Shown in pieces: positions 1 to 45,430 of a DNA stretch of 45,430 nucleotides. This DNA is from an uncultured Clostridia bacterium (lineage in GTDB: Bacteria > Bacillota > Clostridia > Oscillospirales > Acutalibacteraceae): contig CANPBX010000016.1 of assembly GCA_947572385.1 (NCBI GenBank), forward strand, positions 1 through 45,430, written 5' to 3'. The notes beneath the pieces were generated by a model that did no database searches, was not told the origin of the DNA, and saw nothing but the letters and a program-made list of their open reading frames with translations. Position numbers and translations under genes: made by a program. The number at the start of each line of letters is the position of its first letter. Positions within the stretch are counted from its first letter, which is position 1.

Positions 1-76
1 TCTTCCATATATCTATTTTACCACTGTCTCTTCCTCTTGTGAATACAGCTTCTAAGTCTCAAAATCTTCGGAGTTA

Positions 77-343
77 TTAATCGTCCGCTTTATCCCGTTC
101 GTCCAAGATCAGATTGAAAAATCCTCGGACGACCTGCACCATCACATCGTTTGGTAAATAAGCGAGCAAAATTATTAGGCTAACAGCGGAAAGAGAATAC
201 TTACCTCTCTCCAAATCGCAGTAAGAGCGTGTTGATATGTAGAAGAAATGAGCCATTTCTTTTTGAGTCATGCTGTTTTCATATCTTAAAATGTTTAGAA
301 TATCGCGTAGATATGGCTTGAGCAGAGCTTTATATTTTCTCAT
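77..343 (-). CDS. Small XRE-type helix-turn-helix DNA-binding protein
   Basis: An 88-residue protein whose central part (about residues 25-48, SMTQKEMAHFFYISTRSYC then DLERGK) has the XRE/Cro helix-turn-helix pattern: the 'TQKEMA' helix, a turn, a recognition helix and the trailing 'LERG'. It is probably a transcriptional regulator; its target is not visible. The ATG at 343 was chosen because GGAGG (plus-strand cctcc, 351-355) lies 7 nt upstream; the reading frame continues 30 codons further without a ribosome site. The C-terminal third is hydrophobic (residues 52-80) and could form a dimerisation helix. No partner gene lies next to it inside the window. The fold is a family inference; the target is unknown. 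Confidence 0.75.
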   Translation of the reverse strand: MRKYKALLKPYLRDILNILRYENSMTQKEMAHFFYISTRSYCDLERGKYSLSAVSLIILLAYLPNDVMVQVVRGFFNLILDERDKADD

Positions 344-742
344 TGAAAAACCTCCTATAAAGGAAATATAGGAAAATTTCGCCAATAAATTTTGGGCAAA
401 ACAGTGATACAGGCAACGTCTACAGTGTGACATTGCCTGCTATTTATTGAGTCGGGGGACTTTCAGCATTATGGGAAACACGTTTGCCATGGTTCCGTCG
501 AAAGTTCGCTAGTTTTTACGATCGTATTGTTTGCAATGCCTTTTTAATGTTAGTTTACCACATATGTCGCGAGATGTCAATAATAGTTTCTTATAAAATA
601 TTATTAATTATCGGATAGCACTGTTCATGTACAGAGCGATATATCTTACGTTAAATGTAGTTTTAAGCGGATGACAAAAAGTTACAGAGTTAAACTATTA
701 GTTTGAATCCACACAGCGATTTGCCTGCTTGCGAGAGGCGTA
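344..742. other. Intergenic region with no gene recognised
   Basis: About 400 bases between the small regulator and the zinc-ribbon membrane protein gene. It is AT-rich, especially 555-615, and has only short imperfect inverted repeats, such as AATAATA near 578 paired with TATTATT near 598. No open frame has both a good ribosome site and a recognisable product. The right part should hold the 3' end of the minus-strand operon that begins near 3600, but no strong terminator is visible. Confidence 0.5.
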
Positions 743-1402
743 CTATAGATGCAACCTCCGTACCGCATCATCCTTAAGTTCCCTGCCCTTAAACAAGAGT
801 AGCCCCGCCAAGGCCACAAGGCTGATACCCACGCAAATAACAGACGGGTAAATAATTTCTATCACACCGCATAACAATGGTATCAGAGGGAGAAAGCCTG
901 CAAGAATGCAAAAGGTCATGCAGAATAGATATTCTGCCGGACGCAGGCATAGTGCCTTCGCCACAATAAAGGCAGCTAATTGGGCGCAGGGGATAAATAT
1001 TGGTAGCACAAAATCCAGAGACCAGCCGGCGAAGCCGGTGAATATATCCCACAAAAAGGTGGTGGCAGATATTACCCCCAGCTGCCAGACAATGGCTTTC
1101 ATAGGGCTTCCCCGTTTATGGACTGTGACCCCCAATACTAGCCAGGTACTGGCTAAAGCGGCAATGACTAACACGCTCCACCAGCCGGTTTGGGGCAAAC
1201 TGAAGTTTACAGCGGAACAGATCACGGCGACCACAACGGTGGCAAGGGCGGCAAGCCGCAGGAGCAGCCACATAGTCCTTTTGGCGGGTGGAAGTACGGG
1301 GTAGACGTTTTCCTCCTGTGTGCCTGACAGCGGGCTCTGGCAGAGGGGGCACCGGCGAAGAGTTCCTTTCACATGCACCTTGCATTGTTCACAGAACAAC
1401 AT
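743..1402 (-). CDS. Zinc-ribbon, multi-pass membrane protein (DUF6320-like)
   Basis: A 219-residue protein with an N-terminal zinc ribbon (Cys4, Cys7, Cys18, Cys21; CxxC-x10-CxxC) and about six hydrophobic membrane spans from residue 44 to about 205. From memory it resembles the DUF6320 family, whose members often sit beside alcohol-acetyltransferase-like proteins; I cannot confirm this here. It is the last gene of a three-gene minus-strand operon. Its ATG overlaps the 3' end of the acyltransferase gene by 14 bp, so translation is probably coupled. The zinc ribbon would lie in the cytoplasm and may recruit a partner, perhaps the acyltransferase encoded just upstream. The biochemical role is unknown. 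Confidence 0.7.
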   Translation of the reverse strand: MLFCEQCKVHVKGTLRRCPLCQSPLSGTQEENVYPVLPPAKRTMWLLLRLAALATVVVAVICSAVNFSLPQTGWWSVLVIAALASTWLVLGVTVHKRGSPMKAIVWQLGVISATTFLWDIFTGFAGWSLDFVLPIFIPCAQLAAFIVAKALCLRPAEYLFCMTFCILAGFLPLIPLLCGVIEIIYPSVICVGISLVALAGLLLFKGRELKDDAVRRLHL

Positions 1403-2672
1403 TTTGCTCCACCTCTTCTTCTATATTTGTAGTCAGCGTTACATCAAGTCCCAGATGGGAAAGCTCTTGAAAAAAGATTCGCTCTGTTTCTCTGGACCGA
1501 TAGGGACTGGCAAATGTGATAACAAAGCTGTCCCCAAAGGAGACGGAGCATGCCTGAAGGCATCCTGCACAGGTGAGGACACCGAACTGGAGTATATACT
1601 TCTCTAAGGTTTCCGGCATGGAGATCTTACCGACGTTGGAGAAGGAGACAGTGGCTGCCCGGGCGGCAATACGGTTGGCATACCGAAGCACCATGTCCTT
1701 CAATGGCAGAGGCGCAATCCGCGCAAAAAAATTGTGTTCCAGAGCACATAGGCCGTCTACGTGCGATTTCAGTTTTTCTGCTGTAAGCTTTTCCCGAAAG
1801 CTGCGCTTCACTTGGTCCAGCACTGCCTCAAGGTCAGTGCTGCTTTGGCCGAAATCATAGCCCACGTGAATAATGGCAAAAAAGTTTCGTGAGGAAAACG
1901 AGGGAAAATAGTTCCGCAGGTTTACAGGGACAGTAACCACCACCGGCTTTTTCCGGCTGCGTACCGGCATGCCCTCATAGATGGAGCGGAGCAGGGCAGC
2001 AGTCAGCAGCTCGGTAATGGTAGCCTTCCGAACGCGGGCACAGGTCAAAAGCTCTTTAACGGAAATTCTTCCCTCCAGTATGGCAAGCTGATTTCTGGGC
2101 AGGCGGTCGCCAGGGATTTGATAAGCGGAAGGGGAGAGGCCAAACCGTCGGGCTGGCTTTTCATAGTATTTTTGAAAGCTATCCGCTTCCTTCTGCTGAT
2201 CGGATATACCTAAAACGGGTACGCGGCTGGCGGGAAGATTATCCTCAGGGTGACGGACACAAAGATATTCATAGACCAGTACCCGCAAAAAGTCGAGAGC
2301 TCCGGCCCCGTCGGACAAAACATGGTACACCTCAAGGCTTATGCGCCGGCGGTAGTATAGCACACGAAACAGGAGGCTGCGCCGCGGAGAGGGATAGATG
2401 GGAAAACAGGGAGGCAGCTGTTCTGGACAGACTAGGGCAGGCAATGGGCTTTTTTCAAGATAATACCAAAACCATCCACGCCTCAGCACACAGCGGTAGA
2501 TAGGGAACTGCTCTATAGTTTTGTCAAGGGCGGTTTGAAGGGCGGCAGGTTCTACATCTTCCTCCAGCTCGCAGAAAAACCGGAACACTTTAGAGTCGTG
2601 GGCTGAGCTGGTGGAGGGAAATATCTTTGCAGCATTGTCCAACCGCCACCAAGGCAGGTAATTCCTATCCAT
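1389..2672 (-). CDS. Condensation / alcohol-acetyltransferase-like acyltransferase
   Basis: A 427-residue protein of the CoA-dependent acyltransferase (BAHD/condensation/AATase/PapA) superfamily. The signature is the catalytic HxxxDG motif, HVLSDG at residues 117-122, in the sequence context YHVLSDGAGALDF. Such enzymes move an acyl group from a thioester to an alcohol or amine, or form an ester/amide between carrier-bound partners. The start at 2672 has GGAGGA 8 nt upstream; an extension to 2708 lacks a ribosome site. The gene overlaps the upstream esterase gene by 8 bp and the downstream membrane protein gene by 14 bp, so the three are likely co-translated. No carrier protein, synthase or other biosynthetic gene is nearby, so acceptor and acyl donor are unknown. 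Confidence 0.75.
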   Translation of the reverse strand: MDRNYLPWWRLDNAAKIFPSTSSAHDSKVFRFFCELEEDVEPAALQTALDKTIEQFPIYRCVLRRGWFWYYLEKSPLPALVCPEQLPPCFPIYPSPRRSLLFRVLYYRRRISLEVYHVLSDGAGALDFLRVLVYEYLCVRHPEDNLPASRVPVLGISDQQKEADSFQKYYEKPARRFGLSPSAYQIPGDRLPRNQLAILEGRISVKELLTCARVRKATITELLTAALLRSIYEGMPVRSRKKPVVVTVPVNLRNYFPSFSSRNFFAIIHVGYDFGQSSTDLEAVLDQVKRSFREKLTAEKLKSHVDGLCALEHNFFARIAPLPLKDMVLRYANRIAARAATVSFSNVGKISMPETLEKYILQFGVLTCAGCLQACSVSFGDSFVITFASPYRSRETERIFFQELSHLGLDVTLTTNIEEEVEQNVVL

Positions 2673-3600
2673 TATAATTTTCCTCCAGGAAAGAATTGAT
2701 GATAGCATACGTCTCTTTCACATGCTTAAACCATACCGGGAGAGAGAAATAGCCGTGCAGGGCGTCTGGGATCCTGTGGGTCTCCACATGGTTACCGCCT
2801 TCCCGCAGCCTATCGCCATAGGCCTCGCCCTCGTCGCGAAGGGGACAGAATTCGGCTGTGATTATCAGGGTATCCGGCTGGTCTGCAAAGGACTTTGCGG
2901 TCAGCGGCGCAAAGTAGGGGTTTTCCAGATCATATTCACTGTCGCGGTACAGGGCAAAAAAATCGCGCACGCGCTTGGAAGTGAGCAGGTAGCCTGTCCC
3001 GTTCTCCCGCACGGAAGGGAAAGGGGAGTCATCTGAATGGTCATTCCCTACTGCGGGGTAGATCAGGATCTGCCCTGTGGGAAGGAACTCCCCTCTGTCC
3101 CGGGCCATAAGGGAGACCGCAGCAGCCAGGTTTCCACCAGCACTGTCACCTATGAGTATCACGTTTTTAGGTAGGACATCCAGCAGTCCGCTGTGCAGGA
3201 ATACCTCCCGCGCGGCAGCATAGCAGTCCTCCACTGCCGCAGGGAAGCGGTGTTCAGGGGCCAGCCGGTAGTCAACCGAAGCTACAACGCATCCGGTCTG
3301 GGCGGCCATATCGCCGCATATACCGTCATAGGAATCGATGGAGCCTGTGACCCAGCCCCCGCCATGAAAAAATAGCAGGACACAAGCCATCTTCCGCTGC
3401 TTAGGGGTAAAAATGCGCATGGGAATATGGCTCTCACCGGAGGGCACAGTATGCGCCCATATCCTATAGAGCCAGGGCTTTCTGGCCCGGCGGGAGGTTA
3501 GCTTTTGCAGCTTGCGCTCCATCAGGTACGTTCTTTCGATATCCAGCTCAGGGTAGGATAATAGGCTGAGTGCTGCCAGCATGGCTTTATTGATGGGCAT
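2665..3600 (-). CDS. Alpha/beta hydrolase, hormone-sensitive-lipase (family IV) esterase
   Basis: A 311-residue esterase with the family IV hallmarks: oxyanion-hole motif HGGGW at residues 79-83, nucleophile motif GDSAGG with Ser153, and a likely catalytic Asp256 and His282 (DALHGYF). The family hydrolyses short- to medium-chain carboxyl esters. No signal peptide is seen, so it should be cytoplasmic. It is the first gene of the operon with the acyltransferase-like protein and the zinc-ribbon membrane protein, and is preceded by a consensus promoter 64-71 nt upstream. An esterase beside an acyltransferase suggests making and removing the same ester, but the substrate is not shown by the sequence. 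Confidence 0.88.
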   Translation of the reverse strand: MPINKAMLAALSLLSYPELDIERTYLMERKLQKLTSRRARKPWLYRIWAHTVPSGESHIPMRIFTPKQRKMACVLLFFHGGGWVTGSIDSYDGICGDMAAQTGCVVASVDYRLAPEHRFPAAVEDCYAAAREVFLHSGLLDVLPKNVILIGDSAGGNLAAAVSLMARDRGEFLPTGQILIYPAVGNDHSDDSPFPSVRENGTGYLLTSKRVRDFFALYRDSEYDLENPYFAPLTAKSFADQPDTLIITAEFCPLRDEGEAYGDRLREGGNHVETHRIPDALHGYFSLPVWFKHVKETYAIINSFLEENYNG

Positions 3601-3670
3601 ATTGTTTCCTCTTTATTTCAGGTGGTTTAGTAAATGCGGCGTTTGTTTATACAATGTATTTAATTCTATA

Positions 3671-3699
3671 ATTATACTCCTGCAATTTTGGTTTGTCAA
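3671..3699 (-). promoter_or_regulatory. Consensus sigma-A promoter of the esterase/acyltransferase operon
   Basis: On the minus strand the sequence reads TTGACA (3694-3699), a 17-bp spacer, then TATAAT (3671-3676): an exact match to both consensus hexamers with optimal spacing. Transcription would start near 3664, about 64 nt before the esterase start codon. No operator repeat is obvious over it, which suggests strong, largely constitutive expression. Confidence 0.8.
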
Positions 3700-3737
3700 A
3701 TTGTATTCCGCACTTTGATGGAAAGACGCCAAAAGGG

Positions 3738-3766
3738 TTGCCAGACAAGTCATAATATGGTATAAT
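3738..3766 (+). promoter_or_regulatory. Sigma-A promoter of the solute-binding protein/chemoreceptor pair
   Basis: TTGCCA (3738-3743), 17-bp spacer, TATAAT (3761-3766) preceded by TGG, giving an extended -10 element. The start point would be near 3773. It is divergent from, and about 40 bp away from, the promoter of the esterase operon. Confidence 0.75.
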
Positions 3767-3836
3767 ATACGAAAACTGCGCTTTGCGACAACCGTCTGGC
3801 GCTGCTGTCAAAAGTCATAGAAAGGCATGATGATTT

Positions 3837-5069
3837 ATGGTCCGAAAGAGTTTCTTTTTACTGATGGCCGGCGTACTGCTTTTGCTGTCAGCCTGTACAA
3901 GCCGGGAACCCCTGCAACAGGAGGCTGAGCCTGCGTCAGAGACGGTGGCCCTGACAGTGTGGGGAGCTCAGGAAGATGAGGAATTACTTAGAGAGCTTTT
4001 CAACTCCTTCCAAAAACAGTATGCCGGACAGGCTGATTTTGAGTTTACCTATCAGGCACAAAGTGAATCTGGCTGCAAAGATGCCCTGTTGGCTGACCTG
4101 GAGGGTGGGCCGGACGTGTTCGCGTTTGCGGACGACCAGTTGGCGGCACTGGCTGCAGCCGGGGCCCTGGAGCCTCCTGAGGACACGGCAGGCATCGGCA
4201 GCGCAAATCTGCCCGCCGCGGTGGAGGCGGCAAGCGTGGACGGCAAGCTGTATGCATATCCGCTGACCGCGGACAACGGATACTTTTTATATTATAATAA
4301 AGCTTATTTTACAGACGAGGACGTACAGAGCTTTAACCGTCTGGTAGATGCGGCGGCAAAGGCCGGGAAAGTGGTGACCATGGACTGGTCCTCTGCCTGG
4401 TATGTGTATGCCTTTTTTGGCAATACCGGCATGGAGGTGCGGATAAACGACGACGGTATTACCAACAGCTGTACCTGGAATAGTACCGAAGGGCCTATCC
4501 GCGGGGTTGACGTGGCGCAGGCTATGTTGGATATTGCCGCCAGCCCGGGATTTGCCAGCCGGGTGGACACGGATTTTCTTGCAGGGGTGCAGGAGGGCTC
4601 GGTGGCGGCCGGTGTCAGCGGCGTGTGGAACGCGGTGGCGGTGGAGGAGGCCTGGGGAGAAAACGCCGGCGCGGCAAAGCTGCCCACCTTTGATTGCGCC
4701 GGGCAGCAAATCCAGATGGCCTCCTTCTCCGGGTGCAAGCTGATTGGAGTCAACGCCTATTCGCCCGAGGTTGAGTGGGCTTCCCGGCTGGCTGAATGGA
4801 TCACCAACGAGAGCGGGCAGTCCCGCCGCTTTGCGGTGCGGGGACAGGGACCCTCCAACATAAAAGCGGCAAATTCCCCTGAAGTGCAGAGCTCCCCGGC
4901 AATCGCAGCACTGCTGGCCCAGTCTGAGTTTTCCCAGCTGCAGCGGGTGGGAGGAAAATTCTGGGACCCGGTTACCGAGTTCGCCGGAAATATGGCCCAG
5001 GGAAACCCCACCGAAGTTCCGTTGCAGGAACAGCTGGACAAGCTGGTGGAGGGAGTTACGGCACGATAG
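3837..5069 (+). CDS. Extracellular solute-binding lipoprotein (ABC family 1 type)
   Basis: A 410-residue lipoprotein. The signal peptide ends in the lipobox LLSAC with lipidated Cys20. The mature part begins after a short Glu-rich linker with 'TVALTVWGAQEDEELLRELFNSF', here split as TVALTVWG followed by a helix, the opening of family 1 (sugar/oligosaccharide type) binding proteins, and includes the usual PDVFAFADDQLAALAAAG and YPLTADNGYFLYYNK segments. It should sit on the outer face of the membrane and bind a sugar-like solute. The ATG at 3837 has only a spaced AGAAAGG ribosome site. No permease or ATPase gene is present; the next gene, 52 nt on, is a chemoreceptor. The ligand is unknown. 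Confidence 0.85.
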   Translation: MVRKSFFLLMAGVLLLLSACTSREPLQQEAEPASETVALTVWGAQEDEELLRELFNSFQKQYAGQADFEFTYQAQSESGCKDALLADLEGGPDVFAFADDQLAALAAAGALEPPEDTAGIGSANLPAAVEAASVDGKLYAYPLTADNGYFLYYNKAYFTDEDVQSFNRLVDAAAKAGKVVTMDWSSAWYVYAFFGNTGMEVRINDDGITNSCTWNSTEGPIRGVDVAQAMLDIAASPGFASRVDTDFLAGVQEGSVAAGVSGVWNAVAVEEAWGENAGAAKLPTFDCAGQQIQMASFSGCKLIGVNAYSPEVEWASRLAEWITNESGQSRRFAVRGQGPSNIKAANSPEVQSSPAIAALLAQSEFSQLQRVGGKFWDPVTEFAGNMAQGNPTEVPLQEQLDKLVEGVTAR

Positions 5070-5121
5070 GGAGTTTTACACTGTAGCATATATCCTATAA
5101 ATATTTCTCGGAGGGGATTTA

Positions 5122-6708
5122 ATGAAAGGCAAGCTTACCCTGCAGCAGCGCCTGATACTGCCTATCGTTCTGCTTGGACTTGTGGCGCTGCTTTCCAACA
5201 TACTGGCTGTATTCGGCATCAACAATGTCAATGGCAACGCAGGCACCATAGTTGATACCTATATGGCAAGCGAGACCAAGCTGGAGGAGATACGGCGGTC
5301 GATGATGGGAATACACCGGCTGGCCCTATCGCATATCGTCGCGGCGGACCACAGCACTATGATCCAGCTGGTGCAGGAAATCAAAGACGAGCAGGCGGCA
5401 CTGGACGAAAGGCTGGAGGCCTATGAAAGCTTTGTCCCCGAGGAGGAGAGCGGGACGTATCAGGCGCTTTTAGAGGACTATGACGCCTTCAAGCACGCCC
5501 TGGTAAGGCTGGTATGCGCCAGCGCTGACAGCAAAACCCAGGAGGCTTATGCCATGGCAAATGGAGACGTGGCGTCTTACGGCAGTTCAGCAGAGAAGCG
5601 GATAGACGAATTGTACGCATCAGCCAGCGCCCAGGCAGGTGAGGCCCGGGACAGACTGTTTATCGTATACCTTACCTCGCTGATGATCAGCGCCTGCACC
5701 CTGACGGCGGGTATCATCTTGGTGGTGGCTGCCTTCCGCATCGTAAAGAAATATGTTATTGCCCCGATCCGTCAGGCTATAGGAACACTGCAGAACAGCT
5801 CCCAGCGGCTGAGCGGAGTGGTGGGGCAGGTACATGACCGCATACATAGCTCCAGCGACAGTGTGCAGGCGCTTTCCAGCCTGACCTCTCAGCTCTCCGC
5901 CGCTCTGGAGGAGGTCTCCGGAAGCACCGGAGCTATCAGCGGAAGCGCCGCCGGAACCCGAGCGGATGCCCAGGACATGGCGGAGGAGTGTGCCGCAATC
6001 ACAGCATATTCGGTAGAAATGCGGGGGAGGGCCGAGAAGGTTGAGGAAACCGCCCGCAACAATATGGAATCGGTTAGAGCGCGGACGGAGGAAATCATAT
6101 CCCAGTTGGGCACAGCTATCGAAAAGAGCAAAAGCGTTGAGGAAATCAGCAGTTTGACCAAAGACATTCTCTCTATTTCCTCATCAACAGACCTTATTGC
6201 AGTCAATGCGGCAATTGAAGCGGCCCGGGCGGGGGAGGCAGGCAAAGGCTTTGCCATGGTAGCCCGGGAGATACGCACCCTGGCCGATTCTTGTGCGGAA
6301 ACCGCTGGACACATCCAGCGGGTGAACGGTGTAGTCACCGGGGCGGTGGATTATCTTTCAAGCAGCGCCCAGGAGTTGGTGGAGTATTTGGGTCATGCAG
6401 TGCTGGAGCAGTTCCAGCGTTCAGCGGAGTCTGGCAAGCAGTACCGCGACGATGCAATTTATGTAGAGGGAAGTATTGAAGCTTTCAATAGCCGGGTAGA
6501 GCGTCTGCGGGAGGCGATGGATGAGGTAGCCGGCTCCATAGCCAATATTTCCGATGCCATCGGCGGCGCAGCAGAGGGCGTGCATAGCGCGGCAGGACAG
6601 ACCCAAAACCTGGTTGAGGATATGACCGGGATTGCTCGGGGAATGTCCACAAATGAGGAGATCGTGGGAGAACTGCAAAAGCAGATGGAGAATTTGGCGA
6701 ATCTATAA
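5122..6708 (+). CDS. Methyl-accepting chemotaxis protein
   Basis: A 528-residue chemoreceptor. Order: short cytoplasmic start, TM1 (about 11-33), an extracellular helical sensor of about 145 residues (four-helix-bundle type), TM2 (about 181-207), a linker/HAMP-like region, then the coiled-coil signalling domain. The conserved hairpin tip is clear at about 357-388 ([20 protein letters not shown], then REIRTLAD). It should pass ligand signals to CheA/CheW or a related output; no che genes are in the window. The start has GGAGGGG 5 nt upstream. It is co-transcribed with the solute-binding lipoprotein, which suggests that the lipoprotein loads a ligand and docks on this receptor, an inference from context. 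Confidence 0.9.
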
Positions 6709-6714
6709 AATAGT

Positions 6715-6742
6715 GCCGTGTCCAGTGACAGGCTTTAAGTCT
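6715..6742 (+). terminator. Possible terminator after the chemoreceptor gene
   Basis: A small hairpin just after the stop codon: GCC and TGTC (one bulged G) pair with GACA and GGC around a CAGT loop, followed by TTTAAGTCTT. The U-tract is poor, so termination may be weak. Confidence 0.4.
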
Positions 6743-7501
6743 TATAGCTTACTTGCATATTTGTTTTAAAAGCTCCAATGACCTGGAGTGCAGGCGCGAG
6801 ATAATCAAAGGTGTGCTAACCATGGCGTATTTTATGGTAGGCATATTTCCCATATAACGCTATAGAGGCCAAAAGGTCAGTGATCAGGCCAAATAACCCA
6901 TTCAGTGTTATCGCTCTGGACATGAAGCGCATAACACATATCATGGCAGGCTTGCCTTGTTCTTGCTTTCACTGTTGGATTAGGTCGATGCCGTGTTGGT
7001 ACCCATCTAGGCCAGATGTTTGAGCCCCAAGTCTACAAAAGCTGCCGGGGATACAGTAAAAACTGAGTTTTTTGATCCTCTATCATAAGAGATAGTGAAA
7101 ATATTGAATTTAATATTGTTTCCTCACAGAATAAATGCCACCGGCTCCGCCGGTGGCATTTATTCTGTGAGCATAGCCCTATACTATTAACTGCGTATCA
7201 TGCCGCGTTGGTGCCACCTTATGCAACACATAAACGGCTATTTAAGAAGTTTTCCGTTGTCAGCGGTTTTTCGGCATTGTTATTGTTCAACAGGTGCTGG
7301 ATGTATTTATATATCACTTTAGCATTTTTGCCCAAATTATCGGCCGAAGCCTTCCTATGCCCCGCGCTCTTTGCAAGGAGGCTACATAGCAAGCCAAAAG
7401 GTGCCACTCGGCTGCTCGTGATTGTAACACGGTATTAAACTTTCCATGCTTTTTAAGGGGCGAGTACATTTTACCCTACTATGGGTGTGATTAGATGCGC
7501 A
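6743..7501. other. Gene-poor intergenic region
   Basis: About 760 bases without a convincing gene. It holds the long perfect hairpin at 7124-7170, described separately. Short frames at 7208-7438 (plus) and 7219-7407 (minus) lie opposite each other, lack ribosome sites and match no family I recognise; they may be remnants of decayed sequence. Nothing else structured was seen. Confidence 0.5.
7124..7170. repeat. 22-bp perfect inverted repeat (long hairpin, bidirectional terminator-like)
   Basis: Positions 7124-7145 are exactly complementary to 7149-7170, leaving a 3-nt loop. The inner part is GC-rich (GCCACCGGC pairing GCCGGTGGC) and the outer part AT-rich (AATAAAT / ATTTATT), so each strand gives a GC stem followed by a U-rich arm, like a bidirectional terminator. 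The arms are longer than needed for termination and it lies about 400 nt from the nearest stop codon on either side, so it may instead be the relic or copy of a mobile palindromic repeat. Confidence 0.7.
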
Positions 7502-8488
7502 TTATGAGTTTTGCACCATAACCCCTACCAGTTTATGAGGAACATACGGCTCCTCTAAGTATTGCAGTTCGCTGGGGGTAAGCTCCAAGTCGACCGCCTT
7601 TGCAGCCCCCTCAATATGGTGGATCTTGGTAGCACCCACCACTGGTGAAGTTGCCTTTGTCAGCAGCCAGGCTAAGGAGATCTCTGTCATGCTTACACTG
7701 TATTTATCAGCCAGCTCTGATACGCGGTCGATAATCTGACTGTCTGGTCCGGCGGTGGCATCATACTTGCCTTTGGCATAGGAATCCTGCTCCAGCCGCT
7801 TGGAGCTTTCACCAGGACGTTTTGCCAGCCGTCCTGACGCAAGAGCACTGTAGGGAGTCATTGCAATATTGTCTTCGGCACAGAGTCGTGCCATTTCGCG
7901 CTCTTCCTCACGGAAAATCAGATTGTAGTGGCCCTGAACGGACACAAATTTAGGAAATCCATAGGCTTCAGCCAGGGCGTTGGCTTTTGCCAGCTGGTAG
8001 GCGTAGCAGTTGGAGATGCCTATGGCCCGGACCTTGCCAGACTTTACGGCGCTGTTTAGACCCTCCAAAATATCGAAGATCGGGGTGTTATAGTCCCATG
8101 AGTGAACGATGTAAAGGTCTATATAATCCATGCCAAGATTTTTAAGGCTCTCGTCTAACATATTCCGCACATGCTGACTTCCACTTATTCCGGCATCGAT
8201 CTCTGCCTGGGTCCGGGGAGGGAACTTGGTAGCAACGACCACGTCCTCGCGCCTGGCCAAGTCCCGCAGGATTCGCCCAAGATATTCTTCACTGGTGCCG
8301 CCCTGGTAGGAGATAGCGGTGTCGAAAAAGTTGACGCCCAGTTCCAGCCCGCGCTTTACTATCGCTTTAGAATTCTGTTCGTCAAGTGTCCATGAGTGCA
8401 TTCCCTTTTGAGGGTCGCCAAAACCCATGCAGCCCATACAGATTTGTGAGACGTTCAAATCTGAATTGCCAAGTTTTGTATATTTCAC
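7502..8488 (-). CDS. Aldo/keto reductase
   Basis: A 328-residue NAD(P)H-dependent oxidoreductase of the AKR superfamily. The catalytic tetrad is visible as Asp56 (FFDTAISY), Tyr61, Lys88 (VVATKF) and His129 (YIVHSWD). The C-terminal part has the family's cofactor-binding pattern (SLAWLLTKATSPVVGATK). Such enzymes reduce aldehydes, ketones or sugars; the length fits the YhdN/Tas-like class. The start at 8488 is preceded by GGAGGAAT, and a good promoter lies 34-62 nt upstream. It appears to be a single-gene unit. The physiological substrate is not inferable. Confidence 0.92.
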   Translation of the reverse strand: MKYTKLGNSDLNVSQICMGCMGFGDPQKGMHSWTLDEQNSKAIVKRGLELGVNFFDTAISYQGGTSEEYLGRILRDLARREDVVVATKFPPRTQAEIDAGISGSQHVRNMLDESLKNLGMDYIDLYIVHSWDYNTPIFDILEGLNSAVKSGKVRAIGISNCYAYQLAKANALAEAYGFPKFVSVQGHYNLIFREEEREMARLCAEDNIAMTPYSALASGRLAKRPGESSKRLEQDSYAKGKYDATAGPDSQIIDRVSELADKYSVSMTEISLAWLLTKATSPVVGATKIHHIEGAAKAVDLELTPSELQYLEEPYVPHKLVGVMVQNS

Positions 8489-8521
8489 TATAATTCCTCC
8501 GCTTTTTAAATTTTCTTAATT

Positions 8522-8550
8522 ATTATATCATGGCTGGGCTAATATGTCCA
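8522..8550 (-). promoter_or_regulatory. Promoter of the aldo/keto reductase gene
   Basis: Minus strand: TGGACA (8545-8550), 17-bp spacer, TATAAT (8522-8527) with an extended -10 (TGATATAAT). The start point would be near 8515, giving a leader of about 27 nt. Confidence 0.7.
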
Positions 8551-8596
8551 GTATTCCTTCTATATAGCAATCTATGCTCTTTCAGCATTAAAGCAA

Positions 8597-9232
8597 CTAT
8601 ATATTTTCCAGGAAAAATCGAAATATATTTTTACCATCAACAGCATCTGCCCGCTTATGCTGCAGAGTGAGGCGCTCGGGGTGCCATTGTACTGCATATA
8701 TTCGCTTCTCGGGCCATTGGATAGCTTCTATGCCTCCGTCATGGGCCATAGCGGCGATGCTGAAGCCGTCACCAAGCCGGGCGACGCCCTGGTGATGTGC
8801 GCTGTTGACGGAAAAACGCTCGCCGTATAGCCTATAAAGAAAGCTGTCCTTTGGAGCGGTGACAATATGTATCTGGTCACACGTCTGCCAGCGGTGTACA
8901 GCGGCAGTGGGTAGGTCTTGTACCAGTGTGCCGCCAAAGGCCACGTTTAGCACCTGCATACCGCGGCATATGCCAAGAATAGGCCGGCTGTGGAAAGCCT
9001 TGACTAATTCCAGCTCTGTTAGGTCTAGGCTGCAGTCTATGCCATTACTTCCCAGGTTATCCTCGCCATAGAAGCTGGGGTCCATATCGGCGCCTCCGGG
9101 CAGAAGCAGGGCATCGCAGCTTTCGGCGTCACGCACATCTGTGGATACAACCGCCTGAGCACCGCAGTCCTCAAGAGCTTCGACATAATTCAAACGCTTC
9201 TCACGGTCTCCGTAAATATAAATTTTTTTCAT
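8597..9232 (-). CDS. Class I glutamine-amidotransferase-like hydrolase (gamma-glutamyl-GABA hydrolase family)
   Basis: A 211-residue peptidase C26/PuuD-type protein. The triad is visible: nucleophile Cys89 in GICRGMQVLN, and His184/Glu186 in AVQWHPE. The motif LLLPGGADMDPSFYGE (residues 42-57) is typical of gamma-glutamyl-gamma-aminobutyrate hydrolases, which cleave gamma-glutamyl amides such as those formed in putrescine breakdown. The start at 9232 was chosen because GAGGAG lies 8 nt upstream; the longer frame to 9373 has no ribosome site and would enter the divergent promoter region. No other putrescine genes are nearby, so the substrate may be another gamma-glutamyl compound. Confidence 0.85.
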   Translation of the reverse strand: MKKIYIYGDREKRLNYVEALEDCGAQAVVSTDVRDAESCDALLLPGGADMDPSFYGEDNLGSNGIDCSLDLTELELVKAFHSRPILGICRGMQVLNVAFGGTLVQDLPTAAVHRWQTCDQIHIVTAPKDSFLYRLYGERFSVNSAHHQGVARLGDGFSIAAMAHDGGIEAIQWPEKRIYAVQWHPERLTLQHKRADAVDGKNIFRFFLENI

Positions 9233-9350
9233 CGGCCTGCTCCTCTGCTGAAAAATAGTAAAGTACGATATATTGTGGAGATTTGCAAAAAACTTGTCGC
9301 ATATTGTAGAACGATTTTTTGTGCATACAGGAAAGTTTACAGAGTATACG

Positions 9351-9379
9351 TTGACTTGCGGACGGTTACACATTATAAT
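9351..9379 (+). promoter_or_regulatory. Promoter of the VanY-type carboxypeptidase gene
   Basis: TTGACT (9351-9356), 17-bp spacer, TATAAT (9374-9379). Transcription would start near 9386, giving a leader of about 150 nt. The leader contains the perfect 12-bp palindrome AAGAATATTCTT (9493-9504), whose role is unclear. Confidence 0.75.
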
Positions 9380-9536
9380 ATGCTGTGGAACAAAAAATTT
9401 TTGCTTACCTTTTTAAATGATTTTCTGTCTAACCCTTGGATGGCAGAAAAGAAAGTGCAATTATATTGTACAGCCGGCAGTCTTTTTCTGTCAAGAATAT
9501 TCTTCTTGCAAAGAGATTACAGAGAGGATGGTCAAT

Positions 9537-10355
9537 ATGGCAGAAAATAATATTTCCCGGCGCTCAAGGCAGCAGAGGCGGCGGGCTAAGGAAACTTTGG
9601 CGGCGCTAATTGTTATCGCGGCAATGTTGGTGTGTATGGCTGCAGTGGTTTTGTCTCTAAGCTTTGCGGACGGCGGCGCTGAGATGCCCGTAAGGCAGAC
9701 TGCCGGTACACCTATACGCGTTGAAAGCAGCAGCCAGCAGGACGCAAATACAAGGCAGGATGTAAAGGCTGGGGAGAGCGGCTTTCAACAGCTTTCTGAC
9801 CCGTTCCTGGTACTGGTGAACGATGAGGTTCAGCTGCCGGACAACTGGGAAGTGACTCCCAGTTTTATCGGCGAGGAAGCCGTTGATATCCGAGTATATG
9901 ACCAGCTAAGTGCAATGATGCGTGCCGCCCAGGAGGACGGTGTGAGTCTGTGGATATGCTCGGGCTACCGCAGCGTGGAGGAACAGGAGATAATACTAAA
10001 CCGGGAAATAGAGCAGCATATGAATAGCGGCATGTCTGAGGAAGAGGCTAGAGAGCTTTCACTGCGCACCATAGCCCGACCTGGGCACAGTGAGCACCAT
10101 ACCGGATTTGTGGTGGACTTAAATGATGTGGACGACGCCTTTGAGGAGACAGACGCATACAGATGGCTGAGCGAATATGCGGAGGACTACGGCTTTGTGC
10201 AGCGTTACCGTTCGGATAAAGTAGATATTACAGGAATAGACAACGAGAGCTGGCATTACAGGTATGTGGGTGCTGAGAACGCCCGGGAAATGAACAGTCT
10301 GAACATGTGCCTTGAGGAGTATGTTCAGTATCTGAAGGATCAGGGAGTTGAGTAA
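9537..10355 (+). CDS. D-alanyl-D-alanine carboxypeptidase, VanY/M15B family, membrane-anchored
   Basis: A 272-residue zinc peptidase that trims the terminal D-Ala from peptidoglycan stem peptides. A basic N-terminus and a hydrophobic helix (about 20-43) anchor it with the catalytic domain outside. The VanY zinc motif SxHxxGxxxD is present as SEHHTGFVVD (Ser185, His187, Asp194), and the third ligand with the catalytic Glu is ESWH (Glu237, His240). The upstream SGYRSVEEQ segment is also typical. The ATG at 9537 has AGAGAGG about 9 nt before it; a nearer ATG at 9528 has no spacing. No VanA/VanB-type resistance genes are adjacent, so a house-keeping wall role is more likely than glycopeptide resistance. 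Confidence 0.9.
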   Translation: MAENNISRRSRQQRRRAKETLAALIVIAAMLVCMAAVVLSLSFADGGAEMPVRQTAGTPIRVESSSQQDANTRQDVKAGESGFQQLSDPFLVLVNDEVQLPDNWEVTPSFIGEEAVDIRVYDQLSAMMRAAQEDGVSLWICSGYRSVEEQEIILNREIEQHMNSGMSEEEARELSLRTIARPGHSEHHTGFVVDLNDVDDAFEETDAYRWLSEYAEDYGFVQRYRSDKVDITGIDNESWHYRYVGAENAREMNSLNMCLEEYVQYLKDQGVE

Positions 10356-10388
10356 GTAGCTATAAGTAGGTATAAAATCGTTGTAAAC

Positions 10389-10423
10389 AGCCGTCTTGCG
10401 GTAAAATTTTGCCCAGGACGGCT
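10389..10423 (+). terminator. Weak terminator-like hairpin after the carboxypeptidase gene
   Basis: AGCCGTC (10389-10395) pairs with GACGGCT (10417-10423) around a 21-nt loop, followed by AAATTATA rather than a U-run. Termination by this hairpin alone would be poor. Confidence 0.35.
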
Positions 10424-10433
10424 AAATTATATC

Positions 10434-10462
10434 TTGCCAATCACGCCGGTTTATTGTATGAT
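10434..10462 (+). promoter_or_regulatory. Promoter of the gltX-glnS operon
   Basis: TTGCCA (10434-10439), 17-bp spacer, TATGAT (10457-10462). The predicted start near 10469 leaves a leader of only about 30 nt before gltX, so there is no room for a T-box riboswitch. Confidence 0.65.
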
Positions 10463-10499
10463 AAAAGGCAAAGCTAATGAAGTGAAAAGAGGGAAGACC

Positions 10500-11945
10500 A
10501 TGAGCAATGTAAGGACAAGATTTGCCCCAAGCCCCACAGGGTTTATGCATGTGGGCAATCTTCGCACGGCCCTTTATGAGTACCTGGTAGCTAAGAGCCA
10601 GGGTGGGGACTTTATACTTCGTCTGGAGGATACGGACCAGGAGCGCTACGTAGAGGGATCCGTGGATGTCATCTACCGCACACTGGAGAGGGTTGGGCTG
10701 AAGCACGACGAGGGACCAGATATAGGCGGTGAGTACGGCCCGTACATCCAGAGCCAGCGTCTGGACACATATAAGCCGTATGCTGAGCAGCTGGTGAGGG
10801 ACGGAAAGGCCTATTACTGCTTCTGCACTAAGGAGCGACTGGAGCAGCTTCACGAGCAGGGATTCGGAGGATATGACCGCCACTGCCGTGAGCTTCCGCA
10901 GGATGAGGTTCAAAAGCTTCTGGACGCTGGGACTCCATATGTTATCAGGCAGAAGGTGCCGCTTACCGGTGCTACTACCTTCAAAGATGAGGTATTTGGA
11001 GAGATAACCATAGAGAATAAGGAGATAGAGGACCAGGTACTCATCAAGGCAGATGGCTATCCAACGTATAATTTCGCAAATGTTATAGATGACCACCTGA
11101 TGAATATAACCCATGTAGTGCGCGGCAGCGAGTATCTGACATCCACGCCAAAGTATCAGATGCTTTATGAGGCGCTGGGATGGGAGCAGCCCACATATAT
11201 CCACCTGCCGCTGATAATGGGCCGCAACGAAGATGGTACCACATCGAAGCTGGCAAAAAGGCACGGTTCAACAAGCTTTGAGGGGCTTGTGCAGGACGGC
11301 TATCTGCCGGAGGTCATTACCAACTATATTGCCCTGCTGGGCTGGGCTCCCAAAGATAACCAGGAAGTATTCAGCCTGCAAGGGCTGGTGGAGAATTTTT
11401 CGGTGGACCGCATCAGCAAATCTCCGGCGGTGTTTGATTATGACAAGCTCAACTGGTTTAACAGTGAGTATATCAAAGCCATGAGCAGCGAGGATTTTCT
11501 TGTCCACGCGATGCCATGCTATAAGGAGATATTTGGTGATGTGGAGAAACCCTGGGACGTGCTGGACTCTATACTGCGGGCTCGGCTGACAAAGTTCAAT
11601 GAGATACCTGCGTTATTGGCTTTCTTTAAGGAGCTGCCAGACTATCCTGCAGAGTTCTTTGTGAATAAGAAGTCAAAAACTAACCTGGAAAATTCGCCCA
11701 AGATGCTTGAAGCAGCCATAGAAGTGCTGGAGAAACTGCCCGACTGGGATCTGGACACGATTCACGAAGCGATGATATGTCTAGCCCAAAAGCTGGAGGT
11801 CAAGAATGGCACATTGCTATGGCCTGTGCGTATAGCGGCTGCGGGCACACTTGTGACACCAGGCGGGGCCATGGAAATATTGACACTGCTGGGCAGGGAT
11901 GAGGCTCTCAGCAGGCTTCGGGCTGGGGTCAGCAAGCTGGTATAA
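10500..11945 (+). CDS. gltX: Glutamate--tRNA ligase
   Basis: A 481-residue class I aminoacyl-tRNA synthetase that charges tRNA-Glu with glutamate. The HIGH signature is HVGN (17-20) inside FAPSPTGFMHVGNLRTAL, and the KMSKS signature is KLAKR (250-254). A zinc-site Cys pattern (Cys107, Cys109, Cys129) is present in the connecting region, as in many GluRS enzymes. The ATG at 10500 follows AGAGGGA by about 6 nt; the frame extends upstream to 10434 but that would overlap the promoter. The gene is followed 36 nt later by glnS. In species lacking GlnRS this enzyme also mischarges tRNA-Gln; here a GlnRS is present. Confidence 0.97.
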   Translation: MSNVRTRFAPSPTGFMHVGNLRTALYEYLVAKSQGGDFILRLEDTDQERYVEGSVDVIYRTLERVGLKHDEGPDIGGEYGPYIQSQRLDTYKPYAEQLVRDGKAYYCFCTKERLEQLHEQGFGGYDRHCRELPQDEVQKLLDAGTPYVIRQKVPLTGATTFKDEVFGEITIENKEIEDQVLIKADGYPTYNFANVIDDHLMNITHVVRGSEYLTSTPKYQMLYEALGWEQPTYIHLPLIMGRNEDGTTSKLAKRHGSTSFEGLVQDGYLPEVITNYIALLGWAPKDNQEVFSLQGLVENFSVDRISKSPAVFDYDKLNWFNSEYIKAMSSEDFLVHAMPCYKEIFGDVEKPWDVLDSILRARLTKFNEIPALLAFFKELPDYPAEFFVNKKSKTNLENSPKMLEAAIEVLEKLPDWDLDTIHEAMICLAQKLEVKNGTLLWPVRIAAAGTLVTPGGAMEILTLLGRDEALSRLRAGVSKLV

Positions 11946-11981
11946 TTTTGATAAAAATAAATGTGTAAGGAAGGTAATATA

Positions 11982-13670
11982 ATGAGCGAGGAGTATAAAG
12001 GCGAGAATATTGAAGTCGTCAGCACAAACTTTATTGATGAATTTGTAAAGGAGGATATCGGGCCAGGGGGCCGCACAGAGGGGATGAAGGTGCATACCAG
12101 ATTCCCGCCAGAGCCAAACGGCTACCTGCATATTGGTCATGCCAAGGCTATATATGTGGACTTTGGCACAGCCCAGCGTTTTGGCGGCATATGCAATCTG
12201 CGTATGGACGACACCAACCCCACTAAAGAGGATGTGGAGTATGTAAATGCCATAAAGGACGACATTCACTGGCTGGGCTACGACTGGGAAGACCGTTTTT
12301 ACTACGGGTCAGACTATTTTGAGGAGATGTATGAGGGCGCCATTGAGCTTATAGAAAAAGGCTTGGCCTATGTCTGTGAGCTCTCACAGGAGCAGATGAG
12401 GGAGATGCGCGGCGACCTGAATACGCCCGCCAGCAGCCCATACAGGGACCGCCCCAAGGAGGAGAGCCTGGATCTATTTAGGCGTATGCGTGCCGGGGAA
12501 TTCGAGGATGGGCGCATGACCCTTCGGGCGAAGATAGACTTGGCCTCCGGCAACTTCAATATGCGCGACCCAGTGATATACCGTATCAACCATACTGCGC
12601 ACCATAGGACCGGTGATAAGTGGTGTATCTATCCCATGTATGACTACGCACATCCATTTGAGGACGCTATGGAGCACATAACCCACTCGTTATGCTCCCT
12701 GGAGTTTGAGGACCATAGGCCCTTCTATAACTGGGTCATTGAAAATGTAACCCTGCCATCAAAGCCTCGGCAGATTGAATTTGCCCGCCTGGGGATAGAC
12801 CATACGGTCATGAGCAAGCGTAAGCTTCGGGCGTTGGTGGAGGGCAGATATGTAGACGGCTGGGATGACCCGCGGATGCCAACTATCTGCGGTTTGCGCC
12901 GCCGGGGATATACTCCCCAGGCAATTCGCAGCTTTTCCGAGAGGAACGGTGTGTCTAAAGCCGCTTCTACGGTGGAGTTCGCCTTCCTGGAGTATTGCCT
13001 TCGAGAGGATTTGAATATGACGGCTCAGCGGGTTATGGCGGTACTGCACCCGGTAAAGCTTGTGATTACTAATTATCCTGCCGACAAGGTTGAAACCTTT
13101 ACAGTCGAGAACAATCCTAACTGTCCTGAGGACGGCAGCAGAGAGATAAGCTTCTCAAGGGAGCTTTGGATAGAGGCAGAGGATTTTATGCCGGAGCCGG
13201 TGCCGAAGTATAAGCGTCTATATCCAGATGGGCCGGAGTGCCGTTTGAAAGGTGCATATATTGTAAAGTGCACAGGCTTTACGGCTGATAAAAATGGTAA
13301 TATTATAGAAATAACTGCGGAGTACGACCCGAACAGCCGTGGCGGCGACCCTGCAGACGGACGCAAGGTAAAGGGGGCAACTTTACACTGGGTGGACGCC
13401 AAAAACGCCGTTGACGCCGAGGTGCGCATATATGACAATCTGTTTACCGTTGACAACCCGGAAGAAGGTAACTTTCTGGACTATCTGAACTCGGATTCGT
13501 TAGAGGTGCTGACCGGCTGTAAGGCCGAGGCGTCGCTGGCCGGGGCTAAGCCTGGAGAGAGCTACCAGTTCATGCGGCAGGGATATTTCTGCGCGGACAG
13601 CAGGGACAGCAAGCCGGGTAACTTGGTGTTTAACCGTTCAGTGAAGCTGAAAGATAGTTTTAAACCATGA
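11982..13670 (+). CDS. glnS: Glutamine--tRNA ligase
   Basis: A 562-residue class I synthetase that attaches glutamine to tRNA-Gln. HIGH is exact at residues 50-53 (PEPNGYLHIGHAKAI) and the KMSKS loop is VMSKR (276-280). The C-terminal beta-barrel anticodon-binding part (about 350-560) is complete. The ATG at 11982 has AAGGAAGG 8 nt upstream; an ATG at 11961 has none. It follows gltX by 36 nt in the same operon, and its stop overlaps the next gene by 4 bp (ATGA). GlnRS is found only in a minority of Firmicutes lineages, most of which rely on GatCAB, so a horizontal origin in the lineage is possible but not shown here. Confidence 0.97.
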   Translation: MSEEYKGENIEVVSTNFIDEFVKEDIGPGGRTEGMKVHTRFPPEPNGYLHIGHAKAIYVDFGTAQRFGGICNLRMDDTNPTKEDVEYVNAIKDDIHWLGYDWEDRFYYGSDYFEEMYEGAIELIEKGLAYVCELSQEQMREMRGDLNTPASSPYRDRPKEESLDLFRRMRAGEFEDGRMTLRAKIDLASGNFNMRDPVIYRINHTAHHRTGDKWCIYPMYDYAHPFEDAMEHITHSLCSLEFEDHRPFYNWVIENVTLPSKPRQIEFARLGIDHTVMSKRKLRALVEGRYVDGWDDPRMPTICGLRRRGYTPQAIRSFSERNGVSKAASTVEFAFLEYCLREDLNMTAQRVMAVLHPVKLVITNYPADKVETFTVENNPNCPEDGSREISFSRELWIEAEDFMPEPVPKYKRLYPDGPECRLKGAYIVKCTGFTADKNGNIIEITAEYDPNSRGGDPADGRKVKGATLHWVDAKNAVDAEVRIYDNLFTVDNPEEGNFLDYLNSDSLEVLTGCKAEASLAGAKPGESYQFMRQGYFCADSRDSKPGNLVFNRSVKLKDSFKP

Positions 13671-14374
13671 AAAGCAATATTTATGCAAGAAATGTGAATA
13701 TAGATGGAATCCCGGCACTAGTCTGGGGGAGTGAATCGAAGGAAGTTTATATTCATGTACACGGAAAGATGTCCCGCAAGGAATGTGCGGAGGATTTCGC
13801 GGTTATAGCTGAGGTCAAGGGATATCAAACGCTTAGCTTTGACCTTCCTGAGCATGGTGAGCGTGCAGAAAATCACGAGTACCGCTGTGACATCTGGAAT
13901 GGTATACGCGACCTAAAGCTGATCACCGACTACGCCTTTGAACGCTGGAAAGCAGTTTGCCTTTACGGCTCCAGTTTGGGTGCTTTCTTTATTCTTCATG
14001 CGTATAAAGAGCTGCCTATTAAGAAATGCCTATTCCAATCTCCTATTGTGGATATGGAGCATTTGATCAAGAAGATGATGGCTCAGTTTTCGGTTACAGA
14101 GGATGATTTACGCAAAAGGTGTGAAATCCCAAACCCACTTGACCCTCTTCGATGGGACTATTACCAGTATGTAAAGGCGCATCCCATTACAGCGTGGGAT
14201 ATTCCAACGGCTATTCTGTATGGCGGGAAAGATTGGCTTCAGTCTGAGGAGGTCATACAGAGGTTTGCGCAGGCTTACAGGTGTGATTTGACCGTATCAC
14301 CTGGCAGAGAGCATGCATTTATGGGTGATGGCGACGAAGAAATTGTCAATGACTGGTATTTGAAGAAAATATAG
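13667..14374 (+). CDS. Alpha/beta hydrolase of unknown substrate
   Basis: A 235-residue cytoplasmic alpha/beta hydrolase. The nucleophile elbow GSSLG gives Ser103; likely acid Asp189 (YGGKDW) and base His216 (REHAFMG) complete the triad. An early HVHGKMS segment (31-37) supplies the oxyanion-hole strand. It resembles small dienelactone-hydrolase/S9-like esterases and peptidases. The start overlaps the glnS stop in an ATGA, so it should be translated together with the two tRNA synthetases. The substrate is unknown; an aminoacyl or peptidyl ester would fit the context but is speculative. A bidirectional terminator follows at once. Confidence 0.85.
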   Translation: MKSNIYARNVNIDGIPALVWGSESKEVYIHVHGKMSRKECAEDFAVIAEVKGYQTLSFDLPEHGERAENHEYRCDIWNGIRDLKLITDYAFERWKAVCLYGSSLGAFFILHAYKELPIKKCLFQSPIVDMEHLIKKMMAQFSVTEDDLRKRCEIPNPLDPLRWDYYQYVKAHPITAWDIPTAILYGGKDWLQSEEVIQRFAQAYRCDLTVSPGREHAFMGDGDEEIVNDWYLKKI

Positions 14375-14379
14375 TGATA

Positions 14380-14417
14380 AAAATGATCCGAGAGTGTAAA
14401 AGCTCCCGGATCATTTT
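14380..14417. terminator. Bidirectional terminator between the hydrolase and tandem-GNAT genes
   Basis: AAAATGATCCG (14380-14390) pairs exactly with CGGATCATTTT (14407-14417), with further pairing GAG/CTC inside. U-rich flanks occur on both strands, fitting the convergent genes on either side. Confidence 0.85.
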
Positions 14418-14421
14418 TATA

Positions 14422-15474
14422 CTATATTTTTATCCAATAGCGGCGCAGGCCGTCTACTACATTTTCCAGTTTACCGCCGCAGTCCTCGATTGTATGGGCA
14501 GAGGCAGGATTGTCATCGTCGCAACAGACAAGAACTCTGTCAAGCCCCATGGCTTTGGCTTTCTCTATACCTAGCCCAAGCATGTACGGCGCAAAGCCAT
14601 TTCTTCGCTGGCCGGGGCGAATGCCATAGCCAATGTTGCCGCCGCCGTTTTTAAGGCGTTCAGTGAGGTAATGACGCAGGTCAAGAGCTCCTGTGGGGCC
14701 GGTATGTGGGCTTTTTAGGATGTATAGGGTGGATTTTGCGTAGGAGGCCGGTACAACGAAGCGCCAGGCGACGCTGTGCTCCAACCATCGGTCAAAGTGC
14801 ATATCCTTTGGGTCCAGCCCAAAGGGGGTGACGTCCTTGTCAACGTCTATAAACTCTTTCTGCATGGCTTGAAGCTCTTCCCGGTCGATATCCTCAGGCA
14901 GCTCCAGAGAAAATCCGGACTCCTTTGCACGCATTGCCCAATATTCCCAGGCGCGCATGGAATAGCAGCACAGGTCGCGTTCCTCGCCGTTATAGATACT
15001 GCTGCCAGAGCGAAGAGTGCCGTCATACACAAAGCCGGATTTCTCTATCACCCGGCGGGAGCGGTCATTTATGGTGTAATGGTTTACTGTCAGCAGACGC
15101 AGCTTCAGCACCCGGAAGGCATAGTCTATGGCTGCGCGGACAGCTTCAGTCATAAGTCCCTGGCCCCAGTAATTCTTGCCCAGTACATATCCAAGGTTTC
15201 GGCAGCTATCAATATTAGGCCGGTTGCCGTCAGGCTCGATACCAATCGACCCGATAACTCTGCCGCTGGCTTTTTCCTCCAAAGCAAATTTTATGTCATT
15301 TTCGTCGGTATTATTGACCCATTTTCTTACTCTTTCGCGAGACTCCTCAATGCTCTCATGTGGCTTCCAGCCGGCCCACGGGCCAACATCCGGGTCTTTG
15401 GCGTAGTCATACATATCCTGTATATCTTCCAAGCGCCAGGGTCGCATGCGCATTCGCTCTGTTTCAAGTATCAT
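14422..15474 (-). CDS. Tandem GNAT acetyltransferase (two GNAT domains)
   Basis: A 350-residue protein with two acetyltransferase-like halves. Residues 1 to about 170 form a RimJ-type GNAT domain (ETERMRMRPWRLEDIQDMYDY near the start; the acetyl-CoA loop region NYWGQGLMTEAVRAAIDYAF; the ERSRRV-like NDRSRRVIEKSGF). From about 235 to 350 a second, different GNAT-like domain appears (GYGIRPGQRRNGFAPYMLGL, then NPASAHTIEDCGGKLENV). Each may acetylate an amine, and the second resembles standalone YdfB/ElaA-type proteins. The start at 15474 has GAGG only at about 14 nt, so the start is moderately sure. It follows prmA on the same strand by 101 nt. The substrate is unknown. Confidence 0.85.
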   Translation of the reverse strand: MILETERMRMRPWRLEDIQDMYDYAKDPDVGPWAGWKPHESIEESRERVRKWVNNTDENDIKFALEEKASGRVIGSIGIEPDGNRPNIDSCRNLGYVLGKNYWGQGLMTEAVRAAIDYAFRVLKLRLLTVNHYTINDRSRRVIEKSGFVYDGTLRSGSSIYNGEERDLCCYSMRAWEYWAMRAKESGFSLELPEDIDREELQAMQKEFIDVDKDVTPFGLDPKDMHFDRWLEHSVAWRFVVPASYAKSTLYILKSPHTGPTGALDLRHYLTERLKNGGGNIGYGIRPGQRRNGFAPYMLGLGIEKAKAMGLDRVLVCCDDDNPASAHTIEDCGGKLENVVDGLRRYWIKI

Positions 15475-15575
15475 ACTTATTGTTTTGACCTCGCTTTTTT
15501 TATTTTTGCATCAGTAGGCACATTTTCAATAAATAGGTAGTGTAGTGGCTGAAAGGCAAATCAACTTGTAATTGC

Positions 15576-16505
15576 TCATCTCCCGCTTGCTTTCAGCGCC
15601 ATAGCTACCCAGCCGCGCTCAGCTTTTCGCTGTATAACGGTGAACCTGCCCTCAAGTGCGTCGAGCACATCCTGTTCGCGTATGTCAATGATCCCGCTGA
15701 TGATATAAACGCCGTCCGGGGCGAGAAACTCCGGCACCGAGCGGCTCAGCTCTATCACAATGTCTGCCACGATATTCGCGGCTATCAACTGGTATTTTCC
15801 GGACACCTTATCCGCTAGATTGCCGCAGATACCGGTGAACTTGCTGTCCACGCTGTTTAGCCGGGCATTTTCATGAGCAGTTTTCACCGCCAGAGGGTCG
15901 ATGTCCACGCCTACGGCGGATTCAGCGCCAAGCAGCAGTGCCGCCACAGACAGTATACCGCTACCACAGCCGACGTCAAGGAAATCTACTCCGGGGACCA
16001 TATATTCTTCAATGAGCTCCATACATAGCCGGGTGGTCTCGTGGGTCCCGGTACCAAAGGCCAAGCCGGGCTCGAGATCTAATACGGCGCGGCCCATTCT
16101 GTCAAAATCGTCTTCCCAGATAGGGCGAATGAGCAGCTTTTCTCCAACGGGTATAGGTTTAAAATATTTCTTCCAGTTATTGAGCCAATCGTCCATAGCG
16201 CAGGAGGCTCGGTCAATGCTATACTCAACTCCACAGGCACTCAGGCGTTCCTCAAGGAATGAGACAGCTTCAGCAGGGTTGTCCTCAGGGCTGATGTACA
16301 CATGCACGATTGCCTTAGTGCGGTCTTTTGCCAGCAAGTTCTCGTCTATTAGGTCAATATGGGCGATTTCCATGGCTTTTTCTTCTAAATCGGAGTAGTC
16401 TTCAATATAGATACCATGAGGCACAGTCATGTTGGCGATGTCTCCGGCCAAGTTTGCCTTTGAAGCTGGTACGGTTATTTTTATCTCGGTCCAGTTTTCG
16501 CTCAT
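15576..16505 (-). CDS. prmA: Ribosomal protein L11 methyltransferase
   Basis: A 309-residue class I SAM-dependent methyltransferase that trimethylates ribosomal protein L11. The N-terminal substrate-recognition domain occupies about 1-120; the SAM site is LDVGCGSGILSVAALLLGAE (about 176-195) with the acidic VGVDIDP following. The motif LEPGLAFGTGTHETTRLCME is diagnostic for PrmA. A good promoter lies 46-74 nt upstream. In many Firmicutes prmA is co-transcribed directly after dnaJ; here it is upstream of hrcA, on the opposite strand and separated by the flippase gene. Confidence 0.94.
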   Translation of the reverse strand: MSENWTEIKITVPASKANLAGDIANMTVPHGIYIEDYSDLEEKAMEIAHIDLIDENLLAKDRTKAIVHVYISPEDNPAEAVSFLEERLSACGVEYSIDRASCAMDDWLNNWKKYFKPIPVGEKLLIRPIWEDDFDRMGRAVLDLEPGLAFGTGTHETTRLCMELIEEYMVPGVDFLDVGCGSGILSVAALLLGAESAVGVDIDPLAVKTAHENARLNSVDSKFTGICGNLADKVSGKYQLIAANIVADIVIELSRSVPEFLAPDGVYIISGIIDIREQDVLDALEGRFTVIQRKAERGWVAMALKASGR

Positions 16506-16550
16506 ACGCTCTACTCTTTTCTGCTTTATTTTTGCCTAAGCTTGATAGCC

Positions 16551-16579
16551 ATTTTATACTAAGTGTACTTTTTTGTCAA
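16551..16579 (-). promoter_or_regulatory. Promoter of prmA
   Basis: Minus strand: TTGACA (16574-16579), 17-bp spacer, TAAAAT (16551-16556). The start would be near 16544, about 39 nt before the prmA start codon. Confidence 0.7.
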
Positions 16580-16679
16580 GCTTTTTCTGAGATCTTTACT
16601 GTTTGTAGTTAACGTGGTTTAAAAATCGGTATTTGTCGGTTTTTAAGTACATTTACTATTGTATGGAGGGAGTAGCCCA

Positions 16680-18209
16680 ATGACAAAGAAAAAATTTTTC
16701 CTGCAGGGAGCCCTGCTTACCCTGGTGTCACTGTTCCTGAGAGTTACAAATATGGGATACCGCTCCTATTTGTCTCAGCAGATAGGCTCAGAGGGTATGG
16801 GCCTGTATCAGTTGATATTCTCAATATTTATGCTTACAGTCACGCTGTCCACCTCGGGTATTAGCCTTGCAGTAACGAGGATGGTTACTGCGGCGCTGGC
16901 AAATGGCAGGGGAGAGACTGTGCGTTCGGTGGTAGCAAAGTGTTTCGGATTCTGCCTGACTATAAGCATCTGCATTGCGTTTACTTTATTTCTGACTGCC
17001 GACTTTGCGGCAGGGCTTTTTCTTGGCGCCCCTGCTGCTGCTCCATGTTTGAGGATACTAGGGCTGGGGCTGCCGTTCATGTCTATGTGTACCTGCATGA
17101 AGGGGTATTTTCTTGCCGTGGACGAGTCACTTTCTACGGCAGTCTCGGATGCCTTGGAGCAGATACTCACCATCGGTGCAACAGTATTTCTTTTCTGGAA
17201 GCTTGCACCACAGAGTATCGAAACTGCGTGTTTGGCTGCAATGGCGGCATCGACCCTGGGGGAGGCGGTATCGTTTGTGGCAAGCTGGTGTGCATACCGT
17301 GGGAGCATCCGCAAGCATACCCCACGTCGAAGGGAAAAAAGCAGGGGAGTGCTGAAGGGACTGGGACATATCGCGCTGCCCTGTACCCTCAGTTCTGCCG
17401 CAAGGAGCCTGCTTAACACCGGGGAAAACCTGCTTATCCCCAGGGAGCTGCAAAAGTATGGCCTTGGCTACTCGGCGTCACTGTCTCAGTATGGGCTTTT
17501 GCAGGGGATGGCAATGCCTATGCTATATTTCCCCTCATCTTTTTTAACCTCATTTGCTTCATTATTGATACCCAAAATTGCCAAGGAGCGGGAGCTGAGC
17601 CACAAAAATGCTGTGGCGTATATTTCAGGCAGGGCAGTACAGGCAGCACTGGCCTTCGGCATGTTTTTTGCAGCATTATTTTTAGCGTTCGGCAATAGCT
17701 GGGGCCAGGCGTTTTACGGCAGCGACAGTGCCGGAGCATATTTACGTGTGCTGGCTCCACTTGTCCCACTGACGTACTTGGACGTGGTTGTCGATAATTT
17801 GCTGAAAGGTCTTGATGAACAGTTTAACTCCATGAAATATAATTTTGCGGACTCACTTATAAGGGTGATCCTAGTGCTGTGTTTTCTGAGATTCTTTGGG
17901 ATGGAGAGTTACGTATGCATCCTATTTTTCAGCACAATATTCAATGCATCTTTGAGCCTGCACAGGTTGATGAAGGTGAGCCGCCTGCATATCCAAGTGG
18001 TACAACATATTCTTCTGCCGCTGACTTGTGCGGTTTTGGCAGTAAGCATAGGGCGATTGCTATTACAGCACATGGTAATATCAAATGGATTTTTACAGGT
18101 TTTTGTTCAAACGACAATATCGGGAGCTATTTTCATAGGGAGCTTCCTGGGGATAAACAGTCTTATGAGCGGTACAGAGGAAAAGAAGTCTATGCCGCAA
18201 ACTGAGTAA
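16680..18209 (+). CDS. SpoVB-like polysaccharide/lipid flippase (MOP superfamily)
   Basis: A 509-residue integral membrane protein with about 12-14 hydrophobic segments along its whole length. The start, KKKFFLQGALLTLVSLFLRV followed by NMGYRSYLSQQIGSEGMGLY, is the typical opening of the stage V sporulation protein B / YtgP / MurJ-like group, which moves lipid-linked wall precursors or polysaccharide units across the membrane. SpoVB itself is needed for spore cortex. The ATG at 16680 has GGAGGGAG 9 nt upstream. It is a single-gene unit with a strong terminator. Whether it is the true SpoVB orthologue or a paralogue cannot be told from one sequence. Confidence 0.85.
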   Translation: MTKKKFFLQGALLTLVSLFLRVTNMGYRSYLSQQIGSEGMGLYQLIFSIFMLTVTLSTSGISLAVTRMVTAALANGRGETVRSVVAKCFGFCLTISICIAFTLFLTADFAAGLFLGAPAAAPCLRILGLGLPFMSMCTCMKGYFLAVDESLSTAVSDALEQILTIGATVFLFWKLAPQSIETACLAAMAASTLGEAVSFVASWCAYRGSIRKHTPRRREKSRGVLKGLGHIALPCTLSSAARSLLNTGENLLIPRELQKYGLGYSASLSQYGLLQGMAMPMLYFPSSFLTSFASLLIPKIAKERELSHKNAVAYISGRAVQAALAFGMFFAALFLAFGNSWGQAFYGSDSAGAYLRVLAPLVPLTYLDVVVDNLLKGLDEQFNSMKYNFADSLIRVILVLCFLRFFGMESYVCILFFSTIFNASLSLHRLMKVSRLHIQVVQHILLPLTCAVLAVSIGRLLLQHMVISNGFLQVFVQTTISGAIFIGSFLGINSLMSGTEEKKSMPQTE

Positions 18210-18214
18210 TACCA

Positions 18215-18264
18215 CCGCCGCAGATATGGAAGCTACTTTTTCCTGATATGCGGCGGGTTTTTTT
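18215..18264 (+). terminator. Rho-independent terminator of the flippase gene
   Basis: CCGCCGCA (18215-18222) pairs with TGCGGCGG (18249-18256), followed by a run of seven T (18258-18264). It begins a few bases after the stop codon. Confidence 0.88.
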
Positions 18265-18305
18265 GTATGAAATGGCAATTCATAAACAATTTACAAATTA
18301 TCGTA

Positions 18306-18334
18306 TTGACTTTTTCTGACCATCGTGGTACATT
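18306..18334 (+). promoter_or_regulatory. Promoter of the hrcA-grpE-dnaK-dnaJ operon
   Basis: TTGACT (18306-18311), 17-bp spacer, TACATT (18329-18334) with extended -10 (TGGTACATT). The start falls near 18341, immediately before the CIRCE element, which matches the usual arrangement for HrcA repression. Confidence 0.75.
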
Positions 18335-18341
18335 ATAAATA

Positions 18342-18376
18342 TAGTTTAGCACTCGAAGCTCATGAGTGCTAAACTA
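18342..18376 (+). promoter_or_regulatory. CIRCE operator (HrcA binding site)
   Basis: The canonical TTAGCACTC - N9 - GAGTGCTAA is present without mismatch (18346-18354 and 18364-18372), and the pairing extends to 13 bp per arm (18342-18354, 18364-18376). HrcA, encoded just downstream, binds this element and represses the operon until heat shock titrates GroE. It is the only CIRCE in the window. Confidence 0.97.
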
Positions 18377-18420
18377 TGCGGGAGAAAAGATCTGGGCCCG
18401 GTAGAAAGGAGGGCTGTTCC

Positions 18421-19446
18421 ATGGAGCTGACCCTGCGAAAGGAAAAGATATTGAGCTCGGTGGTGGAGAGCTTTGTCAGGAATGGCGAGCCTGTGGGCAG
18501 CAAGGCCATAGCCGAGGAGATTGGAGTTTCATCGGCTACCGTGCGAAACGAGATGGCAAGCCTCACAGAGATGGGGCTGTTAGAGCAGCCGCATACCTCT
18601 TCGGGCAGAATACCTTCCCAGCGTGGCTACCGGGAGTTTGTGGACCGGCTGATGGAAGTACCGGAGCTGACATCTGGAGAAAAGCGTTGGGTGGATGTGA
18701 AACTGGCACCGGCGCTGTATGACGCGGAGCAGTTATTGCTGCGAACGGTGGATTTGGCAGCGTCTGTAAGCCACTGCGCGGCAATAGCAACAACTCCAGG
18801 CGGTGCGGGGACCAGGGTTAAGGCCATACAGCTGGTACAGACCAGCCGCCGCACAGGTATGCTGCTGATGATGAGCACTGCCGGAACTATGAAGAACCGT
18901 GTGTTCCGATGCGATTATGATTTGACGACGGATATCCTGCGGGTGTTCTTCCAGGTGTTCAACAAAGAAGTGACCGGCAAGAGGGTCTCCGATATAACCC
19001 CGGCATTTTTGCAGAATCTAGGGGTGTCTCTGGGAGAGATGTACGCTCTGGTAGGAGCTCCGCTTAGAGCGCTTCTTGGTACTGCGAGGGACACAGCTCA
19101 CACAGAGATACTGCTGGGAGGCCAGATGAACCTGCTTTTTTATCCTGAGCTGGAGCCAGGCGCGGCTAGGAGCATACTGGACCTGCTGGAGAATAAGGAA
19201 GAGCTATCAGTGCTTCTACAGCAAAAGCCTGGTCGGGTGGCAGCGTTGATAGGCCGGGAGTGTGGTAGGCCGGAGATGGATGCCGCTTCCATGCTGGTGT
19301 CACGGTATGTTATAGATGAACAGGACGCCGGAGCTATTGCATTGATAGGCCCGGTACGGATGGACTATCCTAAGCTTACCGCCATGCTGGACTATCTAAC
19401 GGAACGCCTTAGCGGTCAACTAACTCTGCTGGCTGGAGAAGACTAG
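18421..19446 (+). CDS. hrcA: Heat-inducible transcription repressor HrcA
   Basis: A 341-residue repressor of class I heat-shock genes. It has the N-terminal winged helix (about 1-75, including GEPVGSKAIAEEIGVSSATV and then RNEMASLTEMGLLEQPHTSS) and a GAF-like dimerisation domain. The ATG at 18421 has AAAGGAGGG 7 nt upstream; an alternative at 18376 would start inside the CIRCE element. It is the first gene of its own operon and so is autoregulated through the operator just upstream. Confidence 0.96.
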   Translation: MELTLRKEKILSSVVESFVRNGEPVGSKAIAEEIGVSSATVRNEMASLTEMGLLEQPHTSSGRIPSQRGYREFVDRLMEVPELTSGEKRWVDVKLAPALYDAEQLLLRTVDLAASVSHCAAIATTPGGAGTRVKAIQLVQTSRRTGMLLMMSTAGTMKNRVFRCDYDLTTDILRVFFQVFNKEVTGKRVSDITPAFLQNLGVSLGEMYALVGAPLRALLGTARDTAHTEILLGGQMNLLFYPELEPGAARSILDLLENKEELSVLLQQKPGRVAALIGRECGRPEMDAASMLVSRYVIDEQDAGAIALIGPVRMDYPKLTAMLDYLTERLSGQLTLLAGED

Positions 19447-19499
19447 TAAGTAATATTATGGTTTAATGCAAATATACAGTTGGAAAGGAGCTGCCTATA

Positions 19500-20015
19500 A
19501 TGAAGGACAAAGAGGAAAAGAAGCCTCCAGAAGTTGAGGTGCCGCCTGAGACTGAGGAGGCTCCAAAGCTGGAGGAAGATCTGGAAAATCTACGCCGGGA
19601 GCTGGACGAGCACAAGCAGCAGTATCTTCGGGTATTGGCTGAGTACGATAATTTTAGAAAGCGTACAGCCAACGAAAAGAGTGCTATCTATAGTAATGCC
19701 GTATCCGACACAGTACAGGCTATTCTGCCTATTGCCGACAATATTGGCCTTGCCCTAAACCAAGAAAACGCGTCTGCTGAGGATATGCGTAAGGGCGTGG
19801 AGATGATTCAGTCTCAGATAGATGCGGCTTTTGAAAGGCTTGGTATCACTGCCGTGGGGCAGATAGGGGAGGCCTTTGACCCAAACCGCTGCAACGCTAT
19901 TGCCCACATCGAAGATGAGAGTATGGGGGAAAATGTTATTTCCCAGGTGTACCAGAAGGGTTATATGCTGGGAGACCGAATGGTGCGCCACGCGATGGTG
20001 CAGGTGGCGAACTAA
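19500..20015 (+). CDS. grpE: Nucleotide exchange factor GrpE
   Basis: A 171-residue DnaK co-chaperone that releases ADP from DnaK. The N-terminus is highly charged and disordered (about 1-25), followed by the long dimerising coiled coil (about 26-100, including LRVLAEYDNFRKRTANEK) and the C-terminal beta-wing domain (FDPNRCNAI, then GYMLGDRMVRHAMVQVAN). It is slightly shorter than the E. coli protein, mainly in the N-terminal tail. It lies between hrcA and dnaK, 53 and 66 nt apart. Confidence 0.95.
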   Translation: MKDKEEKKPPEVEVPPETEEAPKLEEDLENLRRELDEHKQQYLRVLAEYDNFRKRTANEKSAIYSNAVSDTVQAILPIADNIGLALNQENASAEDMRKGVEMIQSQIDAAFERLGITAVGQIGEAFDPNRCNAIAHIEDESMGENVISQVYQKGYMLGDRMVRHAMVQVAN

Positions 20016-20081
20016 AGCTATAAAGGTTATTACAGGATATATGAAATAAATTGAAAATTTTATTAAGAGAGGTAATTTATC

Positions 20082-21920
20082 ATGGCAAAGACTATCGGTA
20101 TCGACTTAGGCACTACCAACTCATGTGTTGCAGTTATTGAGGGTGGCGAGCCCGTTGTCATCGCCAACGCTGAGGGTGCCCGTACTACCCCATCTGTTGT
20201 AGCATTCAGCAAGACCGGTGAGCGTATGGTGGGCCAGGTGGCGAAGCGCCAGGCTATCACCAACCCGGACCGTACCATATCCTCCATTAAGCGTGAGATG
20301 GGCTCATCCTATAAGGTAAGCATTGACGGCAAGAACTATACCCCCCAGGAGATAAGCGCTATGGTCCTCCAGAAGCTGAAGGCAGATGCGGAGGCCTACT
20401 TGGGCGACACAGTTACCAGCGCGGTCATTACTGTGCCTGCCTACTTTACCGACGCCCAGCGCCAGGCAACTAAGGACGCTGGCAAGATTGCAGGACTGGA
20501 AGTCAAGCGTATAATCAATGAGCCTACCGCTGCAGCACTGTCCTATGGTGTGGATAAGGATAACGACCAGAAGGTCATGGTGTATGACCTTGGCGGCGGA
20601 ACTTTCGACGTATCCATCATCGAAATGGGTGACGGAGTGCAGGAGGTTTTAGCCACAGCCGGTAACAACCGTCTGGGCGGCGATGACTTCGACCAGCGTA
20701 TTATAAATTGGATAGTTGACAGCTTTAAGGTGGAGCAGGGCGTTGAACTGACTAATGATAAGATGGCTATGCAGCGCATTAAAGAAGCTGCAGAGAAAGC
20801 TAAAATAGACCTGTCCGGTGTTACAGCCTCCACCATAAGCCTGCCGTATATCACGGCTGATGCCAGCGGACCCAAGCATTTGGAAATGACGCTGACCCGG
20901 GCTAAGTTTAACGAGCTCACCGCCGACTTAGTGGAGCAGACCATGGGTCCTGTCCGTCAGGCTCTGCAGGACAGCGGGCTGTCTATAAATGAGGTCAGCA
21001 AGGTGCTCCTGGTCGGTGGATCTTCCCGCATTCCTGCTGTACAGGAAGCTGTGAAGAATTTCATTGGTAAGGACCCCTTCAAGGGTATTAACCCCGATGA
21101 ATGCGTTGCCATTGGCGCGGCGATCCAGGCCGGCGTACTGGGCGGCGAGGTCCAGGGCCTGCTGTTGCTGGACGTTACTCCGCTTTCTTTAGGTGTTGAG
21201 ACAATGGGCGGAGTTATGACAAAGATTATAGACCGCAACACTACTATCCCCACTAAGAAGAGCCAGATCTTTTCTACAGCCGCTGATGGGCAGACCCAGG
21301 TTGAGGTCAATGTGCTCCAGGGCGAAAGGGAGTTTGCAAGGGATAATAAGCAGCTGGGGCTGTTCAAGCTGGACGGCATTGCTCCCGCTCCCCGCGGTAT
21401 ACCCCAGATTGAGGTTACTTTTGATATCGATGCTAACGGCATAGTGAATGTCTCCGCAAAGGACCTTGGCACTGGCAAGGAGCAGCATATTACTATCAGC
21501 TCCAGCTCAAATATGAGCAAAGAGGATATTGACTCAGCTGTAAAGGCCGCTGAGCAGTTTGCCGAGGAGGATAAAAAGCGCAGGGAAGAAGTAGATACCA
21601 AGAACAATGCCGAGAGCATGTGCTATTCTGCGGAGAAGCTTATCTCTGATACCGGCGACAAGGTGCCTGAGGCAGATAAGAATGAGGTGAATGCTAAGGT
21701 CGCCGCGCTGCGTGACAGTATCACCAACGGCAGCGTCGACACCATAAAGGCCAATATGGATGAGCTGCAGAAGGCGTTGTACTCAGTCAGCGAGAAGCTG
21801 TACCAGCAGAATGGGCCTCAGGGAGACCCCAACGCTCAGGGGCCTGTGGACCCTGGACAGGGCGGCAATCCCGGCGGCGACGGCAACGTGTACGACGCAG
21901 ACTTCAAGGATGTGAACTAA
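20082..21920 (+). CDS. dnaK: Chaperone protein DnaK (Hsp70)
   Basis: A 612-residue Hsp70 chaperone. The ATPase domain has the phosphate loop [13 protein letters not shown] (6-18), the second phosphate motif [12 protein letters not shown], and the adenosine motif [10 protein letters not shown]. The substrate-binding domain follows the [14 protein letters not shown] hinge, and the C-terminal tail is Gly/Pro-rich, ending in DADFKDVN. It binds exposed hydrophobic segments of proteins, with DnaJ and GrpE. Ribosome site AGAGAGG. Length is typical of Gram-positive DnaK. Confidence 0.98.
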
Positions 21921-21945
21921 CCGAGGTTTTCAGGAGTTGATTTGA

Positions 21946-23091
21946 GTGGCGGATAAGAGAGACTATTATGAGGTGCTGGGCATCCAGAAGTCGGCCTCAG
22001 AGGATGATATAAAGAAAGCTTACCGAAAGATGGCAAAGCAGTATCACCCGGACCTGAATCCCGGAGATAAAACTGCCGAGACAAAGTTCAAAGAGGTCAA
22101 TGAGGCGTATGAGGTGCTTTCCGACAGCAATAAAAGGTCCCGATATGACCAGTTCGGTCATGCCGGAGTAGACCCGAACTTCGGAGGCGGTGCAGGAGGG
22201 GGCAATCCATTCCAGGGTGGCTTCGACTTTACGGATATATTCGACAGCTTTTTTGGAGGAGGTTTTGGCGGCAGTTCTCGCAGAGCTAACCCAAATGCGC
22301 CGCGCCAGGGCTCCGACGCCCAGGCAAACCTTGCCATAGACTTTGAGGAAGCCGCCAAGGGCTGTAAGAAGAATGTGGAATACCAGCAGATAGAGGTCTG
22401 TTCTGACTGCCATGGCACCGGAGCTGAAGCTGGTACAACACCAAAAACCTGTCCAAACTGCAATGGCACGGGACAGGTTCGCGTCAGCCAGCGCACGCCC
22501 TTTGGCGTTGTCCAGTCTACCCAATCCTGTGACCGCTGCCACGGCACAGGCAAGCTGATAGAGAAGCCCTGCCATGTATGCGACGGCAAGGGCAGGGTCC
22601 GCAGAAGGAAGACTATTGAGGTTACGGTCCCCGCCGGTATTGATGACGAGCAGGTGTTGAATGTAAGCGGCCACGGCAACGCCGGGGCTAACGGCGGGCC
22701 TAGCGGCGACCTTCATGTGTATATCAATGTGAGGCCGCACCCTATCTACAAGCGGCGAGGAAATGATGTCTGGTGTGAAATGCCCATAACCTTCACCCAG
22801 GCGGCACTTGGCGCAGACGTAGAGGTGCCAACCCTGGATGGCAAAGTCAGTTACCATGTCCATGAAGGGACACAGCCGGGAGATGTGTTTAGGTTAAAAG
22901 GGAAGGGCATACAGAGCCTTCGCTCTAGGGCCAGAGGCGACCAGTATGTGCAGGTCACAGTCGAGGTACCTAAAAACCTTAACAAGCGACAGAAGGAGAT
23001 ACTATCGGAGCTGGACAATAATACTGACGATAAGAATTACCAGAAGCGCAAGACATTTTTCTCTAAGTTAAGAGATTTGTTCGGAGACTAG
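21946..23091 (+). CDS. dnaJ: Chaperone protein DnaJ
   Basis: A 381-residue type I Hsp40. The J domain (about 5-70) holds the HPD tripeptide ([10 protein letters not shown]); a Gly/Phe-rich stretch follows; then four CxxCxGxG-type zinc repeats ([32 protein letters not shown]) and the C-terminal substrate domains. It stimulates DnaK ATPase. The start is GTG at 21946, with CAGGAG 9 nt upstream; there is no in-frame ATG nearby. It is 25 nt after dnaK and is the last gene of the operon, ending at a bidirectional terminator. Confidence 0.97.
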
Positions 23092-23097
23092 AATAAA

Positions 23098-23136
23098 AAA
23101 TCTCCGGGATCGCTGCATCAAGCGTCCCGGAGATTT
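23098..23136. terminator. Bidirectional terminator between dnaJ and tam
   Basis: AAATCTCCGGGA (23098-23109) pairs with TCCCGGAGATTT (23125-23136), extended by CGCT/AGCG with one bulge. A-rich and T-rich flanks serve both convergent operons. Confidence 0.88.
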
Positions 23137-23137
23137 C

Positions 23138-23911
23138 TTATTTTTCTGCGATGAAGAAGAAGCGGGGAAAACGGAATAATACTTCGCCGTTTTTGTGTAC
23201 AGGGTACTCCTCTCGGACCTGACGGAACACCTCCTGATAAAAATCGCATCTTGCCGCATCGGTCACAGCAGCATCAAGATAGGGTCGCAGGCCGGTGGAA
23301 CTGTACCATTCCATAATCGCCTGATGGGAGGGCAGGCGGTGAAGATATGTAGTCTGCCAAAGGGTGAAGTCAGTCGAGATATCAGAGAGGATATCAAAAT
23401 ACTGCTCCTGACTGAGGGTGTGGAACAGCCGCATATATGGTATCAGATCTGTCCATGGGCTATGGGATACGGTTGACTCGATGATCCTGTGAATAGGCTC
23501 CTGATAGTTCATGGGTATCTGTACTGCTAAAAACCCGCCAGGTTTCAGCAGGCTCATAAGCCGTGGCAGAAGGGATGGATGGTCGGGCACCCACTGCAGG
23601 CAGGCGTTAGAGAAAACAATGTCAAAATCATGGGGCAAATTATCAATATCCGAGCTTATGTCGCACCGGATAAACTCAAGTTCGGGATTGTCCTTTTTTG
23701 CTGTCTCCACCATGTTCTCTGAGAAGTCTGCACCGATCACCTGAGCCTTGGGAAAGCGGGCTTTCAGTACGGCGGTGCTGTTTCCGGGGCCGCAGCCGAC
23801 GTCAAGAGCTTTTGCTGGAGCACTGCAATTAAGGCGAGATGCCAGGTCTATAGCGGGCTGGGTACGGTCATTTTTGAACTTTAAGTATTGCCGGGCGTTC
23901 CAGTCTGACAT
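23138..23911 (-). CDS. tam: Trans-aconitate 2-methyltransferase-like protein
   Basis: A 257-residue class I SAM methyltransferase. The opening MSDWNARQYLKFKNDRTQPA and the SAM loop ALDVGCGPGNSTAVL, followed by VIGADFSENMVETA, closely match Tam, which methylates trans-aconitate, a damaged by-product and inhibitor of the TCA enzyme aconitase. Length equals the family norm. It is 25 nt downstream of the MATE exporter on the same strand, so the two may be co-transcribed. The substrate assignment rests on overall similarity recalled from memory; another small carboxylic acid is possible. Confidence 0.85.
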   Translation of the reverse strand: MSDWNARQYLKFKNDRTQPAIDLASRLNCSAPAKALDVGCGPGNSTAVLKARFPKAQVIGADFSENMVETAKKDNPELEFIRCDISSDIDNLPHDFDIVFSNACLQWVPDHPSLLPRLMSLLKPGGFLAVQIPMNYQEPIHRIIESTVSHSPWTDLIPYMRLFHTLSQEQYFDILSDISTDFTLWQTTYLHRLPSHQAIMEWYSSTGLRPYLDAAVTDAARCDFYQEVFRQVREEYPVHKNGEVLFRFPRFFFIAEK

Positions 23912-23936
23912 AAAATCAGCTCCGTTTCCGTATATT

Positions 23937-25289
23937 TTATAGACGTATCTTTGTCCACTGGCCCTTGCGGAACCGCAGGAAGGTAAGGATAAATCTCAAA
24001 ACCTGGTCGCAGAAGGTGCCAAGCCATGCGCCGATAAGTCCGATATCCAACGGGTAGCAGAGCAGCCAGCTCATGCCGGGGCGAATGAAAGTGACGCTGA
24101 TAAGTGACACCAGGGCGGTGAACTTTGTGTCCCCAGCTCCGCGCAGACAGCCGAACAGCACCACCTGCTCTATCTGGAAGAAGAGGGTAACGCTGAGTAT
24201 GCGCATTATCTGCTCACCATAGTTTAGTATGACCTGCTCCTGAGAGAACAGAGTGAATATCTGCTTTCCAAACAGGAAGTATACCGCAGCCACAAGGCAG
24301 GCGCAGAGCAGTCCTATCTTTTGGCACACGTTTCCGTATATCTTCGCCATATCCGGGCGCTTCCTGCCAAGGCTTTGACCTATCAATGTGACTGACGCTA
24401 CGGACAGGCCGTCACCGAAAGAGAAAGACATACTCATAAGATTCATGCCAATCTGGTGGGCAGCCATTTGAGTGGTGCCCAGGTGGGCAACAGTCATGGA
24501 GAACAGCAGGAAGCCGATGCGCAGGCATAGCTGTTCTACAAAAGCGCTTGAACCCACGTTTAGCATGGAGTGTATACTAATACGGTCGGCAATCCAGCCC
24601 TTCACTGAGCGCAGGTTTATAAAGCCGTCTTTTCTGAGGACAGAAGCAATGCTAAGGCAGCAGGCGCATACAGTTCCGATTACAGTAGCCAACGCGGCCC
24701 CACGCACGCCTAAAGCAGGGAAGCCAAAATTGCCGCCAATAAGTAAGTAGTTGAAAACCACATTGACAGTATTGGATATCACATTAGTGAGCATAGCTAT
24801 TCTGGTATTACCGGCACCGCGCTGTGCGGCATTGAGCATCAGTGAGATAGTGGAGAAGCCCATGCCGCCCATAATAATTTGCAGGTACTCAACAGCATAT
24901 TCATGGGTATCGGCTTGGGAGCCAACCATTTTTATAATTGGGCTGGCAAAAATCACAAAAGCCATACTGATAAGTACAGTGAGGGCGATAGTGATGAGCA
25001 GAGCCATCCGCACAATACGGTTGGCGCTCTCGCGGTCACCGGCCCCCTTGCGCCGGGCGACCAGTGCTGATACCGCGACATTCATAGACAGGAACACGGC
25101 AAGCCCCAGGAATTTCGGTTGAGTTGTAAGGCCGACGGCAGCAATGGCAAATGAGCCCAGAGAGCCCACCATGATAGTATCGACCATACCGGCAAGACAA
25201 ACAAAAAATGATTCCAGCACCGAGGGCCAGGCAATATTTACGGCGTCCTGGAATATCTGTCTATTGGGAGGGATTTCTCCGAGCTCCAT
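23937..25289 (-). CDS. MATE family efflux transporter
   Basis: About 450 residues, with twelve predicted hydrophobic segments and the MATE two-fold pattern (WPSVLESFFVCLAGMVDTIM and VGSLGSFAIAAVGLT early on; QIGMNLMSMSFSFGDGLSVA in the second half). It should export organic cations or drugs using Na+ or H+. The frame is open up to 25418, but a strong promoter (-10 at 25368) sits inside that extension, so the start must be downstream: the ATG at 25289 gives the normal family length, though its ribosome site is poor; a TTG at 25325 with GGGAGAG 8 nt upstream is an alternative. Confidence 0.9.
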   Translation of the reverse strand: MELGEIPPNRQIFQDAVNIAWPSVLESFFVCLAGMVDTIMVGSLGSFAIAAVGLTTQPKFLGLAVFLSMNVAVSALVARRKGAGDRESANRIVRMALLITIALTVLISMAFVIFASPIIKMVGSQADTHEYAVEYLQIIMGGMGFSTISLMLNAAQRGAGNTRIAMLTNVISNTVNVVFNYLLIGGNFGFPALGVRGAALATVIGTVCACCLSIASVLRKDGFINLRSVKGWIADRISIHSMLNVGSSAFVEQLCLRIGFLLFSMTVAHLGTTQMAAHQIGMNLMSMSFSFGDGLSVASVTLIGQSLGRKRPDMAKIYGNVCQKIGLLCACLVAAVYFLFGKQIFTLFSQEQVILNYGEQIMRILSVTLFFQIEQVVLFGCLRGAGDTKFTALVSLISVTFIRPGMSWLLCYPLDIGLIGAWLGTFCDQVLRFILTFLRFRKGQWTKIRL

Positions 25290-25367
25290 ACCTTTACATA
25301 TTTTTTCTGCATTTATAAACTGCAATATACCCACTCTCCCAAACTGAAAATAGTTGTTAATGCAATT

Positions 25368-25396
25368 ATTATACGCCTTTTGGAATGAAAATGCAA
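25368..25396 (-). promoter_or_regulatory. Promoter of the MATE-tam unit
   Basis: Minus strand: TTGCAT (25391-25396), 17-bp spacer, TATAAT (25368-25373). Its position rules out the most upstream possible start of the MATE gene. Confidence 0.75.
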
Positions 25397-25541
25397 GAGG
25401 TGTGGTGAGAAGTTTCATTTGAGGAAAACGCTGATGTAATTTAGCTATGACACTGGCTATAAAGGCTGTTATAATGTTTTTAAAGCATAAGGCAAACGGT
25501 AAAACATAACTTTTGAGCAGAATGCCCTGTTTTGCCGCCCA

Positions 25542-25568
25542 AGTTATCGATAAATAGTTATCGATAAC
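25542..25568. promoter_or_regulatory. Tandem palindromic operator upstream of the hydrogenase operon
   Basis: AGTTATCGATAA occurs twice, at 25542-25553 and 25556-25567, 14 bp apart. Each contains the perfect palindrome TTATCGATAA; the second extends to GTTATCGATAAC (12 bp). Two identical palindromes more than one helical turn apart suggest cooperative binding of a dimeric regulator. They lie about 63-89 bp upstream of the predicted start, a position more usual for an activator. The half-site GTTA-N4-TAAC is similar to, but 2 bp shorter in spacing than, the Rex redox repressor site. Confidence 0.6.
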
Positions 25569-25595
25569 AATTATGCGGATATACAGAATTTTTCA

Positions 25596-25624
25596 TTGCA
25601 AAATTCATAGAAAAATGTTAGAAT
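25596..25624 (+). promoter_or_regulatory. Promoter of the hydrogenase operon
   Basis: TTGCAA (25596-25601), 17-bp spacer, TAGAAT (25619-25624) with an extended -10 (TGTTAGAAT). The start would be near 25631, about 36 nt before the first gene. Confidence 0.72.
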
Positions 25625-25666
25625 ATAGACACAGTTCCCAACAACATTTTTTAGGAGGTCAAAGTC

Positions 25667-25906
25667 ATGAAAGTTACAGTGTGCATCGGTAGTTCCTGCC
25701 ATATAAAGGGGTCCCGTCAGGTGGTCGAGCAGTTTCAGCAGCTCATTGCCGACAATGGCCTGAAGGAGAAGGTGGATCTGGGCGGCACCTTCTGCATGGG
25801 CAAATGCCAGCAGGGCGTCTGTGTTACAGTGGACGACCAGTTCTACTCCGTCTCTCCCGAGACAGCTGAGGAGTTCTTCAACACCAATATCAAAGCCAAG
25901 GTCTAA
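25667..25906 (+). CDS. Thioredoxin-like [2Fe-2S] ferredoxin
   Basis: A 79-residue protein of the NuoE/HydC-type thioredoxin-like [2Fe-2S] family. The ligands are Cys6, Cys11 (C-x4-C) and Cys43, Cys47 (C-x3-C), the standard spacing. It carries one electron. It is the first gene of the hydrogenase operon, with TAGGAGGTC 6-7 nt before the ATG, and precedes the PAS/H-cluster protein by 30 nt. In other clostridia and in Thermotoga a small protein of this type accompanies the sensory hydrogenase, so it probably delivers or receives electrons for that sensor. Confidence 0.9.
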   Translation: MKVTVCIGSSCHIKGSRQVVEQFQQLIADNGLKEKVDLGGTFCMGKCQQGVCVTVDDQFYSVSPETAEEFFNTNIKAKV

Positions 25907-25936
25907 ACTTATCAAAACCGAAAGGAGACTGGGAGT

Positions 25937-27607
25937 ATGCCGGACTGTTTGCGGTTAAAAAAATCCAACTGTAAAAACTGCTATAAATGTATCCGCCACT
26001 GCCCGGTGAAAGCTATACGCTTTTCCGGCAGCCAGGCCCATATCATCAGTGACGAATGCATCCTCTGCGGGCAGTGCTTTGTGGTATGCCCGCAGAACGC
26101 CAAGGAGATAGTGGATGAGACCGAGAAGGTAAAGGTCTTTATGCAGAGCGGTGACCCTGTGATAGTCAGTCTCGCTCCGTCATTTATAGCCAATTTCCCC
26201 GGTGTGGGCATTGGGTCTATGAGAAAGGCCTTAAAGCAGCTGGGCTTCTTCGATGTAGAGGAGACCGCCCTGGGCGCAACTATGGTCAAAACCGAGTATG
26301 ACCGAATGCTCAAAGAGGATAAGCGTGATGTGGTTATCAGCTCCTGCTGCCACTCGGTAAACCTGCTTATCCAAAAGCATTTCCCTGCGGCCTTAGAGTT
26401 CCTGGCTGACATTGATTCCCCCATGATGGCCCACTGCAAGGACATTAAGCGCCGCATTCCCAATGCAAAGACTGTCTTTATCGGGCCTTGCGTCGCCAAA
26501 AAGGACGAGGCTGCCCGCTATGAAGGCATTGTGGACAGTGTGCTTACCTTTGAGGAGCTGAGCCAGTGGCTCGATTCCGCAGGCATCAAGCTGGAGCAGG
26601 AGGTAGATTCAGAGGAGTGCAGCCGTGCGCGCTTTTTCCCGACCACAGGCGGCATCCTAAAGACAATGGAGCTTAATGCTCCTGGCTATGCTTACCTGGC
26701 GTTGGACGGCGCGGAAAACTGTATTGCGGCGCTGAAGGACATTACAGACGGCAAGCTGCATAACTGCTTTATTGAAATGTCAGTCTGCGCCGGCAGCTGC
26801 ATTGGCGGCCCTGTGATGGAGAGGCATTCGCCTGTAAGGGATTATGTTGCGGTGTCTGGCTATGCCGGGGAGAGGGACTTTGAGGTCAGGCAGCCTGAAC
26901 CAAAGTCAATGCGCAAGCAGTTTGCATATCTTGAGATGCAAAACCGTATGCCAACCGAGGCAGAGATAAATACCGCCCTGCGCCAGATGGGTAAGTTCAA
27001 GCCGTCTCAGGAGTTGAACTGTGGCTCCTGCGGCTATAACACCTGCCGTGAGAAGGCTATTGCTGTATGCCAAGGTAAGGCTGAGATATCCATGTGCCTG
27101 CCCTTCCTGAAGGATAAAGCTGAGGGCTTCTCTGATGCCATAGTCAACAATACCCCGAATGGCCTCATTGTGCTCAACGAGGATTTGGAAGTACAGCAGA
27201 TAAACAATAAGGCCAGGAAGATAATGAACATACGCTCTGCATCAGATGTGCTGGGTGAGCCGGTGGTGAGGATACTTGACCCCACTGTGTTCCTAAACGT
27301 GCTGAATTCCAAACGGGATGTGCGCGATGAAAAGGTATATCTGGCCGAATATAAGTGCTATGTTGAGCAGTCGGTAGTCTATGATCGCGACCTGCATCTG
27401 CTTATTGGGATTATGCGCGACATAACTGATGAGCAGCTTGATAAGGAAAAGAAAGAAAGCATCAGCCGGCAGACGGTGGAGGTCGCCGACAAGGTGGTAG
27501 AGAAGCAAATGCGCATTGTCCAGGATATTGCAAGTCTGCTGGGCGAGACAGCTGCCGAGACAAAGATTGCGCTGACAAAGCTGAAGGAGTCAATCACTGA
27601 TGAATGA
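25937..27607 (+). CDS. Sensory-type [FeFe]-hydrogenase with PAS domain (HydS / group C-like)
   Basis: A 556-residue multidomain protein. Order: two [4Fe-4S] sites (Cys12/15/18/22 and Cys41/44/47/51); an H-cluster domain with Cys138 (SSCCHS), Cys185 (GPCVAKK), Cys284 and Cys288 (SVCAGSC); a further Fe-S module (Cys362, 365, 370, 387; C-x2-C-x4-C-x16-C); a PAS domain (about 396-500); and a helical tail. It has no kinase or cyclase output domain. The H-cluster loops differ from catalytic enzymes (P to H after CC; MPC to GPC; MAC to SVC), as in putative H2-sensing group C proteins. It overlaps the PP2C gene by 8 bp, which suggests signal transfer to that phosphatase. Function is inferred from family and context. 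Confidence 0.85.
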   Translation: MPDCLRLKKSNCKNCYKCIRHCPVKAIRFSGSQAHIISDECILCGQCFVVCPQNAKEIVDETEKVKVFMQSGDPVIVSLAPSFIANFPGVGIGSMRKALKQLGFFDVEETALGATMVKTEYDRMLKEDKRDVVISSCCHSVNLLIQKHFPAALEFLADIDSPMMAHCKDIKRRIPNAKTVFIGPCVAKKDEAARYEGIVDSVLTFEELSQWLDSAGIKLEQEVDSEECSRARFFPTTGGILKTMELNAPGYAYLALDGAENCIAALKDITDGKLHNCFIEMSVCAGSCIGGPVMERHSPVRDYVAVSGYAGERDFEVRQPEPKSMRKQFAYLEMQNRMPTEAEINTALRQMGKFKPSQELNCGSCGYNTCREKAIAVCQGKAEISMCLPFLKDKAEGFSDAIVNNTPNGLIVLNEDLEVQQINNKARKIMNIRSASDVLGEPVVRILDPTVFLNVLNSKRDVRDEKVYLAEYKCYVEQSVVYDRDLHLLIGIMRDITDEQLDKEKKESISRQTVEVADKVVEKQMRIVQDIASLLGETAAETKIALTKLKESITDE

Positions 27608-28772
27608 CCTTTGTGCTGATATCGGGTATAAGAGCATCAACCACTATGGCGAGCAGCTATGCGGCGACCATGTGGATGTGATAGAGCAGGGAGACAACTC
27701 CACCGTTGTGGTGCTGGCAGACGGCCTTGGCAGCGGCGTGAAGGCCAGCATTCTCTCCACGCTTACATCAAAGATAATCTCTACAATGATGGCAGCAGGT
27801 ATGCCCCTGGAGGAGTGTGTCTCTGCGGTGGCGGCGACACTGCCGGTCAGCTCGGAGCATGGTGTAGCCTACTCTACTTTTACTATAATACACCTTTTGA
27901 ACAATCAGACTGCCGAGCTGATACAGTATGATAACCCACACGTTATACTGTTAAGGGATGGGGTGAACTACGACTATCCCAAGACTGAGATGAACATAGG
28001 CGGCAAGCAGATATTCAAGTCGTCCATACCTTTAAGGGAGAACGACGCTTTTATTGCCATGAGCGATGGATGCCCACATGCTGGAATCGGAATAGAGTAC
28101 AATTTCGGATGGGCCATTGAGGATATCACTAGCTTTATGGAGACCATCATCCTTGCCGGATATACGGCAAAGACCCTTTCAACTATGCTGGTAGACGAGT
28201 GCTATAAGCTGTATGGGGGGGAGCCAAAGGATGATGTTACCTCGTGCGTAGTGCGCATCCGCAAGCGCGAACCCATGAACCTGCTGTTTGGACCGCCTTC
28301 CAACCGCGACGACTGTGACAGGATGATGAGCTTGTTCTTCTCCAAGGAGGGCAAGCATATCATCTGCGGCGGTACCACCTCTACTATAGCATCACAGTTC
28401 CTGCGCAAGCCGCTGAAGCCAAGCCTCAACTTTGAGGGCTCAGACCTGCCGCCCACTGCAGAGCTGGAGGGAGTGGATCTGGTAACTGAGGGCGTTATAA
28501 CTATAGCCAGAGTGCTTGAGTATGCCAAGGACTACCTAAAGGACAACGACAGGTATGAGGACTGGGGCATGAAGCGGGACGGCGCTGCTCTCATAAGCCG
28601 CTTCCTGTTTGAGGAGGCTACAGACATAAACTTCTTTGTGGGACGGGCAATAAACCCGGCCCACCAGAACCCTGACCTGCCAATAACCTTCAGCATCAAA
28701 ATGAGTCTTGCTGAGGAACTGGTAGATTGCCTGCGGCAGATGGGCAAAAGGGTAAAGGTAAGCTATTTTTAA
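27600..28772 (+). CDS. PP2C/SpoIIE-type serine phosphatase with extra C-terminal domain
   Basis: A 390-residue protein. Residues 1 to about 223 form a SpoIIE-like PP2C phosphatase: metal-binding Asp41-Gly42 (LADGLGSG), Asp156 (AMSDG) and Asp211/Asp212 (DDVTS) are present. It would remove phosphate from Ser/Thr residues of a target protein. Residues about 224-390 form an additional conserved-looking domain (GPPSNRDDCDRMM, then HIICGGTTSTIASQFL) that I do not recognise. The gene overlaps the sensory hydrogenase gene by 8 bp and is followed 12 nt later by a second hydrogenase, so it is the likely output of the PAS/H-cluster sensor. The target protein is unknown; no anti-sigma factor antagonist is encoded nearby. 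Confidence 0.85.
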   Translation: MNDLCADIGYKSINHYGEQLCGDHVDVIEQGDNSTVVVLADGLGSGVKASILSTLTSKIISTMMAAGMPLEECVSAVAATLPVSSEHGVAYSTFTIIHLLNNQTAELIQYDNPHVILLRDGVNYDYPKTEMNIGGKQIFKSSIPLRENDAFIAMSDGCPHAGIGIEYNFGWAIEDITSFMETIILAGYTAKTLSTMLVDECYKLYGGEPKDDVTSCVVRIRKREPMNLLFGPPSNRDDCDRMMSLFFSKEGKHIICGGTTSTIASQFLRKPLKPSLNFEGSDLPPTAELEGVDLVTEGVITIARVLEYAKDYLKDNDRYEDWGMKRDGAALISRFLFEEATDINFFVGRAINPAHQNPDLPITFSIKMSLAEELVDCLRQMGKRVKVSYF

Positions 28773-28784
28773 GGAGGGTGCCAA

Positions 28785-30224
28785 GTGAACCAACCAAATC
28801 AACTGAAAAGGTTTGACACCAAGGTACAGTACCTGAAATATAAAGTCCTACGGGAGACGGCCCGGATGGCTTGGGAGGACCGGCTGCTGGAGGGGATGAT
28901 GGACATACCAAAAATCATCGTTCCCGGTAAGGAGCCTACAATGCGCTGCTGTGTCTATAAGGAGCGCGCGATTTTGGCTGAGCGAGTCAAGATGGCAATG
29001 GGCGGCCATGCGGATAATCCCAATATTATAGAGGTAATAGACATAGCCTGTGATGAGTGTCCTGCCGCAGGTTACGAGGTCACAGATTCATGCCGCGGCT
29101 GCCTTGCGCACCGCTGCGAGGATGTATGCCGCAGGGGTGCTATCTCCTTCGACCATAACCACGTGGCCCATATCGATAAGAGTAAGTGTGTTGAGTGCGG
29201 ACAGTGCGCGAAGGTCTGCCCCTATTCGGCTATTGTTGACCGCAAGCGCCCGTGTCAGGTGGCATGCAAGGTCAAGGCTATCTCTATCAATGAGAACAAT
29301 GCGGCGGCTATCGACGATGAGAAGTGCATACAGTGCGGTGCATGCGTGTATCAGTGCCCGTTCGGTGCGGTGACGGACAAGTCCTTTATGCTCAACGTAA
29401 TCGATATGCTGAAAAAGAGCGAGGACAATAAGAACTATAAGGTGTACGCGGTGGTTGCGCCGTCGATCTCCAGTCAGTTTGTCTATGCGAACCTGGGACA
29501 GGTTATTACAGGGCTAAAGAAGATGGGCTTCTTCACCGTAATTGAGGCGGCGCTGGGCGCCGATATGGTGGCTATGAGCGAATCTCGGGAGTTGGCGGAG
29601 AAAGGATTCCTGACGAGCTCATGCTGTCCGGCGTTTGTGTCGTACGTCAAGTCGGCGTTCCCGGAGCTAAAGGAGAATATTTCTCATAACCTGTCGCCAA
29701 TGGCAGCACTGGCGGAGTATCTGAAGAAGACCGACCCAACCGGCAAGGTGGTGTTTATTGGTCCGTGCACAGCTAAAAAGGCCGAGGCCAGGCAGGAGCG
29801 TGTGCGCCCGCTTATTGATGCGGTACTTACTTTCGAGGAACTTCAGGCCCTGTTCGACAGCATGGATATGGATATTACGACCCTTGAGGAGGACGTGCTG
29901 GACAACGCCTCCTACTATGGCCGTATCTTTGCCCGCTCTGGCGGTGTGTCTGACGCTGTGGCACAGGCGATGAAGGAACAAGGAATTGAGTTTGACTTGA
30001 AGGCGGTACCATGCGATGGTATCGAGGCCTGCCGTATGGCCCTGCTGAAGAAATCCAAGAACGCTTTAGCTGGAAATTTCATTGAGGGCATGGCCTGTAA
30101 CGGCGGGTGTATCGGCGGCGCAGGCTGTCTGACCCACGGCGAGAAAAACAAGGCTGAGGTCGACAAGTACGGTAAAGAAGCCATGGAAAAGACTATTGGC
30201 GATGCCGTATCTATTCTGCAATAA
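28785..30224 (+). CDS. Monomeric [FeFe]-hydrogenase (group B-like)
   Basis: A 479-residue iron-only hydrogenase expected to make or use H2 with ferredoxin. The H-cluster ligands are in the usual loops: TSSCCP (Cys280/281), GPCTAKK (Cys328), EGMACNGGC (Cys438/442), so the active site looks catalytically complete. Before it are several Fe-S sites: Cys103/106/111/115, Cys135/138/141/145 and Cys181/184/187/191. Length and N-terminal pattern fit the ferredoxin-type group B of clostridia. The start is GTG at 28785 with AAGGAGGGTG just upstream, overlapping the stop of the phosphatase gene. The maturation genes hydE, hydF and hydG are not in the window. Confidence 0.92.
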   Translation: MNQPNQLKRFDTKVQYLKYKVLRETARMAWEDRLLEGMMDIPKIIVPGKEPTMRCCVYKERAILAERVKMAMGGHADNPNIIEVIDIACDECPAAGYEVTDSCRGCLAHRCEDVCRRGAISFDHNHVAHIDKSKCVECGQCAKVCPYSAIVDRKRPCQVACKVKAISINENNAAAIDDEKCIQCGACVYQCPFGAVTDKSFMLNVIDMLKKSEDNKNYKVYAVVAPSISSQFVYANLGQVITGLKKMGFFTVIEAALGADMVAMSESRELAEKGFLTSSCCPAFVSYVKSAFPELKENISHNLSPMAALAEYLKKTDPTGKVVFIGPCTAKKAEARQERVRPLIDAVLTFEELQALFDSMDMDITTLEEDVLDNASYYGRIFARSGGVSDAVAQAMKEQGIEFDLKAVPCDGIEACRMALLKKSKNALAGNFIEGMACNGGCIGGAGCLTHGEKNKAEVDKYGKEAMEKTIGDAVSILQ

Positions 30225-30238
30225 AGATATTTGAATTG

Positions 30239-30282
30239 AAAAGCAGAGAGCTCTATGATCTAGGCTTCTGCTTTTCTTTTTT
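30239..30282 (+). terminator. Terminator of the hydrogenase operon
   Basis: AAAAGCAGA (30239-30247) pairs with TCTGCTTTT (30267-30275), followed by CTTTTTT. It lies 14 nt after the stop codon. Confidence 0.82.
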
Positions 30283-30328
30283 GTCTATTTTCACAAATCT
30301 ATAAGGTGAATTTTAGTTAGATAGCTTA

Positions 30329-30357
30329 TTGAATATGGAGATGGGTTAGTATACAAT
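30329..30357 (+). promoter_or_regulatory. Promoter of the dockerin-like protein gene
   Basis: TTGAAT (30329-30334), 17-bp spacer, TACAAT (30352-30357). The start would be near 30364, about 47 nt before the ATG. Confidence 0.65.
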
Positions 30358-30410
30358 ATATAGTAGATTGTAGCTTTGGGTAGTATGTAGAAATATTGTG
30401 GGGGTTTAGC

Positions 30411-32024
30411 ATGAAGCATAGAAGAAAACAAGCATGTTTTACATGGCTGGGTAAGTGGAGAATATTTCTTATTTTAGCACTGATTTTTGCTCTCAGCATT
30501 ATTCTCATTGCCGGAGGCAATAACGAGGTGCCGGTACAGGTTATAGGCGATGATGTGGAGCTTCGGGTGTTCGGCAGATATGAAAATAATATTGTGATGC
30601 TTTTAGAGGATTCCGGCAAGTTGCTTGCGTACTATAAGGATAGTTCTAGTACGGACGGCAAGCTGACTACCGTAGAGGTTGTAGAAGATGGCAGGGCATT
30701 TTTCCTGGATGGTGGCACTTTGGGAATTGGGCAGTGCGATGAAATGAGTTTTAATACGTCGCTCTATTCTTTGGAATCACACTTGCAAAATCTCAAAGTG
30801 GATATGCATGGGCTATTTCCAGAGGAGAGTGACAAGCTGGTCTTTTCCAATACAGGTACTGAGCAGGGTACACATGAGTACATAATATATATACTTTCAT
30901 CAAACGGAGAGCTGTGGCAGTGTGAATCGCTCTCAGAGCCGGAGGAAACAGGGATTTCGGACGTTGAATTTCTTGACTCAACACAAGGCGGCTGGGTCTA
31001 TATGTACACTGATGGAGTTTTGTATCGCTGGAGAGGCAGTGATATGGATGGCAGTGAACTGTTCCTAGACGCACCTTGCCCAAGCAAACTGGTGGGGGAT
31101 GATGTATATATAGATGAAGCAGGAATGATAGTGAGAATTAGAGACGGGAGCATTGAGCAGGCAGCAGTTGACATTGATGTACTGAATCCTCTCGCCTGTC
31201 TAGGGACAGACAGCTACCTGCTCGCAGCAGACAGTTCCGGTGTGGTTCACAAGTACGACTGGTCTGGTGAAGAAGTCATTGAGGTCGAAACAGCTAGCAC
31301 CGAGGGTTATGTCTGCGGGATAGTAGAGGACTATGCGCTCATAATTAAAGACGAAATGTTATGCCTGACAAGGCTTATATTCCGTGAACTGGGTAGTGAG
31401 CCTGAGCCGACACCTGAGCCAACAGATAATCCGAGCGAGACTGAGGAGCCCAGCCCAGAACCAACGGATGAGCCAACCCCGAGTAATGGTGAGGAAGATC
31501 TACCAAGCTCAGAACCCGAGAGCAGCAGTGAGCCTGAGCCCAGCAATGAACCGGAAGAAAGCCCCGAACCTACACCTGGCGGGAACGATGAGGTAGGCAA
31601 GATAATTGAGCGATGCAGGTTTAGGGAATTGAGCGGCAATGATGGCAAATATATCTCCGTGTTGAGCGGCTCGAGAATATCAGATTTGAGAAAAATTTAT
31701 GCCCCGCAAAGCATAGAAGCTTTCAATCAGGACGGCGGTGCTATACATGAAGCTATGCTGAAGACAGGGATGAAAATCAGGCTTCCGTATGGCGATGGTG
31801 GTGGGGATGAAATCACGATAGTTATTCGGGCAGATTGCACCGGCGATGGGAAGGTGCTGGAGTCTGACATCGTGTTCGCTTCATTGTATTATCTGGATGT
31901 CCAGGAGGTTGAAACTGAGGCACAGTATCTGGCGATGGATATGAATGAGGATGGGGATGTCACTATACATGATCTTCCAGGGATAGCTACTGAGATCAAG
32001 CGCATGGAAAGTAAGATATCTTAA
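30411..32024 (+). CDS. Membrane-anchored extracellular protein with C-terminal dockerin-like domain
   Basis: A 537-residue protein. A basic N-terminus and one hydrophobic helix (about 16-36) look like an uncleaved anchor. Residues about 40-325 form an acidic, beta-rich region of unknown fold. A Pro/Glu/Ser/Thr linker (about 329-391, repeats of PEPT) leads to a module (about 395-470) of the kind that often precedes dockerins, then two EF-hand-like calcium loops (DCTGDGKV and DMNEDGDV, about 474-530). The C-terminal pair fits a type I dockerin, which binds cohesin domains. ATG at 30411 has a GGGGG site. No cohesin, scaffoldin or glycosidase gene is near, so the partner is unknown. Confidence 0.75.
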   Translation: MKHRRKQACFTWLGKWRIFLILALIFALSIILIAGGNNEVPVQVIGDDVELRVFGRYENNIVMLLEDSGKLLAYYKDSSSTDGKLTTVEVVEDGRAFFLDGGTLGIGQCDEMSFNTSLYSLESHLQNLKVDMHGLFPEESDKLVFSNTGTEQGTHEYIIYILSSNGELWQCESLSEPEETGISDVEFLDSTQGGWVYMYTDGVLYRWRGSDMDGSELFLDAPCPSKLVGDDVYIDEAGMIVRIRDGSIEQAAVDIDVLNPLACLGTDSYLLAADSSGVVHKYDWSGEEVIEVETASTEGYVCGIVEDYALIIKDEMLCLTRLIFRELGSEPEPTPEPTDNPSETEEPSPEPTDEPTPSNGEEDLPSSEPESSSEPEPSNEPEESPEPTPGGNDEVGKIIERCRFRELSGNDGKYISVLSGSRISDLRKIYAPQSIEAFNQDGGAIHEAMLKTGMKIRLPYGDGGGDEITIVIRADCTGDGKVLESDIVFASLYYLDVQEVETEAQYLAMDMNEDGDVTIHDLPGIATEIKRMESKIS

Positions 32025-32042
32025 TAAGATCGAGTTTGTGAG

Positions 32043-32083
32043 AGCAGCCGTGATACCTGATGAAGGTGTTACGGCTGCTTTTG
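32043..32083 (+). terminator. Terminator of the dockerin-like protein gene
   Basis: AGCAGCCGT (32043-32051) pairs with ACGGCTGCT (32071-32079) and the pairing can continue inwards (GATACCT/AGGTGTT with wobbles), followed by TTTTGAT. Confidence 0.78.
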
Positions 32084-32290
32084 ATGTTCGAGATAGGGGA
32101 GAGAGAGGGCTGTAAAGAGAATAGCTTTACAGTATAAATAATAGCTGTTTTTGGTGACAGAATAAGTATACACGCTCATTTTTGGCGAGTTACCATAATA
32201 ATCGAAGCTCGGTATGCATTGGTTTACATAATGAAATTAACATAAAGAGCGAGAGATTGCAGTGAAAAGGTAAAAATATTCGTTTTCCTC
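32084..32290. other. Intergenic stretch, nothing assigned
   Basis: About 200 bases with no gene. The only clear local structure is a short hairpin in which CTGTAAAG (32110-32117) pairs with CTTTACAG (32125-32132). The part to the right is covered by the promoter and RNA candidate entries. Confidence 0.5.
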
Positions 32291-32319
32291 TTGCAAAATC
32301 CTTCCATTTGTATTATAGT
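32291..32319 (+). promoter_or_regulatory. Promoter inside the spoIIM upstream region
   Basis: TTGCAA (32291-32296), 17-bp spacer, TATAGT (32314-32319). The start would be near 32326, exactly where the closing stem of the structured RNA candidate begins. It is 245 nt before the spoIIM start codon, so it either drives a separate small RNA or a long leader. Confidence 0.55.
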
Positions 32320-32325
32320 AGTATA

Positions 32326-32456
32326 TACAGGGACAAGCCGTAAGATTTATGCTGGTATCCAGCTGTGATCTCAACATTTTAACATGAGTTGTTGAAAACA
32401 CGCCGTGCGCCACGACGTGATAGGTGCAAATGATGAATATACCGATAACCCCTGTA
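32326..32456 (+). ncRNA. Possible structured RNA upstream of spoIIM
   Basis: The ends pair exactly (TACAGGG 32326-32332 with CCCTGTA 32450-32456) and enclose three hairpins: GCTGG-TAT-CCAGC (32351-32363); TCAACA/TGTTGA (32371-32376 with 32390-32395); and CACGCCGTG-CGC-CACGACGTG (32399-32419, eight pairs and one mismatch). A promoter ends just before the 5' side. No open frame fits. It matches no riboswitch or RNA family that I recognise. The structure was drawn by eye and not computed, so this is a candidate only. Confidence 0.35.
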
Positions 32457-32509
32457 AACCTAGGTTGCTAATAAATTTTGAATACTTTTTCATTTTGCCC
32501 TTCTTCTGA

Positions 32510-32538
32510 GAATAAACTGTATTCTCAAGACATAGTCA
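32510..32538 (+). promoter_or_regulatory. Possible sigma-E-type (sporulation) promoter of spoIIM
   Basis: GAATAAAC (32510-32517), 13-bp spacer, CATAGTCA (32531-32538) resemble the sigma-E elements GAATAATT and CATACAnT; the CATA core and most of the -35 match. The start near 32546 would leave about 18 nt before the spoIIM ATG. B. subtilis spoIIM is sigma-E dependent, which supports the call. It overlaps a short hairpin (TGAGAATA 32507-32514 with TATTCTCA 32520-32527). Confidence 0.45.
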
Positions 32539-32563
32539 TTTTAACAAAGGAAGGAGTGGCACT

Positions 32564-33169
32564 ATGAAAAAAGAGGATCACTTATTTGATGTGCAGTTTC
32601 TGGAACGGTTTTCGGTTCGTCCTGTGTTTTTACTACTCAGCGTGAGTTTCATTTGTGGTATCACTATAGCTGGGATCGCTGTAAAGGTGTTTAGCTTGCT
32701 AGGCGATAGGATAATAATGCCGCTGTTTTTCTCGGGTATTCCACTCCTTGGCTCAAGCTTTTTGCCATGTTTTTCGTCTGTACTGCTGAACGGATTGATT
32801 AGCCTAATTGGTGTGTTCCTGCTGGGTGTTACGGCTTTTGGAGCTTTTGGTATACCGGTGCTTATGTTCTGTAAAGGGGCATCTGTGGCTGTGAGCGTGC
32901 TCTTTCTACTTGACGGCAAGAGTCTCGCAGAGTTATGGCGTTCAGCCGTCTGCTTTACTCCTGCAGCGGCTGCGGTCTCACTTCTCTTGATTCTCTTTGC
33001 AACTAGAGCGTTTGTTTTTTCCGGTGGCCTTGCCAGGGCGGGATTTTCAATGTGCCAAGAGACTTTGGATTTTCAGCTCTACTTTAAGGATTTTATGTGT
33101 TTTATTAGCTTTTTGGTGGCGGTGTCCGTTGTCGGTGGATTGTTGGCCTCTATTTATGGAATGATTTAG
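32564..33169 (+). CDS. spoIIM: Stage II sporulation protein M (SpoIIM)
   Basis: A 201-residue membrane protein with about five hydrophobic spans and the family's Phe/Leu-rich pattern (VFLLLSVSFICGITIAGIAV, later GVTAFGAFGIPVLMFCKGAS). SpoIIM joins SpoIID and SpoIIP in the mother-cell machine that thins septal peptidoglycan and drives engulfment of the forespore. The ATG follows AAGGAAGGAG by 8 nt. The next gene is a XerD-like recombinase; spoIIM lies near ripX/xerD in Bacillus as well, which supports the identification. It strongly suggests an endospore-forming host. Confidence 0.85.
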   Translation: MKKEDHLFDVQFLERFSVRPVFLLLSVSFICGITIAGIAVKVFSLLGDRIIMPLFFSGIPLLGSSFLPCFSSVLLNGLISLIGVFLLGVTAFGAFGIPVLMFCKGASVAVSVLFLLDGKSLAELWRSAVCFTPAAAAVSLLLILFATRAFVFSGGLARAGFSMCQETLDFQLYFKDFMCFISFLVAVSVVGGLLASIYGMI

Positions 33170-33207
33170 CCAGGCCGGATTTGTAAATGAGGAAGGTGTT
33201 TAAATTG

Positions 33208-34098
33208 ATGCAAGATTATTACTCAATGTTCAGCGAGTTTCTGTCTAGGGAAAAACCTAACTCAGTGAATACCCGTGAATCGTATCTGCGGGATACCATG
33301 AATTACCTATCATATCTTTCAAAGATCGACATCACTCCGTTAAAGGCTGATGAGAGGGATGTCCAGGGATTTGTGGACCATCTTCAGGAGATGAACCGCT
33401 CTCCAACGACCATTTCCCGAAATTTGGCATCTGTCAGGTGTTTCTATAAATTTCTCATTTATAAAGATTTGGTGGACTCTAACCCTGCAAGAGGCATTAG
33501 GATAGGCAAGACAGAGAAGAAACTGCCTCAGGTTCTACAGGGCGACGAGATCGAGCTGTTGCTGGCACAACCGGATACCACCGAGCCGAAGGGATGCAGG
33601 GATAAGGCTATGCTTGAACTGCTCTATGCTACCGGTATCAGGGCTTCAGAGCTGATAAATTTAGATATTGAAGATATTAACCTGCGCTCCGGAGTCCTTT
33701 ATTGCCGGGGAAACAAGGGGGTGCGTACCATACCGGTATACCCATCGGCGGTGGTATCTGTATCTGACTATATCTACCGTATGCGCGGACTGATTGCCGG
33801 TCCGGGCGGCGGCGGTGCATTATTTGTAAATCTTAACGGTGGTCGTCTTACCCGCCAGGGCTTCTGGAAAATCGTCAAAAGCTACGCTGTGGAGGCCGGC
33901 ATTACCAAGGAAATAACGCCGCACACCATCCGTCACTCATTCGCGCTGCACCTTTTGGAGAATGGAGCATCGGTTAAAGATATTCAGGCCATGATGGGAC
34001 ATGCTGATATTTCGTCTACTCAGGTGTACGTGCAGCTGCTGGACAACCATGTTCAGCAGGTATACCGTGACTGCCATCCCAAGGCAAAATTGGGTTAA
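33208..34098 (+). CDS. xerD: Tyrosine recombinase XerD-like
   Basis: A 296-residue site-specific recombinase, the usual XerD length. The N-terminal core-binding domain spans about 1-90 and the catalytic domain the rest: Arg in ATGIRASEL, Lys in the CRGNKGVRT turn, HTIRHSFA (His-x-x-Arg), and GHADISSTQVYVQL with the nucleophilic Tyr. It resolves chromosome dimers at dif with XerC. The ATG at 33208 is preferred because AGGAAGGTG lies 9 nt before it; the ATG at 33187 has no ribosome site. It is 38 nt downstream of spoIIM on the same strand. Confidence 0.92.
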   Translation: MQDYYSMFSEFLSREKPNSVNTRESYLRDTMNYLSYLSKIDITPLKADERDVQGFVDHLQEMNRSPTTISRNLASVRCFYKFLIYKDLVDSNPARGIRIGKTEKKLPQVLQGDEIELLLAQPDTTEPKGCRDKAMLELLYATGIRASELINLDIEDINLRSGVLYCRGNKGVRTIPVYPSAVVSVSDYIYRMRGLIAGPGGGGALFVNLNGGRLTRQGFWKIVKSYAVEAGITKEITPHTIRHSFALHLLENGASVKDIQAMMGHADISSTQVYVQLLDNHVQQVYRDCHPKAKLG

Positions 34099-34130
34099 AC
34101 AAATACAATGTATAGTTAGGAGCTGATTTT

Positions 34131-35108
34131 TTGGGCCTTTTTGGATTTGGGAATTATGACAAGCCTGGACCGGGTGTAAGTAAGGACGAGCCTCCTAAGG
34201 CTGCGCCTATCCGCTTTTTTGAAATTTTTGCCCGGAAATTTTCAAAGCTTGTACAGCTTAACCTTATATTTATCCTTCCCACAATAGTGGCTTTCGTCTT
34301 AATGATAGCCATATATATGGCACCCACACACTATATGGTTATAATAGCCAACGTATTTGAGGTAGATGCCTGGGCTTCATTCGTGGTACCGCTGCCGCTG
34401 ATACTCCTCTCGCCATTTACGGCAGGCCTTGCCTTTGTGACGAGGAACTTTGCCAGGGAGGAGCACGCCTTTGTCTGGTCTGATTTCTGGGATGCCGTTA
34501 AGGGCAACTGGAAATACTTTTTGCTAAATGGTGCTATCTGTTATCTGGTATTCACTTTGCTGACCTTTGCGATTTTGTATTATTATGGCATGTCATCCTC
34601 CGGATGGATATACTACATTCCGTTGTGGCTGTGCATAATGGTGGCTGTGGTGTTTCTGTTCGCTCAGTATTATCTGCCAATAATGTTTGTGACCTTTGAT
34701 CTAAAATTCACCCACGCATACAAGAATGCTATGATTTTCACCGTAGCTGGCTTCGGCAGGAACCTCCTTGTTACCGTGATCTTATGCTTAATGCTGTTTG
34801 CTTTCCTGAACATCCCTTTGCTTAATATAACCTTGCTGGTGTATGTATTACTGCTCTTGTTCTTAGTTTTCTCCTTTGTATCATACCTGGTAAGCTTTGC
34901 CGTGTACCCTGTTATTGACCGCTATATGATACAGGCGGCCAAGCGCATGGAGAACAGTGAGGTGGACAAGCCCTCTACTACTGTTGAGGAGGAGTTTCCA
35001 GGCCTGTTCTCGCAGTCCTCAGAGGAGGATGAAGATGAGGATAAGTATGTCTATGTAAATGGACGGCTGATAAAGAAGTCTGAGATGAAAGACGGACATC
35101 AGGACTAA
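34131..35108 (+). CDS. YesL-like (DUF624) integral membrane protein
   Basis: A 325-residue membrane protein with about six spans between residues 40 and 250, and a conserved-looking loop (FVTRNFAREEHAFVWSDFWD) that matches my memory of the YesL/DUF624 family. The tail (about 270-325) is cytoplasmic and very acidic (SSEEDEDEDK). The start is TTG at 34131 with TTAGGAGC 8 nt upstream. It follows xerD by 32 nt, probably in the same transcript, and ends at a strong bidirectional terminator. The family role is unknown; some members sit in carbohydrate-uptake loci, but no transporter is near here. Confidence 0.75.
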   Translation: MGLFGFGNYDKPGPGVSKDEPPKAAPIRFFEIFARKFSKLVQLNLIFILPTIVAFVLMIAIYMAPTHYMVIIANVFEVDAWASFVVPLPLILLSPFTAGLAFVTRNFAREEHAFVWSDFWDAVKGNWKYFLLNGAICYLVFTLLTFAILYYYGMSSSGWIYYIPLWLCIMVAVVFLFAQYYLPIMFVTFDLKFTHAYKNAMIFTVAGFGRNLLVTVILCLMLFAFLNIPLLNITLLVYVLLLLFLVFSFVSYLVSFAVYPVIDRYMIQAAKRMENSEVDKPSTTVEEEFPGLFSQSSEEDEDEDKYVYVNGRLIKKSEMKDGHQD

Positions 35109-35133
35109 CTGCAAACAAAGGAACTTGCATAAT

Positions 35134-35180
35134 ATAATAAAAAGCCCGGAGAGGGGAGACCTCTCCGGGCTTTTTATTAT
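35134..35180. terminator. Bidirectional terminator between the YesL-like gene and the second Xer gene
   Basis: The arms 35134-35154 and 35160-35180 are exactly complementary over 21 bp, with the GC core GCCCGGAGAGG and A/T tracts at both outer ends. It ends 3 bases before the stop codon of the convergent recombinase gene. Confidence 0.92.
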
Positions 35181-35183
35181 ATA

Positions 35184-36200
35184 TCATGTTTCTTCATCCG
35201 GCACAGCTTTCTTTTGCTTTTTCTTTGGCGGATTCATATTTGCAAGAGGATTTGCGTTGACCGCAGCCTCCATCTGCTTATCGGATGTGTGGGTATATAT
35301 TTCTGTAGTGCCCAGGTTTTCATGGCCCAGAATATCTTGTAACACCCGGATGTCTACATCTCCGTACCGGTACATTAGCGTTGCGGCAGTATGCCTCAGT
35401 TTATGCACGGAATATCCCGGACCACCTAGGCCGATCTTCTCAAGATATTTTTTTACGATAAACTGCACTGTCTTGGGGCTGATACGCTGTTTGCGGCTGC
35501 TGAGGAACAGTGCATTTCGGTCTATCACGCCATCCTTTGGCCGAACAGCGAGATAGTCGTCAATAGCGTCCAGACAGGCCCGATTCAGATAGACTATACG
35601 CTCTTTATTTCCTTTACCAAGTATGCGCATAGTGTTATTATTACGCAGCACATCGCTTATATTTATGCTCACAAGTTCAGAAAGACGCATACCGCAATTG
35701 AGGAACAGTGTGAGCATGCAACGGTCGCGCTCCTGGTCCGGGCCGTCTACGGCGTTTATGAGTTCGATACTTTGTTCGAGAGAAAGAAAGTGCGGCAAAG
35801 CCTTCTTTGACTTTGGAGGCGTTAGATTTTCTGTAGGGTTTACTGTCAGCAGCTTCTCATGGATAGTCAGGTAGTTGAAGAAGGATTTTAATGACGATGA
35901 TTTCCGCTGGCGGGTAGAGCTCATATTGCTGCGTTCATCAGCTACATAATTCATAAACTCAAATATGTCGTTGGTAGTAACGCTTTTGATAAATTCCAAA
36001 TCGATATCCTGCACTGTGATTTCATTTAGTGGTGTGGATTTTGGGACAATGCTCTGGTAATGTTTTAAGAATCTGAAGAATGTCCTAAGGTCCATACAGT
36101 AGTTATCTACAGTCTTAGCAGATAAACCTTTTATATTCCGGAGGTACATGGCGTACTGCTGTACGATGGCGGACATCTCATTTTTTATTGAAAAGCTCAT
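35184..36200 (-). CDS. xerC: Tyrosine recombinase XerC-like
   Basis: A 338-residue tyrosine recombinase. Catalytic pattern: Arg in NCGMRLSELV, Lys in LGKGNKER, HKLRHTAATLM (His-x-x-Arg), GHENLGTTEIYTH with the Tyr nucleophile. The C-terminus has an unusual basic extension (PPKKKQKK). It fits the XerC-like recombinases of Oscillospiraceae and would be the partner of the XerD-like protein encoded 1.1 kb away on the opposite strand. GGGGAGG lies about 14 nt before the ATG, which is far. A perfect 28-bp inverted repeat lies just upstream of the start codon. The split of names xerC/xerD between the two genes is by length and context only. Confidence 0.85.
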   Translation of the reverse strand: MSFSIKNEMSAIVQQYAMYLRNIKGLSAKTVDNYCMDLRTFFRFLKHYQSIVPKSTPLNEITVQDIDLEFIKSVTTNDIFEFMNYVADERSNMSSTRQRKSSSLKSFFNYLTIHEKLLTVNPTENLTPPKSKKALPHFLSLEQSIELINAVDGPDQERDRCMLTLFLNCGMRLSELVSINISDVLRNNNTMRILGKGNKERIVYLNRACLDAIDDYLAVRPKDGVIDRNALFLSSRKQRISPKTVQFIVKKYLEKIGLGGPGYSVHKLRHTAATLMYRYGDVDIRVLQDILGHENLGTTEIYTHTSDKQMEAAVNANPLANMNPPKKKQKKAVPDEET

Positions 36201-36224
36201 ATATGGCTTTTTGACCTCCCCTCA

Positions 36225-36252
36225 ATTATACAAAATATTCATTTTGTATAAT
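36225..36252. repeat. 28-bp perfect inverted repeat next to the Xer gene
   Basis: ATTATACAAAAT (36225-36236), spacer ATTC, ATTTTGTATAAT (36241-36252). It starts 25 bp before the recombinase start codon. Its total length equals that of a dif site, and the right arm shares 8 of 11 positions with the common XerD arm TTATGTTAAAT. It also carries TATAAT at each outer end, so it could act as an operator overlapping a promoter, or as a weak terminator. Confidence 0.6.
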
Positions 36253-36263
36253 CGCCTATATTT

Positions 36264-36900
36264 TTATCCCTTGCCTTCCAGACCATAATCCAGCCGAACA
36301 AACCTCTTACTATTGGGCATATCATAGCTTTCTCTGTACACCTGTGTGTAGCGATACAATGCCATTTCATCAGTCAGCTTCGTCTCGTCCACATCTTGAT
36401 GCAGTTTTCCAATACCATGAAACGCTGACTGATATGGCGACTCTGACACAAAACTCTGTTTGCGGTCTGGATCTTGTATCACACACGAAACATACTGAGT
36501 CTGTGCCACTGCAGCCTTTTTACAAAATGTCTTGATGCCGACGTATTCGATCAGCAGGTTAGCTATAATCAAATCGGTCTGTGGTATCACGGACTCAGGC
36601 TTGGACAAATCTGTCTCAATCAGCCGCAGCGACTTGCCTATAGTCCAACAAAACCGCTTTGTACACACTTCTAAATAAGCCTGATTTATGTCGATGCCAT
36701 TAAACAAGCTTAAATCGCTCTAAACAGTGTTCTAATCCATTACCACCAGCAATGCCCAAAACTGCAATACTCTCGGCTTCCGGGGATGCCTTCACCTGCT
36801 CCCGCATGATATCGTTCAGCACCTGAAGCTGAGCCACAGCAGATAAACTCATATGAGATTCATATATTTCCAGAGGTATATCGATCCATGGATTTTTCAT
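36264..36900 (-). pseudogene. Frameshifted class I SAM-dependent methyltransferase
   Basis: Two frames together make one methyltransferase. The 5' part (ATG at 36900, AAGGAG 10 nt upstream) runs to the SAM-loop GIAGGNGLEHCLERFKLV and stops at once; the 3' part continues in another frame with NGIDINQAYLEVC, where the acidic SAM-ribose Asp is expected. Removing one T from the GTTTAATGG at about 36703-36711 joins them as KLVNGIDIN. The combined protein would be about 210 residues. It is either a recent loss of function, a sequencing or assembly error in a T-run, or less likely programmed frameshifting. The substrate is unknown. Confidence 0.75.
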
Positions 36901-36933
36901 GACCAATAAGCTCCTTTTTTATCGAACAAAATT

Positions 36934-37671
36934 TCAGCACAAAGCAACCAAGCCGCCAACATCCAACAATTCCCCATCCATCAGTTCAATAGCTTTTATA
37001 CCACGTATTTTCAAAAAGGTTCTGATATGCTCGCTGTCTCTGTGGCTGTCAAGTTTACCAGCAAACGCCATTACATCAGGTGCTAACTTACCACAACAGC
37101 CGCCGATAAATCCATAGGGATATCCGGGAAGCAGGATATCCCCTGAATGTATCCGCAGTACATTCATCCTGTTTTTTTCCAAACTTTTGGCTATCCCCTC
37201 ATCAGCTGTTATAGCTGAATTTTCATCAACTAGAGCTGTAGCACACGCTGCATAGCCCTGCTTCACATCTAGCCAAGCGGCCTTTATTTTCTCTGCGGCC
37301 TGTCTGATCGTTACATCCGCTGTCTTGAAATTTCCCAAAACATACCCATTCCAGGCAAGCGAATTACATAAAACATCACCCGGATATACATGAGCTGGTG
37401 ATCCGAACGTTTGGACAACAGGTATATCATATCTGGTTAGCGCATTATGTAAACAGCTATCTCTCAAAACAATAGCCTTGCCGCCGATAATACATACCTG
37501 CATATCGGGATGCCACTGTACGGGCCCAGGCAAACGATCGTCTGCTGTGGTTGTAACAGTTTTTATTCCCAGCTTACTTAGGCGCTCACTAAGTTCAGTA
37601 TACTCTCCCGATACAAGCATAAGCTTGGCCGATCTGTCAGGCAGGCGGCTTGACAGTATATTTTTGCTCAT
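36934..37671 (-). CDS. Conserved protein of unknown function, possibly pentein-fold (DUF6873-like)
   Basis: A 245-residue soluble protein. It has regularly spaced conserved-looking segments: SGEYTELSERLSKLGI, HPDMQVCIIGGKAIVLRD, VYPGDVLCNSLAWNGYVLGN, and HSGDILLPGYPYGFIGGCCG. The last holds a Cys pair in a Gly-rich turn. From memory this matches a DUF labelled as having a guanidino-group-modifying (pentein) fold, and family members occur next to radA; I cannot verify this. It overlaps the radA stop by 4 bp (ATGA), so translation is coupled. No catalytic role can be assigned with confidence. Confidence 0.65.
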   Translation of the reverse strand: MSKNILSSRLPDRSAKLMLVSGEYTELSERLSKLGIKTVTTTADDRLPGPVQWHPDMQVCIIGGKAIVLRDSCLHNALTRYDIPVVQTFGSPAHVYPGDVLCNSLAWNGYVLGNFKTADVTIRQAAEKIKAAWLDVKQGYAACATALVDENSAITADEGIAKSLEKNRMNVLRIHSGDILLPGYPYGFIGGCCGKLAPDVMAFAGKLDSHRDSEHIRTFLKIRGIKAIELMDGELLDVGGLVALC

Positions 37672-39041
37672 ATCGCCGCTTCAAACGCCTGACGAATGTT
37701 TTTCGCGCCAATCACTTCGATGCCGTCAAAGGTCTTCCCCGCCAGGTTTTTCAATCCATGATAAGGCAGGATACACCGGGTAAATCCAAGCCTGCCGGCC
37801 TCAGTAATGCGCAAATCACTATGGCTAATGCTTCGCAGCTCTCCGGCAAGCCCTATCTCGCCAAACACAACAGTATCCTCGCGAATTGGCACATCTTTTA
37901 GGCTGGAAATCAGGGCCATTGCCACAGCCATATCTACCGCGGGCTCGTCCAGCCGAAGTCCGCCGATAATATTCACATAAGTATCAAGATTGGAAAAATA
38001 GTATCCCGCGCGTTTCTCAAGTACAGCAAGTATCAGTGCCAGACGGTTATGGTCGAAGCCTGTGGACATGCGCCTGGGTGTGCCAAAGCCTGAGGTTGTA
38101 GCAAGACCCTGTATCTCTGCAAGCAGCGGACGGGTACCCTCCATAACAGCTGTGACACACGTGCCGGAGGAATCCTGCGGCCTGCCGGAGAGCATCACCA
38201 TGGAGGGATTCTCAACCTGCCGCAGGCCGTGGTCGCCCATGTCAAATACACCTATCTCGTTGGTGGAGCCATAACGGTTTTTTACCGCCCGAAGTATACG
38301 GTAAGTCATCTGGCGGTCACCCTCAAACAGCAGTACAGCATCTACAATATGTTCAAGGACCTTAGGTCCGGCTATCGCGCCGTCTTTATTAACGTGGCCC
38401 ACGATAATTACCGGTATATCAAGTGTCTTTGCACAGCGCATCATGGTGTTTGTGCACTCCCGCACCTGGGTAACACTGCCTGGTGATGAGGTCAGCTCCG
38501 TGTGGTTCATGGTCTGTATAGAATCCACCATCACCAAATCAGGCTTCTCATTGCGTATTTGCTCCACCACATACTGTACGTCGGTCTCAGTGAGCACCTT
38601 TAGGTTGGGACTATGCACACCCAATCTAGTAGCCCTAAGTTTTATCTGCCTTGCCGATTCCTCGCCGGAAACATACATTATCCGTAGCGCTCGCCCGAGA
38701 TACTCGCATATCTGCAGCAGTATTGTGGACTTGCCGATACCAGGGTCGCCGCCGATGAGCACCAGTGAACCTTTCACAATGCCTCCACCCAACACACGGT
38801 CCAGCTCGGAGAGCCCAGTCTTGTAGCGGTGTTCGTCAGTGGTGCTTATCTCATTAATAGGCGTGGGTTGAGAAACATTCCCAAGGCTTCTAACTGTGGC
38901 GGTGCGCTGCGGTGAGACCGGCTCCTTTGTCACCTCAAGCATTGTGTTCCATTCTCCGCAGTCTGGACACTTTCCGACCCACTTTGGGGATTCAAAGCCG
39001 CACTGTGTACACTGATATATTATTTTAGCTTTTCCAGCCAT
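37668..39041 (-). CDS. radA: DNA repair protein RadA
   Basis: A 457-residue RecA-like ATPase that helps branch migration in recombination and repair. Order: N-terminal C4 zinc finger (Cys11, Cys14, Cys25, Cys28), RecA-type ATPase with Walker A GGDPGIGKST (97-106), the RadA signature KNRYGSTNEIG, and a C-terminal Lon-protease-like domain (about 300-457) without the serine-lysine protease dyad. A promoter at 39071-39099 lies 30-58 nt upstream of the start codon and overlaps the 3' end of cwlD. The downstream gene overlaps by 4 bp. Confidence 0.96.
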   Translation of the reverse strand: MAGKAKIIYQCTQCGFESPKWVGKCPDCGEWNTMLEVTKEPVSPQRTATVRSLGNVSQPTPINEISTTDEHRYKTGLSELDRVLGGGIVKGSLVLIGGDPGIGKSTILLQICEYLGRALRIMYVSGEESARQIKLRATRLGVHSPNLKVLTETDVQYVVEQIRNEKPDLVMVDSIQTMNHTELTSSPGSVTQVRECTNTMMRCAKTLDIPVIIVGHVNKDGAIAGPKVLEHIVDAVLLFEGDRQMTYRILRAVKNRYGSTNEIGVFDMGDHGLRQVENPSMVMLSGRPQDSSGTCVTAVMEGTRPLLAEIQGLATTSGFGTPRRMSTGFDHNRLALILAVLEKRAGYYFSNLDTYVNIIGGLRLDEPAVDMAVAMALISSLKDVPIREDTVVFGEIGLAGELRSISHSDLRITEAGRLGFTRCILPYHGLKNLAGKTFDGIEVIGAKNIRQAFEAAI

Positions 39042-39070
39042 TTACATGCTCCTCAAATGTTGATGGCCCA

Positions 39071-39099
39071 ATTATACCACAAAACTCTTAGCTTGCCAA
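39071..39099 (-). promoter_or_regulatory. Promoter of the radA operon
   Basis: Minus strand: TTGGCA (39094-39099), 17-bp spacer, TATAAT (39071-39076) with extended -10 (TGGTATAAT). The -35 lies inside the last codons of cwlD. Confidence 0.72.
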
Positions 39100-39813
39100 G
39101 TCTGTCTCCTCTTTATTCTGGAGGTAATCTATCAGCCCATTATAAATAGCAGCTGCCATGTCTTTCTGGTAGCTCTCGGTACAGAGCCTTTCAGTTTCCT
39201 CTAAATTGGACAGAAATCCACATTCCACAAGCACCGCAGGGACGCGACAGTTCTTTAAAAGATATATACTGCCGTCAGCCTGTTTGTTTTCTCGCTTATT
39301 TTCCGGCTGCAGGCTGGTGACAATATTCTGCCGTATAGCTTCGGCCAAGTCAGCGCTCTCTGGATGGCCTCCAGAATAAAAGACCTGCGCGCCGCTGTAT
39401 TTACCATCAGAAAAGTGATTTTGGTGTATACTTATTAATATGCATTCTCCAGCGTCCTCTACAGTACGCAGTCTGGACTTTGTGTCAGACCTCTTGCGCT
39501 CAGAGATAGTTGCTAGGTTCTGGTCGCCAACCGAGACATCGCTGCTGCGTATCATAATAACGTCAAAATTAGCCTGTTTCAGGTCTTTTTCCAGTTCCAG
39601 CGCTATTGCCAGATTTATATCTTTTTCCAGAATCCCATTTATGGCTACCGCGCCGCCGTCCTCCCCGCCGTGGCCGGCATCAACGATAATCGTCCCTTTT
39701 TTCCTAAAAAAGTCAGCGTGAAAGGAGACGATTCCAAAGGCTTGCATGGTCTGCATGACAAAAAGTATGATAGACGCGGCAAAAAGTACGGTGAAACCAA
39801 ATTTCCTTTTCAT
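39088..39813 (-). CDS. cwlD: N-acetylmuramoyl-L-alanine amidase, CwlD-like
   Basis: A 241-residue amidase of the AmiC/CwlD (amidase_3) family. An N-terminal hydrophobic helix (about 7-27) exports or anchors it. Zinc and catalytic elements: VDAGHGGEDGG (first His and acidic residue), IHQNHF (later His), and VLVECGFLSN with the catalytic Glu. It cuts the amide between muramic acid and the peptide stem. The short single-domain form with a signal anchor fits CwlD, which with PdaA makes muramic-delta-lactam in the spore cortex; a vegetative amidase is possible. A promoter is predicted 15-44 nt upstream of the ATG. Confidence 0.85.
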   Translation of the reverse strand: MKRKFGFTVLFAASIILFVMQTMQAFGIVSFHADFFRKKGTIIVDAGHGGEDGGAVAINGILEKDINLAIALELEKDLKQANFDVIMIRSSDVSVGDQNLATISERKRSDTKSRLRTVEDAGECILISIHQNHFSDGKYSGAQVFYSGGHPESADLAEAIRQNIVTSLQPENKRENKQADGSIYLLKNCRVPAVLVECGFLSNLEETERLCTESYQKDMAAAIYNGLIDYLQNKEETDLAS

Positions 39814-39827
39814 GGGTTACTCCTTTT

Positions 39828-39857
39828 ATGATAAGCTACTTGACTATATGCCGTCAA
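39828..39857 (-). promoter_or_regulatory. Possible promoter of the amidase gene
   Basis: Minus strand: TTGACG (39852-39857), 18-bp spacer, TATCAT (39828-39833). The start would fall only a few bases before the ribosome site AAAGGAG. If the amidase is sporulation-specific this sigma-A-like match could be fortuitous. Confidence 0.4.
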
Positions 39858-39873
39858 GAAATTAAGTATTCTC

Positions 39874-39902
39874 TTTTCAAACCAGACAAACCATGATATA
39901 AT
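39874..39902 (+). promoter_or_regulatory. Promoter of the metF-metH operon
   Basis: TTTTCA (39874-39879), 17-bp spacer, TATAAT (39897-39902) with extended -10 (TGATATAAT). The leader is only about 25 nt, so there is no room for a SAM or cobalamin riboswitch. Confidence 0.65.
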
Positions 39903-39932
39903 ATAAGAAAAATCACAGAGGGAATGAATAAA

Positions 39933-40793
39933 ATGAAAATTAGCGAGTTATTAGATCATGACAAAATAAGTTTTTCTTGCGAAATATTCCCGCCAAAAAA
40001 GGATGGCGACTTCTCAGAGGTATTTAACGTAGTGGACCAAATAAGCGAGCTTGGCGCGGACTACATCAGTGTAACTTACGGTGCTGGAGGCAGTACGTCA
40101 AAAAAAACCGTGGAGGTTGCCTCTTATATCCAGAAAAAGTGCCAGACTACCGCGCTGGCTCATCTGACCTGTATAGACTCTACAAGTGAGCAGATTCGGG
40201 AGCAGTTGACTGATCTTAAGAAAAATGGAATTGAGAATATAATGGCTCTCCGTGGTGACAAGCCAATAGGCTTTACAGGACCAACACATTATAACTATGC
40301 TATTGAACTTATTCGTGATATCCATGACAGCGGAGATTTCTGTGTAGGTGCTGCTTGTTACCCTGAGGGTCATGTGGAGTGTGCCCATAAGCGCGAAGAT
40401 ATTGCACACCTAAAAGAAAAGGTAGACGCAGGAGTTGATTTCCTCACGACCCAGATGTTTTTTGACAATAACCTGTTCTATAAGTTTCTATATCAAACGT
40501 TGGCTGCAGGCATCACTGTGCCCATTGTTCCAGGTATTATGCCAATCATCAACGCAAGACAGGTGAAGCGTTCCATCGAGCTTTCCGGTTCAACAATGCC
40601 AACGCGCTTTCTGACGATTGCGGATAAGTTTTCAGATGACCCATTGTCTATGGAACAAGCTGGAATAGCCTATGCAACAGACCAAATTATTGACTTAATT
40701 GCAAACGGCGTCAAGTATATTCACCTATACACTATGAACCGCCCTCGTACAGCAGAAAAAATACTCAGTAACCTTAGCCATATAATTAGGTAA
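39933..40793 (+). CDS. metF: 5,10-methylenetetrahydrofolate reductase
   Basis: A 286-residue flavin-dependent reductase that makes 5-methyl-THF, the methyl donor for methionine synthase. The opening SFSCEIFPPKKDGDF, the ISVTYGAGGSTSKKT segment, MALRGDKPIG, and the AACYPEGHVECAHK motif are typical MetF features of the FAD-binding TIM barrel. The ATG at 39933 is preferred: GAGGG lies 10 nt upstream, whereas the ATG at 39924 is too close. It is first in the operon with the MetH activation protein and metH. Confidence 0.95.
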   Translation: MKISELLDHDKISFSCEIFPPKKDGDFSEVFNVVDQISELGADYISVTYGAGGSTSKKTVEVASYIQKKCQTTALAHLTCIDSTSEQIREQLTDLKKNGIENIMALRGDKPIGFTGPTHYNYAIELIRDIHDSGDFCVGAACYPEGHVECAHKREDIAHLKEKVDAGVDFLTTQMFFDNNLFYKFLYQTLAAGITVPIVPGIMPIINARQVKRSIELSGSTMPTRFLTIADKFSDDPLSMEQAGIAYATDQIIDLIANGVKYIHLYTMNRPRTAEKILSNLSHIIR

Positions 40794-40798
40794 CCAAA

Positions 40799-41443
40799 AT
40801 GTTGAACCGTACGGAGATTTTGCGATACATTGGAGCTTCTGCAGGCGACGATACCCTGAACTTAATGATAGAACGGGCCGAAAAAGAGGTGGTCGCCGCC
40901 TCCAGGCCCAGGCACATATATAAACATATTGATATAGTTGTAAATGGCGCGGAGGGCCGTGTAAACCTTGCTGGTATGGAAATAGAGAGCCGGGATTTGG
41001 CTGGACATCTGGATGGCTGTACCGAAGGCTTTCTCTTTGCCTGTACCCTTGGTGTGGGCGTTGACTCACTTGTAAAGAAGTATAGCTTTACAGATCTCCC
41101 GATGCTCCCTATTGCTCAAGCTGTGGCAGCGGCCTATGTAGAATACTATGCCGACACTGTCCAACAAGAGATTGAGAAGTATGCCAAACACCACAGCTTA
41201 TACCTTCGCCCACGATATAGTCCCGGATATGGAGATTTTCAGCTAAACTGTCAGCGGTTTCTTTTCGATGCTCTGCAGATTTCCAAAAGTATTGGGGTTT
41301 CACTGACCGACAGTTTTATGATGGTTCCATTTAAGTCTATCACGGCAGTTATTGGACTGTCGAAAGATTCAAAACAATGTCATATTAATAAATGTATGAC
41401 CTGTACAACGAAAAATTGTCCTTTTAGGAAAGGGAGCGAATAG
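40799..41443 (+). CDS. Stand-alone methionine synthase reactivation domain protein
   Basis: A 214-residue protein that resembles the SAM-binding activation domain of cobalamin-dependent methionine synthase. The segment RPRYSPGYGDFQLNCQ corresponds to the signature loop of that domain. The C-terminus has a Cys group (Cys194, 199, 202, 207) that could bind a metal or an Fe-S cluster and is not part of classical MetH. It starts 5 nt after metF and ends directly before metH. The metH product here lacks the activation domain, so this protein probably supplies it in trans, using SAM to remethylate oxidised cobalamin. Confidence 0.88.
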   Translation: MLNRTEILRYIGASAGDDTLNLMIERAEKEVVAASRPRHIYKHIDIVVNGAEGRVNLAGMEIESRDLAGHLDGCTEGFLFACTLGVGVDSLVKKYSFTDLPMLPIAQAVAAAYVEYYADTVQQEIEKYAKHHSLYLRPRYSPGYGDFQLNCQRFLFDALQISKSIGVSLTDSFMMVPFKSITAVIGLSKDSKQCHINKCMTCTTKNCPFRKGSE

Positions 41444-43822
41444 ATGAGTAGTATTATGTCAAGATTGGGCCGTGAGCCTTTATTTTTTGATGGCGCCATG
41501 GGCACTGTCCTACAGGAAAAAGGGCTTGCAGCAGGCGAAGCCCCGGAACTTTGGAACCTGAGCCATCCACAGGATATAGTGGATGTGCATACCGCCTATC
41601 TTGAGGCTGGAGCGGATATTATCACCACAAATACGTTTGGTGCTAACCCGTTCAAATGCCAGGAAAACGGCATGGAAATGGAGAAAATTGTAGCTACAGG
41701 GGTTTCACTAGCGCGGCAAGCAGTACAACAGGCGGGCTATGGTACAGTGGCGCTTGATATTGGACCTAGTGGCAAACTGCTATTTCCTATGGGAGATCTG
41801 CAGTTTGAAGACGCTGTAAAGGCCTTTGGGCAAATGACATGTGCTGGCGTTGAGGCGGGAGCAGATTGTGTGCTGATAGAGACGATGAACGACATATACG
41901 AGGTTAAGGCAGCAGCTTTAGGTGTAAAGGAGAATACTTCACTCCCGGTTTTTGTAACTATGACCTTTGATGCAGATGGCAAGCTGCTAACTGGTGGAGA
42001 TATCAAGGCTATGGCGGCTGTTTTAGAGGGTCTTGGGATAGACGCCATCGGTATGAACTGCGGCCTTGGCCCTGAGCAAATGCTCGGACTTATAAGGGAG
42101 CTTCGTGCCTGTACTTCACTGCCGCTGGTAGTCAATCCAAATGCCGGACTCCCCAAGGAGCGAGACGGATGCACCTATTATGATGTTGGGCCAGAGGAGT
42201 TTGCCGCATATATGAAAGAGATCCTCCAGGCCGGGGCATGGGCTGTAGGCGGATGCTGCGGCACAACGCCTGAGCATCTGCGGCAGACCGTAGAACTTTG
42301 CAAAAGCCTTCGCTGCCAGCCTCTGCCGGAGGTATATAGGACAGTAGTGACCTCGGGCAGTAAGACTGTTGAGTTTGGTGGTAAACCCATTATTATCGGT
42401 GAGCGGATAAATCCCACAGGGAAATCGAGGTTTAAACAGGCTTTACGCGATAATGACCTGCCATTTATTCTGGGTGAAGGTATTGCCCAACAGGATGCGG
42501 GGGCGCATATTCTTGACGTAAACGTTGGCCTGCCAGAGATAGATGAGTGCTCTGTTATGTGTGAGGTCGTAACAGAATTGCAGTCCATCTCCCCTCTTCC
42601 GCTGCAGATCGACACCTCTGACCCTGAGACCATGGCTGCAGCTATGCGCATATATAACGGTAAGCCTCTCGTCAACTCTGTCACAGCCAAGCACTCCTCT
42701 ATGGAGGCCATATTTCCCCTTGTTATGAAATACGGCGGTGTAGTAATAGGACTAACGATCACTGAGGAGGGCATTCCGGAGACAGCGCAGGGTCGTGTAG
42801 ACGCAGCGAAGCTTATTATTGACACAGCGGCAGAGTATGGAATAGGAAGGCATGATATCATAATTGACCCGCTTACAATGGCGGTCAGCGCCGGGCAAGA
42901 TGCAGCGCTTGTTACTCTTGATGCCCTTTCCCGAATACGCCGTGAGCTGGGCGTGTATACGTCTCTGGGGGTTTCAAATGTCTCTTTCGGTCTGCCGCAG
43001 AGGGAAAACGTGACGTCTGCCTTCTTCCTTATGGCCCTCCAGGCAGGTCTGAACGCTGCCATTATGAATCCCATATCTGAGCCTATGATGCGCGCCTACA
43101 GGTCATTCTGCGCCCTCTCAGGCTATGATGAGAACTGTATGGCGTACATTGAGGCATATTCACAAACAGAGGCAGTTGCTTCACCTGTAGCCGTTTCGGA
43201 AATCTCTCTCCGTGAGGCCATAGAAAAGGGCTTAAAGGATAAAGCTGCTCGTGCCGCAGAGGAATTGGCGAAGACCATGACCGGACTGGATATGATAGAC
43301 CATGAAATCGTCCCAGCCTTGGACAATGTTGGGCGGCGCTTTGAAGCAAAGGTCCTTTTCCTGCCGCAGCTCCTTATGAGTGCAGACGCGGCAAAAGCTG
43401 CTTTTGAAGTTATAAAGACACATATGGACGGTCAGGCGTCTGAACAGAGCAAACTGACTATTGTTATTGCTACTGTTAAAGGAGACGTGCATGATATTGG
43501 AAAAAATATCGTCAAGGTGCTTTTGGAGAACTATGGCTTCCATGTGATAGACTTAGGCAAGGACGTGCCGCCGGAAGCGGTAGTTGAGACAGCTAAAAGA
43601 GAAAAGGCAGGACTGGTTGGCCTGAGCGCACTAATGACCACAACGGTGGCAAGCATGAGGGAAACGATCGAGTTGCTGCACAGTGATGTTCCTGAGGTCA
43701 AGATAATGGTAGGAGGCGCGGTGCTCACACAGGAGTATGCAGATATGATAGGCGCGGATTTCTATGGGCAGGATGCAATGGCTTCGGTCAGGTACGCCAT
43801 GCAGCTGGCAGAAGGTCTTTGA
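41444..43822 (+). CDS. metH: Cobalamin-dependent methionine synthase, short form
   Basis: A 792-residue enzyme that transfers the methyl of 5-methyl-THF to homocysteine via cobalamin. Domains: homocysteine-binding barrel (about 1-290; zinc Cys206, Cys271, Cys272), pterin-binding barrel (about 305-560; IIIGERINPTGKSRFKQAL), cobalamin cap (about 580-660) and cobalamin domain (about 670-792) with the lower-ligand motif DVHDIG (His683). The fourth, SAM-dependent reactivation domain of classical MetH (about 1200 residues) is absent and is encoded by the preceding gene. GGGAGCG lies about 7 nt before the ATG. It is the last gene of the operon. Confidence 0.95.
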   Translation: MSSIMSRLGREPLFFDGAMGTVLQEKGLAAGEAPELWNLSHPQDIVDVHTAYLEAGADIITTNTFGANPFKCQENGMEMEKIVATGVSLARQAVQQAGYGTVALDIGPSGKLLFPMGDLQFEDAVKAFGQMTCAGVEAGADCVLIETMNDIYEVKAAALGVKENTSLPVFVTMTFDADGKLLTGGDIKAMAAVLEGLGIDAIGMNCGLGPEQMLGLIRELRACTSLPLVVNPNAGLPKERDGCTYYDVGPEEFAAYMKEILQAGAWAVGGCCGTTPEHLRQTVELCKSLRCQPLPEVYRTVVTSGSKTVEFGGKPIIIGERINPTGKSRFKQALRDNDLPFILGEGIAQQDAGAHILDVNVGLPEIDECSVMCEVVTELQSISPLPLQIDTSDPETMAAAMRIYNGKPLVNSVTAKHSSMEAIFPLVMKYGGVVIGLTITEEGIPETAQGRVDAAKLIIDTAAEYGIGRHDIIIDPLTMAVSAGQDAALVTLDALSRIRRELGVYTSLGVSNVSFGLPQRENVTSAFFLMALQAGLNAAIMNPISEPMMRAYRSFCALSGYDENCMAYIEAYSQTEAVASPVAVSEISLREAIEKGLKDKAARAAEELAKTMTGLDMIDHEIVPALDNVGRRFEAKVLFLPQLLMSADAAKAAFEVIKTHMDGQASEQSKLTIVIATVKGDVHDIGKNIVKVLLENYGFHVIDLGKDVPPEAVVETAKREKAGLVGLSALMTTTVASMRETIELLHSDVPEVKIMVGGAVLTQEYADMIGADFYGQDAMASVRYAMQLAEGL

Positions 43823-43828
43823 GAAAAG

Positions 43829-43876
43829 ATAGAAAGACCGGTCAAGTGTGTAACTACGCATGACCGGTCTTTCTAT
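43829..43876. terminator. Bidirectional terminator between metH and the TIM-barrel gene
   Basis: ATAGAAAGACCGGTCA (43829-43844) is exactly complementary to 43861-43876; a U-rich tract follows on the plus strand. It separates the convergent metF operon and TIM-barrel gene. Confidence 0.85.
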
Positions 43877-43877
43877 T

Positions 43878-44666
43878 TTAGATAAATTTATGCTTTCGCA
43901 GCCATTCTGCTGATTCTCGCAGCGCTTGTGCAGTCTTGACTTCAAGCACAGACCGGCAGTTGTTGCGCTCGGCTAACCTGATATACCACGCTAGGTCGAG
44001 TTCTCCTGTGCCCAGGATCATGTGATTTTTCCTGCCCAACGCGTCATGTATGTGAAAATGCCGCAGTTTATCCTCGTGCTCCATAATAAGGGACTTATCT
44101 ACCCCACCGGCGCTGTGGTCGTGACCGATATCAAAAGTCAGACCAAAAGAGGGACTTTGCAGAAACAATTCTACAGCTTCCTTTAGGAACGGCAATGCAA
44201 AAACACCAGTATTTTCAATACAGACTGTGACAGCCCCTTCAGCGGCCTCCTCGCACATGGCAATGGCCTCCCTGATTTTCCCAAAAAAATGCTCTCGGTT
44301 CATATTATAGAGATAAGCTTTTTTATCCGGCAGAGTAAAATACACGCCACTTGAGAGGTGCATGTTGAGTACCGGCACACCCAGTTCCTTCGCTGAGCGC
44401 ACAGCATCGAGCATTGTCTGTATATATGCTTCAGCAACCCTGGGATTGAAGTCGCACATATCCATGTTTTCGTCCAGATGTATTGTGAAATAAATACTGT
44501 ATCTCTCAGCCACTGACTGCAACAGCGGTACATCTAACTTCTGATATTCCGGCAGGTTCATATTTAGCTCTACAAAACTAAAACCGAGTTCTCTGCAAAG
44601 CCTCGCGGATTCCTCTAGGCCCGGCAGTTCAATAAGCGTAGGTATGCCCCAATACAACGACGTCAC
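43878..44666 (-). CDS. Xylose-isomerase-like TIM-barrel protein
   Basis: A protein of about 262 residues of the sugar phosphate isomerase/epimerase (AP endonuclease family 2) fold. Metal-site segments are visible: SFVELNMNLPEY early on, VCIENTGVF, LTFDIGHDHSAG, and HFHIHDALG near the end, with the Glu/His/Asp ligands typical of the fold. The catalytic role could be isomerase, epimerase or hydrolase on a sugar-like substrate. The start is uncertain: GTG at 44666 overlaps the upstream GNAT region, and TTG at 44657 with GAGGTGA is an equal option; the frame running to 44744 is inside the GNAT gene. Probably co-transcribed with the GNAT. Confidence 0.75.
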   Translation of the reverse strand: MTSLYWGIPTLIELPGLEESARLCRELGFSFVELNMNLPEYQKLDVPLLQSVAERYSIYFTIHLDENMDMCDFNPRVAEAYIQTMLDAVRSAKELGVPVLNMHLSSGVYFTLPDKKAYLYNMNREHFFGKIREAIAMCEEAAEGAVTVCIENTGVFALPFLKEAVELFLQSPSFGLTFDIGHDHSAGGVDKSLIMEHEDKLRHFHIHDALGRKNHMILGTGELDLAWYIRLAERNNCRSVLEVKTAQALRESAEWLRKHKFI

Positions 44667-44667
44667 C

Positions 44668-45195
44668 TCACCCTTCTTGAAGCTCAAGCCACTGGCGGCG
44701 CGTAATTGCATACACTTTTGTGATTGTGCTAGTATCGTCCTCAAATTCGTCTACAAGGTACATTCCATTAGCAATAGCTGTGGAGTACGAGCCCACATTT
44801 GTATACTTCATATAGGAGTACACGGTTTGAAATGGCGTATGCTTAAATATCCAGTCCCGGCACATAGCGGAAGCTTCCTTAGCATACCCTTTGCGCCAAA
44901 GGTCTTTGCGGATATGATAGCCGATTTCAGGCTTGATTTTACCGCCGATATTCTGCATGGTAACGCCGCAATCACCTATAACCTCGTGGATTTTTTTATG
45001 TTCCACAGCCCATAACCCAAACCCGAACACCCGGTAATTCTCACGATTCCACTCTATCCAGCTTCTGACTTTTTCTTCGTCAAATGGCTTTGGATAGTGC
45101 TGCATGGTCTCTGGGTCTGACAGGATTTGGAACAATGCGTCAAAGTCATTAGGCACCATTTCCCGCAGGATAAGACGCTCGGTTTCAAGGTGCAT
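44668..45195 (-). CDS. GNAT family N-acetyltransferase (RimJ-type)
   Basis: A 175-residue acetyltransferase of the Acetyltransf_3/RimJ group: LETERLILREMVPNDFDALF at the start, WAVEHKKIHEVIGDCGVTMQ (strand 4), and the acetyl-CoA loop HIRKDLWRKGYAKEAS. It transfers acetyl to a primary amine, possibly of a protein N-terminus, but the target is unknown. GGAGGG lies 8 nt before the ATG. It directly precedes the TIM-barrel gene (2 bp gap) on the same strand, suggesting co-translation, and follows the tRNA genes with a terminator between. Confidence 0.85.
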   Translation of the reverse strand: MHLETERLILREMVPNDFDALFQILSDPETMQHYPKPFDEEKVRSWIEWNRENYRVFGFGLWAVEHKKIHEVIGDCGVTMQNIGGKIKPEIGYHIRKDLWRKGYAKEASAMCRDWIFKHTPFQTVYSYMKYTNVGSYSTAIANGMYLVDEFEDDTSTITKVYAITRRQWLELQEG

Positions 45196-45212
45196 GGCTA
45201 TATCCCTCCTAT

Positions 45213-45249
45213 AAAAAAAATAAGTGCCATGGATTTATATCCACAGCAC
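45213..45249 (-). terminator. Terminator downstream of the tRNA genes
   Basis: On the minus strand a hairpin (45224-45234 with 45239-45249, two central mismatches) is followed by a run of eight T. It lies directly after the tRNA-Cys 3' end and before the GNAT gene. Confidence 0.75.
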
Positions 45250-45252
45250 ATT

Positions 45253-45327
45253 TGGAGGTGACACCCGGATTTGAACCGGGGAATGAAGGTTTTGCAGACC
45301 TTTGCCTTACCGCTTGGCTATGTCACC
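45253..45327 (-). tRNA. tRNA-Cys (GCA)
   Basis: A complete cloverleaf on the minus strand. The acceptor stem GGTGACA pairs with TGTCACC; the anticodon loop CTGCAAA gives GCA, i.e. cysteine; the T arm is CCCGG-TTCAAAT-CCGGG. The 3' CCA is encoded. D arm GCC...GGC is normal. Confidence 0.95.
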
Positions 45328-45333
45328 ATCTTC

Positions 45334-45370
45334 GAGAAAAGACGCTCCCAAACAGGTTGCGTCTTTTCTC
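45334..45370. terminator. Hairpin between the two tRNA genes
   Basis: GAGAAAAGACGC (45334-45345) pairs exactly with GCGTCTTTTCTC (45359-45370), with a 13-nt loop. On the minus strand the U-rich arm follows a GC-containing stem, so it could be a terminator after tRNA-Gly or a processing structure between the tRNAs. Confidence 0.5.
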
Positions 45371-45375
45371 ATTCC

Positions 45376-45430
45376 TGGAGCGGACGACGAGGCTCGAACT
45401 CGCTACCTCCACCTTGGCAAGGTGGCGCTC
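45376..45430 (-). tRNA. tRNA-Gly (GCC), 5' part cut by the window end
   Basis: Minus strand: the anticodon stem CCACC/GGTGG holds the loop TTGCCAA, anticodon GCC (glycine). The T arm is GCGAG-TTCGAGC-CTCGT, and CCA is encoded at the 3' end (45376-45378). The acceptor 5' strand and D arm lie beyond position 45430. Confidence 0.9.

Follow-up and report, generated by a model that had tools for sequence, protein, structure and literature searches.

A rare double-palindrome operator is common to a sensor operon, the ethanol genes and the main (bifurcating) hydrogenase of a fermenting Clostridia-type bacterium. This link is new; the operon type itself is already known from hydS-hydA2 of Ruminococcus albus 7 and, as far as published descriptions go, from hfsABCD. 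The sensor operon lies in the window, by which we mean the whole 45,430-nucleotide stretch of DNA analysed. It apparently runs from 25667 to 30224 and encodes a thioredoxin-like [2Fe-2S] protein, a PAS-bearing [FeFe] hydrogenase (HydS), a SpoIIE-type phosphatase and a group B1 hydrogenase. We lean towards a reading in which HydS senses H2 or redox state and thereby gates a phosphatase that belongs to the hydrogen/ethanol branch, with the module under an operator common to that branch. The features are as follows:

25543..25568 (core 25545-25566), no strand assigned: double-palindrome operator GTTATCGATAAATAGTTATCGATAAC, from exact-pattern search and conservation
25596..25624, + strand: promoter TTGCAA, 17 nt, TAGAAT, from consensus scan and genus conservation
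25667..25906, + strand: thioredoxin-like [2Fe-2S] protein, 79 aa, from PF01257
25937..27607, + strand: HydS, 556 aa, group C3-like, from PF02906, PF04060 and PAS PF00989
27600..28772, + strand: SpoIIE/PP2C-type Ser/Thr phosphatase, 390 aa, from PF07228 and aligned metal-site residues
28785..30224, + strand: monomeric [FeFe] hydrogenase of group B1, 479 aa, GTG start, from TIGR04105

The genes are separated by 30 nt, an 8-nt overlap and 12 nt, in agreement with the 8-30 nt spacing or overlap described in an earlier sequence-only reading of this DNA, including the 8-bp overlap it placed between the sensor and phosphatase genes. That reading also had the four genes run from one promoter, and the -35/-10 pair at 25596-25624 is indeed kept in 7/7 aligned genus sequences (TTGCAA in all seven; the second hexamer is TAGAAT, or TAAAAT in G402). 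A better-scoring promoter match at 25447-25475 (11/12) was dropped because it is not conserved in the genus. The comparison of gene order that the reading had called for placed the HydS gene directly 5' of the phosphatase gene in 78/80 named, 57/58 phylum-wide and 13/15 genus loci, so the pairing exceeds chance. Measured gaps show the same 8-nt overlap in 69/78 named and 13/13 genus loci; phylum-wide it occurs in 3/57, where 4 nt is commonest (23/57). A relative of the [2Fe-2S] protein, which in the window scores 33.7 bits against PF01257 (cut-off 24.8; E 3.9e-8), is encoded near the phosphatase gene in 71/80 named and 46/58 phylum loci.

HydS matched the H-cluster domain PF02906 at 167.3 bits (cut-off 22.1), PF04060 at 37.2 (23) and PAS PF00989 at 28.7 (22.6), with no kinase or cyclase domain among its profile matches. 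Its layout comprises two N-terminal 4Fe-4S clusters, the H-cluster domain (residues 74-292), a C-terminal FeS module (359-389), the PAS domain (400-496) and a tail (about 523-550). The H-cluster ligands are Cys138, 185, 284 and 288, kept in 56, 56, 56 and 55 of 56 phylum relatives. The extra motif C362-x2-C365-x4-C370-x16-C387 matches the C-terminal Cx2Cx4Cx16C given in PMC8163306. These matches and ligand cysteines bear out the earlier description of the second gene. The tail is the best conserved region of the protein, with a mean column identity of 0.84 across the 56 phylum sequences, compared with 0.76 for the C-terminal FeS module, 0.64 for the N-terminal clusters, 0.53 for the H-domain and 0.47 for PAS. 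Judged by domain make-up and phosphatase neighbour, HydS holds as a predicted C3-type sensor; both features match HydDB group C3, the phosphatase-linked group for which H2 sensing is listed as putative (PMC5037454). The genome encodes a second HydS (447 aa, without PAS) on contig C3, beside an RsbW-like ATPase.

The third gene was correctly read as a SpoIIE-type phosphatase: residues 1-221 match PF07228 at 56.5 bits (cut-off 25), and the metal-site residues G-D23, D41-G, S-D156-G and D211-D212 align with SpoIIE chains in the PDB. It thus shares the PP2C domain and metal-binding Asp residues of the RsbU/SpoIIE phosphatases, but in place of their N-terminal sensor or linker in cis it has a conserved, unannotated C-terminal domain (about residues 223-390). 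Among 20 relatives, no Pfam family beyond SpoIIE and PP2C_2 matched more than two members even at E 1, and a weak phosphoheptose isomerase-like profile match (E 0.0068) led to no assignment. The domain is present in 118/398 phylum genomes. In three genomes of one genus it stands alone directly 3' of hydA, a restriction that suggests a single event. The fourth gene, described before as a group-B-like hydrogenase, scored 570.5 bits against the group B1 model TIGR04105 (cut-off 450), close to the 577.4 bits of R. albus HydA2, and carries the H-cluster motifs TSSCCP, GPCTAKK and MACNGGCIGG.

The exact pattern TATCGATA-N5/6-TATCGATA occurs at three sites in the 2.39 Mb genome (reversed-pattern control, none). 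These precede the hydS operon, the rex-adhE-APH-type kinase operon on contig C15 and the bifurcating hydrogenase operon. Within the genus, eight genomes have a window-like phosphatase; in all seven of them that were examined at this position, the exact operator precedes the hydS operon. Sixty relatives yielded 24 sites versus 1 in the control; 21 precede one of the same three operon types, and one more lies at a contig end where such an operon is expected. A relaxed search (fixed gap 6, up to 3 mismatches) was dropped, since it gave 10 sites against 11 in the control and only exact sites are therefore specific. An operator-like site with 2 mismatches was seen at C27:30149. Eight members of the genus seem to have acquired the module by transfer, and five of these have the operator both at the module and at a separate rex-adhE; the AdhE tree was built with FastTree.

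The operator is most likely read by a variant Rex, as we infer from its distribution. Among relatives, 35 of 38 loci whose Rex has an altered recognition helix carry it, against 0 of 12 with canonical Rex. With up to 2 mismatches allowed, canonical Rex operators fail to tell the two kinds apart (9/38 vs 4/12, p 0.71). The genome's own Rex passes NF003994 (276.5 against a cut-off of 130), and the best match to TTGTGA-N6-TCACAA or TTGTTAA-N4-TTAACAA before rex on C15 has 4 mismatches. The operator's place, some 30 nt 5' of the -35, is better suited to activation than to simple repression of the Rex kind. The LysR protein of R. albus is not favoured as the binder: a search of the genome, run without a positive control, gave no LysR match at E 1e-10, and of 8 loci where adhE is preceded by LysR and not by Rex, 7 lack the operator (the eighth, L131, has 3 mismatches).

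The closest published relative is the hydS-hydA2 cluster on pRUMAL01 of R. albus 7, which has the identical order 2Fe2S-HydS-SpoIIE-hydrogenase and the same 8-nt overlap, with identities of 67.7% for HydS, 75% for the phosphatase and 77% for the hydrogenase. The R. albus cluster (LysR-Rex-AdhE-phosphotransferase-2Fe2S-2Fe2S-HydS-SpoIIE-hydrogenase) additionally holds rex, adhE, the APH-type kinase and a second 2Fe-2S gene and has the double palindrome before rex, whereas in the window's genome rex-adhE-kinase occupies a separate contig. Genetics and H2-dependent expression have been published for hydS-hydA2 (PMC10838669, PMC6776011) and hfsABCD (PMC5707799), and when R. albus is grown together with an H2 consumer, its cluster drops 111-fold (PMC6776011). 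The hfsABCD operons of Thermoanaerobacterium and C. thermocellum encode a PAS-hydrogenase, a serine phosphatase and a ferredoxin hydrogenase, in an order alike by published description only (PMC11837493, PMC5707799). In T. saccharolyticum a Rex site of the TTGTTA...TAAC kind is predicted before hfsABCD (PMC5886521), in contrast to the TATCGATA pattern here. Deletion of hfsA or hfsB raised ethanol about 1.8-fold and increased the adhE transcript, which deletion of hfsC, hfsD or the whole operon did not; deletion of hfsA left downstream genes two- to six-fold lower. High-ethanol strains showed more rex transcript, which the authors call opposite to a simple Rex effect, and the hfs mutants were altered in NADH-ADH but not NADH-ALDH activity, which they take as a hint of post-transcriptional control (all PMC5707799). 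These published genetic results implicate the adhE/ethanol branch no less than the neighbouring hydrogenase.

These comparisons divide the relay proposed in the sequence-only reading. Its parts, their coordinates and the C3-type sensor stand; a direct line from sensor through phosphatase to this particular hydrogenase is putative, as phylum-wide the module lies near NuoF or HydA in 32/58 loci and before a B-type hydrogenase in only 9/58. The reading's view that the phosphatase target is not established agrees with the published accounts: the portions available on hydS/hfs-type operons name no phosphatase substrate and show no phosphosubstrate, binding or direct H2 response for any member.

Several other explanations bear on that target. 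We consider it unlikely that the phosphatase acts on the hydrogenase or AdhE through its C-terminal domain, opposed by the adhE-linked APH-type kinase. The stand-alone domain beside hydA, the placement of rex-adhE-kinase under the same operator and the NADH-ADH change in hfs mutants speak for it. However, the stand-alone domain probably reflects one event, genome G337 has the kinase without the phosphatase C-terminal domain, and only a close clade has the kinase: close orthologues (at least 55% identity) occur in 5/398 phylum genomes (11/398 at E 1e-20), which against 118/398 with the domain discounts it as a general antagonist. APH-family kinases, moreover, mostly phosphorylate small molecules.

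It seems quite improbable that the phosphatase instead acts on a STAS anti-anti-sigma factor against an RsbW-like kinase, freeing a sigma factor for hydrogenase genes. Its SpoIIE/RsbU-type domain, the RsbW-like ATPase beside the second HydS, and locus L100, where a cluster of that kind divergently adjoins HydS-phosphatase, are consistent with such a switch, but L100 is the only case: RsbW/DRTGG genes lie near the module in 1/80 named, 0/58 phylum and 0/15 genus loci (1/153). Apparent second-HydS neighbours in L248 and L252 proved to be a 318-aa ORF resembling, by eye, aldo-keto reductase. A genome search with PF01740 found no dedicated STAS partner; the single protein matched adjoins the best HATPase_c_2 match, a pair that we take to resemble spoIIAA-spoIIAB. 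Least credible to us is HydS as a working hydrogenase subunit with the phosphatase as passenger. PMC13277313 suggests that HfsABC might form a working hydrogenase, and the position of the CpI proton-transfer Cys299, reported as unconserved in groups C and D (PMC8163306), is Cys in 75/76 named and 13/13 genus sequences, setting the window's clade apart from group C3 generally. Yet in the 56 phylum sequences it is Cys in 18 and Ser or Ala in 33, with the tail kept, and the sensor-phosphatase pair is retained also at loci whose examined stretch has no catalytic hydrogenase (17/58 phylum loci).

In the sensor-gated reading that we prefer, the H-cluster and Fe-S chain of HydS would report H2 or electron pressure, and the small [2Fe-2S] protein would feed or read its clusters. 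Acting in trans, the PAS domain and conserved tail would relay the state of HydS to the phosphatase encoded by the overlapping gene; in relatives the effect of the sensor on the phosphatase seems to be inhibitory. Aided by its C-terminal domain, the phosphatase would dephosphorylate a Ser/Thr-phosphorylated protein of the hydrogen/ethanol branch. The operator would join the sensor set, rex-adhE-kinase and the bifurcating hydrogenase in one small regulon. As a long shot, we speculate that a Rex branch with recognition changed to TATCGATA-N5..7-TATCGATA drives this H2-economy regulon from a site 5' of the promoter, while the HydS-gated phosphatase docks on the hydrogenase via its C-terminal domain and resets the phosphorylation of that enzyme. 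If true, transcriptional NADH sensing and post-translational H2 sensing would be combined in a single circuit.

The choice that fermenters make between H2 and ethanol has long been a question in work on interspecies hydrogen transfer, rumen methane and biofuels, and HydS-phosphatase operons are a leading candidate sensor for it. The operator link makes the question of the phosphatase target easier to test, and provides a short list for direct tests: a three-operon regulon, its operator, a candidate regulator and kinase, an unstudied phosphatase domain and a conserved sensor tail.

The gene set at 25667–30224 is real, well conserved and an apparent operon of an already published kind; to this, our analysis adds a proposed regulon, a link to a variant Rex, a probable transfer and two unexplained conserved elements. 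ORF coordinates gave the four genes, including the overlap of hydS with the phosphatase gene, as the sequence-only reading had them:

First gene: thioredoxin-like [2Fe-2S] protein, 79 aa
Second gene: HydS, 556 aa
Third gene: SpoIIE-type phosphatase, 390 aa, 8-nt overlap with hydS
Fourth gene: hydrogenase, 479 aa, 12 nt after the phosphatase gene

The named Pfam and NCBIfam matches of these proteins passed their cut-offs in a profile search. The H-cluster domain and extra Fe-S module previously read in HydS were confirmed; the four H-cluster cysteines are present, as is Cx2Cx4Cx16C, the extra motif of group C and D sensors (PMC8163306). HydDB group C3 is defined by its link to phosphatases, and its role is given as undetermined (PMC5037454). 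The hydrogenase passed the group B1 model TIGR04105, as did R. albus HydA2, although the latter is assigned to group A1 in PMC6776011. Many relatives (L055–L134) carry two tandem 2Fe-2S thioredoxin-like genes 5′ of hydS, where the window has one. Just 3′ of the operon (30396–32024) is a protein with a weak, below-cut-off dockerin-type match and a low-complexity stretch.

Window HydS is 67.7% identical to HydS of R. albus 7 pRUMAL01, where the order is LysR-Rex-AdhE-phosphotransferase-2Fe2S-2Fe2S-HydS-SpoIIE-hydrogenase. In R. albus co-cultured with an H2 consumer, this cluster was 111-fold lower; H2 sensing was proposed for it, with the phosphatase possibly modifying downstream regulators (PMC6776011); a review gives a 90-fold figure for HydA2 (PMC10838669). 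By its published description, Thermoanaerobacterium hfsABCD has the same order as the window operon (PMC11837493). Deletion of hfsA (partly polar) or hfsB led to more ethanol and more adhE transcript, with no such rise reported upon deletion of hfsC, hfsD or all four (PMC5707799). These outcomes suggest a position of HfsC/D downstream of HfsA/B.

The gene-order comparison proposed by the sequence-only reading revealed that the HydS-phosphatase pair is kept. We examined a named set (the best 80 of at least 577 confirmed loci; close relatives only), a phylum set (59 loci chosen by hand among the matches listed for 398 genomes, 282 of which had a hit, however weak) and a genus set (15 loci); contig edges cut off several loci. 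Phylum counts are on 58 loci, leaving out L272, which has only a stand-alone phosphatase C-terminal domain; the single phylum miss for adjacency, L273, also has the stand-alone domain.

Gene neighbourhoods (named, best 80 of at least 577; phylum; genus)
HydS directly 5′ of phosphatase: 78/80; 57/58; 13/15
B-type hydrogenase within 3 genes downstream: 69/80; 9/58; 15/15
NuoF or HydA nearby: 2/80; 32/58; 0/15
Any catalytic hydrogenase: 72/80; 41/58; 15/15
APH-type kinase nearby: 50/80; 2/58; 14/15

Thus, what stays constant is the core of sensor and phosphatase; the type of hydrogenase differs between loci. Among the best matches listed, L075 and L098 place the Clostridia-type operon on contigs labelled Methanocorpusculum and Alistipes; these contigs are probably misplaced in the assembled genomes.

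Upstream of the operon lies a double palindrome (25543–25568). In the window genome (2.39 Mb) there are exactly three matches to the pattern TATCGATA-N2..9-TATCGATA, and none to its reversed control:

Site 1: 5′ of the window operon
Site 2: contig C15, 5′ of rex-adhE-kinase
Site 3: contig C3, 5′ of NuoE-HATPase-2Fe2S-NuoF-HydA

HydA of the C3 operon passes the NADH-dependent group A6 model. Across 60 relatives, window genome included, there were 24 exact sites versus 1 in the control. Placed by hand, 8 are 5′ of nuoE-hydA (in G419, NuoE itself had no match and its neighbours did), 7 are 5′ of the hydS operon, 5 are 5′ of rex-adhE in the genus and 1 is 5′ of rex-adhE in another genus; the remaining 3 are after a PHP gene at a contig end, 5′ of an iron alcohol dehydrogenase, and elsewhere. 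At least one exact site was present in all 8 genus genomes with a window-like phosphatase, in 4 of 15 with the 63–67% version, and in none of the 6 without phosphatase. Promoter (−35/−10 at 25596–25624) and operator are both conserved in an alignment of 7 upstream regions, where, the loci having been found via the operator, independent conservation applies to the promoter only. A narrow literature search did not turn up this operator in the published text it covered.

The candidate reader of the operator is a Rex whose recognition helix is RKDL-x-x-(V/I)(S/C)xxG(K/R)PKxGY-like rather than the canonical RKDL-SYFG...-like. Where 300 nt or more of upstream sequence was available, the double palindrome, with 3 mismatches allowed, was found in 35/38 variant versus 0/12 canonical loci (p = 4e-9, Fisher; the rows share ancestry, and classes were set after a first look at the data). 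Exact canonical operators were found in 4/12 canonical versus 0/38 variant loci; allowing 2 mismatches, there was no difference (4/12 versus 9/38, p = 0.71). In a second count, the operator was present in 25 of 30 loci with Rex 5′ of adhE and absent in 10 of 12 without adjacent Rex; one of the two exceptions, L234, comes from G207, where Rex is part of the hydS operon (L039) and this operator precedes it. As background, 0.7% of 3285 natural 310-nt windows of named loci reach 2 mismatches, true sites included. Some findings argue against Rex. The operator sits some 30 nt 5′ of the −35, an unusual place for a repressor; a TGTTAAAATATTATCAA stretch resembling the canonical site also occurs in several of the variant loci, mostly those from the genus; and in T. 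saccharolyticum, by its authors' account, rex transcript changes ran counter to a simple Rex effect (PMC5707799). A canonical-kind Rex site has been predicted 5′ of T. saccharolyticum hfsABCD (PMC5886521).

In a comparison that took in 5 genus mates and 8 outside loci, Rex, AdhE and kinase of the window genome are closest to genus mates (72–76%, 85–86% and 76–79% identity, versus 44–49%, 71–75% and 63–67% for outsiders). The phosphatase is nearer outsiders (71–80%) than the genus mates' own linked version (63–66%), as is HydS (60–75% versus 61–63%) except for outsider L232 (60%); hydrogenase ranges overlap (outsiders 74–80%, genus mates 71–76%). In a phosphatase tree with unsettled bootstrap and flagged long outside branches, window-like rows form a clade (100/100) nested in a supported outside group, and the other genus rows form one of their own (100/99); a quick AdhE tree, judged by eye, keeps the 17 genus rows together. 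On these identities and trees, replacement of the module through transfer is probable. Rex-adhE was traced in 5 of the 8 genomes (window genome G000, G407, G415, G417 and G419; the other three are G402, G412 and G423), and in these 5 the module and the separate rex-adhE each carry an exact operator. G207 is split differently, and each half has the operator (L039, L234).

Contig C3 also encodes, within L035:10024–14456, a second HydS-like protein (447 aa, without PAS, SSACP motif) that has a DRTGG protein on either side and an RsbW-like ATPase and PHP protein alongside, just 5′ of the A6 hydrogenase operon. The arrangement recurs, whole or partial, in 8 genus loci. At L100 (1–5307), a DRTGG-RsbW-HydS(D-like)-DRTGG-PHP cluster is divergent from the adjoining HydS-phosphatase, the only such neighbour among loci surveyed; this hints that the sensors may act against each other.

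Across 20 relatives, no Pfam family matched the phosphatase C-terminal domain (about 223–390) in more than two; the domain was found in 118/398 genomes. In one genus (G203, G151 and G119) it occurs by itself, always 3′ of hydA; several other short frames (such as G249, G250, G274, G341, G388 and G393) may reflect contig edges or gene breakage. At L272, L273 and L277 (one genus), the lone domain lies directly 3′ of hydA, followed by a second nuoE and, at L272 and L273, additionally by nuoF-hydA.

The phosphatase, whose metal-binding Asp residues match SpoIIE, lacks a sensor in cis. In the window genome, the single STAS protein that PF01740 matches adjoins a SpoIIAB-like ATPase, making a dedicated anti-sigma partner less likely. 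The tail of HydS is its most conserved part (0.84; the C-terminal FeS domain is next, 0.76) and would be the natural contact for the phosphatase. RsbU is switched through a coiled-coil linker (PMC12143880); by analogy, the HydS tail would switch the phosphatase in trans, as the RsbU linker does in cis.
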